Positions 1-39,275 of a stretch of DNA of 39,275 nt are shown here, piece by piece; positions within the stretch are counted from its first letter, which is position 1; every line of letters starts with the position of its first letter. The DNA is from Clostridiales bacterium DTU089. GTDB lineage: Bacteria; Bacillota; Clostridia; Oscillospirales; Acutalibacteraceae. The notes under the pieces were generated by a model, which ran no database searches, was not told the origin of the DNA, and saw nothing but the letters and a program-made list of their open reading frames with translations. The position numbers and the translations under genes are program-made. The stretch is from contig LFSB01000005.1 of assembly GCA_001513045.1 (NCBI GenBank), positions 1 to 39,275 of the forward strand, in the 5' to 3' direction.

Positions 1-1
1 G

Positions 2-31
2 AAAAAAGCACTTCTTCGGAAGTGCTTTTTT
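2..31. terminator. Bidirectional terminator-like hairpin, repeat unit 1
   Basis: A 13-bp perfect stem with six A on the left and six T on the right encloses a TTCG loop closed by C-G, the very stable UUCG tetraloop class. It has the form of an intrinsic terminator on both strands. Confidence 0.7.
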
Positions 32-314
32 CAGTTCTATTCGCAAAGCCAACGAAGTTGGCTTATGGCGAGTGATATTGCTTCGCAGTGATATTCGGCT
101 ACGCCGAGTGATATTTGCTCCGCAAGTTTTAGAGGCGAATAGAATATCACTGTGGCGGCAGCCACAATATCACTCTTGCTGTAAGGCAAGAATATCACGC
201 CGCGACAGCGGCATATCACTTATACTTTTGCGCAGCCGAATACCTCACTTGTTTGCGAAGCTTCAAATCTCTCCACCAAAAAAGTGAAAATATCTTTTTA
301 TACATGAAAGACAG

Positions 315-344
315 AAAAAAGCACTTCTTCGGAAGTGCTTTTTT
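315..344. terminator. Bidirectional terminator-like hairpin, repeat unit 2
   Basis: This is an exact copy of the hairpin at 2-31, at the same place in the second unit. Confidence 0.7.
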
Positions 345-628
345 CAGTTCTATTCGCAAAGCCAACGAAGTTGGCTTATGGCGAGTGATATTGCTTCGCA
401 ATGATATTCGGCTACGCCGAGTGATATTTGCTCCGCAAGTTTTAGAGGCGAATAGAATATCACTGTGGCGGCAGCCACAATATCACTCTTGCTGTAAGGC
501 AAGAATATCACGCCGCGACAGCGGCATATCACTTATACTTTTGCGCAGCCGAATACCTCACTTGTTTGCGAAGCTTCAAACCTCTCCACCAAAAAAGTAA
601 AAATATCTTTTTTATACATGAAAGACTG

Positions 629-658
629 AAAAAAGCACTTCTTCGGAAGTGCTTTTTT
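629..658. terminator. Bidirectional terminator-like hairpin, repeat unit 3
   Basis: This is an exact copy of the hairpin at 2-31, at the same place in the third unit. Confidence 0.7.
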
Positions 659-942
659 CAGTTCTATTCGCAAAGCCAACGAAGTTGGCTTATGGCGAGT
701 GATATTGCTTCGCAGTGATATTCGGCTACGCCGAGTGATATTTGCTCCGCAAGTTTTAGAGGCGAATAGAATATCACTGTGGCGGCAGCCACAATATCAC
801 TCTTGCTGTAAGGCAAGAATATCACGCCGCTACAGCGGCATATCACTTATACTTTTGCGCAGCCGAATACCTCACTTGTTTGCGAAGCTTCAAATCTCTC
901 CACCAAAAAAGTAAAAATATCTTTTTTATACATGAAAGACAG

Positions 943-972
943 AAAAAAGCACTTCTTCGGAAGTGCTTTTTT
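943..972. terminator. Bidirectional terminator-like hairpin, repeat unit 4 remnant
   Basis: This is an exact copy of the hairpin at 2-31. It is the only part of the fourth unit present; the ATGAAAT ladder follows directly after a TCA. Confidence 0.7.
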
Positions 973-974
973 CA

Positions 975-1098
975 ATGAAATAAATCCACTATGTGGATTT
1001 ATGAAATAGCTGTCGCTATGAAATACGCCTTCGGCGCATGAAATGCCTGCGGGCATGGGGGATTTTTTTTATTTCATGTTGCGATAGCAACATTTCAT
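975..1098. repeat. Hairpin-ladder element, ATGAAAT family
   Basis: It has the same design as the array to its left but a different joint. ATGAAAT occurs at 975, 1001, 1018 and 1038, and its complement ATTTCAT at 1071 and 1092. Between the joints are short stem-loops: a long-stem hairpin at 982-1000, AGC/GCT at 1008-1017, CGCC-TTC-GGCG near 1026-1036, GCC/GGC at 1045-1054 and GTTGC/GCAAC at 1078-1091. A run of eight T lies at 1063-1070. No protein gene is apparent. The abutment to the GTGATAT array suggests one element inserted beside or into the other (inference). Confidence 0.7.
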
Positions 1099-1126
1099 TG
1101 AATATGCAATAGTCTATTTGTATGAT
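1098..1126 (+). promoter_or_regulatory. Sigma-A-type promoter for candidate small RNA
   Basis: TTGAAT (1098-1103), a 17-bp spacer and TATGAT (1121-1126) predict a start near 1133. The -35 box overlaps the end of the last ATTTCAT joint of the ATGAAAT ladder. Confidence 0.55.
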
Positions 1127-1132
1127 ATGAGG

Positions 1133-1210
1133 TGATGGTTTGGAAGGCGTACACAGCACGGACTCAAGCAATGCTTCATCACGCAAACCGTCCGTACCGC
1201 CGATTTTTTA
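1133..1210 (+). ncRNA. Candidate small RNA with terminator and possible pseudoknot
   Basis: The predicted transcript of about 78 nt runs from the promoter at 1098-1126 to a T6 tract (1204-1209). Visible pairings are GGCG 1146-1149 with CGCC 1198-1201 and ACGGAC 1158-1163 with GTCCGT 1190-1195, plus a small AGC/GCT hairpin in the loop. GGTTTG 1137-1142 can also pair with CAAACC 1184-1189, which crosses the second stem and so would be an alternative fold or a pseudoknot. A TTG-started 25-codon frame (1140-1217) also exists, but its Shine-Dalgarno would lie at or upstream of the predicted transcript start. The 17-mer at the terminator (from 1204) also occurs, at most one T shorter, at the end of each 313-bp unit, which ties the RNA to the repeat. 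Not recognised as a known RNA family. Confidence 0.4.
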
Positions 1211-1271
1211 TACATGAAAGCCGTAAAAAGCAAGTCGAAATGCAGGTTCTTTCAAGAATGCAGATTAACAG

Positions 1272-1311
1272 ACGATTGCCGCAGAAAGCACAAGCTCACT
1301 GCGGCAATCGT
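1272..1311. terminator. Terminator-like hairpin between converging transcripts
   Basis: A perfect 13-bp stem (1272-1284 with 1299-1311) lies five bases past the stop codon of the minus-strand membrane protein. The T run (1311-1314) follows on the plus strand, so termination is more convincing for rightward transcripts. For the minus operon it may act only as a 3' stabilising hairpin. Confidence 0.5.
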
Positions 1312-1315
1312 TTTG

Positions 1316-2248
1316 TTATTTCTCAATCCTTTTGCAAATGTCATCAAATACTCCGTTACGTGGGGTAATATTGCTGTTTTTGATGGCTTTTACGGTTTGC
1401 TCACGCGTAAGAGGGGGGGCGGCGACAACTGTTTTTCCGTCGGCAGTTTGCCTGGCGGGAAGAAGGCGGAGCCGTTTGAAATAAAGTGCGGCTGCAGCCA
1501 AAACAAAGACGCACAGCAGTATCGGCAGAGCCCATAAATACCATCTCGCGGATTCTTCCGTGTCGAATACAAACCCGGTCACAATATTGCCTGTTATTGT
1601 TTCAACGGATACTGCTTCGCTTTCTTTTTGTACCCATATCAGGTCACCGTAGCTTTTGGCATAGTGTGCACTGTATTCATCAAATGCGGTATCTTTAACA
1701 ACAACATATATCTTTTCGGTGTTGTTAATAAGACATCCGTAAATCAGGTTTGAATCACGGCTTTCCTTAGCCTGTATTTCAATTTCCGTCAAAATTGCTT
1801 CACGCTCCGCATGGGAATACTTTGCAGCATGAAAGGTGATAAGACATGTGCTTGCAAAAAGCTCGGTGATTTCGCGTTTTCTTTCGGCGGTAGCGTTTAC
1901 AACGCCGATTTCCCAATAGTTAAGAATTGTTTTGTCATCTCCGGCGATTTCGCCTCCGCCGTTATAGGCGAAGCTTATGTCTGCCGGCCATCCGTTGGTG
2001 TTCCAGTAATCCAACGGCGAGGTTATGTCGCCGCTGCCGGGTTCACCCTCGGACAGTCTGGGAGATTCATTGCCGATATAAGCACCGCCGGGCAGAGAAG
2101 CCGTGTCTGCCGGCGTCGATACAGGCTCGGCGGCATTTCCCACAGGAATGGGTATAGCGTCGGATGGCTGATTGTATGCGGCGAGTGATGCTGTGCTCAG
2201 GGATAAAATAAGAATAAACATAAAAAGCAGTTCTGCGAGTTTTTTCAT
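1316..2248 (-). CDS. Membrane protein coupled to ECF sigma factor
   Basis: A 310-residue protein of no family I recognise. It has a signal peptide (residues 1-23, ending near SLAA), an extracellular region of about 210 residues that is acidic and Pro/Gly-rich at first and mixed alpha/beta later, one transmembrane helix at about 236-257 (WYLWALPILLCVFVLAAAAL), and a basic 53-residue tail ending DDICKRIEK. Its start overlaps the stop of the sigma factor gene by ATGA, so translation is coupled. Genes at this position usually encode anti-sigma factors, but this topology (outside domain first, cytoplasmic tail last) differs from the usual cytoplasmic N-terminal sigma-binding domain, and no zinc-binding HxxxCxxC motif is present. 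The tail could contact the sigma factor (inference). Alternatively it is a target of the sigma factor. Confidence 0.8.
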   Translation of the reverse strand: MKKLAELLFMFILILSLSTASLAAYNQPSDAIPIPVGNAAEPVSTPADTASLPGGAYIGNESPRLSEGEPGSGDITSPLDYWNTNGWPADISFAYNGGGEIAGDDKTILNYWEIGVVNATAERKREITELFASTCLITFHAAKYSHAEREAILTEIEIQAKESRDSNLIYGCLINNTEKIYVVVKDTAFDEYSAHYAKSYGDLIWVQKESEAVSVETITGNIVTGFVFDTEESARWYLWALPILLCVFVLAAAALYFKRLRLLPARQTADGKTVVAAPPLTREQTVKAIKNSNITPRNGVFDDICKRIEK

Positions 2249-2766
2249 AGTGCACCTCCGGATAAATATTTCCGCAGCTTTGACACGGCAGCCTGATAGT
2301 GATAGAGCACCGTTCCGAGAGGTTCCTCAGTAATATCCGCAATCTCGCGGAATTTGAGGCCGCAGTTGATACGGAGTGAAACGATTTGTCGTTGTGTTGC
2401 CGGAAGCTGACGCATTGCCGCTTCCGCATCCATCCGAAATTCAAAATCATGCTCCGGTGCCTGTACCGTGTCCTCCAGTTCATCAAGAGAGGCGTTGACC
2501 TTGAGCTTTCTCAAGCCGTCTATTGCAAAATTGCGCGCCATTTTGCATATGTAAGCACGAGGATTGTGCACATCGTCCGCGGGCGGTGAATGATACAGCT
2601 TGATAAAAACCTCCTGCAAAATGTCCTCCGCTAAGCCGTTATCACCTGTAATTCTTACAATTATGATATAGACGGGGGTTTTTAGCTCTGTGTAGATTTT
2701 TTCAAAAGCATTTATGTCACCGGAACGCAAGGCGGAAAGCTGTGCGCTGAGCTCCTCATTGTTCAT
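2245..2766 (-). CDS. ECF RNA polymerase sigma factor
   Basis: A 173-residue sigma-70 family protein of the extracytoplasmic-function class. Region 2 covers about residues 10-85, with the core-binding stretch AEDILQEVFIKLYH and the -10-recognition segment ARNFAIDGLRK. Region 4 covers about 115-168 (LPATQRQIVSLRI, then the helix-turn-helix KFREIADITEEPLGTVLYHY). Length and spacing are typical; regions 1 and 3 are absent as expected. The start codon has GGAGGCG seven bases upstream. The stop overlaps the start of the membrane protein, which is the natural candidate for its regulator or sensor. The upstream FAD oxidoreductase gene is on the same strand 106 bp away with no clear terminator between them. 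Its target promoters cannot be read from the window. Confidence 0.93.
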   Translation of the reverse strand: MNNEELSAQLSALRSGDINAFEKIYTELKTPVYIIIVRITGDNGLAEDILQEVFIKLYHSPPADDVHNPRAYICKMARNFAIDGLRKLKVNASLDELEDTVQAPEHDFEFRMDAEAAMRQLPATQRQIVSLRINCGLKFREIADITEEPLGTVLYHYQAAVSKLRKYLSGGAL

Positions 2767-2872
2767 ACATATCGCCTCCTCTCAATTACTATGACGTAAT
2801 ACGACGATGCTTTTATTGGGGTGTATGAAAATTTATTTTATATAAAATGAGGTTACAGAAAAAGCTTGCAGA

Positions 2873-4120
2873 CTATCCCACAAAAGCACCGTTGGCTTTC
2901 AGCTTTTTGCGAAGTTCGGCAGTATCCACTGCTCTCACATCGTCAACCGCCATTGCCGCAGCCGTTCCGGCAGCCTCACCGATGCAACAAACCACGGGCA
3001 TGATTCTGCACGATGCCTGAGCTTCGTGCGTTACTGAAATGCATCGTCCTGCAACGAGCAGGTTTTTGATGCCCTTGGGAATCAGGCAACGATACGGTAT
3101 GGTATAGTATTCGCCCTTGGGGAAGTACCAGTGCGAGGTTCCGGCACCGTCCGGACTGTGAATATCAATATCGTAGTTGCACGCTGCAATGCCGTCGGAA
3201 AACCTTGTGAAGCTCATAATGTCCTCCGCGTTGAGAACATATTCGCCGTCAATCATCCGGCTTTCACGCGCACCGATTTGCAGACCTGTGGAAAACAGGG
3301 TTGCATTTGCAAAGTAAGGTATTTTTTCACGGAAAAGGTCGAACAGCTCAAACACCTGCTCGCGTGCCTCGAATTCCGCACGCGTAACGTCAAAGGGGTC
3401 TGTGGGATTACGGCGGATTACACGTGTGGTGTTGAAATGATAGGCGTTTTTGTCGGTTGTGATGAAAAGCAGAACGTTTTCACGCGGATTTTTAATTTTC
3501 CCTGACTCCTTTGCTTTGAGGTAGACCTCATTGCAATCATGATGCACCCGGTCAATGCTGTCGCATTCAATACCGATTATCCTAAAGCACAGCGTCATCG
3601 GTTGGCACTGTGAATCCTCTCTGCCGAGGCGGTACGGACACCCCGCCATTTCGGCAAGATTTGCGTCACCGCTTGCGTCAATAAACATACTTGCGGATGC
3701 TGTATAGGTTTTGCCGAACGAAGAGAACGAAACGGACCGAAGCACATTGCCGGACCTTTGAACATCGGTAACAACCGCATGGAATACAACATCAACGCCT
3801 GATTTTTCACACATGCGGTTGAGAATAAGCTTCAACTCCTCCTCGTTGAATGCCGAGGCACGCATGGCATTGCGCCGCTTGAGGTTTTCAAGAATTTCGT
3901 TGAAGATTCCGGCGGAAAGCTGCAGCTTGTGTTCTTCGCCGTTTTCGGAAACGACGGTCGAAAAATTCATGAACGGGTTTACCAGGTCGTAGCAAGCTGC
4001 GCCGCCCAGACAGTTGTACTGTTCAAGCAGAAGTGTTTTTTTGCCGCTGCGTGCACTCGCAAGCGCCGCGGCGGTGCCGGCAAAACCGCCGCCTACAACA
4101 ATACAATCATACATTTTCAT
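2873..4120 (-). CDS. FAD-dependent oxidoreductase
   Basis: A 415-residue flavoprotein of the FAD_oxidored (PF12831-like) group. Residues 4-40 form the Rossmann dinucleotide fold, with GGGFAG followed by the acidic end of the second strand (LLLEQYNCLGG). A second FAD-contact motif, FIDASGDANLAEMAG, lies near residue 150. The C-terminus has the family's closing segment (LLVAGRCISVTHEAQASCR, then IGEAAGTAAAMA). There is no signal peptide, so it is cytoplasmic. The substrate is not evident; relatives often sit in carbohydrate or secondary-metabolite loci. Its start overlaps the GNAT gene stop by ATGA, so the two are co-translated. Confidence 0.9.
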   Translation of the reverse strand: MKMYDCIVVGGGFAGTAAALASARSGKKTLLLEQYNCLGGAACYDLVNPFMNFSTVVSENGEEHKLQLSAGIFNEILENLKRRNAMRASAFNEEELKLILNRMCEKSGVDVVFHAVVTDVQRSGNVLRSVSFSSFGKTYTASASMFIDASGDANLAEMAGCPYRLGREDSQCQPMTLCFRIIGIECDSIDRVHHDCNEVYLKAKESGKIKNPRENVLLFITTDKNAYHFNTTRVIRRNPTDPFDVTRAEFEAREQVFELFDLFREKIPYFANATLFSTGLQIGARESRMIDGEYVLNAEDIMSFTRFSDGIAACNYDIDIHSPDGAGTSHWYFPKGEYYTIPYRCLIPKGIKNLLVAGRCISVTHEAQASCRIMPVVCCIGEAAGTAAAMAVDDVRAVDTAELRKKLKANGAFVG

Positions 4121-4659
4121 GAGTTTTCCCTCGCTTTATCGTTTAAATATTTCCACTCGCTTTTTTCAATTGCATACACTGAAGTAGTCTCGTTTTCAGC
4201 GTCCGTGTATTCTTCAATCAGCTTCATTCCGATTGATTTTGCAGTTGCCGATGATGCAATGTTGAGCTTTTTCATATATGAATACACCATCTGAAACGGT
4301 GTGTTTTCAAATATCCAGTCTCGGCATTTCTTTGCCGCTTCTTTCGCATAGCCCCGACGTTGATAATCCGCTCTGATGTGGTAACCGATTTCGGGCTTGA
4401 TGCTGCCGTTGATGTTTTGCATTGTTATACCGCAATCTCCTATCATTTCGCCTGTTTCTTTCAATACAACAGCCCACAGACCGAATCCGAACACGCGATA
4501 ACGTACGATGTTTTTTTCAATCCAGCCCCTGACTCTTTTTTCATCAAATGTGTACGGGTAGTGCTTGAGTATGTCCGAATCCGCCAGCACGGCATACAAC
4601 GCCGGATAATCCTCCGGCGTGAGTTCGCGCAGAATCAGCCGCTGTGTTTCAAGTTTCAC
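4117..4659 (-). CDS. GNAT family N-acetyltransferase (RimJ/RimL-like)
   Basis: A 180-residue acetyl-CoA-dependent acyltransferase of the Acetyltransf_3 type. It opens with the family signature LETQRLILRELTPEDYPAL. The acetyl-CoA pyrophosphate loop is seen as YQRRGYAKEAAKK (about residues 120-132), after the strand PEIGYHIR, and the following N-IASSATAKSIGMKLI helix is the usual C-terminal part. It starts at GTG with GGAGGG six bases upstream. It is the first gene of a minus-strand cluster and is followed with ATGA overlap by the FAD oxidoreductase. The substrate could be a protein N-terminus, an amino-sugar or a small amine; the sequence does not decide. Confidence 0.9.
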   Translation of the reverse strand: MKLETQRLILRELTPEDYPALYAVLADSDILKHYPYTFDEKRVRGWIEKNIVRYRVFGFGLWAVVLKETGEMIGDCGITMQNINGSIKPEIGYHIRADYQRRGYAKEAAKKCRDWIFENTPFQMVYSYMKKLNIASSATAKSIGMKLIEEYTDAENETTSVYAIEKSEWKYLNDKARENS

Positions 4660-4732
4660 CTTGTTTCCCTCCGCTCATTATAAAAATAAAAAAGAAAAGC
4701 CGTTGCATAACAGAAAATCAAACCATTGAGAC

Positions 4733-5056
4733 AATCTTTGATTCCGTTCTGTTTCGTGAGGTTATTTTATTATGATTCGCTTGCGCGAAGCGCAAGTACG
4801 GCGTAGCCGCAGGGACGAAGTCCCGAATCAGTCATTCAATGTTCACACGGCAAAAATCTCTGATTTTTGAGTGAAGCTTTGCTTCACCGACGGCTTCCAC
4901 GCCGTCGCCGTGAGGTTATTATATCCTGATTCGCTTGCGCGAAGCGCATCGCGGCGGCAGCCGTAAGGGGCGAAAGCCCCTGAATCAGTCATTCAATGTT
5001 CTCCGAAACAGTCGGAATCTTTGATTCCGTTCTGTTTCGTGAGGTTATTATACCAT
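4733..5056. repeat. Hairpin-rich modular element, GATTC family
   Basis: Two modules about 155 bp apart each contain a GATTCG...GAATC stem (from 4774 and from 4928) enclosing three hairpins. In module 1 these are CGCTT/AAGCG, CGGC-GTA-GCCG and GGGAC-GAA-GTCCC. In module 2 they are CGCTT/AAGCG, CGGC-GGCA-GCCG and GGGGC-GAAA-GCCCC. Each is followed by the constant linker GAATCAGTCATTCAATGTTC (4825-4844 and 4982-5001). A CACGGC/GCCGTG stem (about 4846-4911) encloses three more hairpins. A 34-bp direct repeat bounds the element (4733-4766 and 5016-5049). Equivalent hairpins keep their stems while their sequences change, as expected if structure matters. Not recognised as a named element. Confidence 0.75.
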
Positions 5057-5131
5057 GTTTTTTATGAAAATTAAACCCATGCAATTTGGATAAATTGCAC
5101 ACATATCTTACGGTTTATATCAAAAAATATA

Positions 5132-5160
5132 TTGCAATAACACAAAAACTATGGTATATC
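5132..5160 (+). promoter_or_regulatory. Promoter of LRR protein / MFS operon
   Basis: TTGCAA (5132-5137), a 17-bp spacer and TATATC (5155-5160) lie 50 bp before the chosen start codon and just right of the hairpin element. Confidence 0.5.
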
Positions 5161-5209
5161 TATATTGTGCGATAGTATTTGGTTTTATATTTTTAAGGGG
5201 GGATGCTTT

Positions 5210-6217
5210 TTGACCGTATTCAAGAAGGTTATGTTTATCGTGATTCTCAGCATATTTGTCATAGCGTCTGTGTATCTGTCCTTCACAGTCATTTCGCGTG
5301 ACACCTATGAATATGAGCAACAGACCGATGTCGGGGGCACCGGCGTTGATGGCTTGGTTTTCTGCGGATTTAACGGAAATCTCAACACAAGTGAGGTTCG
5401 CGTTTATCATCCCTTTGTGAAAAACAAAAACAGAACAGGTGACAATGACGCGTTCGTTGAGGACGGGACGCGTACGGTTGTCGCCATTGATAAGTTTACC
5501 TTTGTAAGTGATGAAAATATGCAATATTGTTATGTGGGTCCGGATGTCGCATACATTGACGAACAGGCGTTTTTCGGATGTTTTGCCCTGCGTGCAATTA
5601 TAGTGGATGACGCCAACGAGTATTACACCGATGTTGACGGCGTACTCTACACAAAGGACAAGACGGAGATATTGCTCTATCCTACATACCATACAGAGTA
5701 TCTTGTGAAAATCGGCAAGGTGCCGGAGAACTATTACGAAACACATGATGAAACCTACGAAATACCCGAGGGCGTAAAACGTATTGCTACCGGCTGCTTT
5801 TACAAGACATGGGGGATTAAGGAGATAACCCTGCCCTCCACTCTTGAAAGCATAGGCGATATGGCTTTTTTCAAATGTGAGTCAATGCTTTTGACAAAAC
5901 TGCCGGATTCTCTGAAGGAAATGGGAAATGACTCGTTCAGCTACTGCAAATCCATGACGGGCGCACTTTTTGTTCCGGAGAGCGTTGACAGCATAGGTCA
6001 CCACTGCTTCTACAAATGCGAAAAGCTTACCGGCTTCTACATGGGCGATAAGGACGAAAGCACAATAGCCCTCGGCGGTAAATGGCAGCCTAAGGGCGAA
6101 AACGCCTTCTCGGCGAAGCCGCCTGTTTTCGGTGCCGTTCGCGCCGATGTCGAAAGTCTCAATCTCAAGGCGCTTGAAGAGGCAAGTAAGACAACAACTT
6201 TACCTGAGGATAAGTGA
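5210..6217 (+). CDS. Membrane-anchored BspA-type leucine-rich repeat protein
   Basis: A 335-residue protein from a TTG start, chosen because AAGGGGGG lies seven bases upstream and the N-terminus then begins directly with a membrane anchor (residues about 5-25, FKKVMFIVILSIFVIASVYL). An upstream in-frame ATG at 5165 has no ribosome site. Residues about 80-300 carry LRR_5 repeats, recognised by the recurring form I..GCF..C..L..I.LP..L..IG (for example ITLPSTLESIGDMAFFKCES and ESVDSIGHHCFYKCEKLTG). Such domains mediate binding at the cell surface. The acidic C-terminus ends KTTTLPEDK with no sorting signal. It is separated by 11 bp from the transporter gene, so one operon is likely. Confidence 0.88.
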   Translation: MTVFKKVMFIVILSIFVIASVYLSFTVISRDTYEYEQQTDVGGTGVDGLVFCGFNGNLNTSEVRVYHPFVKNKNRTGDNDAFVEDGTRTVVAIDKFTFVSDENMQYCYVGPDVAYIDEQAFFGCFALRAIIVDDANEYYTDVDGVLYTKDKTEILLYPTYHTEYLVKIGKVPENYYETHDETYEIPEGVKRIATGCFYKTWGIKEITLPSTLESIGDMAFFKCESMLLTKLPDSLKEMGNDSFSYCKSMTGALFVPESVDSIGHHCFYKCEKLTGFYMGDKDESTIALGGKWQPKGENAFSAKPPVFGAVRADVESLNLKALEEASKTTTLPEDK

Positions 6218-6228
6218 GGAGGGGCGAT

Positions 6229-7998
6229 ATGTCAAAGGGAAATAAAGTTATCGGCTTGTTCCGTGAGTTTAAGGACCATTGGCGTGTTCCCGCTGAGGGG
6301 AAATTTGTTCCGTACAAGGAGTATGGGTCTGTGTTTCTGGGCGTAGGCGGCGATTACGGCATGAGGGAGGTTACAGGTAAAATCGCCTTCAGCTCGGGCT
6401 GCTTCCTGATAATGTACTACTATAACATCCCGATTCTTGCCTTCTCGGCAATAGCGGCCTTCTTTGCGCTTCAGGGGTATTTCTGGAGCATTCTCAGCAT
6501 GATAGTCAGTGACAACCTCGGCTTTGTCCCGAAAAAGACCGAAAGACGCCTGTATATCCTGTACGGCGTTTTTGCGGCGCTCGGGCTGCTGTTTATGGTG
6601 CTTGATTTTTCGAAAATAATTCCGTTTCCTTATCAGCTTTCCGATTTCGTTGCAACAATACCGGGTATGACAATGCGAAGTGTATGCAAAATATTCGGCG
6701 TACACTGGTTTATAACCGGCTATTTCGGCATCAGAAACATTGTTATCAGAAAAGTCTTTCTTCCGAAATACGGGCGATATAAGTTTTACTTCTACCCGAA
6801 TGTCATACCGTGTATTATTGTTACGCTTCTCATCTGCTGGCTGCCAATCTACAGGTGGTACGCAAACGACCAGGCGGAAAGAATATGGATACTTTACCTT
6901 CTTTTCAGCCTTTACAGTAACTACGGCTTCTCCGGAAGCGCGGAGTCGATATCCCACACCATAAGCCCAAATGCGCATGAAAGAATGCTTGTGCGTTGCT
7001 ATCCCGAAAAGCTCGGTCATCTGTTCAACTCGGTATGGGCGGCGCTTATACCGATTGCCTCGGCGTACACGGGCGGACTTACCAATATCAACACCTACAA
7101 ATACATACTCCCTTTGCTTTTAATCGTAAACACATTTCTCATGTGGCTGGGCTTACGAGGGGTTAAGGAGAGAATACCTCAGCCTCCGCTGGAGAAGAAA
7201 AAATACATACCGTTTTGGGACGGCATTGACGGAGTACTCAAAAATAAATACCGCTGGATAAACGCGGTGTCCGGAATGATAGATGCCCTGGGCAACGGTG
7301 GACTTGCGGTGAAAAACATTATCCTTATTTATACCTGGCGCGAGCAGGGCATTATCTATGCGATATTTGAGCAGTTCATACGCTTTGTGGGTAATCCCGG
7401 AGCATTTCTTGCCCCGTGGATTCGCAAGCGCTTCCAGTACAGAACGCTGGTTGTGTTCAAGCGTATCGTGTTTGCGCTGCAAAGCACAGGCTACATATTG
7501 GCGTGCTGGTTTTTTAAGGACGATTACTTTATGTGCGGCATGGTTATGGTGATTTCGCTTTCGGTCGGCGATATGCTGACCTCGGCGTTGAAGATTGCCG
7601 ATGATGACATGAACGTGCGCATAAGTGATTATCAGATGTATATTTCCGGAGAGCGGCTTGACGGCTACGGCGGAGTACTCGGTTGGTTTACGGGGCCGTT
7701 CTCCGCTTTGATAAGTCTTATTATTCCCGTGCTGTTTTACCGCAACGGCTTTACCTCGGACTGGGATGTGCTGTTCGTGGATGATATCCGTGCAAAATGT
7801 ATGATTATCGGCGTGGCGTTCGACCTTGTAGGTCATATACTTTGCTGTCTGCCGTACATATTCGCATGGGACTACACGGACGAAAAGCACAACGAGGTAA
7901 TGCGGGTGCTTACAGAGAGGGCAGAGGCCGCACAGGCGGAGCTTGATGCGGAAAATGCTTCTCAGCTTACAACCGCCGAGCCGGAAACAGTTGTATAA
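6229..7998 (+). CDS. MFS/GPH-like 12-helix transporter
   Basis: A 589-residue polytopic membrane protein with about twelve hydrophobic segments, for example IAFSSGCFLIMYYY, ILYGVFAALGLLFMVLDF, VIPCIIVTLLICWLPIY and YILPLLLIVNTFLMWLG. The general arrangement and the long cytoplasmic C-terminal tail (AQAELDAENASQ...) resemble major-facilitator carriers of the glycoside-pentoside-hexuronide type, and a GPH-type carrier sits at 37707 in the same window. It is longer than usual (about 450-500 residues). The ATG at 6229 has GGAGGGG upstream; the GTG at 6214 lies before that site and is unlikely. The substrate is unknown. Its pairing with an LRR surface protein suggests a shared surface or uptake role (inference). 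Confidence 0.8.
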   Translation: MSKGNKVIGLFREFKDHWRVPAEGKFVPYKEYGSVFLGVGGDYGMREVTGKIAFSSGCFLIMYYYNIPILAFSAIAAFFALQGYFWSILSMIVSDNLGFVPKKTERRLYILYGVFAALGLLFMVLDFSKIIPFPYQLSDFVATIPGMTMRSVCKIFGVHWFITGYFGIRNIVIRKVFLPKYGRYKFYFYPNVIPCIIVTLLICWLPIYRWYANDQAERIWILYLLFSLYSNYGFSGSAESISHTISPNAHERMLVRCYPEKLGHLFNSVWAALIPIASAYTGGLTNINTYKYILPLLLIVNTFLMWLGLRGVKERIPQPPLEKKKYIPFWDGIDGVLKNKYRWINAVSGMIDALGNGGLAVKNIILIYTWREQGIIYAIFEQFIRFVGNPGAFLAPWIRKRFQYRTLVVFKRIVFALQSTGYILACWFFKDDYFMCGMVMVISLSVGDMLTSALKIADDDMNVRISDYQMYISGERLDGYGGVLGWFTGPFSALISLIIPVLFYRNGFTSDWDVLFVDDIRAKCMIIGVAFDLVGHILCCLPYIFAWDYTDEKHNEVMRVLTERAEAAQAELDAENASQLTTAEPETVV

Positions 7999-8130
7999 AC
8001 AGTAAAAAGGAACGGGACGGTTTTTCAATGCGTTCCCAAGACATAAAATAATTATTGGTTATTCCTCATACCCTGCAGTATCAATCGGTTGAATATTCAA
8101 TCCGGAAATAAGGTAAAGGACGGGCTTATA

Positions 8131-11100
8131 ATGAGAGAAGCAAAGCATCGTAAAATTAACTGTCGGGGCGCGGCATTTCGGGCAAAACAAATCATATCCT
8201 TACTGATTGCCTCAGTTGTGGCAATGTCGGTGCTTATGATAACTTGTTTTGCGCAAGATGACGTAAATGCGGATAATACACTTCGCGTCGGACTCTATTA
8301 TACCGGAGATAACAACGATGTTGAATCGCTCAAAAAGGCTCACGGATATGACCTTGAATACCTTCAGGCGCTCTCGCAATACACGGGCTGGAAATATGAA
8401 TATGTAACCGGCTCCTGGGATGATTGCTTATTACGTCTTGAAAACGGAGAAATAGATATCCTCGGATTTGTGCAGAAAACCGCCGAAAGAGAAAAGGTTT
8501 TTGCTTATCCGTCTTTACCGATGGCGGTTACAAGCGGCTTGCTTGTTACAGGAAGTCAGTATGAGGTGGGAGTTATAAACAAAAAGCTGAAGGAAGGTAT
8601 AATAACCGTCGGTATCTGCAAGGGGAACGAGTTTAACCGCGATTTTAAGGAATACAGCAGTGAAAACGGCTACAATATAACATACGTTGAGTATAATTCA
8701 CTTGAGGAATTGTCTCCGGCTCTCGAAAAAGGCGAGATTGAGGCGGCGGTTATTTCAGAGGAGGACAAAACAGCAACAGAAAAAATACTTTGCAATTTTG
8801 CATCGGTGGATCAATATTTTGCAACCGACAAGGACAATACGGCGCTCCTGCGGAAGCTCGATGAGGCCATGAAAACGGTCAATACATATTGCTCCGACTT
8901 AAACACCGAGCTTTACCGTAAATACTTCGCCAAAAGCTCAGACGGTAAGCCGGTTTTCACGACCGCCGAGCAGGAATTCATTGAAAACAACCCGAACATT
9001 CTGGTGCTGTATGATTCGGGATGGCCTCCGGTAGAATACCTCGACGCTGACGGTAAGACATACAAGGGGATAAGTCCGGATATTTTTGCCTTGCTTACGG
9101 AAAAATGCGGTATCAATTTTGTCTATGAGGGTTCAACAAGCGGCGGCGTTCTCGACCAACTCAAAAGCGGAGACCAGAGAAACACATTGACCACGATTTC
9201 GTACGATTATAACTGGGCTGAAAGCCACGATGTATATATCACTCAACCGTTCATCACATCCAATATCGTCAAGCTCGGCAAAAATCTGAATGCAGAGAAT
9301 CCGAAGGTAGCGATAAATGAGAAGGCTTATTTTACGTACCTGCTTGAGGATAAGCTTGCGGGTGCAACAAGGTTGAATTTCTCAAAACAGGCGGAGCGTC
9401 TTGAGGCGGTACGTACAGGGGAGGCGGATTACACCTTTGTAACCGAGGATCAGGCAAGATATTATCGCTCCATACCTAAATATGCCGACCTCGATGTGGA
9501 ACGTATGCTTGGATATGAGCAGAAAATCTGCATATCAATAGAGAAAAACAGCGACCCGGAGCTGATGTCAATTATCTCAAAATCATTGGCAAGCATTACA
9601 CATGATGAGATGAATGAAATCATCCGAAAAAACACCGTGGGAGCTTACGAGCTGACCCTCGGCGACAGGCTTTACCGTGACCGCGTACCGGTTATAATAG
9701 CGCTTTTGCTTGCTGTCACGATAATAATTGCCCTGACGTTTATCGGGCTGGTTCGCCATAAAAACCGCAAGAATATCCTTGTTGCTTATAAACAGAAAGA
9801 AGAGGCCTTGGCTTTTGCGGAGCAGGCAAGCGCGGCAAAGGGCAATTTTATGTCCAGAATGAGCCACGAGATAAGAACGCCTCTCAATGCGGTTATCGGA
9901 TATAACCTTATTGCACGCAACGAGCTTTCCGATGCGAAGAACGACGAAGAACGCCGCTCGGCTGAAATGAAGGTTATGGATTGCCTGACCAAGAGCGATA
10001 TAGCCTCCAGACATCTGTTGACGATTATCAACGACGTTCTTGATATGTCGTCAATTGAGAGCGGAAAAATAAAAATTGAGCACACCCGGTTTGACTTTAA
10101 AGGACTTATCACTTCTCTGACAACCATTTTCTATTCACAGGCAAAGGCAAAGGGCGTTACGCTTGACGTGGTTATCGATAAGCTTTCAGATGAATGGTTT
10201 GTCGGTGATCAGATGAGAACCAATCAGATTCTTACAAATTTGCTTTCCAATGCAATCAAATTCACCTATGAAGGCGGTTCGGTCAAGCTTACGATAAATC
10301 AGAGTGTACGTGAAAACGGTAAGAGCCGTGTCCATTTTGAGGTGCTTGATACCGGTATCGGCATGACCGAGGAGTACCTCAGCCATATCTGGACACCGTT
10401 CGAGCAGGAGGATTCGTCAATTTCACGGCGCTTCGGCGGCACAGGACTCGGATTGTCCATAACGAAAAGCCTTGTAGACCTTATGAACGGAGAAATCAGT
10501 GTTGAAAGCAAGCCCGGAACAGGTACGAGGTTTACGGTTGAGCTTGATTATGAAAAGGCGGAGAAGCCGGATGACGTACAGCCGTATAACTTTGATGATA
10601 TTAACGCTCTTGTTGTGGACGATGACAGCGGTACCTGCGATTATATCAGGCTGCTGTTTAACCGTTGCGGCGCCCGTTGTGCCACTGTAACCTCAGGGCA
10701 GGATGCGGTTGTAGCTATTGAGCAATCCTTGAATAAGAATGATATGTTTACCGTATGCCTCGTTGACTGGCGTATGCCGAAAATGGACGGCATAGAAACA
10801 ATAAAGAGGATACGTCAGATTGTAGGCGATAAGCTGCCGATAATCGTGCTCACCGCATACGATTATTCGGAAATAGCCGATGAAGCGGCGCAGGTCGGAG
10901 TAAATCGTTTTATTTCCAAGCCATTGTTCCAGTCATCACTGTTTGACCTTCTTGCAAACATTTGCGGAGTGCAAAAGGTAAAAGAAATTAAAAAGAATGA
11001 AGCATACAATTTCAACGGTGTACGGGTAATTCTTGCTGAGGACAACGCAATGAACATGGAAATTGCAAAAAAAATCATGGAATCTGCGGGTGTCACAGTG

Positions 11101-11394
11101 GACTGCGTATGGAACGGCAGCGAAGCGGTTTCCTTATTTGAAAAATCCGTTCCCGGAACATATTCGGCAATTTTTATGGATGTCCATATGCCTGTTATGA
11201 ACGGATATGAAGCGACAAAACAGATTCGTGCATCTGCTCATAAGCAGGCAAAGGCAATACCTATTATCGCAATGACCGCCGACGCCTTTGTTGAGGATAT
11301 TGCTGAGGCAAAAGAGGCGGGTATGAACGACCATATATCCAAACCGATTGATATTCCGGTATTGTTTGAGAAGCTGAGAAAGTATACAAATTGA
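8131..11394 (+). CDS. Hybrid sensor histidine kinase with two fused solute-binding domains
   Basis: A 1087-residue EvgS/BvgS-like sensor. An N-terminal signal anchor (about 17-41) precedes two periplasmic-binding (SBP_bac_3) domains, at about 48-265 (starting LRVGLYYTGDNND) and 285-505 (NPNILVLYDSGWPPVEYLD). A transmembrane helix (about 520-543) leads to HisKA with phosphoacceptor His579 in SHEIRTPLNAVIGY. HATPase_c has the N box (NQILTNLLSNAIKFT), G1 (DTGIGM) and G2 (GGTGLGLSI). Two receiver domains follow, with Asp879 (DWRMPKMDG) and Asp1017 (MDVHMPVMNG). No Hpt or DNA-binding output domain is present, so the phosphate must go to another protein. The ATG at 8131 is preferred; a TTG at 8089 is also open. 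A TTGAATATTCAA palindrome (8089-8100) lies just upstream. The core closely resembles that of the kinase at 13158. Confidence 0.93.
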   Translation: MREAKHRKINCRGAAFRAKQIISLLIASVVAMSVLMITCFAQDDVNADNTLRVGLYYTGDNNDVESLKKAHGYDLEYLQALSQYTGWKYEYVTGSWDDCLLRLENGEIDILGFVQKTAEREKVFAYPSLPMAVTSGLLVTGSQYEVGVINKKLKEGIITVGICKGNEFNRDFKEYSSENGYNITYVEYNSLEELSPALEKGEIEAAVISEEDKTATEKILCNFASVDQYFATDKDNTALLRKLDEAMKTVNTYCSDLNTELYRKYFAKSSDGKPVFTTAEQEFIENNPNILVLYDSGWPPVEYLDADGKTYKGISPDIFALLTEKCGINFVYEGSTSGGVLDQLKSGDQRNTLTTISYDYNWAESHDVYITQPFITSNIVKLGKNLNAENPKVAINEKAYFTYLLEDKLAGATRLNFSKQAERLEAVRTGEADYTFVTEDQARYYRSIPKYADLDVERMLGYEQKICISIEKNSDPELMSIISKSLASITHDEMNEIIRKNTVGAYELTLGDRLYRDRVPVIIALLLAVTIIIALTFIGLVRHKNRKNILVAYKQKEEALAFAEQASAAKGNFMSRMSHEIRTPLNAVIGYNLIARNELSDAKNDEERRSAEMKVMDCLTKSDIASRHLLTIINDVLDMSSIESGKIKIEHTRFDFKGLITSLTTIFYSQAKAKGVTLDVVIDKLSDEWFVGDQMRTNQILTNLLSNAIKFTYEGGSVKLTINQSVRENGKSRVHFEVLDTGIGMTEEYLSHIWTPFEQEDSSISRRFGGTGLGLSITKSLVDLMNGEISVESKPGTGTRFTVELDYEKAEKPDDVQPYNFDDINALVVDDDSGTCDYIRLLFNRCGARCATVTSGQDAVVAIEQSLNKNDMFTVCLVDWRMPKMDGIETIKRIRQIVGDKLPIIVLTAYDYSEIADEAAQVGVNRFISKPLFQSSLFDLLANICGVQKVKEIKKNEAYNFNGVRVILAEDNAMNMEIAKKIMESAGVTVDCVWNGSEAVSLFEKSVPGTYSAIFMDVHMPVMNGYEATKQIRASAHKQAKAIPIIAMTADAFVEDIAEAKEAGMNDHISKPIDIPVLFEKLRKYTN

Positions 11395-11404
11395 TAAAAA
11401 AGAT

Positions 11405-11453
11405 AACACACCATTGAAGCTCCGATTTTCGGGAGGGATATCAATGGTGTGTT
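11405..11453. terminator. Long hairpin after the kinase gene
   Basis: A perfect 13-bp stem (11405-11417 with 11441-11453) and an inner CTCCGA/TCGG-GAG stem lie 10 bases past the kinase stop. No T run follows on the plus strand; an A6 tract upstream gives a U tract on the minus strand. It is a 3' hairpin or a weak terminator. Confidence 0.45.
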
Positions 11454-11532
11454 GCTCTGCTGAAAATCGTTTTATACCACAATGTCCATCATGCAATAAT
11501 GTCCCAGGTAAATTGTTTTTGCTTACGGGTAC

Positions 11533-11561
11533 TTGTAATTTTTGTCGAAATATGGTATACT
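11533..11561 (+). promoter_or_regulatory. Sigma-A promoter of solute-binding protein / kinase operon
   Basis: TTGTAA (11533-11538), a 17-bp spacer and TATACT (11556-11561) predict a start near 11568 and a 5' leader of about 178 nt. Confidence 0.65.
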
Positions 11562-11745
11562 GTCAAAGATATATAATTGTTGAAAATTCACAAAACAACT
11601 GATGTCATCATAATAAAATTGGATAACAGAAGATTCGGGACTTAAAACAGTAAAAACAATCGGTAAACTGATTCGGCGTATTTTTTTAAAATATTTATGT
11701 ATAAGAATGTAAACACAGTAATAAAAAACAACAGGAGGTAAAACA

Positions 11746-13155
11746 ATGAAAAGGTATATTGCGTCATTACTATGCTTGGTGATGATTTTCGGAATGCTTG
11801 CCGGATGCGGCGATACGGGGAAGACGGACCCCACTCCGCAAACACCCGTTACGCTTAAAATCGTAGGTCCGTGGGAGGATTGCACGGCGGTAGAGGTCAT
11901 CGGCAGAGAATTCAACAAAAAATATCCGAATTGTACTGTAGAGTATGAGTATTTACAGAAATTTGAAGAAAACATCTCGACGAGGCTTGCGGAAAACAAT
12001 AGTATTGATTTATTTTTCACAACCAACATCACCGGTTCTTCCGATTTGAAGCAGTATGTGCTTGACCTCAAAAGCACACAGGGATTGGATTTGTCAAAAA
12101 CCTTTAAAGGCATAATCGATAATGCCTCCTTCAATGACGGTGAGGCGGACAGGCTGTATGCCATACCTCTCGGTGCGGAAATGCGCGGAATGTATGTCAA
12201 CAAAACTCTGCTTTCCGGTCTGAACATTGCAGTGCCTACGAATCAGGGCACATTCCTTGCCGCCTGCGCCAAGCTAAAGGAAAACGGATATATTCCGTTG
12301 CAGGGCAACCCCGGCAGCTTTGCTCAGTACCTGTTGTATCCGTGGGTCTGCAATCTGGTTGCAAATGCCGATAATTACGAGGAGGTTCATGCGAAGCTTG
12401 AGGCGCGCGGCGCGGGACTTTCGGAGCTGTTTAAGGAGCCGTTTGAATTCCTTTATTCACTTGTTGAAAACAGTTATTACGATTATAAAACCGTTGAAAA
12501 CGAATACGGTCTGTTCAAGGACAGCTCAGAGGAGGCTGTTGCGAGAGATTTTCTGAACATAAAGAAAAACGGCGAAGAATACGCGTTTGAGCAAGGAAGC
12601 GGAAAAGTTGCGTTTTTAGCGGGTACGCTGTCGACAAAAAGCATAATGGATAAAACAAAGGCAGACTACCACAGTACCATTGAATATGAGTTTATCCCGG
12701 CGCCGATAGGCAAGGACGGCGGCTTCGTCTATATTTCTCCCGCAAAAAGTATTGCCGCAAACAAAAGCTCGGCAAACTTAGAGTGGATTATAAATTTCCT
12801 TAATTTCCTGTTCACCCCCGAAAACAACCAGACCTTTGCGGCGGCATTCAACGCCGTGCCGAATACTCCGGATGCCTTTACTTACATCAGCAACCTCTAT
12901 GCTGTTCCCGAGAATCGCATTTCCGAAGTCGGAAAGGTAACCTTTAACAGCAATTACTTCTATACCGCCATTAAGGATAATCTGATTGAGCTTTCCAAGG
13001 CGAACAATGTGAATTCAAAGAACGATGACGGCACCTCAAAATACATGGTTGCCGACAAAAACGGCAAATTTGCCGATAAGGACGGAAACAAGTTCTCTAT
13101 GCATGCTTTTGATTACTATATGGACAAACTGGAAACGAGTCTTAAGGGAGAATAA
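11746..13155 (+). CDS. Extracellular solute-binding lipoprotein (family 1)
   Basis: A 469-residue lipoprotein. The signal peptide ends in the lipobox LAGC, with lipidated Cys21. The body has the features of SBP_bac_1 carbohydrate-binding proteins: TLKIVGPWEDCTAVEVIGREFNKKYPN near the N-terminus, an AIPLGAEMRGMYVNKTLL hinge-region segment, and a late stretch for partly open sugar sites (FIPAPIGKDGGFVYISPAKS). It is preceded by AGGAGG and a strong promoter. The next gene, two bases downstream, is a hybrid kinase, and no permease or ATPase genes are present. This suggests it presents ligand to the kinase rather than feeding a transporter (inference); it could also serve permeases encoded elsewhere. 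Confidence 0.92.
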   Translation: MKRYIASLLCLVMIFGMLAGCGDTGKTDPTPQTPVTLKIVGPWEDCTAVEVIGREFNKKYPNCTVEYEYLQKFEENISTRLAENNSIDLFFTTNITGSSDLKQYVLDLKSTQGLDLSKTFKGIIDNASFNDGEADRLYAIPLGAEMRGMYVNKTLLSGLNIAVPTNQGTFLAACAKLKENGYIPLQGNPGSFAQYLLYPWVCNLVANADNYEEVHAKLEARGAGLSELFKEPFEFLYSLVENSYYDYKTVENEYGLFKDSSEEAVARDFLNIKKNGEEYAFEQGSGKVAFLAGTLSTKSIMDKTKADYHSTIEYEFIPAPIGKDGGFVYISPAKSIAANKSSANLEWIINFLNFLFTPENNQTFAAAFNAVPNTPDAFTYISNLYAVPENRISEVGKVTFNSNYFYTAIKDNLIELSKANNVNSKNDDGTSKYMVADKNGKFADKDGNKFSMHAFDYYMDKLETSLKGE

Positions 13156-13157
13156 AA

Positions 13158-15761
13158 ATGAGCGGGAGTAAAACAAAAACCGGAAAAAGCCGTAGCTGGT
13201 CTTTCCTTGCGTTGATAGTTGTCAATATTGTTTTACTGTCCGGCGCGTTCTTTCTGTACGGGAGATATACTCAGGCATATCAAAAAAGCTTGCGCGAGGA
13301 AAATCTGAACAACATCAGCAACCTGAACAAATCCTCTATGGCAATCGTTACGGCGGTGCTTGACAGTTGGAATGTCAAGCTGAATGATATTGCCGAATAT
13401 GCCGAGCACGAAGGTTTGGATTATGAGCAGACGTGCGATATGATTAGCGACTTCAATTCACAGGAGGATATTTTCTTTCAGATTCTCGACAGCTCCTATA
13501 ACGGCAGGCAGCTTACCAAAAATGAGGACGGAAGCTACCCGGAAATTTCTTATGCACACGGCTCGTACGCAGTTCAGCAAAAGGCATTTGACGATATCAA
13601 TGACAACGGAAATGAAATTCGTTTTGTGCCCGAATTGACGAACGACTATACAAAAAGCAAGGTGTTTGCCATATACAAGCATATCACTCTGGCAAACGCA
13701 GACGGAATTCCGGAGGTTTACACGCTCCTGCTTGCTTCAAATTCGGACAGTGTGCTTTCGGCATTCAATCACCTGAACGGATATGACGGACAATCCACGG
13801 TTCTTATTGACTCAACAGGTAACTATATCATAAAAAACCGTGATTTCACCTCAACCAACTTCTATCAATTTATTGCAAATTCCAATGATTTGACCCTTGA
13901 CCAACTGAACGCAATACGGAGCAATGTGCTGAAAAACGGCAGCGGTGAGCTTTTGTATAAAAACTCTAAATTGACCGGGCAGGACTGTGTCTTCCGTTAT
14001 GAAAAAATGGCGGAAAACGACTGGTATTGTGTTACGGCTGTTCCGGAATCTGCGTTTAAGCTGCCTGAATTCAATTATAACTACATCATTTATACGGTGC
14101 TTCTGCTGATTGCGCTGCTTGTGCTCGATATTACATGGCTGCAAATCACAAACCGTTTGCTGCGCATAAGCGCACGCCGTGAGGCGGAGGCCAATAATGC
14201 CAAGAGCAGCTTCATGTCGCGCATGTCACACGAAATACGTACGCCGCTCAATGCGGTAATCGGTTACAACACCATTGCCAAAAGCGAGCTTTCCGGCGAC
14301 TATGATGAGGCGGGACGACGCTCTGCGGAAATGCGCGTAATGGATTGCCTGACCAAGAGCGAAACCGCGTCAAAGCATCTGCTTACCATCATCAATGATG
14401 TGCTTGATATGTCGGCGATTGAAAGCGGCAAAATCAAGGTGGCACATGACCGGTTCGATTTCAGGTCTCTGATTACCTCGCTTACCACCATTTTTTACTC
14501 TCAGGCGAAGGCAAAGGGCGTCAACTTCGAGGTCATTTTTGATACCCTCAATGAGGAGTGGTTTGTCGGTGACCAGATGCGGGTCAATCAGATTTTGACA
14601 AATCTGCTCTCAAACGCCATAAAGTTTACACCTGAGGGCGGTACGGTAAAGCTGTTAATCAGTCAGCCGGAAGCTCAGACCAACGCATCGCATATCCATT
14701 TTGAGGTTTCAGACACCGGTATCGGCATGACAAGCGAATATCTTGAACGTATCTGGGCGCCGTTTGAGCAGGCTGATTCTTCCATCTCACGCCGCTTCGG
14801 CGGAACGGGACTGGGATTGACTATTACAAAAAATCTTGTCGATCTTATGAACGGCAAAATATCCGTGGAAAGCGAGTCCGGTGTCGGTACGGTTTTCTGT
14901 GTCGATTTGACATTTGAACGCACGGAGCAGCCGGTTAACAATGCAGCGTATGATTTCAGCAGGGTTAACGCATTGGTTGTGGATGACGATACGTGCACCT
15001 GTGAATATATCCAGCAGCTGTTTGCTCGCTGCGGTGCACGTTGCGATACCTTTACCTCCGGAGAGGAGGCGCTTCGCGCCTTTAAGCTGTCAAACGACAG
15101 CGATTTTCCTTACACAATTTGCCTTGTGGACTGGCGTATGCCTAAGATGGACGGACTTGAGACAATCAAGCGGCTGCGTGAGATTGCCAAAAGGGAGATT
15201 CCGGTTATAGTTATCACGGCGTACGATTTTTCAGAGATTTCCGAAAAAGCGGCTGAGGTAGGGGTGGATATGTTTATTGCCAAGCCTCTGTTCCAGTCCT
15301 CGCTGTTTGATATGCTCGCCAACATCAGCGGTAAAAAGGAACCCGAAACTCTGAAAAAGAACAAGAAGTATGACTTGAAGGGCGTACGTGTTCTGTTGGC
15401 TGAAGACAACGCTATGAACAAGGAGATTGCAAAAAAGATTTTGGAATCGGCGGGAGTTGAGGTTGACAGCGTATGGAACGGTAAGGAAGCAGTTGAAATG
15501 TTTGAAAACTCACCTGCCGGAACCTACTCCGTCATTCTTATGGATGTGCATATGCCGGTTATGGACGGTCACACTGCAACCGGAATTATTCGTGCTTCTT
15601 CTCATACGGATGCAAAAACAATCCCGATTATTGCGATGACCGCAGACGCCTTTGCCGAAAACGTGGCTCAGGCACATGAGGCAGGAATGAATGACCATAT
15701 ATCCAAGCCGATTGATATTGCTACTTTGTTTGAGACGATAAAAAAGTATATAAAGAAGTAA
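13158..15761 (+). CDS. Hybrid sensor histidine kinase with Cache-like sensor and two receivers
   Basis: An 867-residue membrane kinase. Transmembrane helix 1 (about 15-35) and helix 2 (about 307-330) bracket a 270-residue extracellular domain resembling dCache/PAS sensors (it ends CVFRYEKMAENDWYCVTAVP). HisKA has phosphoacceptor His358 (SHEIRTPLNAVIGY). HATPase_c has NQILTNLLSNAIKFT, DTGIGM and GGTGLGLTI. Receiver 1 has Asp658 (DWRMPKMDG) and receiver 2 has Asp796 (MDVHMPVMDG). No Hpt or output domain follows. From the linker helix to the C-terminus it matches the kinase at 8131 almost block for block, while the sensor modules are unrelated, which indicates domain swapping after duplication. 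It is two bases downstream of the solute-binding lipoprotein, so the two are surely co-expressed. Confidence 0.93.
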   Translation: MSGSKTKTGKSRSWSFLALIVVNIVLLSGAFFLYGRYTQAYQKSLREENLNNISNLNKSSMAIVTAVLDSWNVKLNDIAEYAEHEGLDYEQTCDMISDFNSQEDIFFQILDSSYNGRQLTKNEDGSYPEISYAHGSYAVQQKAFDDINDNGNEIRFVPELTNDYTKSKVFAIYKHITLANADGIPEVYTLLLASNSDSVLSAFNHLNGYDGQSTVLIDSTGNYIIKNRDFTSTNFYQFIANSNDLTLDQLNAIRSNVLKNGSGELLYKNSKLTGQDCVFRYEKMAENDWYCVTAVPESAFKLPEFNYNYIIYTVLLLIALLVLDITWLQITNRLLRISARREAEANNAKSSFMSRMSHEIRTPLNAVIGYNTIAKSELSGDYDEAGRRSAEMRVMDCLTKSETASKHLLTIINDVLDMSAIESGKIKVAHDRFDFRSLITSLTTIFYSQAKAKGVNFEVIFDTLNEEWFVGDQMRVNQILTNLLSNAIKFTPEGGTVKLLISQPEAQTNASHIHFEVSDTGIGMTSEYLERIWAPFEQADSSISRRFGGTGLGLTITKNLVDLMNGKISVESESGVGTVFCVDLTFERTEQPVNNAAYDFSRVNALVVDDDTCTCEYIQQLFARCGARCDTFTSGEEALRAFKLSNDSDFPYTICLVDWRMPKMDGLETIKRLREIAKREIPVIVITAYDFSEISEKAAEVGVDMFIAKPLFQSSLFDMLANISGKKEPETLKKNKKYDLKGVRVLLAEDNAMNKEIAKKILESAGVEVDSVWNGKEAVEMFENSPAGTYSVILMDVHMPVMDGHTATGIIRASSHTDAKTIPIIAMTADAFAENVAQAHEAGMNDHISKPIDIATLFETIKKYIKK

Positions 15762-15839
15762 AGAATACCGATAATCAGAATAGCTTTTTCCGGCTTGTGC
15801 AGTGGCAGTACCGATGATGAAAAATTTTTATGTAATAAG

Positions 15840-15880
15840 GGCTGTGACGGGGTTGTTTGCTTCGCCACAGCCTCTTTTTA
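15840..15880 (+). terminator. Intrinsic terminator of the solute-binding protein / kinase operon
   Basis: The stem GGCTGTG (15840-15846) with CACAGCC (15866-15872) is followed by TCTTTTT. Confidence 0.7.
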
Positions 15881-15921
15881 ACCTTAGGGATATTTGCGTG
15901 AGCTGTCAGGAGCTTTTTTGA

Positions 15922-15950
15922 TTGACTTTACAGCTGCTGCAACCTATAAT
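15922..15950 (+). promoter_or_regulatory. Consensus sigma-A promoter of the ribokinase gene
   Basis: TTGACT (15922-15927), a 17-bp spacer and TATAAT (15945-15950) predict a start near 15957, about 145 nt before the gene. Confidence 0.75.
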
Positions 15951-15974
15951 GATAAAAAAGAGGCTGTTTTCGAC

Positions 15975-16004
15975 GGCTCTTTGTGCGGAGTTTGTATCGC
16001 ATAG
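15975..16004 (+). repeat. Leader direct repeat, copy 1
   Basis: A 30-nt motif beginning GGCTCTTTGTGCGGAG and ending CGCATAG. TGTGCG can pair with CGCATA around a 10-nt loop (one G-T pair). It is repeated 90 bases downstream with a single change (G at 15999 against A). Confidence 0.7.
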
Positions 16005-16064
16005 CAAGCGGTGCTGAAAATAAACGAAAGGTAAAGATACCGGGCGTGAAGACTGTTTGAAACT

Positions 16065-16094
16065 GGCTCTTTGTGCGGAGTTTGTATCACATAG
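16065..16094 (+). repeat. Leader direct repeat, copy 2, next to the start codon
   Basis: The second copy of the motif at 15975-16004. It ends eight bases before the ATG at 16103, in the place where a ribosome site would be, and no Shine-Dalgarno is otherwise visible. Confidence 0.7.
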
Positions 16095-16102
16095 TGATTG
16101 AA

Positions 16103-16966
16103 ATGAGGTTTATAAATTTCGGGTCCTTAAATATTGACCATGTTTTCTGCGTTGAGCACATTATTCTTGAGGGCGAAACGCTGAAGGCTTCAAGCGTGAT
16201 GCAAAAGATCGGCGGGAAGGGTCTTAATCAGTCAATAGCGCTGGCGCGCGCCGGAGGCAGGGTGTGCCATGCCGGAATGATAGGGGCGGACGGCTTGCAG
16301 CTTAAACTGTATCTTGAAGAAAACGGGGTTGACACGTCACTCATAAAAATTGCCGATGTGATGACCGGTACGGCGTTTATACAGGTTACTCCCGAGGGAA
16401 AAAACTCCATAGTTGTCAGCGGCGGAGCAAATCAAAAAACAGATGACGCTTATGTTGATTTTTGCTTTGAGCATTTAAGTGCAGATGATGTGTTGCTTTT
16501 GCAAAATGAAATAAGTAATATTCCCTACATTATGAAAAGAGCAAGGGAGAAGGGGATGACGGTTGTTTTCAATCCTTCGCCGGCAGATAATGTAAGAGAG
16601 TATCCTCTTGAATGTGTGGACATGTTCATTCTCAACGAGCATGAATGTCGTACGATATGCAACAGCGTTGAAATCGGCAAAATGCACGAAATGTTTCCGA
16701 ACAGCAAAATATTGCTTACTATGGGCGAGCGCGGAGCGGTGTTTTCAGACGGCGGCAGCGAGGTCTTTGAAAAAGCCGAAAGCGTTGATGCGGTTGATAC
16801 AACCGGAGCCGGCGATACATTTACGGGATATTTCATGAATGAGTATTTTAAAACCGCGGATGTTTCGGGCGCGTTAAAAGCGGCATCGCATGCGGCGGCC
16901 ATAGCCGTGACGAGAAGCGGCGCGGCACAGTCGATTCCGACAAGGGACGAAGTGTCGGGCGTGTAA
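16103..16966 (+). CDS. Ribokinase-like PfkB family sugar kinase
   Basis: A 287-residue ATP-dependent kinase, expected to phosphorylate ribose or a related sugar or nucleoside in the cytoplasm. PfkB signature 1 is seen as GGKGLNQSIALARAGG (about residues 33-48), and signature 2 as DTTGAGDTFTGYF near residue 235, which supplies the anion hole and catalytic Asp. The segment FNPSPADNV and the NEHE motif (residues near 175) are typical of ribokinases. The ATG at 16103 gives the usual short N-terminus (MRFINFGSLNIDHVF); the GTG at 16073 would add ten residues. Neither has a clear ribosome site, and the leader repeat occupies the place. The next gene is a glycerophosphodiesterase 66 bp downstream on the same strand. 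Confidence 0.9.
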   Translation: MRFINFGSLNIDHVFCVEHIILEGETLKASSVMQKIGGKGLNQSIALARAGGRVCHAGMIGADGLQLKLYLEENGVDTSLIKIADVMTGTAFIQVTPEGKNSIVVSGGANQKTDDAYVDFCFEHLSADDVLLLQNEISNIPYIMKRAREKGMTVVFNPSPADNVREYPLECVDMFILNEHECRTICNSVEIGKMHEMFPNSKILLTMGERGAVFSDGGSEVFEKAESVDAVDTTGAGDTFTGYFMNEYFKTADVSGALKAASHAAAIAVTRSGAAQSIPTRDEVSGV

Positions 16967-16968
16967 AG

Positions 16969-16986
16969 CGTCAATCCGGATTGACG
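16969..16986. promoter_or_regulatory. Perfect 18-bp palindrome
   Basis: CGTCAATCCGGATTGACG is a loop-free perfect palindrome three bases after the ribokinase stop and 46 bases before the next gene. A DNA operator fits better than a terminator, as there is no loop or T run. Confidence 0.35.
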
Positions 16987-17032
16987 GTGCTTCACACAGA
17001 AAAAATATACAGATTTTAATATTTTAAGAGCG

Positions 17033-17749
17033 GTGATTATTATTAAAAAGTCTATATGCATGATAGGTCACAGAGGTTACAGCGCAAAGCATCTTCAGAA
17101 TACGGCAGAAGCATTCATCGGTGCCGCAAAGCACGGAAGCGGCGGCGTCGAAACCGATGTCCGCATAACTTCCGACGGTGTTTTTGTGCTTTCGCATAAC
17201 GCTACCGCGGTGTTCGATGACGGCACCGAGCTTGAGGTTGCCACTTCAACGTATGAAACGCTCGCCTCGCGTCCTTTGCGCAACGAAGTGAGTTCCGAAA
17301 AGTCATATATCTGCACCTTCCGCCGCTATCTTGAAATATGCCGCGAATACAACATGATTTGCTTCATAGAGTTCAAGGGCAAATTCCCGGAGGAGAAAAT
17401 ATGCGAAGCGTTTGAGCTTGCCGACGAGGTGTATGATTTATCAAAGTGCATTTTGCAGTCATTTGAGTTTGAAAACCTTATAGCGGCACACGAGAAGTTT
17501 CCGAAGCTTGAAATTATGCTCACATGGGGTAAGGACAGAGGAGCGTATGACAGGTGCTTTGATTACGGCTTCAGCATAGACGCAAGCTATTGGTCCGCCA
17601 CGCCTAAGCTGATTAAGGACTTTCACTCGCGCGGCTTGAAGGTCGGTTTGTGGACCGCCAACACTCCGTGGAGCTTGCTGCGCTGCCGTATTCTGCGACC
17701 TGATTATATCGAGTCGGATAAATACGGCAAAAGGGGAGCGCAGGCGTAA
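17033..17749 (+). CDS. Glycerophosphodiester phosphodiesterase
   Basis: A 238-residue GDPD of the UgpQ type, which hydrolyses glycerophosphodiesters to glycerol-3-phosphate and an alcohol. The metal and catalytic residues are visible as IGHRGYS (His, Arg), then VETDVRITSDGVFVLSHN (Glu, Asp and His), followed by the barrel strands CFIEFKGK, EIMLTWGKD and the closing GLKVGLWTANTP. The usual PENT after HRG is LQNT here, and the DHD of many relatives is SHN. There is no signal peptide, so it is cytoplasmic. The GTG start at 17033 gives the full length; an ATG at 17060 would begin directly at MIGHRG and is a credible alternative. It is probably co-transcribed with the ribokinase. Confidence 0.88.
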   Translation: MIIIKKSICMIGHRGYSAKHLQNTAEAFIGAAKHGSGGVETDVRITSDGVFVLSHNATAVFDDGTELEVATSTYETLASRPLRNEVSSEKSYICTFRRYLEICREYNMICFIEFKGKFPEEKICEAFELADEVYDLSKCILQSFEFENLIAAHEKFPKLEIMLTWGKDRGAYDRCFDYGFSIDASYWSATPKLIKDFHSRGLKVGLWTANTPWSLLRCRILRPDYIESDKYGKRGAQA

Positions 17750-17767
17750 AATAAATTAAAAAAAGCC

Positions 17768-17812
17768 GAAGGCGTGTGTTGTTTTTTACAAACAGCATAC
17801 GCCTTCTTTGAT
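17768..17812. terminator. Bidirectional terminator between converging genes
   Basis: An 11-bp stem (17768-17778 with 17796-17806, one G-T pair) has T-rich sequence on the plus side and a long A tract (17758-17764) on the other. It can end both the GDPD transcript and the minus-strand Ntn hydrolase transcript. Confidence 0.65.
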
Positions 17813-17879
17813 GATTTACCATTAAAAGTATAAATATTTAGATTTGAGCGGTTTGTGGTAAGATATTGCCGAGATACAC

Positions 17880-18572
17880 CTATTTTCCTAAGCTTTTTAG
17901 CTGAACCTTGTCCCACTCCCGGTTTTCGCACCAATATACAGTTCTGTCGGTAACGTCGAAAACCATGGACACCGCTGTGGGGCAGACAGTCTGGGCGGTG
18001 CTTTTGAGTATTTCAAAGCAATCTCCGACTCCGAAGTCGGCGCTTGCGTCGGACAACATTTTCATCGCCTTTTCATATCTGTCAAGTCCCATCCACGGAT
18101 GCTTTTCGCTGTCTCCCTTGAAGGGCGAAAAATTGGTGAGAACCGAACAGACAGGTCGTGTAAGGTAGTTGAAGCCCTGACCGGGTATAATCTGTAAAAC
18201 ATTCCCTTCGGCATCGGAAAGCTGAGCCTGAAAGGTTACTCCGGGTACGCTGCATACGGGATTAGCTTGCACGAGCTGACGGATTTCCTCAAAGGTCTTT
18301 TTACCGAGAAGCAGGTCGATATCAAGCATTATGATATTGAGCTCGTCGGCGCTTGAGGGGTCGCTTCTGTTGTCATACGGCCAGCAGGTGGGCATTGCCA
18401 CAAAATCGCCGCGTGAATTTGCGCCGAACAGCGGCATCCAGCCCTCTGTCTTGTCGTTGATGGCAATATATACCCTGTCATCCTCCGCAACGACCTTGTG
18501 TTCCATGTCAAGGATATCAAGATTCCAGCCTATAATAGTTTTATCCCTGTTTGATACAATACTTGTGCACAT
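17880..18572 (-). CDS. Ntn hydrolase of the choloylglycine/linear amide hydrolase family
   Basis: A 230-residue cytoplasmic amidase with the N-terminal nucleophile layout: Met1-Cys2 (MCTSIV), so Cys2 becomes the catalytic residue after Met removal. Other expected positions are GWNLD (Asp19), an Asn in LTNFSPF, and Asn-Arg in CENREW near the C-terminus. The usual GRN is GWN here. It is shorter than bile salt hydrolases (about 320 residues) and lacks several loops, so an acyl-homoserine lactone, acyl-amino acid or peptide amide substrate is as likely as bile salts. The start has AAGGAGAG upstream and a good promoter at 18609-18637, back to back with birA. Confidence 0.82.
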   Translation of the reverse strand: MCTSIVSNRDKTIIGWNLDILDMEHKVVAEDDRVYIAINDKTEGWMPLFGANSRGDFVAMPTCWPYDNRSDPSSADELNIIMLDIDLLLGKKTFEEIRQLVQANPVCSVPGVTFQAQLSDAEGNVLQIIPGQGFNYLTRPVCSVLTNFSPFKGDSEKHPWMGLDRYEKAMKMLSDASADFGVGDCFEILKSTAQTVCPTAVSMVFDVTDRTVYWCENREWDKVQLKSLGK

Positions 18573-18608
18573 TCCCTTGCTCTCCTTTTTGCTGCGCTTT
18601 TCATGAAC

Positions 18609-18637
18609 AGAATATCACATCTCAAGGCTTTTTTCAA
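18609..18637 (-). promoter_or_regulatory. Promoter of the Ntn hydrolase gene
   Basis: On the minus strand, TTGAAA (18637-18632), a 17-bp spacer and TATTCT (18614-18609) lie about 37 bp before the start codon. Confidence 0.6.
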
Positions 18638-18699
18638 CCGACATGCAGAATGAATTTCGGCATACTGCATTGTATGGTAAACTCAATTTTCAGTATCGG

Positions 18700-18729
18700 T
18701 TGACAATGGGCGCGTCTGAGTGATATGAT
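18700..18729 (+). promoter_or_regulatory. Promoter of birA
   Basis: TTGACA (18700-18705), an 18-bp spacer and TATGAT (18724-18729) predict a start near 18736 and therefore a very short leader. Confidence 0.65.
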
Positions 18730-18753
18730 ATGAAAAACAGGGGGCACAAGGAT

Positions 18754-19755
18754 ATGAATACAAAGGAAAAGCTGCTGGAAATATTTGAAAAGGACAAGGG
18801 CATATATTTTTCGGGAGAGGAAATAGCGGAAAAGCTGTCGGTTTCCCGTGCCGCCGTATGGAAGGCGGTAAATTCGCTGCGCTCTGACGGATACAGGATT
18901 GACGCGATACAGAATAAGGGCTATTGCCTGTCTGAAAGCACCGATATTCTGTCCGCTCAGGGCATACGGAAATATCTTGAGCCCTTATGCTCGGGAATAA
19001 AGCTTGATGTGCTTGCCGTAACCGAATCGACCAATTCTGACCTGCGCAAGCAGGCCTCAGCGGGAGCGCCGGAGGGGAGCTGTATAATCGCCGGAAGCCA
19101 GACTAAGGGAAAGGGCAGAGTCGGACGCAGCTTTTACTCGCCTTGCGATACCGGAATTTATATGAGTTTGCTGCTGCGCCCGGAGCATTGTGCGGCTCAG
19201 CAGGCGGTAAAACTGACCACAATGGCGGCGGTTGCCGTATGCGAGGCAATAGAGAAGGTGTCCGGGGAGGCCGCACTTATAAAATGGGTAAACGATATTT
19301 ATATGAACGGCAAAAAGGTGTGCGGGATTTTAACGGAGGCCTCCTTCTCGCTTGAAAGCAGAATGTTGGATTATGCTGTGCTGGGTGTCGGAATCAATGC
19401 TTATTTGCCGGACGGAGGCTTTCCCGGAGAGCTTGAAAAAATCGCAGGCGCTGTTTTTAAGCAGCCGCAGAGTGACGGCAAAAACATGCTGGCTGCGGAA
19501 TTTCTGAACAGCTTTATGAGAATTTACAGGCAGACGGATGAAGGTGAATATGTCCGGCAGTATCGCACGCGCAGCTTTCTCATCGGTAAGGGGGTCGGCG
19601 TGCTGCTTCCTGAGGGCACAAGGCGGGCGAGGGTGCTCGATGTGGATGAGAACTGTCACCTTGTTGTGGAATATGACAACGGGGAGACGGCACAGCTGTC
19701 CTCCGGTGAGGTTTCGCTGGACATAAGCGGATTGAGGAACAGCGGAGAGCTTTAA
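18754..19755 (+). CDS. birA: Bifunctional biotin-protein ligase / biotin repressor
   Basis: A 333-residue BirA. An N-terminal winged helix (about 1-60, with the recognition helix SVSRAAVWKAVNSLRSDGY and the wing IDAIQNKGYCL) precedes the ligase domain. Ligase motifs are the adenylate loop KGKGRVGRSF, KWVNDIY, GILTEAS and VGVGINAY, followed by a C-terminal SH3-like domain (about 275-325). It makes biotinyl-AMP, attaches biotin to carboxylase carrier domains and, with the helix-turn-helix, represses biotin genes. The ATG at 18754 is preferred to the one at 18730 because CAGGGGG lies nine bases upstream and the promoter at 18700-18729 ends right before it. No biotin synthesis genes are in the window. 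Confidence 0.95.
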   Translation: MNTKEKLLEIFEKDKGIYFSGEEIAEKLSVSRAAVWKAVNSLRSDGYRIDAIQNKGYCLSESTDILSAQGIRKYLEPLCSGIKLDVLAVTESTNSDLRKQASAGAPEGSCIIAGSQTKGKGRVGRSFYSPCDTGIYMSLLLRPEHCAAQQAVKLTTMAAVAVCEAIEKVSGEAALIKWVNDIYMNGKKVCGILTEASFSLESRMLDYAVLGVGINAYLPDGGFPGELEKIAGAVFKQPQSDGKNMLAAEFLNSFMRIYRQTDEGEYVRQYRTRSFLIGKGVGVLLPEGTRRARVLDVDENCHLVVEYDNGETAQLSSGEVSLDISGLRNSGEL

Positions 19756-19858
19756 GTCTTACAAAAGCCCGAAAAAAAGAACACATGATGATTATTTTGA
19801 CTTTTGAGCTTTACATAATTTCCTCGGCTTTGCACATAATATCACGGGTGATAAACCG

Positions 19859-19912
19859 GAAGAAAAATCTTTCGGCACCGATTTTCTTCCTTGCCGAAAA
19901 GGTTTCGGCAGC
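19859..19912 (+). promoter_or_regulatory. Two leader hairpins before the small protein gene
   Basis: An 11-bp stem with one bulge (19859-19870 with 19881-19891) is followed by TGCCGAA/TTCGGCA (19893-19911). They end just before the ribosome site AAAGGTGA. No T tract follows, so this is a 5' leader structure or the 3' end of birA rather than a standard terminator. Confidence 0.4.
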
Positions 19913-19927
19913 AGAAAGGTGAGACTT

Positions 19928-20140
19928 ATGAAAAAACGCAAGCAAAAGCTCAAAACCGATATTGAAGCCTCCGTAAAGCCTGTGGACGGAACGCCGGAAA
20001 CCTCTTTTGAATATGTGAATAAATACGGCACTTACGAGATACAGCCGACCTCGGACATGCAGGGCGATTGGCCGTGTATTGCACAGGGTTTGCCTGAGGA
20101 TTACGAAAAACCGACTATCATTAACGGGGAAGAGGAATAA
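19928..20140 (+). CDS. Small acidic/basic hypothetical protein
   Basis: A 70-residue soluble protein with a Lys-rich start (MKKRKQKLKTD), a central ordered-looking segment (SFEYVNKYGTYEIQPTSD) and an acidic end (PEDYEKPTIINGEEE). There is no membrane segment, Cys pair or recognised domain. AAAGGTGA lies five bases before the ATG at 19928. The phrase YVNKYGTYEIQPT followed by the Trp/Pro-rich WPCIAQGLPE looks conserved rather than random, and short proteins of this kind occur in Clostridia (memory, not checked). It ends one base before the end of the converging SGNH gene, leaving no room for a terminator. Confidence 0.7.
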   Translation: MKKRKQKLKTDIEASVKPVDGTPETSFEYVNKYGTYEIQPTSDMQGDWPCIAQGLPEDYEKPTIINGEEE

Positions 20141-20141
20141 A

Positions 20142-21198
20142 TTATATTGCGCCGAGGGTTGCCAGAAGGCATTGGGCGTACGCCCTTGCAAGAAAATCAT
20201 TCGGATGGTTTACGTTATTGCCGCTCATGTCGAAGAAGCGTTTTCGTCCGAGCAGCTGCTTGTGCAGAGTTGTCATGTCGGCAACAGCAACTCCCGTATG
20301 CTGCAGCTTTGTTAAAATCGGCAGATAATCCTCCTGTATGCCGAAGAAGCCCTTTACCTCACTGTGCGCGAGTGTAGTTGCAATAAGAACAAATTCACAT
20401 TCGGGACTTTCTGCTGAAATCAGACGCATAATTTCCCGGGTGTTTTTTTCATATTCTTCGGTCGGCACCTTGCCTGAGCCGTCATTCATTCCGAAGCCGA
20501 TTATTGCAAGGTCGGGTATACATGCGGACGCTTCCCGGGCATTCTGAGCTCCCCATGCCGACACGGTTCCGCCCACCGCCTTGTTGACAAGTCTGATTTT
20601 TGCATTCCCGTAACGGCTTTCAAGGCCGCGTACCGTCATTGTGCACCAGTCCTCGGCAAAAGGCGGTGCATCAACGACCTTGCTTGAGTTGGCGCCCGTG
20701 GATATGCTGTCTCCGAAAACGAGTATGGTTATTTCCTCTCCGTTACGGAGTTTTTTTATTGTTCGGGGAAGAAGCTCCGATTTGTCCGGAGGAATATTTC
20801 CGCACCATGTGCCGGAATGGCGATAGGTTACGGCGAGCTGCCTGTCATGCAATTCACTGCCCTGAGCAAACATTATGTAGCCTCCGCGCTCGGCGCCGAA
20901 GCATTTTCCGGGTATTTCATGCTTGAGAAAGAATTCATTATACGGCATTTTCTTCACGGCGCTGCCCGACGGAATAACGAGCTTTCCGTCCTCAACGGTG
21001 TAGTCGGCGCCGGGGGTGTAAAGAGTATCAAGCCGTGCATTTCTCAGCTCTATTATTTCATCCGCCTTGTATAAAAGCTCTATGGGTAAAAAGCTCACCG
21101 TCTTCGTTTTCAAGCGGAAGCACGCTCTCGTTTATGACGGTGTCACCGGACCAGAAGGGGCTTATATATTGCTCTGGCAAATATTTATCGTATTTCAT
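20142..21198 (-). CDS. SGNH/GDSL hydrolase, apparently frameshifted
   Basis: The intact frame (20142-21113) has the SGNH esterase core: block I VFGDSISTGA (nucleophile Ser), an NKAVGGT-like block II Gly, block III GFGMNDG (Asn) and block V NVNHPNDF (Asp...His). Upstream, a second frame starts at ATG 21198 with GGAG ten bases before it and reads MKYDKYLPEQYISPFWSG... for about 36 codons. It should join the main frame at a run of five T on the coding strand (plus 21088-21092). Removing one T gives a continuous ENEDGELLPIELLYKADEII, the N-terminal jelly-roll-like domain seen in this family. Either the gene is recently broken or the base is a sequencing error. It is likely a deacetylase or esterase acting on carbohydrate acyl groups, in operon with the glycosidase upstream. 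Confidence 0.85.
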
Positions 21199-21252
21199 TA
21201 CATTACCACTCCGTGCAAGAAACGGCTCAGGCACGGAATCTCCTTTTCCTGA

Positions 21253-23166
21253 TTATTTTTTCAGTGTGAAAAGTGCACAGCCGAATGCGGGGATTTCACC
21301 GTCGAGCGTTACGCGCTTGCCGCAGAGTGTGCCGGAGCAGTTAAGAAACTCGGCTGAGGCGAAGTCTCCGGAAAGCGTGATAACCGGATTTATAACGCTG
21401 TCGGTAAAGAAATTCCACAGTCCGACGCTTAATGCGTTTCGGTCGGCTTTGCACATTATATACAGGTCGGGGTTGCCGGGGCATACCGCAGGTAATGCCG
21501 AGCCGGACATCTTTTTAATTTCATCTATTGCCTGCCTCTGGCGTGAATAGCTTCTGCGGAATCCGTTGTTTCGCCTTGCAATATCCATGTCCGCGCATAA
21601 AACATAAAAGCGGTGTCCGTTTCCGCCGGCGTAGCTGAACGCGCTCGGAAGGGTCGTATTGCCGTTGAATAATGACAATGCGGTTGCGCCTTCGGAGATT
21701 TCAACCCTTAAAAGACCCTCATGGGAATTGAGATACGTGGTTTCGTCTTCAAACGGAAAATACTCATTTTCAGCCTCGCCGAGAGGGGAACAGCTTTTAA
21801 TTCCGGTATCCTCTCCGCGTTCCTTCAGTATGAGCGCAGCCGGTGCGTCGAGAATAAACCCGGAAAAGCGTGTAATGTCAATATATTTTGCATTTTCTCC
21901 GAAGCATACACATACCTCGCCGTCACTGTATCCGGCAGGGAGAGAGTTGTCGCACAAAAATGCCTGCTCCGGCTGAAAAAAGCTGTTGTCGCCGTATTCG
22001 GTTATTGCTCCGGGGGTATTCGGGAAAACCTTATGACGAAGCTTTTTCATTTCGCACGCTACGGTTATTCCGGCATCGTCTTTGTCGGAAAAACGGGATA
22101 TAATTTGCGTGTAAAGCGATTTGTTGCGGGCGGCTCTGAGTGTGTATCCGGTTTCGTAGACGGGGGAGGAGGTGTAGTCTATTGCATATTTTAAAATGCC
22201 GTCTGTTTTTCCGTCGGCAAGCAGTGCGGTATCAAAGCCCTCAAGATATGCGCTGGGCACATTGTAACGCGGACGCGGATAAACGTCTCCCTCGCTCATG
22301 ATTTCGATTTTTTCGTTTCTGCACCAGTGAGCCTGCATACGTTCAAGCTCGATTATGTAGCCGAGCCTGTTTGCAAATACACCCATGCCGTGGGGCAGCG
22401 CTGCCCAGTAAGGCGCTCCGCTCAGACGCATAAAAGGCGCGTTCTTTCCCGCAAGAATTTTTGCGATTTCAATGCTGTCAATTCCGTCGGCATCCCATAC
22501 GGACATGCATACGCAGGCTCCCAGCTTCATTCCGGGGTTCACGGCGTCAACCGTCGCCCTGATTTTTTTGGCAAAATCCCGAAGAGTTTTCCCGGCGATT
22601 TCCAGATTGGCGTCTCTGTATTTGTTTTGACCCGCACAATAAATTTTTTCGGCTAATTGCTCGCGTGTAAGCGTCTCTCCGAGGCGTTCGCAAAACAGCT
22701 GTATATGCTTGTCGCAAAAGCATCCGAAGCCACCCGCACGGTATGAAAGGCGGAAATCGTCATCAAGCATTATCATGTCGGCGCCGGTTTTTGCAAGCTT
22801 TGAAATCCAGGACAAATATTTTTCGGCAAAATTTTCGTCAAGCGGACAGAACGAATCCTCCGGAGCCTCTCCGGTAATACCCGTCAATCTTGTAAAGCCT
22901 TCTGTATTCGTCTGTTCATTTATTCCAACAAGGCTTCCGCCGTGTCCGAGAGAGGAAAGCCAGATTCCTACACTGTAACCTTTTTCTCTGAAAAAACGGA
23001 TGCCGTCACGGATAGTTTCAAGCTGAGCATCAAGCGTATCATCGGAGCCGAGTCCTCTGCAGGTGCAAAGGAAAACCCTTTTGGCCTCCAACGCTTCAAG
23101 CTGTCTGAGAATATCGTCCCGCTTTTCGGAATAGTGTGTGAGCGGTACGGAAACGTATCTTTCCAT
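21253..23166 (-). CDS. Putative TIM-barrel glycoside hydrolase, family unassigned
   Basis: A 637-residue cytoplasmic protein without signal peptide. Residues about 1-380 read like a (beta/alpha)8 barrel of the GH-A kind: KGYSVGIWLSSLGHGG, TGADMIMLDDDFRLSY (acidic residues at a strand end, where an acid/base would sit), NPGMKLGACVCMSVWD and EIMSEGDVYPRPRY (a Glu placed like a retaining nucleophile). The remainder resembles the beta-sandwich and trimerisation-like parts of GH42-type enzymes, ending EIPAFGCALFTLKK. I do not recognise an exact CAZy family. GGAGG precedes the start, a good promoter lies at 23218-23246, and the SGNH hydrolase follows 54 bp downstream. The setting beside a rhamnosidase suggests plant or host glycoside breakdown. 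Confidence 0.8.
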   Translation of the reverse strand: MERYVSVPLTHYSEKRDDILRQLEALEAKRVFLCTCRGLGSDDTLDAQLETIRDGIRFFREKGYSVGIWLSSLGHGGSLVGINEQTNTEGFTRLTGITGEAPEDSFCPLDENFAEKYLSWISKLAKTGADMIMLDDDFRLSYRAGGFGCFCDKHIQLFCERLGETLTREQLAEKIYCAGQNKYRDANLEIAGKTLRDFAKKIRATVDAVNPGMKLGACVCMSVWDADGIDSIEIAKILAGKNAPFMRLSGAPYWAALPHGMGVFANRLGYIIELERMQAHWCRNEKIEIMSEGDVYPRPRYNVPSAYLEGFDTALLADGKTDGILKYAIDYTSSPVYETGYTLRAARNKSLYTQIISRFSDKDDAGITVACEMKKLRHKVFPNTPGAITEYGDNSFFQPEQAFLCDNSLPAGYSDGEVCVCFGENAKYIDITRFSGFILDAPAALILKERGEDTGIKSCSPLGEAENEYFPFEDETTYLNSHEGLLRVEISEGATALSLFNGNTTLPSAFSYAGGNGHRFYVLCADMDIARRNNGFRRSYSRQRQAIDEIKKMSGSALPAVCPGNPDLYIMCKADRNALSVGLWNFFTDSVINPVITLSGDFASAEFLNCSGTLCGKRVTLDGEIPAFGCALFTLKK

Positions 23167-23217
23167 AAATATAATCCTCCATAATAAGGCGGTTAAAACG
23201 GCTAAATCTTTAAACTG

Positions 23218-23246
23218 ACATTATCATAAAAATTTTCGGATGTCAA
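23218..23246 (-). promoter_or_regulatory. Promoter of the glycosidase / SGNH operon
   Basis: On the minus strand, TTGACA (23246-23241), a 17-bp spacer and TAATGT (23223-23218) face away from the rhamnosidase promoter 33 bp away. Confidence 0.65.
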
Positions 23247-23278
23247 TAAATCAATTGCCTGTATATCGGGTTTAAATC

Positions 23279-23307
23279 TTGCTATCGGGTATGGGCTGTG
23301 ATATACT
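23279..23307 (+). promoter_or_regulatory. Promoter of the rhamnosidase gene
   Basis: TTGCTA (23279-23284), a 17-bp spacer and TATACT (23302-23307) predict a start at about 23314 and a leader of about 210 nt. Confidence 0.65.
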
Positions 23308-23313
23308 TACAGC

Positions 23314-23524
23314 ATGGCTCCGGAGGTGTTTTATGGCACCTTAACGGCGGAGGAACCATAATCTCCACACCTTGGTATATAAAGAAAAAATTACCGTTAA
23401 AAAGGTTGCCGGTGTAATTATCGGAATTGCTTCACTTATAATAATTAAGCTTGCAAAGAAAAAAGAAAGGCTGAGATGCTCTTTTGGGGCTTTTTACGCA
23501 CGAAAGTGTCTTGAGGTGAATGAA
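23314..23524 (+). promoter_or_regulatory. Rhamnosidase leader with possible mini-ORF
   Basis: The leader carries GGAGGTG followed by ATG GCA CCT TAA (23333-23344), a three-codon ORF with a full Shine-Dalgarno, and AGGTG can pair with CACCT across it. A 15-codon frame opens at 23314, at the expected transcript start. Downstream, the rhamnosidase frame stays open from 23345 and encodes a hydrophobic stretch flanked by Lys (KVAGVIIGIASLIIIKLAKKK). This may be an alternative anchored N-terminus, leader coding or chance. Confidence 0.4.
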
Positions 23525-26044
23525 ATGATTAAATTAAAGCGTCTGACGGTTGAAAGAACAGTAACGCCCAATGCGGTGCCGCTTTCGGGATTGCGCTTCG
23601 GCTGGATTATAGAATCCGACGCAGCTGAGGTATATCAAACCTCATACCGTCTGCGGATATTCAGCGAGGGGAGCAGCATATATGACAGCGGCACGCTTGA
23701 AAGTGCGTGCAGTGTCGATGTGCCCGCACAGCCTCAGCTGGAGCCGGGCTGCGAGTATTCATGGAGCGTTGAGATAGGTGCGGTTTCACGTCCGGGCGGT
23801 GAAATACTGCGCGCGTGTGCCTCAAGCAGCTTTTCCACAGGGCTCAGAGCATGTGACTTTTCCGCAAAATGGATTAAGCCGAAAAAGCACCGTGAGGGCG
23901 CCTGTATATATTTCAGACGTGATTTTACTTGTGAAAAGCAGGTAAAAAGAGCATCGTTGTATATGTGCGGACTCGGCTGGGGCAATCTGTATATGAACGG
24001 CTCACGGGTTGATGAAACGTATTTCGATACGCCGTTTACCAACTACGAAAAGGAAATTCTCTACCGTGCGTACGACATAACTCCGCTTATAGCCGCCGAA
24101 AACGCGGTAGGTATACATTGCGGGGAGGGCTTCTATTCTCAGAGCCGGGCGTGGGGCGCAAACAAGGAATTCAAGTACGGGGATATATGCCTTCTCGCAC
24201 AGATAAACGTGGAATACGAGGACGGCACAAGGCAGACTATCGCAACGGATGAGAGCTGGGAATGTGCATTTTCTCCGGCGATTCTGTCAAACGTTCACGG
24301 CGGGGAAATATATGATGCGAGGCTTGAAATTCCGGACTGGTGCAGCTTCGGCTGCTCTGATACGGCATTTACACCCGCTGCCGTGGATGACTCTCCCAAG
24401 GGAGAGCTTAAACCGGCAGCCATGCCGCCGTGCCGTGTAATAAGGCATGTAAAACCGGTTTGCGTCACTCAGCTTGACGGTGAGGACAGCGGCCTTTGGA
24501 TTTATGATATGGGTGAGAATTTTGCCGGTATGTGCAGAATAAAGCCTCCGAAAAGCGCCGAGGGCTCAACCTGCGTTCTGCGTTTTGCGGAAACGCTTGA
24601 CGAGTCCGGACATCTCGATTTTCGCTCAACCGGAGTGTATCACGTTTTTTGCCAGCAGCAGGACATATATATATCCTCCGGAAAGGACAATGAGCAGTGG
24701 AATCCGGAATTTACATATCACGCCTTCCGTTACGTGGAGCTTACCGGATATTACGGCAGAGAGCCGGGTATTGATTTTATCGAAGGTCTGGCTGTTTCCA
24801 CGGATTTTGATACCTTAGGAAAATTCGAGTGCTCGGATGATGATATAAACAGGCTGCAGACGCTTATGCTGCGTACAATACGCTCAAACTACCACGGCTT
24901 TCCGGAGGATTGTCCCGGCAGAGAGAAGTGCGGGTGGCTCGGTGACGCACAGATTGTGTCGGATACCGCCATATACAATTATGACATGGTGCCCTCATAC
25001 GAGAAGTATCTCTCAGACATACGCACCTCACGCCTTGTTTACGGCGACTGGACTATGATTGCTCCGGGTAAAAGAACCTGCGGTCCCGCAACTCCGCTGT
25101 GGGGCTGCGCACAGATAATAATTCCGTATAATATGTATAAATATTGTGCAGACGAAAGCGTGCTCAGGGAGTATTATCCCGATATGTGCCTGTGGATAGA
25201 GCATGAGTTAAATCGCTCCGAGGATTTTATAATATCCGACGGACTCGGCGACTGGTGCAATCCTACCGGTCATGAGAGCGCGGGAAGAATACCGATAAAT
25301 CAATCATCGACATTTATGTTTTATGAGGAGACAAAGGCGCTGTGGGAAATCTCTCTCATACTCGGTATTGACGGTGAGAAGTACCGTGTGCTTTCACAAC
25401 AGATTGCCGATTCGATTAACCGGCATTTCTATAACAGTGAAAAGAAAACCTACGGCAGCTATGCCTCAAATGCCTGCGCGTGGCTGCTCGGTGTATGTCC
25501 CGCAGAGGATCGTCAGGCGCTTGCGTCGGCTACCGTCGGCATGATAGAGAGCAACGGCCTGCGTATGGAAACCGGAATCTTCGGGAATAAATACCTTATA
25601 CCAATGCTTTTCGAGAGCGGAAACGGCGAAACGGCAATGAAGCTTATGTTTTCGCGTGACCATGTGAGCTTCGGAACAATGCTTGATGATAATGCAACCT
25701 CGCTCTGGGAGTGTCTGGAGATGAAAAGTGTCGGCATGAAGGAGCTTGTTGCCTCCTACGACCATCCCATGCACAGCGGCTTTGCGTTTATATTTTACGC
25801 GCTCATGGCAGGAATACGTCCTTTAAAGCCGGGCTTTTCCGAATTTGAAATAGCACCCTGTTTGTCAGGAAGTCCGGAAAAGGTGAGAGCCGAGTATTTC
25901 TCACCGTACGGAAAAATCATCTCAGAGCGTGACGGAAACAAAATAAGCATCACAGTTCCCGCAAACACAACCTGCCGGGTCAGATTGCCGGGTACGGATG
26001 TAAAAATCGGTTCGGGAACATATAATTTCGACTTCTCAGCGTGA
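23525..26044 (+). CDS. Alpha-L-rhamnosidase (GH78)
   Basis: An 839-residue GH78 enzyme that removes terminal alpha-L-rhamnose from flavonoid glycosides or polysaccharides by inversion. N-terminal beta domains (SGLRFGWIIESD; ACIYFRRDFTC...LYMCGLGWGNLYMNG) lead to the (alpha/alpha)6 barrel. The family's catalytic motif is DCPGREKCGWLGD, with Asp462, general acid Glu467 and Asp474 in the spacing known for GH78. The C-terminal beta domain closes with SPYGKIISERDG. There is no signal peptide from this start, so it acts in the cytoplasm on imported substrates. The ATG at 23525 has GAGGTGA upstream and begins like other family members; a TTG at 23372 would add 51 residues including a membrane segment. 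It has its own promoter, divergent from the glycosidase operon. Confidence 0.92.
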   Translation: MIKLKRLTVERTVTPNAVPLSGLRFGWIIESDAAEVYQTSYRLRIFSEGSSIYDSGTLESACSVDVPAQPQLEPGCEYSWSVEIGAVSRPGGEILRACASSSFSTGLRACDFSAKWIKPKKHREGACIYFRRDFTCEKQVKRASLYMCGLGWGNLYMNGSRVDETYFDTPFTNYEKEILYRAYDITPLIAAENAVGIHCGEGFYSQSRAWGANKEFKYGDICLLAQINVEYEDGTRQTIATDESWECAFSPAILSNVHGGEIYDARLEIPDWCSFGCSDTAFTPAAVDDSPKGELKPAAMPPCRVIRHVKPVCVTQLDGEDSGLWIYDMGENFAGMCRIKPPKSAEGSTCVLRFAETLDESGHLDFRSTGVYHVFCQQQDIYISSGKDNEQWNPEFTYHAFRYVELTGYYGREPGIDFIEGLAVSTDFDTLGKFECSDDDINRLQTLMLRTIRSNYHGFPEDCPGREKCGWLGDAQIVSDTAIYNYDMVPSYEKYLSDIRTSRLVYGDWTMIAPGKRTCGPATPLWGCAQIIIPYNMYKYCADESVLREYYPDMCLWIEHELNRSEDFIISDGLGDWCNPTGHESAGRIPINQSSTFMFYEETKALWEISLILGIDGEKYRVLSQQIADSINRHFYNSEKKTYGSYASNACAWLLGVCPAEDRQALASATVGMIESNGLRMETGIFGNKYLIPMLFESGNGETAMKLMFSRDHVSFGTMLDDNATSLWECLEMKSVGMKELVASYDHPMHSGFAFIFYALMAGIRPLKPGFSEFEIAPCLSGSPEKVRAEYFSPYGKIISERDGNKISITVPANTTCRVRLPGTDVKIGSGTYNFDFSA

Positions 26045-26116
26045 CCTCCACCGTACCCCTGATTTTCAGGTGGTTTATATGAAGCCTCATATTCTCTGCT
26101 TGATTTGTTTCCCGCT

Positions 26117-26145
26117 TTGTTATACCGAATTATATAAAATATTCT
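26117..26145 (+). promoter_or_regulatory. Promoter of the corA-like gene
   Basis: TTGTTA (26117-26122), a 17-bp spacer and TATTCT (26140-26145) lie 26 bp before the start codon, which has GAGGAGGG. Confidence 0.55.
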
Positions 26146-26171
26146 GAAGTTTTTTGAGGAGGGAAGGGTAA

Positions 26172-27002
26172 ATGCAAAAGGTAATATTCATGCACGAGCT
26201 GCCGGAGTACTCCGAATATATTGATGCATCGGTAATAGAGTATATTGCGGACGGCCAGATAGAAACCTACGAAAGCTTTGAAAAGTACGACCTCATTGCC
26301 TTTGACTGGTACGATTTGAAGGAGGCATCTGCACCTCCGGCACAAATTCTCATATATGTAGATGCGGACGATATTTTTTATATTTGCGAGAACGAAACCT
26401 CGTACGCGGTCGCCCGAAGATTTTTTATCGAGGACGTTTCAAACGAGAGGTGTGCCTACCTTTTCTTCAAGGATTTGTTGAGGGGAGGGGTAAAGTATAT
26501 CGAACAGCTTGAAAACAGGGTGGCAAGGCTTGATGACGATGTAAGCGACGGCACCGAATCCGGACTTCGCGAAAACATAATAGAGACCAGAAACGAAATC
26601 CTCAGAGCGGAAAAATACTACGCGCAGCTCGAATTCCTGTTTGACGAAATATGTGAAAACGACAACGACCTTTTCAGCGATGAAATTCTTAAATACTTTG
26701 AAGTTATCCACAACCGTTCCGTAAGGCTCGCATCCCTGGCATCGGGTCTGAGAGAATATATAACTCAGGTAAGGGAGTCATATCAGTCACAAATAGGCAT
26801 TGAGCAGAACAATCTTATGAAGGTTTTCACAATGGTGACCTCCATTTTCCTGCCGCTTACGCTTATTGTCGGCTGGTACGGAATGAACCTGAAAATGCCG
26901 GAATTCGGCTGGCGGTACGGGTATGTGTTTGTTGCCGGACTGAGTGTTGCGGTGTGTATTGTGTGGTTCATCCTGTTCAAGAAGAAAAGATGGTTTAAAT
27001 AA
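26172..27002 (+). CDS. CorA-type divalent metal ion transporter
   Basis: A 276-residue member of the CorA (2-TM-GxN) family, which forms homopentameric channels for Mg2+ or Co2+ in the inner membrane. An acidic N-terminal domain (about 1-90) and long helices with many Glu/Arg/Gln (EQLENRVARLDDD..., IETRNEILRAEKYYAQLEFL) lead to transmembrane helix 1 (MVTSIFLPLTLIVGWYG), the selectivity motif YGMNLKMPE, helix 2 (YGYVFVAGLSVAVCIVWFILF) and the basic tail FKKKRWFK. It is slightly shorter than E. coli CorA (316) because the N-terminal domain is compact. The alpha-galactosidase gene follows 32 bp downstream and may be co-transcribed, although the functions are unrelated. Confidence 0.92.
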   Translation: MQKVIFMHELPEYSEYIDASVIEYIADGQIETYESFEKYDLIAFDWYDLKEASAPPAQILIYVDADDIFYICENETSYAVARRFFIEDVSNERCAYLFFKDLLRGGVKYIEQLENRVARLDDDVSDGTESGLRENIIETRNEILRAEKYYAQLEFLFDEICENDNDLFSDEILKYFEVIHNRSVRLASLASGLREYITQVRESYQSQIGIEQNNLMKVFTMVTSIFLPLTLIVGWYGMNLKMPEFGWRYGYVFVAGLSVAVCIVWFILFKKKRWFK

Positions 27003-27034
27003 TCAGTAATAATATTGCTGAGGGGAGTATAAAA

Positions 27035-28999
27035 ATGGATTTTTTAAGAAACAACCGGCGCTTTGATTTTTTATACGGAGGCAAGGAGCTGTGCGAGTGC
27101 GAGGTTGCGGTTTCTTCAACCGTCCCCGGCAATGAGCTGGTTACCGTTTATGCCTTCGCCGACGGGCTGAGGGTTACGAATATTGCAAAGAAGCATGAGA
27201 AATACGGCGCGTATGAATGGGTCAACTATCTTGAAAACATCTCGGATAAGCCGACGAATATTATTTCCGAGCTGAGTGACGGCGATTTTTGCATGCCGTT
27301 TGCCCATGAGGACGACAGAAGGAACACGGCTTATGTTCCCGATATGCGTACCGCAACGAAAATATACGCTCCAATGGGTTCGACCTGGAGCGTTGACGAG
27401 TTCTATTGTGACGTTGATAAAATTTTCGGCAACCGCCGCGAAAATCACATTTACACCGGCGAAACCAAGCGTTATTCCACGTCCGGCGGCAGGTCGAGTG
27501 TTGACCACGCACCGTTTTTCAATATCACCAAGAGCGGCAGCGGTATAATTTTCGCAATCGGCTGGACGGGTCAATGGAAATGCTCGATAACCCGCGGAAA
27601 TGACGATGTAAGCATCAAAACCGGAATAGAGGATGCCTGCTTCAGATTGCTTCCCGGTGAAAAAATCCGCACCTCTTCAATTGTTGTAATGCCCTATGAG
27701 TGCAGTGTTACCGATGCTCAAAACAAGTGGAGGCGTCTTGTTAAGGAGCAGTTTTCGCTTGTAGGCAAGCCGGGGCGTTACGCTTGCGGACCGCTTGCGG
27801 CATCAATATGGGGCGGGATGAAGACCGAATCGGTTATGGCAAGAATAAAAACAATAAAGGACAACTCTCTGCCGTTCGACCATGTCTGGATGGATGCCGG
27901 CTGGTACGGTGCGGACACAATGCCCACGCCCGATGAATTTGAAGGGGATTGGCCGCAGCACACAGGGGACTGGACAGTCAGTCCGAAAATTCATCCCGGC
28001 GGGCTTGAGGACGTATCCGGCGCCATTCATGAGGCGGGTATGAAGTTCATTTTGTGGTTTGAGCCGGAGCGGGTAATAAAGACTACGCCCATTGTCAAGG
28101 CTCACCCCGAATACTTTATAGCAAGGAATTCAAGCGATACTAACCTGCTTTTAAATCTCGGCAATGAGCAGGCGTGGGAGTATTGCTTCAATACGCTTTC
28201 GGGTCTTATCGGAAAACTCAATGTGGATTTTTACCGGCAGGATTTCAATTTTGATCCGCTTGAATACTGGCGCAGCGCGGATGCTCCGGACAGGAGGGGA
28301 ATCACCGAAATAAAGCATATAAGCGGCTTGTACAGGCTCTGGGACGCACTTCTTGAGCGTTTCCCTCACCTTATGATAGACAACTGCGCGTCCGGAGGCA
28401 GACGCCTCGACATTGAAACGCTCCGCAGAAGCATTCCGCTGTGGCGTTCGGACTATATGTGTCCGGCAAATTTCGAGGATTATGCCGCCCAGTGTCACAA
28501 CCTGACCTTCAACACATGGCTTACATGGTCGGGCACAGGAACGGGCAGAATATATGACCTGTATCATATAAGAAGCTGTTATTCTGCCGCCCTCACAACA
28601 AATTATGCCTATTCCGAGCGCGACAGCTTCGGCGATGACCCGGAAAAGCTGAGCCTTATAAAGCGCTTTACGGAGGAATACATAAAGGTGCGCCCGTATT
28701 TTTCGGAGGATTTTTATCCGCTTACCGAATTCTCCGATAAAACCGATGTCTGGTGCGCCGCGCAGTTTGACCGCCCGGAGCGGAAGGACGGAATTATTCA
28801 GATATTCCGCCGCGAAAATTCGCCGTACTCCGCGGCTGAATTTAATCTCGGTAATGTAAAAAAGGATGCTCTTTACACCTTTACAGATGCGGATGGCGGA
28901 CAGTTCACCGTGTCGGGGGAGAAGCTTTCGTCCGACGGCTTTGTCGCGGAGCTGCCTAAGCCCCGCACCGCAAAGATATATTTCTACTCATACAAATAA
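27035..28999 (+). CDS. Alpha-galactosidase (GH36)
   Basis: A 654-residue GH36 enzyme that releases terminal alpha-linked galactose from raffinose-family sugars or galactomannan, by retention. An N-terminal beta-supersandwich (about 1-260) is followed by the (beta/alpha)8 barrel: HVWMDAGWYG, KFILWFEPERV, nucleophile Asp403 in FYRQDFNF and acid/base Asp473 in LWRSDYM, with the substrate-binding DNCASGGRR between them. The nucleophile motif is YRQDFN rather than the KWDMN of classic bacterial enzymes, pointing to a different GH36 subgroup, so another alpha-glycoside cannot be excluded. It has no signal peptide. It starts after GAGGGGAG, 32 bp after the CorA-like gene, and ends before a hairpin terminator. 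Confidence 0.9.
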   Translation: MDFLRNNRRFDFLYGGKELCECEVAVSSTVPGNELVTVYAFADGLRVTNIAKKHEKYGAYEWVNYLENISDKPTNIISELSDGDFCMPFAHEDDRRNTAYVPDMRTATKIYAPMGSTWSVDEFYCDVDKIFGNRRENHIYTGETKRYSTSGGRSSVDHAPFFNITKSGSGIIFAIGWTGQWKCSITRGNDDVSIKTGIEDACFRLLPGEKIRTSSIVVMPYECSVTDAQNKWRRLVKEQFSLVGKPGRYACGPLAASIWGGMKTESVMARIKTIKDNSLPFDHVWMDAGWYGADTMPTPDEFEGDWPQHTGDWTVSPKIHPGGLEDVSGAIHEAGMKFILWFEPERVIKTTPIVKAHPEYFIARNSSDTNLLLNLGNEQAWEYCFNTLSGLIGKLNVDFYRQDFNFDPLEYWRSADAPDRRGITEIKHISGLYRLWDALLERFPHLMIDNCASGGRRLDIETLRRSIPLWRSDYMCPANFEDYAAQCHNLTFNTWLTWSGTGTGRIYDLYHIRSCYSAALTTNYAYSERDSFGDDPEKLSLIKRFTEEYIKVRPYFSEDFYPLTEFSDKTDVWCAAQFDRPERKDGIIQIFRRENSPYSAAEFNLGNVKKDALYTFTDADGGQFTVSGEKLSSDGFVAELPKPRTAKIYFYSYK

Positions 29000-29017
29000 A
29001 AAGATGTAAAATAAAAG

Positions 29018-29076
29018 GACTGCGTTGTGTTACCTCATACACGGGTACACAACGCAGTCTGTTGTTATGTGTTTTT
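29018..29076 (+). terminator. Terminator of the alpha-galactosidase gene
   Basis: A perfect 13-bp stem (29018-29030 with 29047-29059) is followed by a loose T-rich stretch ending in T5 (29072-29076). Confidence 0.55.
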
Positions 29077-29151
29077 AAATTATTTATCGTCCGAAGGAGG
29101 TTTGCTGTGCAGCGCTGAAAAGGTGAGGCTTTTTGTGTAAGCGCCGGGACT

Positions 29152-29364
29152 TTACGAATTAAGCTCCTTTTTATCGGTTCTGTTAAGCATATAATCCACA
29201 GAAACCCCGTAATAATCCGCAAGCTTGATTAAAATCTGAGTGGGAATGTCATTTTCTCCCGTTTCATATTTTGAGTAGCCGGTCTGTGACATTCGGAGAA
29301 TTTTCGCAAGTGCCGTCTGAGTCAAATCGTGATCCTCCCGCAAATCCCGTATTCTTTTATACAT
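29152..29364 (-). CDS. XRE-family transcriptional regulator
   Basis: A 70-residue single-domain helix-turn-helix protein of the Cro/C1 (HTH_3) type: MYKRIRDLREDHDLTQTALAKILRMSQTGYSKYETGENDIP, with recognition helix MSQTGYSKYE, then LIKLADYYGVSVDYMLNRT. It has no sensor or oligomerisation domain. The ATG at 29364 is chosen because AAGGGGG lies eight bases before it; the frame is open to 29409. It is divergent from two zinc-ribbon membrane protein genes. Two matching palindromes (29480-29496, 29505-29521) lie between them, one next to a TATACT on its own strand (29476-29471), so it probably represses both itself and the pair (inference). Confidence 0.9.
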   Translation of the reverse strand: MYKRIRDLREDHDLTQTALAKILRMSQTGYSKYETGENDIPTQILIKLADYYGVSVDYMLNRTDKKELNS

Positions 29365-29479
29365 TTTATTTACCCCCTTAACCAAAATACCTTCATACGG
29401 AAAGCTCATTTACCATAGGACACAGGACGGAGTTTTTACTTCCTCCGATACCCCTCTGATGCTTAATTTAAGTATATTT

Positions 29480-29496
29480 TACTCTGAAATAGAGTA
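29480..29496. promoter_or_regulatory. Palindromic operator 1
   Basis: TACTCTGAAATAGAGTA is a 17-bp inverted repeat with centre GAAAT. It abuts the -35 box of the zinc-ribbon operon and lies three bases from the -10-like TATACT of the XRE gene. Confidence 0.65.
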
Positions 29497-29525
29497 TTGA
29501 CTTTTAACCTGAAATAGGTTAAGAT
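29497..29525 (+). promoter_or_regulatory. Promoter of the zinc-ribbon operon
   Basis: TTGACT (29497-29502), a 17-bp spacer and TAAGAT (29520-29525). The spacer and the first bases of the -10 box are covered by operator 2. Confidence 0.7.
29505..29521. promoter_or_regulatory. Palindromic operator 2
   Basis: TAACCTGAAATAGGTTA is a 17-bp inverted repeat sharing CTGAAATAG with operator 1. The outer bases differ in both arms together, so symmetry is kept. The centres are 25 bp apart. Confidence 0.65.
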
Positions 29526-29560
29526 GACATTACAAAACTGAAATTTGCGGAGGCGAAGAA

Positions 29561-30931
29561 ATGTATTGTGAGAAATGCGGTATGGAAAACAAGGAGGATG
29601 CAAAATTTTGCGAGGGCTGCGGCAGCAAAATGGCTCAGAGCGAGGAAGCGGCAAGCCCTGTAATACCTCAACCCCCGGAGGATACCTCGGTATTCAACGA
29701 AACCGAGCTTTTACCCTCAGCACTCAAGGGCATAAAGACAAAAATCAAAAAGCCCGCGCTTTCAAAAAAGCACAAGCTTCTGATTGCCGTGGCTGCGGCG
29801 CTGATAATCGTTGTGGTAGGATTGATTTCAACGGTATCTGCCATAAGCAAGCCCGAAAGGCTTGTGGAAAAATACTTTGAGAGCACCATGGCAGGGGAAT
29901 GGGAAAAGGTATATGAATACCTTGATATTGAAGATTCCGGCTTTACAAGCAAGAGCAGCTTTTTAGCACTCAAGGAAGAAGGCGGCAAAACGGACCTTCC
30001 CGAAATCACAAACTTTTCCGTAAAGGAAAACAAATCCTCAGGCTTATACTCATATTCAAATAATTACAGCAGCGATGCAGATGAAGATAAAGCGCTTACC
30101 AAAAGCTATACAGTCACATATACAATCAAGGGTATATCCTCACCTATGCCTATCAATGTGTCACTTGTAAAGCAAAAAGGAAAGCAATTTCTCTTTTTCG
30201 ACAAGTACAAGGTTGCATCGGACAATTTTGTAATTCCCGAAGTCACCATTGAGGTGCTTGAGGGTGCGGCGCTTTATCTTGACGGGACTCAAGTAGGCGG
30301 CGAGTTTTTGCTTGACAAGACAAAATTGGATGAAACGGATTATTACAGCGATAGCGATATGGATATCTATAAAATAAACGGTGTGTTAGTGGGAAAGCAC
30401 AAGGTAAAGGTCACAACTCCTGTTACAGCCGATTATGAAAAGGATGTGACGCTTTCACCCTCCAATCCTTTACTGACAGTATCCGACGCTGTGGTTTCAA
30501 GCACACAGGCGGAAAGCTTGCACCAACAAGCCGCCGAGCTTTTAAGAGGCCTTTATGATAGCGCAATCGCGAGAAAGAGCTTTGATGAATTCATACAGGG
30601 ACGTCCTGTTAACGAGCAAAACCTTGATAAAATCCGTTCTCAATATGAGGATTTTTACAATGAAATCTGCCCGAATGACTCAAGCAGAGGAATTACCGAG
30701 ATAAGCTTTTCCAACCTCAGCTTTGACAACGCCGAGACAAAGGTCAGAGAAAAAATCGTTTTGGAGGTTCGGATGAATTTCCAATATAATTTTGTCGCGT
30801 ACCGGAACATTTTATACAATGAAATGTACAGCAACGAATATCCGTACAACGGAAGCGCAAAAATTTCATACATATATTCGGGCGGTGAATGGAAAATAAA
30901 TTCACTCAATAACATTGCGGTTGATTATTAA
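29561..30931 (+). CDS. Zinc-ribbon, single-pass membrane protein (TcaA-like)
   Basis: A 456-residue protein. Residues 1-21 form a zinc ribbon with Cys3, Cys6, Cys17 and Cys20. A transmembrane helix follows at about 70-93 (HKLLIAVAAALIIVVVGLIS), placing the rest outside. The first outer segment (KPERLVEKYFESTMAGEWEKVYEYLD) and the central beta-rich part (ALYLDGTQVG...) resemble TcaA, a Firmicutes envelope protein linked to glycopeptide and cell-wall stress responses. The C-terminal 150 residues, ending IYSGGEWKINSLNN, look like an NTF2/DUF4878-type domain. GGAGGCG precedes the start. The neighbouring operators suggest control by the XRE protein. The role in the envelope is inferred from the family. 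Confidence 0.85.
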   Translation: MYCEKCGMENKEDAKFCEGCGSKMAQSEEAASPVIPQPPEDTSVFNETELLPSALKGIKTKIKKPALSKKHKLLIAVAAALIIVVVGLISTVSAISKPERLVEKYFESTMAGEWEKVYEYLDIEDSGFTSKSSFLALKEEGGKTDLPEITNFSVKENKSSGLYSYSNNYSSDADEDKALTKSYTVTYTIKGISSPMPINVSLVKQKGKQFLFFDKYKVASDNFVIPEVTIEVLEGAALYLDGTQVGGEFLLDKTKLDETDYYSDSDMDIYKINGVLVGKHKVKVTTPVTADYEKDVTLSPSNPLLTVSDAVVSSTQAESLHQQAAELLRGLYDSAIARKSFDEFIQGRPVNEQNLDKIRSQYEDFYNEICPNDSSRGITEISFSNLSFDNAETKVREKIVLEVRMNFQYNFVAYRNILYNEMYSNEYPYNGSAKISYIYSGGEWKINSLNNIAVDY

Positions 30932-30948
30932 AAAAGGGGGATAATATC

Positions 30949-32028
30949 ATGTTTTGTAAAAGTTGCGGAACCAGCATGAGCGACAATGCGGCGTTTTGCC
31001 CGGGATGCGGCTGCAGGGTTGAAAAGGAACAACCGGCGGCTCCGGTTGCGCAGACGCAGGAAAGCCCTAAGTTTTGTCCGGGCTGCGGAAGGAAACAGGA
31101 GGGCGCGGTGAAATTTTGTCCCGAATGCGGATACAGTGCGGCACAGAGTGCGGCTCCGGGTTTCCGGGCAGGTGCGGCTTCCGCCGGAGCGGGCTTTGAT
31201 TTTTCAAAAATTATAGATGCTGTAAGTCCAAAGCAAAAGCTGAGCGATTATCCGGGTGCAAACACAATAAAGCGCTTCGGCTCGTCTTATCTCTTTGTTG
31301 CGTTTTTATTCTTTTACAGTGTGATGGTAATTGTATCCTTTGCCTCGGTTTTTTCAAAGGATTTGGGAATAATCTCAACTCTGCTTGACTCCTTTGATAA
31401 TTACGGTTCCTCCCTCATAGGCTACAATTTCGGTACGGCAAGCTATATAGAGAGCTTTGTGTCCGGCTCATTTATCGGAAAGATAGCTGTATTTTACAAG
31501 TTTCTCCGCTTTATACCGGTGGCAATTATTTGTTACGGCATCTGGGATTTTTACATTCAAAGCCGCAATGCCAAAAATATGCTTCCTAAGTATACGGGCT
31601 TGAACGTGATATCCGTATTCTACAAAATCAAATTTATTCTGAACCTTGTTGTTATGGTGATTGCCGAAATCGGACTTGTGATATCCATGTTCGCCTCAAA
31701 CTCAAGCAAGCTTGCGTCCTTTGCCGGCATGCTTGTAGTTGCGGTGTATTACGGGATTCCGATTCTATTCTATAAAACCATCTGCAACACAATAGGTAAT
31801 ATTCGCATTACCGCGTCCGGAAGAACCAACGCTGTTGCCGCAATTCCGAAGACTCTTATTATATTTAACTTGATATCAATGCTTGCAATAATTTTTACAG
31901 GCTCAAACTGGGGTGTAAGAATTCTCACCATAATTGCTCTTATAATTCTTACGGTTTTGTTTTCCCAGTTTAACGCAAGCCTTACGCCTCAGGCTGTACC
32001 GCCGGTATACAACAATCAGAATGCCTGA
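30949..32028 (+). CDS. Double zinc-ribbon polytopic membrane protein
   Basis: A 359-residue protein with two N-terminal zinc ribbons (Cys3/6/17/20, then CPGCG...CPECG at about 43-64), a Gly/Ala-rich linker, and about five membrane segments (for example YLFVAFLFFYSVMVIVSFAS, LRFIPVAIICYGIWDFYI, LVVMVIAEIGLVISMF, MLVVAVYYGIPILFY and LIIFNLISMLAIIF). No enzymatic motif is visible. It begins 17 bp after the TcaA-like gene with AAGGGGGG upstream, so the two share a transcript. Zinc ribbons of this kind often mediate protein contacts rather than catalysis. Confidence 0.83.
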   Translation: MFCKSCGTSMSDNAAFCPGCGCRVEKEQPAAPVAQTQESPKFCPGCGRKQEGAVKFCPECGYSAAQSAAPGFRAGAASAGAGFDFSKIIDAVSPKQKLSDYPGANTIKRFGSSYLFVAFLFFYSVMVIVSFASVFSKDLGIISTLLDSFDNYGSSLIGYNFGTASYIESFVSGSFIGKIAVFYKFLRFIPVAIICYGIWDFYIQSRNAKNMLPKYTGLNVISVFYKIKFILNLVVMVIAEIGLVISMFASNSSKLASFAGMLVVAVYYGIPILFYKTICNTIGNIRITASGRTNAVAAIPKTLIIFNLISMLAIIFTGSNWGVRILTIIALIILTVLFSQFNASLTPQAVPPVYNNQNA

Positions 32029-32097
32029 CAAACACAAGGTGTACGGAGCTTGACCTCCGGTTTTCAAGCCTTATTATTCATTTTGAACAGATGAAGA

Positions 32098-32145
32098 AAA
32101 AGACAGCTGCGAGCTTATCATAAGCTCGCAGCTGTCTTTTCTTTT
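32098..32145. terminator. Strong bidirectional terminator
   Basis: A perfect 20-bp stem (32098-32117 with 32121-32140) has a three-base loop, T4CT4 on the plus side and an A-rich left flank. It ends the zinc-ribbon operon and could end the small minus-strand gene next to it. Confidence 0.85.
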
Positions 32146-32168
32146 AAGGAGAGAATAAAAATGGAATT

Positions 32169-32321
32169 TTATAATTCAGTCAGACCGTTTGCCGCATTTT
32201 GCAGCGCCTGAAAATCGAAGATGTCAATTTCTTCATCCGTAACCACATCCGAAGCGTTGGCGATACCGCCGTACAAGCTTCTGGATTTTGAGGACTGATA
32301 CAAATTCATTCGATTTTGCAT
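32169..32321 (-). CDS. Possible 50-residue protein
   Basis: The frame encodes 50 residues: a polar start (MQNRMNLYQSSKS), a Gly/Ala/Ser middle (LYGGIANASDVV) and an acidic, helix-prone end (TDEEIDIFDFQALQNAA). No domain is recognised. GGAGG lies ten bases before the ATG but inside the 3' arm of the hairpin 32325-32354. A TATACT on the minus strand (32372-32367) could be its -10 box, with a poor -35. The frame ends 28 bases before a strong terminator, so it sits as an insulated unit. On the other strand, a 16-codon ORF at 32161-32211 has AAGGAG seven bases upstream and competes as an interpretation. Confidence 0.45.
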   Translation of the reverse strand: MQNRMNLYQSSKSRSLYGGIANASDVVTDEEIDIFDFQALQNAANGLTEL

Positions 32322-32324
32322 AAT

Positions 32325-32354
32325 AAAAAAGCCTCCGGAACAGGAGGCTTTTTT
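32325..32354. terminator. Bidirectional terminator of the alpha/beta hydrolase gene
   Basis: A perfect 12-bp stem with A6 on the left and T6 on the right (32325-32336 with 32343-32354) lies 28 bp past the hydrolase stop. Confidence 0.8.
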
Positions 32355-32382
32355 GTGTGCAAAAGCAGTATATGCCGATTTT

Positions 32383-33372
32383 TTATTTTTTCGCTTCTTG
32401 TTTTACCTTAATAAATTTATCCGCAAATTCGCATATCTTACCCTCATACGCTGCGGAGTCCTTGCGGTAGCTTTCGGCGTGCCATGCTCCCTCAACAATG
32501 AGCAAATCCTTGTACTCCGAGGAGCAAGCGTGATAGAGCTGCGTCGCCATATATGTAGGCACAAAGGTGTCTGTGCTGCCGTGTATGAACAGCATCGGAA
32601 GCTTGGCGTTGGCTACGCTTTCGAGCGCGTCTGCATCCTTGAAGCGGTAGCCGCCTATCTTTTTGTTGAAGAAATCAGCACCCTCAAGAAGCGGGAAGGC
32701 GGGGACGTGCGCACCCTTGAGCACCGATTTGAACTCGTTCCATGCAGAGGTATAGCCGCAGTCCGCAACCGTGAATTTAACGTTTTCGGGCAAAGAGGGG
32801 TCAGAGCTCATAAGCATAACCGTGGCGCTGCCCATGGAAACACCGTGGAGGATAATCTGAATATCCTTACCGAAGGTTTCGAGCATGAAGCCGAGCCATT
32901 TCAGACAATCCTTATATTCATAATAGCCGAAGCCGATGTAGGTGCCCTCGCTTTCGCCGGCTGCCTGATGGTCAACAAGAAAAACATTGTAGCCCTTGTC
33001 GTGGTAGAATTTTGCCATATAATTGAACTCGCCCTTCGCGTGGTTGCGATAGCCGTGACTTCCGAAAACAAACACGTCCGAGGGCTTTTGAGCGGGGAGT
33101 AAATAGCCCTTGAGCTTGAATCCACGGTCATTTTCAATGGTGTACTCCTCAAAATGCTGTTGCTCAAACCATACAGCTCTTTCATCCGGCTCCGCAGGAG
33201 CGGCGGGAGCATCCTTATCCATTGCCTTCATGGCGAGCGCGGATATTACAGGCGGCAGCTTTGCGTTGCGATGCATTACCTCGCGGAAGGTTAAATAGCT
33301 TACGCCGCCAAACGCGCCGAGCGCCGCTCCGGTAACACCGATGAGCTTTGATGCCTTAAATGATTTCGACAT
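32383..33372 (-). CDS. Membrane-anchored alpha/beta hydrolase
   Basis: A 329-residue serine hydrolase. Residues about 8-28 (KLIGVTGAALGAFGGVSYLTF) form an N-terminal anchor. The fold starts at GYLLPAQKPSDVFVFGSHGY, with nucleophile Ser in HGVSMGSATVML, Asp in FIHGSTDTFVP and His in EGAWHAESY. These are the full triad of the YqkD/BAAT-like family; the substrate may be an ester or a peptide and is not evident. GGGGG precedes the ATG. The promoter is at 33417-33444, and a terminator follows at 32325-32354, so it is a single-gene unit. Confidence 0.9.
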   Translation of the reverse strand: MSKSFKASKLIGVTGAALGAFGGVSYLTFREVMHRNAKLPPVISALAMKAMDKDAPAAPAEPDERAVWFEQQHFEEYTIENDRGFKLKGYLLPAQKPSDVFVFGSHGYRNHAKGEFNYMAKFYHDKGYNVFLVDHQAAGESEGTYIGFGYYEYKDCLKWLGFMLETFGKDIQIILHGVSMGSATVMLMSSDPSLPENVKFTVADCGYTSAWNEFKSVLKGAHVPAFPLLEGADFFNKKIGGYRFKDADALESVANAKLPMLFIHGSTDTFVPTYMATQLYHACSSEYKDLLIVEGAWHAESYRKDSAAYEGKICEFADKFIKVKQEAKK

Positions 33373-33416
33373 AAAAAAACCCCCTGAAAATGATTGAACC
33401 GATTGCTTATATTATT

Positions 33417-33444
33417 ATTGTACATCTTTTTCCCTAAAAGTCAA
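33417..33444 (-). promoter_or_regulatory. Promoter of the alpha/beta hydrolase gene
   Basis: On the minus strand, TTGACT (33444-33439), a 16-bp spacer and TACAAT (33422-33417). Confidence 0.55.
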
Positions 33445-33479
33445 CGCTGCGGGCGGGATTTTACTATGCGTTTTACGGC

Positions 33480-33508
33480 TTGCTATTTGATGTAATTTAT
33501 GATATAAA
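33480..33508 (+). promoter_or_regulatory. Promoter of the serine hydrolase gene
   Basis: TTGCTA (33480-33485), a 17-bp spacer and TATAAA (33503-33508), leaving a leader of about 118 nt. Confidence 0.55.
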
Positions 33509-33632
33509 ATGTTAAATAGTTGCATGATAAACACAAAATACACAAGTGTGCGGAAACATTATGCGATTCGACTCTTGTTACGACAGAGCTGTAATCGAAG
33601 GTGTCAGAAATGGATAAACGGAGGTAAGGCTA

Positions 33633-35246
33633 ATGTTAAAGACCTGCAGCATAAAGCTGAACAAGGACGGTTCTATTGTTCGCGCCCGCGCACCTGAATG
33701 TGCGGGAATAAGCTCGGCGGCGGTATTGAAAATGCTTGCTCATCTTGAGCAGAGCGGATTTCAGTATCACAGCCTGATGATTGTGCGCAACGGGGTGGTT
33801 GCCGCCGAATGTTACAGATATCCGGTCACACGCACTTGTGCGCACACCATGTATTCGGTCAGCAAGACGTTTACGGGAACAGCGGTGGGCTTTGCGGTTT
33901 CCGAAGGGCTCATAAGTCTGGATACCCGCGTTGCGGATATTCTTCCGGAGTACAGAAAAAAGAAAGAGAAGAACGGTTACATAGATAAGATGACCGTAAG
34001 GCATCTTTTGACAATGACCTCCGGAAAGCTGCCGAGTCCTCTGCTGAACAAGACGCAGGACGACTGGCTGAGCCATCTGTTCGATGCAAAATGGGTATCG
34101 GAGCCGGGAACAAAATTCGATTATGTAAACGAAAACATGTATACACTGTGTGCGATTCTGCATCGCGTTACGGGCATGAGCGTGGTTGATTTCCTTATGC
34201 CGAGGCTTTTTGAGCCGCTCGGAATAGAAAGACCCGTCTGGGAAACCGACGGTCACGGGGTTGAAGCCGGAGGCTGGGGACTTTTCCTGAAAACAGAGGA
34301 TATCGCAAAGGTAATGCTTTGCTATCATAACGGCGGACGTTGGGGAGATAAGCAGGTCATTGACGAGGAGTGGGTGAAACAGGCAACCTCAAATCAGCAC
34401 GGCGATAATCCGGGCGTGCGTGAGCGCGGGTACGGTTACGGCATATGGATAAAGGACGAAAATGAATATTATGCCGGCGGCATGTTCTGCCAGATGTCGT
34501 ACATTTTTGAAAAAGAGGACTGCGCCGCAGTTATCACGTCATGCTCTCCGACGGATACACCGTATTATGAGGCGCTTGAAATCCTTCGCAACGAAGGCTT
34601 CATTCAGCCCGATGCAAACGCGACCGCGGATGAGGAGTTTATAAAAAGCATAAGCGAAAGAAAAATAGATTTTATTCCGAAAAGTGCAATCCGCAGCAAG
34701 CTTGAAAAAAGCATAAGCGGTAGAACAGTGCATTTTAAAAAGGATAAAATTCTTAATGCTGTGGGCTTCCCGACCGGTGTGCTCCACCTTGCCGCGGTGT
34801 ATATGAGTAAATATCGGGCGGGAAACATTGATGATGTGCGGTTCGATTTTTACGGTGAGGATATGCGCTTTTCGTGGAGAGAGGGCAATGAACGCAACAG
34901 TGTTAAATGCGGTATGAACGGGGAGTATATCAATTCGCGTATTGTGCTCGCGAACACTCCGTATACGGCGGCATCTGCCGCCTTCTGGCAGGATGAACGC
35001 ACGCTTAATGTATGGATACGTCCGATAGAATCTCTTTGCTGCAGGAAGCTGAAATTTACATTTGAATCGGGCGGAACGGTAAAAATGGAGCCGGCATCCT
35101 CTCCGGATGTATCGGATATAGTGGCAAGCGTGGACGGGGCAATACATTCAATGTTCGGCGAAAAGCTCTCATTCCTTGCCGATAAGACGCTTGCGGAAAT
35201 AAAGAAGCTGACGCAGCCGGTTCAAAAGGGCAAATTCAGGGATTGA
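33633..35246 (+). CDS. Beta-lactamase-family serine hydrolase
   Basis: A 537-residue class C beta-lactamase/esterase-like protein. The catalytic SxxK is Ser75-Val-Ser-Lys78 in TMYSVSKTFTG. The YxN-type motif is FDYVNENMY near residue 168, and the last box is GGMFCQMSYIF near residue 285. A further 200 residues form a C-terminal beta-domain (FHFKKD..., RLDFYGEDMRFSW-like) as in D-aminopeptidases and related esterases. There is no signal peptide, so cytoplasmic esterase or aminopeptidase activity is likelier than antibiotic resistance. The start has GGAGGTAAGG upstream. A terminator follows at 35270. Confidence 0.9.
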   Translation: MLKTCSIKLNKDGSIVRARAPECAGISSAAVLKMLAHLEQSGFQYHSLMIVRNGVVAAECYRYPVTRTCAHTMYSVSKTFTGTAVGFAVSEGLISLDTRVADILPEYRKKKEKNGYIDKMTVRHLLTMTSGKLPSPLLNKTQDDWLSHLFDAKWVSEPGTKFDYVNENMYTLCAILHRVTGMSVVDFLMPRLFEPLGIERPVWETDGHGVEAGGWGLFLKTEDIAKVMLCYHNGGRWGDKQVIDEEWVKQATSNQHGDNPGVRERGYGYGIWIKDENEYYAGGMFCQMSYIFEKEDCAAVITSCSPTDTPYYEALEILRNEGFIQPDANATADEEFIKSISERKIDFIPKSAIRSKLEKSISGRTVHFKKDKILNAVGFPTGVLHLAAVYMSKYRAGNIDDVRFDFYGEDMRFSWREGNERNSVKCGMNGEYINSRIVLANTPYTAASAAFWQDERTLNVWIRPIESLCCRKLKFTFESGGTVKMEPASSPDVSDIVASVDGAIHSMFGEKLSFLADKTLAEIKKLTQPVQKGKFRD

Positions 35247-35269
35247 TTAAAGCGGAAAAACTGTTTATA

Positions 35270-35308
35270 AAGGTTCGCGGTTGCTCTGAGGGGCGCGCGG
35301 ACCTTTTT
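35270..35308 (+). terminator. Terminator of the serine hydrolase gene
   Basis: A 10-bp stem with one T-G pair (35270-35279 with 35296-35305) is followed by T5. Confidence 0.7.
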
Positions 35309-35323
35309 CATATATTTTCTGCC

Positions 35324-35352
35324 TTGACATCGGAGCCGTGAGAGAATATACT
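35324..35352 (+). promoter_or_regulatory. Consensus promoter of the phosphoesterase / carrier operon
   Basis: TTGACA (35324-35329), a 17-bp spacer and TATACT (35347-35352) predict a start near 35358, 20 bp before the first gene. Confidence 0.75.
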
Positions 35353-35377
35353 TTAAAGCGACGGGAGGTGTGTTTTT

Positions 35378-36511
35378 GTGTCTGATGTACAGCTTAAATT
35401 TAATGAAAACGGGCAGTTTAAAATACTTGTGGCGGCGGATTTGCACATGCTTGAGCCGAACAGCGCAAAGGGCTTTGACACTGTGAGATTACTTGAAGCC
35501 GCTGTTGAGGAGCTTCGGCCGGATTTGGCGGTTTTCCTCGGCGATAATGTAACAATGTGGGATGCGATAACCGAAGAAAGCGTGCGGGACGCAATTGATG
35601 CGATAGTCACACCGATTGCGCAAAAGGGTATCCCTCTTGCTGTGGTGTTCGGAAACCATGAGTGTGAGACACCTCTTGGCAATGCCGGACAGCTTGAGCA
35701 TTTTCAGACATACTCAAAATGCCTCGCTGTAAAGGGCGAACCGGAAACCGGAGTGGGAAACTATAACCTTGTAATAAAAAGCCATGACGGAAGTCATGAC
35801 CGCTTTAATCTCTGGTTTATTGATTCCGGTTCAAGTATAATAAATCCCGACGGAAGCGAAAGCTATGACTATGTGCGTGAGAATCAGCTCAGGTGGTATG
35901 AGCAAACAGCCGAAAAGCTCAGAAGCACAAATCACGGCTACAATCTGCCCGCAATAGTGTTTCAGCACATGACTGTGCCTGAGGAGTATGAGCTGCTCAG
36001 GGAGGTGCCTGCGCTGACACCGTTTGCGGTAAAGGGTCACGGCTCGCGTTCCGATAAATATTATGTTATTGCGCAGCCTCGCTTCACCAAGGGCGAGCTT
36101 GCAGAAGGTCCGTGTCCTCCGGATTTTAATTCGGGAGAGTTTGAGTGCTGGAAAAGGCAGGGAGATGTAATCGGTGCTGTGTTCGGTCACGACCATGTGA
36201 ATGATTTCGACGGTACGGTTGACGGCATCCGGCTTGTTCAGGCAAGAGGCTCAGGCTTTCAGGGCTACGGAGACGGAGATTCGCGTGCCGTTACGCTCAT
36301 AACGCTTGACGAGAGCGACCTGGGCACCTTCGATTCCGAAGGCTTCTTCTTCCGCGAGCTGGTCGGAAAGAGTGTTTCCATGCCGGGCGCAAAGGCGCTT
36401 ACACGTAAGGAAAAGACTGCGATAGGTATAGGCGGAGGCTCCGCAGCGGTGGTTGCGGCAGCGGGATTCGGTGCAATAATAAGCAAAATAATAAAACGCA
36501 AAAAGAAATAA
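35378..36511 (+). CDS. Metallophosphoesterase with hydrophobic C-terminal tail (paralog 1)
   Basis: A 377-residue calcineurin-like phosphoesterase of the Dcr2/Icc-like kind. Metal motifs in order are ADLHM (DxH), FLGDNV (GDN), FGNHE (GNHE) and GHDHVNDFDG (GHDH), with an FQHM His between. The C-terminus has a Gly/Ala-rich hydrophobic helix (about 348-370) and a Lys-rich end (IISKIIKRKKK), suggesting membrane association. The GTG start is supported by GGGAGGTG eight bases upstream. It is first in an operon with a paralog (26 bp gap) and a carrier. The substrate is unknown; a phosphodiester or phosphomonoester entering by the carrier is possible. Confidence 0.9.
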   Translation: MSDVQLKFNENGQFKILVAADLHMLEPNSAKGFDTVRLLEAAVEELRPDLAVFLGDNVTMWDAITEESVRDAIDAIVTPIAQKGIPLAVVFGNHECETPLGNAGQLEHFQTYSKCLAVKGEPETGVGNYNLVIKSHDGSHDRFNLWFIDSGSSIINPDGSESYDYVRENQLRWYEQTAEKLRSTNHGYNLPAIVFQHMTVPEEYELLREVPALTPFAVKGHGSRSDKYYVIAQPRFTKGELAEGPCPPDFNSGEFECWKRQGDVIGAVFGHDHVNDFDGTVDGIRLVQARGSGFQGYGDGDSRAVTLITLDESDLGTFDSEGFFFRELVGKSVSMPGAKALTRKEKTAIGIGGGSAAVVAAAGFGAIISKIIKRKKK

Positions 36512-36537
36512 TATACATATAATGAAAGGCAGCTATT

Positions 36538-37689
36538 ATGGCTCAACTTAAATTCAACGATGACGGACGTTTTTCGGTTATGCTTCTCGGCGACCCGCAT
36601 CAGCACGGCGAAACCGATACACAGCATAAGCGGGATGTTATGGCGGATACCTCAGCGCTGATAAATGCGGCGCTTGACAAGCTCAAGCCGGATTTGGGCA
36701 TCTACATGGGCGACAATGCGCTTTCCAATACGCCGGAAATGTTTGCGAAGGCTGTCGAGGTGCTTCTCAAGCCGTTTGAGGACAGGGGTATACCTGTCGC
36801 GCTGGTCTTCGGAAATCACGACCACGACAACGAGGGTTCAATACCGCTTGCCGAGCAGGTGAAGTATTACAGACAGTACAGTCAATGCCTTTTTGCGGAA
36901 AAGCCGGCGGAAAGCGGATATTGGGACTATAACCTTACCGTGAAAAGCTCGGACGGCAAGCGTGACGCATTCAATTTCTGGCTTATGGACTCGGGGAATC
37001 ACGCCCCTGCCGAGTATAATTCAAATTATGCGTTTGTCACCACCGAGCAGCTTGAATGGTATACGGAAAAATGCAAGGCGCTGTCCGAAAAGAACGGTGC
37101 GCCGGTTCCTGCAATAAACCTTCAGCACATACCCGTGCCGGAGGAAACTCTTTTCATGAAGAAGGTTTCTCCTCTTATAAAATTCGGCTACGGCATAGAA
37201 GGTCTTAACGCACATAAGGGCGGATGGTACCTTCTTGACAGAAAAAACACCGATGTTATCGGTGAAATAGGTGAGTTCCCGTGCTGCTGTGATTATAATA
37301 ACGGTCAGTTCGATTGCTGGAAGAAGAACGGGGATGTCATTGCCGCATTTTTCGGTCACGACCACCTGAATGACCAGCTCGGTACGGTTGACGGTATAGC
37401 GTTGGGTCAGTGCAGACTTGTCGGCTTTAATCCTTACGGCGACGGTATGCGTCAGGCGGTAAGAATGATATATCTTGATGAAAACGAGCCGCGCAAATTC
37501 CGCACGAGCATGCACTTTTACCGTCAGATAGTCGGCAACTCCTGCCGCTCGATTCCGTGGAAGCTCAAGGTTATCAACGATAAGCAGAGCATGGCGCTCA
37601 ACAGATGGAAATATATTGCATGTGCACTCGGCGGTGCGGTTGCCGTGGGTGCGGGTGCGTCAAAAATATATAAAATCGCCAAAAAATAA
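36538..37689 (+). CDS. Metallophosphoesterase with hydrophobic C-terminal tail (paralog 2)
   Basis: A 383-residue paralog of the preceding enzyme, starting alike (AQLKFNDDGRFSVML against VQLKFNENGQFKILV). Motifs are GDPHQHG (DxH with Pro in place of Leu), YMGDNAL, FGNHDHDN and FGHDHLNDQLG, and the equivalent His is LQHIPVP. It also ends in a Gly/Ala-rich hydrophobic helix and basic tail (ALGGAVAVGAGASKIYKIAKK). AAAGGCAG lies seven bases before the ATG. The carrier gene follows 17 bp later. Confidence 0.9.
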   Translation: MAQLKFNDDGRFSVMLLGDPHQHGETDTQHKRDVMADTSALINAALDKLKPDLGIYMGDNALSNTPEMFAKAVEVLLKPFEDRGIPVALVFGNHDHDNEGSIPLAEQVKYYRQYSQCLFAEKPAESGYWDYNLTVKSSDGKRDAFNFWLMDSGNHAPAEYNSNYAFVTTEQLEWYTEKCKALSEKNGAPVPAINLQHIPVPEETLFMKKVSPLIKFGYGIEGLNAHKGGWYLLDRKNTDVIGEIGEFPCCCDYNNGQFDCWKKNGDVIAAFFGHDHLNDQLGTVDGIALGQCRLVGFNPYGDGMRQAVRMIYLDENEPRKFRTSMHFYRQIVGNSCRSIPWKLKVINDKQSMALNRWKYIACALGGAVAVGAGASKIYKIAKK

Positions 37690-37706
37690 AACAGGGGGTT
37701 GTGTGG

Positions 37707-39140
37707 GTGAAAATCTTTCTATTCGACAAGGTGCCGAGGGGTGAGGGCTGTGTCGCCAATCGCTCAATACTGAGCTATGCGGTGGGACTGTCCGGACAGA
37801 ATATGACCTACAGCTACGTGAACGGCTGGCTGAGGTATTTCTGTATCAACGTTCTGCATATCAAGGAGGACAAGGTCGGCCTTATTTTCTCTCTCAGTTA
37901 TATATGGGATGCCATAAACGACCCGATTGTCGGCGCATATATTGACCGGAGAAAGCATAAACCGTATAACAAGCTGCGTCCGTTTTTGCTGTATTTCCCG
38001 CCGATTATCGGTGCGCTCTCGTTGCTGATGTTTATGCAGGTGCCCTTTGATGAAAACGGTAAAATCATTTACATACTGTGTCTGTACTTTGTCTGGGATT
38101 TGTTTTATTCCTTCCAGGATGTCGGACTCTGGGGCCTGCTTTCACTCTCAAGCCCACACTCCGAGGAGCGTTCGAGAGTTGCCCAGTGGGTTACAATCGG
38201 AGCCGGAGCCGGTGCGGCTCTTGCCGGACTTTTCCAGATGGTGCGTGATATTCTTACCAACCTCGGTATGGACATCACAACCGTTTTTGTGCTGTTCGGC
38301 TTGGTCTTCGGACTCGGCGGAGAGCTGCTGTCGATGCGCGCACATAAGATGCCTGAGCTTATTGAGGGCGGAGAGCCTGAGGAGAGCATTTTTAAATCTC
38401 TTACAATACTCCGGCACAATCCGACGCTGCTTCTGATATCCGCAGCGCGGCTTTCCCAGGGCTTCTGTCCCAAGGTGCAAAACGCGTATTTCTTTGAAAA
38501 CGCCATCACCTTCACCGAAAACGGGAAATCGCTTGAAACCCTTTACGGACTTCTTACCGGCATTCCCGGAACCTGTGCAATACTCTTTGCAAACAAGCTC
38601 GCCGAGAAGATAGGCGGTATGAAGAGATTGCTTGTATGCTCGCAGCTGTTTGCAATATTCTTCAGAGTTATTGCATATTTTGTAGGCTTCGATTCGTTGC
38701 CTAAGTTCATAATGATGAATGTCCTCATTTCCATTGTCAACCTTCCCGGCTTCCTGATGGATATAGCCCATCGTTCGCTGACGAGTGACTCAATAGATGA
38801 GGTTGAGCTGAAAACGGGTGTGCGTTCCGAGGGCGTGTCCTTCTCAATGCAGAACTTCACCACAAAAATGACCGGAGCCGTGACCACGTTTATCGAGGGC
38901 AAGCTTCTTGTGAAGCTCGGCTACAACCGCTTTGCACTTGAGCAGGGCGTAAAACAATCGGCTCATTTTATAAAGTATCAGTGGCCGATGTTTATGCTCG
39001 GACCGGTGGTTGGTGCAGTGCTGTATATAATAATCATTTCCTTTGTAAAGGATAACAGGGAACACCGTGAGGATGTGGAACGTCAGCTGAAGGCACGGCG
39101 TGCCGCCCTTGAGGATGAAAAGGTGAGCGTCTCAGAATAG
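37707..39140 (+). CDS. GPH-family (Na+/melibiose-type) sugar:cation symporter
   Basis: A 477-residue MFS carrier of the glycoside-pentoside-hexuronide group. The family motif is clear as YIWDAINDPIVGAYIDRR (about 68-85), with about twelve transmembrane segments and a central loop, then NLPGFLMDIAHRS near 350. The N-terminus is MKIFLFDKVPRGEG if translation starts at GTG 37707, which has AGGGGG eight bases upstream; GTG 37701 is too close to that site. The C-terminal tail is charged (REHREDVERQLKARRAA). It is last in the phosphoesterase operon, so a phosphorylated or glycerol-linked sugar is an attractive but unproven substrate. Its last nine bases overlap the converging spmB-like gene. Confidence 0.9.
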   Translation: MKIFLFDKVPRGEGCVANRSILSYAVGLSGQNMTYSYVNGWLRYFCINVLHIKEDKVGLIFSLSYIWDAINDPIVGAYIDRRKHKPYNKLRPFLLYFPPIIGALSLLMFMQVPFDENGKIIYILCLYFVWDLFYSFQDVGLWGLLSLSSPHSEERSRVAQWVTIGAGAGAALAGLFQMVRDILTNLGMDITTVFVLFGLVFGLGGELLSMRAHKMPELIEGGEPEESIFKSLTILRHNPTLLLISAARLSQGFCPKVQNAYFFENAITFTENGKSLETLYGLLTGIPGTCAILFANKLAEKIGGMKRLLVCSQLFAIFFRVIAYFVGFDSLPKFIMMNVLISIVNLPGFLMDIAHRSLTSDSIDEVELKTGVRSEGVSFSMQNFTTKMTGAVTTFIEGKLLVKLGYNRFALEQGVKQSAHFIKYQWPMFMLGPVVGAVLYIIIISFVKDNREHREDVERQLKARRAALEDEKVSVSE

Positions 39141-39275
39141 TCTTGCGCTCAATGCAGACATGATAAAGCTTGTAAGATCCGCGCACACAGCCGAAGGCAC
39201 CGTGTGGCGGGTCTTTTTTATGCCCGCGGCTCCGTAATATACAGTAAGTGCGTAAAATGTGGTTTCCGTAGAGCC
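39132..39275 (-). CDS. spmB: Spore maturation protein B, C-terminal fragment
   Basis: A partial frame, open from the right edge to a stop at 39132, encodes the last 47 residues: GSTETTFYALTVYYGAAGIKK, then a short basic link, then VCADLTSFIMSALSARLF. This agrees with the end of SpmB (nucleoside-recognition/Gate domain), whose C-terminus has STETTFY, VYFGxxGIKK and ADLxxxIAS motifs in the same order (family knowledge, from memory). SpmB is a membrane protein needed for spore core dehydration, so the organism probably forms spores. The rest, and probably spmA, should lie just outside the window. The terminator of the converging carrier gene lies inside this coding region. Confidence 0.75.
   Translation of the reverse strand, partial: GSTETTFYALTVYYGAAGIKKTRHTVPSAVCADLTSFIMSALSARLF
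39176..39219 (+). terminator. Terminator of the carrier gene, embedded in the spmB coding region
   Basis: A 12-bp stem with one bulged G and a T-G pair (39176-39188 with 39202-39213) is followed by T6 (39214-39219). It lies within the opposite-strand spmB codons. Confidence 0.7.

Follow-up and report, generated by a model that had tools for sequence, protein, structure and literature searches.

The hairpin repeats at the start of the DNA analysed here, a stretch of 39,275 nucleotides from contig LFSB01000005.1 of Clostridiales bacterium DTU089 (hereafter the window), are probably solo copies, gene-less and MITE-like, of a selfish element with hairpins as its target and with an intervening sequence protein (IVP) gene in its full form. 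The linkage of IVP genes to arrays of short words, the agreement between word and protein clade, the location at tRNA/tmRNA genes and terminator stems, and the differing content at one site were all computed directly.

Results

The array and its units

Positions 1-974 form one array with a period of 314, 3.1 copies and 98% matches (TRF), with direct-repeat copies beginning at 1, 314 and 628 (Table 1). The word GTGATAT and its inverse ATATCAC occur 31 times in the window against 3.7 expected, a count reached by 0 of 100 shuffles, and 20 of the 31 fall within 1-846. TRF, repeat starts and joint counts all confirm the 313-bp tandem hairpin ladder with GTGATAT/ATATCAC joints that an earlier note had read from the sequence. 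Each unit runs from a terminator hairpin through TTCTATTCGC, hairpins separated by GTGATAT, and GCGAATAGAA to hairpins separated by ATATCAC; with its words first direct and then inverted, it is flanked on both sides by matching 32-bp terminator hairpins. The three direct and four inverted joints that had been given for every unit are present in units 1 and 3, but in unit 2 one direct joint is mutated (ATGATAT, 401-407). Stem-loops do form between the joints, in 10 of the 11 segments tested (1-320 and 971-1110). As for the 10-bp stem said to tie the unit together (35-44 with 135-144), its arms are complementary but do not pair with each other in the minimum-energy fold of the + strand. The closing arm TTCTATTCGC was found again in GTGATAT-type ladders outside the window.

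The array begins at the contig start, and the unit count is that of the units inside the window. Contig C28 ends in 62 bases that match unit positions 1-62 with 100% identity, and there the tRNA genes Gly-Arg-His-Gln directly precede the terminator hairpin and these first 62 unit bases; from this identity and the upstream tRNA-Gln, the array appears to sit behind tRNA-Gln(TTG) of C28. The unit tail and the spacer before tRNA-Gln on C28 have TTTTTTATACA in common.

A second ladder, overlooked in the earlier note, lies at 975-1098 with the joint ATGAAAT/ATTTCAT and adjoins the fourth terminator copy directly. The layout suggests that the GTGATAT units arrived between tRNA-Gln and an older ATGAAAT ladder, beside which the triplication would have arisen by local amplification behind tRNA-Gln. 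Behind the second ladder, at 1204-1229, there is a 26-bp relic (88%) of the unit tail TTTTTTATACATGAAAG.

Table 1. Ladder features at the start of the window, with coordinates, strand and basis or remark.
Feature	Position	Strand	Basis or remark
Tandem array, three 313/314-bp units and fourth terminator hairpin	1-974	+	gene-less (solo) GTGATAT-type hairpin ladders
Bidirectional terminator-like hairpin, unit 1	1-32	.	sequence, inverted repeats; repeats 314-345, 628-659, 942-973
Closing stem, left arm TTCTATTCGC, unit 1	35-44	+	sequence
Closing stem, right arm GCGAATAGAA, unit 1	135-144	+	sequence
Direct joints GTGATAT, unit 1	72-78, 88-94, 108-114	+	motif count
Direct joints GTGATAT, unit 2	385-391, 421-427	+	motif count
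Direct joints GTGATAT, unit 3	699-705, 715-721, 735-741	+	motif count
Inverted joints ATATCAC, unit 1	144-150, 167-173, 192-198, 213-219	-	motif count
Inverted joints ATATCAC, unit 2	457-463, 480-486, 505-511, 526-532	-	motif count
Inverted joints ATATCAC, unit 3	771-777, 794-800, 819-825, 840-846	-	motif count
Gut-1 match (Rfam RF01706), unit 1	50-119	+	50.9 bits, cut-off 50
Gut-1 model, unit 2	363-432	+	49.2 bits, below cut-off
Gut-1 match, unit 3	677-746	+	50.9 bits
Gut-1 match, second ladder	973-1049	+	58.6 bits
Second hairpin ladder, ATGAAAT joints	975-981, 1001-1007, 1018-1024, 1038-1044	+	sequence
Second ladder, inverted joints ATTTCAT	1071-1077, 1092-1098	within 975-1098 (+)	sequence

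Match to Gut-1

The earlier note recognised no known RNA in the repeat, and that view does not hold, since Rfam Gut-1 matches above its cut-off at units 1 and 3 (just) and at the second ladder. Its covariance model corresponds to the left half of an ATGAAAT/GTGAAAT ladder, CAATGAAAT-H-GTGAAAT-H-GTGAAAT-H-GTGAAAT. A described family, which the earlier note had set as grounds for refutation, has therefore been found, but one without known function and with a model that covers the left half only. While the model matches units 1, 3 and 973-1049 of the window, the inverted right half, the other words, the gene-linked forms, the tRNA/terminator sites and the IVP gene are absent from it. The passages on Gut-1 in Weinberg et al. 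2010 (PMC2864571) describe a noncoding RNA that has no affiliation with mRNAs and was found in human gut sequences alone, and likewise do not mention the inverted half, the other words, the gene-linked forms, the tRNA/terminator sites or the IVP gene.

Copies in the genome and in its relatives

Fourteen separate ladder places, the window included, were found in the genome by DNA search and the Gut-1 model and read by eye; their words are GTGATAT and ATGAAAT/GTGAAAT. Nine of them have an intact tRNA gene immediately past the terminator. Examined as possible MITEs, the window elements have dispersed copies in these 14 places, one of which (L004) is IVP-linked, with PF05635 starting right after the ladder, and is a candidate autonomous relative. 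At L004/L032 (C50 near 89.2 kb) the GTGATAT ladder is directly upstream of the IVP gene and a separate ATGAAAT ladder is found about 0.6 kb past its 3' end. No PF05635 gene was detected in the window by tblastn; membership of the IVS/IVP group by an encoded PF05635 is seen in the same-word copies L004, L096, L155 and L238.

The ladder grammar was also searched in relatives and is present there. Gut-1 is patchy: of 60 related genomes, 39 have it, with as many as 48 matches in one genome, and it was not found in three members of the same genus (G004, G010 and G019), in both cases under strict filters by which weak matches are lost. Among 29 Gut-1 loci of different genomes (L168-L196), 20 have a tRNA/tmRNA gene, six of these being tmRNA. 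Most ladders are solo: an IVP gene is the neighbour at one of the 14 own places and at five of the 29 loci of the relatives (L179, L185, L186, L187 and L191).

Many intergenic copies of hairpins with a constant foot tag are also found in REP/BIME-like repeats, which would be mobilised on single-strand hairpins by RAYT or an IS200/IS605-type Y1 transposase. GTAG-tagged REPs with RAYTs are described in PMC3733652, where REP/BIMEs appear as extragenic palindromes with an unpaired tag, proposed to be miniature transposons. For the ladders such an origin is very improbable, since the associated gene is PF05635 instead. Unlike in REP/BIME, the tag is a family-specific 7-mer that stays constant while the hairpin sequence varies, and no Y1 transposase is associated: Y1_Tnp (PF01797) is found in 16 of 39 genomes with Gut-1 and in 8 of 21 without, and was unmatched in the genome of the window at E 0.001. 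The joints, GTGATAT and ATGAAAT, moreover match neither GTAG nor CGTC.

Word arrays at IVP genes

At gene-bearing loci the end of the ladder is followed immediately by the start codon of a 23S-rRNA-intervening-sequence protein (PF05635, TIGR02436), a family whose genes are named solely by fold or by IVS. Among solved structures 2rld is nearest in sequence (1.1e-30), with a weak match to 2gsc (4.4e-5). One IVP, that of L096, is weakly similar to Avd of diversity-generating retroelements (bAvd, PF22296; 0.00026 in Pfam and 1.5e-5 in NCBIfam, both below cut-off).

The IVP set comprised 30 loci, 114 stretches among the PF05635 matches listed and eight genes from ladder loci, of which 151 had enough upstream DNA. 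A count with only two words gave two ladders at the 30 loci; reading the loci revealed other words. An array was defined as an exact 7-mer with two or more direct copies upstream and two or more inverted copies either upstream or downstream. By this rule 112 of the 151 PF05635 genes among the matches listed have word arrays (the rows are statistically dependent, and L096 and L238 appear to be the same locus represented in duplicate), compared with 37 of 1500 positions drawn at random in Clostridia loci. Seventy of the 112 have an upstream ladder, 57 have direct words upstream and inverted words downstream, and 15 have both. The remaining 39 of 151 genes among the matches listed are without an exact array, and the exact-word rule overlooks some clear ladders (L155, L244, L247, L250). 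The words at IVP loci include GTGATAT, GTGAAAT, GCGATAT, GTGATGT, AATGAAG, GTTATGA, ATGATAT and TGAATAA, and the loci are of two anatomies, either a hairpin ladder wholly upstream or hairpin-poor arrays on both sides. Segments between joints form a hairpin in 169 of 238 cases, compared with 50-59 of 236-238 after shuffling.

Word and protein agree. On a tree of 64 labelled IVPs, a quick one of few columns with 87 of the 151 genes unlabelled and a word list chosen from the results, 13 changes of word are needed, where the minimum is 11 and shuffling gives a mean of 43.7 (none of 200 shuffles was as low). In the set of 60 genomes, Gut-1 and PF05635 are both present in 36, Gut-1 only in 3, IVP only in 6 and neither in 15 (Fisher 5.5e-7, with genomes taken as independent despite their relatedness). 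Both the word-protein agreement and the co-occurrence can stem from simple co-inheritance. The IVP genes are under purifying selection, with a median dN/dS of 0.05 and a largest value of 0.14 in 25 same-word pairs that are not independent. The IVPs of L292 (G009) and L295 (G059), from different families of the order, share their word and are 95% identical with a dS of 0.62, a similarity that hints at horizontal transfer.

Among named records both phage matches and 12 of the 25 plasmid matches were opened, and by the same score arrays are present at 13 of these 14 loci, those on the two phage scaffolds and on plasmids from Cyanobacteriota, Bacteroidota and Spirochaetota (including Nostoc, Bernardetia, Euhalothece and Treponema); at the IVP locus of a Monoglobus plasmid this score gave no array. 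In the unverified phage scaffolds L371 (MT835815.1) and L372 (MT835590.1) a ladder is followed by an IVP gene, in L371 behind an apparent tRNA; these two and the viral contig L167 reflect either phage carriage or bacterial contamination. On Nostoc and Dolichospermum plasmids (L376-L381, L384) inverted heptamer arrays (AATTCGT, GTCGCAA, GAGGTCG and others) flank the IVP genes. They look like the short, tandemly repeated heptamers of cyanobacteria, which might derive from IVP elements.

Location and turnover behind tRNA genes

A tRNA/tmRNA gene ends less than 420 bp upstream of 49 of the 151 IVP genes listed, the nearest being on the IVP strand in 49 of 49, whereas in the downstream control one lies within 420 bp at 5 of the 151 listed. 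By class, the upstream tRNA/tmRNA is found at 31 of 67 upstream ladders, 0 of 43 flanking arrays and 18 of 41 genes in neither class.

At the tRNA-Gln site of the window 16 congeneric loci were examined, of which 15 were readable and one was without the tRNA end. The 15 hold five word families or nothing: GTGATAT at one (the window's own), GTGAAAT at four plus a similar one cut at the contig end, ATGATAT at one, TGATGATA at one, TATTCATT arrays at two (one cut) and nothing in 420 bp at five. Recurrent insertions and losses at a favoured target would produce such a pattern, and we infer that the ladder element moves. No transposition event was seen, and no clean empty/filled pair with a target-site duplication was found, the closest (G006 versus G017) differing in the terminator too. 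Behind tRNA-Gln at L198, L202, L204 and L205 there is a second, partial (degenerate) tRNA-Gln 3' half; the partial T-arm stem encloses a hairpin insert (e.g. GCGAGGTTCG...CGAACCTCGCCATCCCTGCCA), which looks like a T-loop insertion.

Such degenerate tRNA halves, like the tRNA/tmRNA 3' location itself, would be accounted for if IVP genes and ladders were no more than passengers in, or relics of, a larger integrative element with a tyrosine recombinase acting at tRNA 3' ends. We consider this quite improbable, because the tRNA-linked elements lie outside the tRNA and beyond an intact terminator, with the tRNA ending 130-400 bp before the IVP gene, many rumen copies are in terminators, and IVP genes with flanking arrays have no tRNA link (0 of 43).

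Terminator arms in rumen genomes

A search with the 16-mer GTGATATTCTATTCGC matched at least 117 stretches of named genome records, mostly MAGs of Clostridia/Oscillospiraceae and many with rumen or hindgut titles. Of 120 core matches among those listed, 78 passed the ladder filter and three were in viral contigs, only one of which (L167) reads as a ladder, and a viral origin was rejected. A tRNA scan around the 120 core matches listed found an adjoining tRNA in 4, with 6 too short to judge.

The rumen element is made up of a left module, the ladder and a right hairpin. It is often enclosed by the arms of a terminator stem specific to the locus, and several such elements directly follow a stop codon. 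In L070, for example, the terminator arms CAAAGAAACATCGGC...GCCGATGTTTCTTTG enclose the element. Complementary arms were scored with G/C weighting in a fixed window, and 16 of the 78 ladders were omitted for contig ends or missing end motifs, including L063 and L068 with perfect arms by eye. At a score of at least 14, arms flank 28 of 62 rumen MAG elements among the matches listed against 58 of 3782 mispaired controls, and 34 of the 62 listed are without them. Other thresholds gave 32 of 62 against 243 of 3782 (12), 18 against 14 (16) and 12 of 62 against 2 (18). Ladder identity is 59-96% in 16 pairs of loci, each pair from one MAG; the host flanks are 42-56% identical in the six pairs where they are comparable. 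The 20 best orthologues of the L070 host gene (69-75% identity) carry 0-3 joints scattered over 700 bp and, judged by eye, mostly have a plain terminator; one of these loci, L404, carries a GCGATAT-type ladder further down. At best, these orthologues likely show the ancestral state.

The rumen ladders carry their far-side module (GGGTATGGGC...GCCCGATGCATTTGT...) in one orientation in L155, L087, L094 and L140 and in the other in L063, L064 and L068, as if this module were invertible or separate. In L056, L144, L156 and L161 a longer, nested hairpin takes the place of single ladder hairpins or enlarges them, and in L156 one GCACTTAC..GTAAGTGC hairpin is inserted into two ladder loops.

Strand signal and a possible role as RNA

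If the ladder were a structured noncoding RNA, as Gut-1 is annotated, it would be transcribed as a free RNA, a 5' leader or a 3' end with its hairpins kept for RNA function, for instance as an autoregulatory leader bound by IVP or as an RNA antitoxin. G-T pairs are in slight excess over A-C on the IVP strand in the stems of IVP-linked ladders (77 to 57; stricter 9 to 3), as such a role would predict, but no clear overall strand signal emerges, the rumen ladders giving 191 to 144 and, by the stricter count, 5 to 22. The yardsticks were 51 to 2 in tRNA acceptor stems, at fixed positions and hence not like for like, and 21 to 41 in T-arms and anticodon arms with the same finder as the ladders; the stricter finder favours Watson-Crick stems. 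Gut-1 is classed as an sRNA in Rfam, the unit folds far more stably than shuffled sequence (z -8.7 and -8.3 on the two strands), the ladder ends directly before the IVP start codon where that gene is present, and rumen ladders, being often inside host-gene terminators, would be transcribed. An RNA function, including the leader and antitoxin forms, nevertheless seems unlikely to us, as at 13 of the 14 own places the ladder is not directly followed by an IVP gene, and patchy presence and turnover at one site are ill-suited to a conserved host RNA.

Discussion

We favour the reading of the window repeats as solo copies of an IVP element. The full element would consist of a host tRNA/tmRNA or other gene, a terminator hairpin, a ladder with its 7-mer first direct and then inverted, and one IVP gene. 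The IVP would bind the cognate array of words and hairpins, as DNA or RNA, and bring the folded element to hairpin targets, while solo ladders would be mobilised in trans or be remnants. The four-helix bundle of PF05635/TIGR02436 is not known to be an enzyme, so that the chemistry of cutting and joining would have to be borrowed from a host nuclease, the replication fork or another element. The classical IVS, found in loops of 23S rRNA helices, would reflect this process acting on a different hairpin, with the targeting of hairpins as the common logic, in terminator loops, at tRNA/tmRNA 3' sides and in 23S rRNA helices.

Among the roles that the earlier note had offered, a mobilised element fits best, given the many copies per genome, the patchy presence, the target preference, the turnover at one site and the linked protein gene; it may be mobilised as a single strand. 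The other candidates, a DNA-protein scaffold or a long structured RNA, may also be roles of the ladder.

The protein family is by name that of the S23/IVP ORF of 23S rRNA IVS, a selfish genetic element according to PMC4990558. There a small tetraloop of a 23S rRNA helix is replaced by the IVS stem-loop, and this 2016 paper, more than 25 years after the IVS had been described, still calls its function and origin unclear (PMC4990558). In contrast to 23S IVS, the sites here are terminators and tRNA/tmRNA 3' sides, the window copy being apparently behind tRNA-Gln and not in a 23S loop, the ends are arrays of a 7-mer word, often with variable hairpins in between, and solo copies are common.

More tentatively, IVP genes across bacterial phyla might mark a large class of transposable elements without recognisable transposase, in which a non-catalytic bundle reads a family-specific 7-mer, direct to one side and inverted to the other and often with variable hairpins in between, and delivers the element into hairpins of terminators, tRNA/tmRNA 3' sides or 23S rRNA; Gut-1 and the classical IVS would be members, each word family with its own protein. 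In the open-licence literature no paper was found that joins Gut-1 with IVS/IVP or that deals with word arrays at IVP genes or with mobility of Gut-1.

If the link is true, the IVP family would gain a testable role, the reading of word arrays, and Gut-1 would no longer be an orphan RNA. With one 7-mer word per protein clade, the recognition of DNA or RNA by the protein would be directly testable. The short repeat arrays behind tRNAs and terminators of gut bacteria and those around cyanobacterial IVP genes would then have one explanation.
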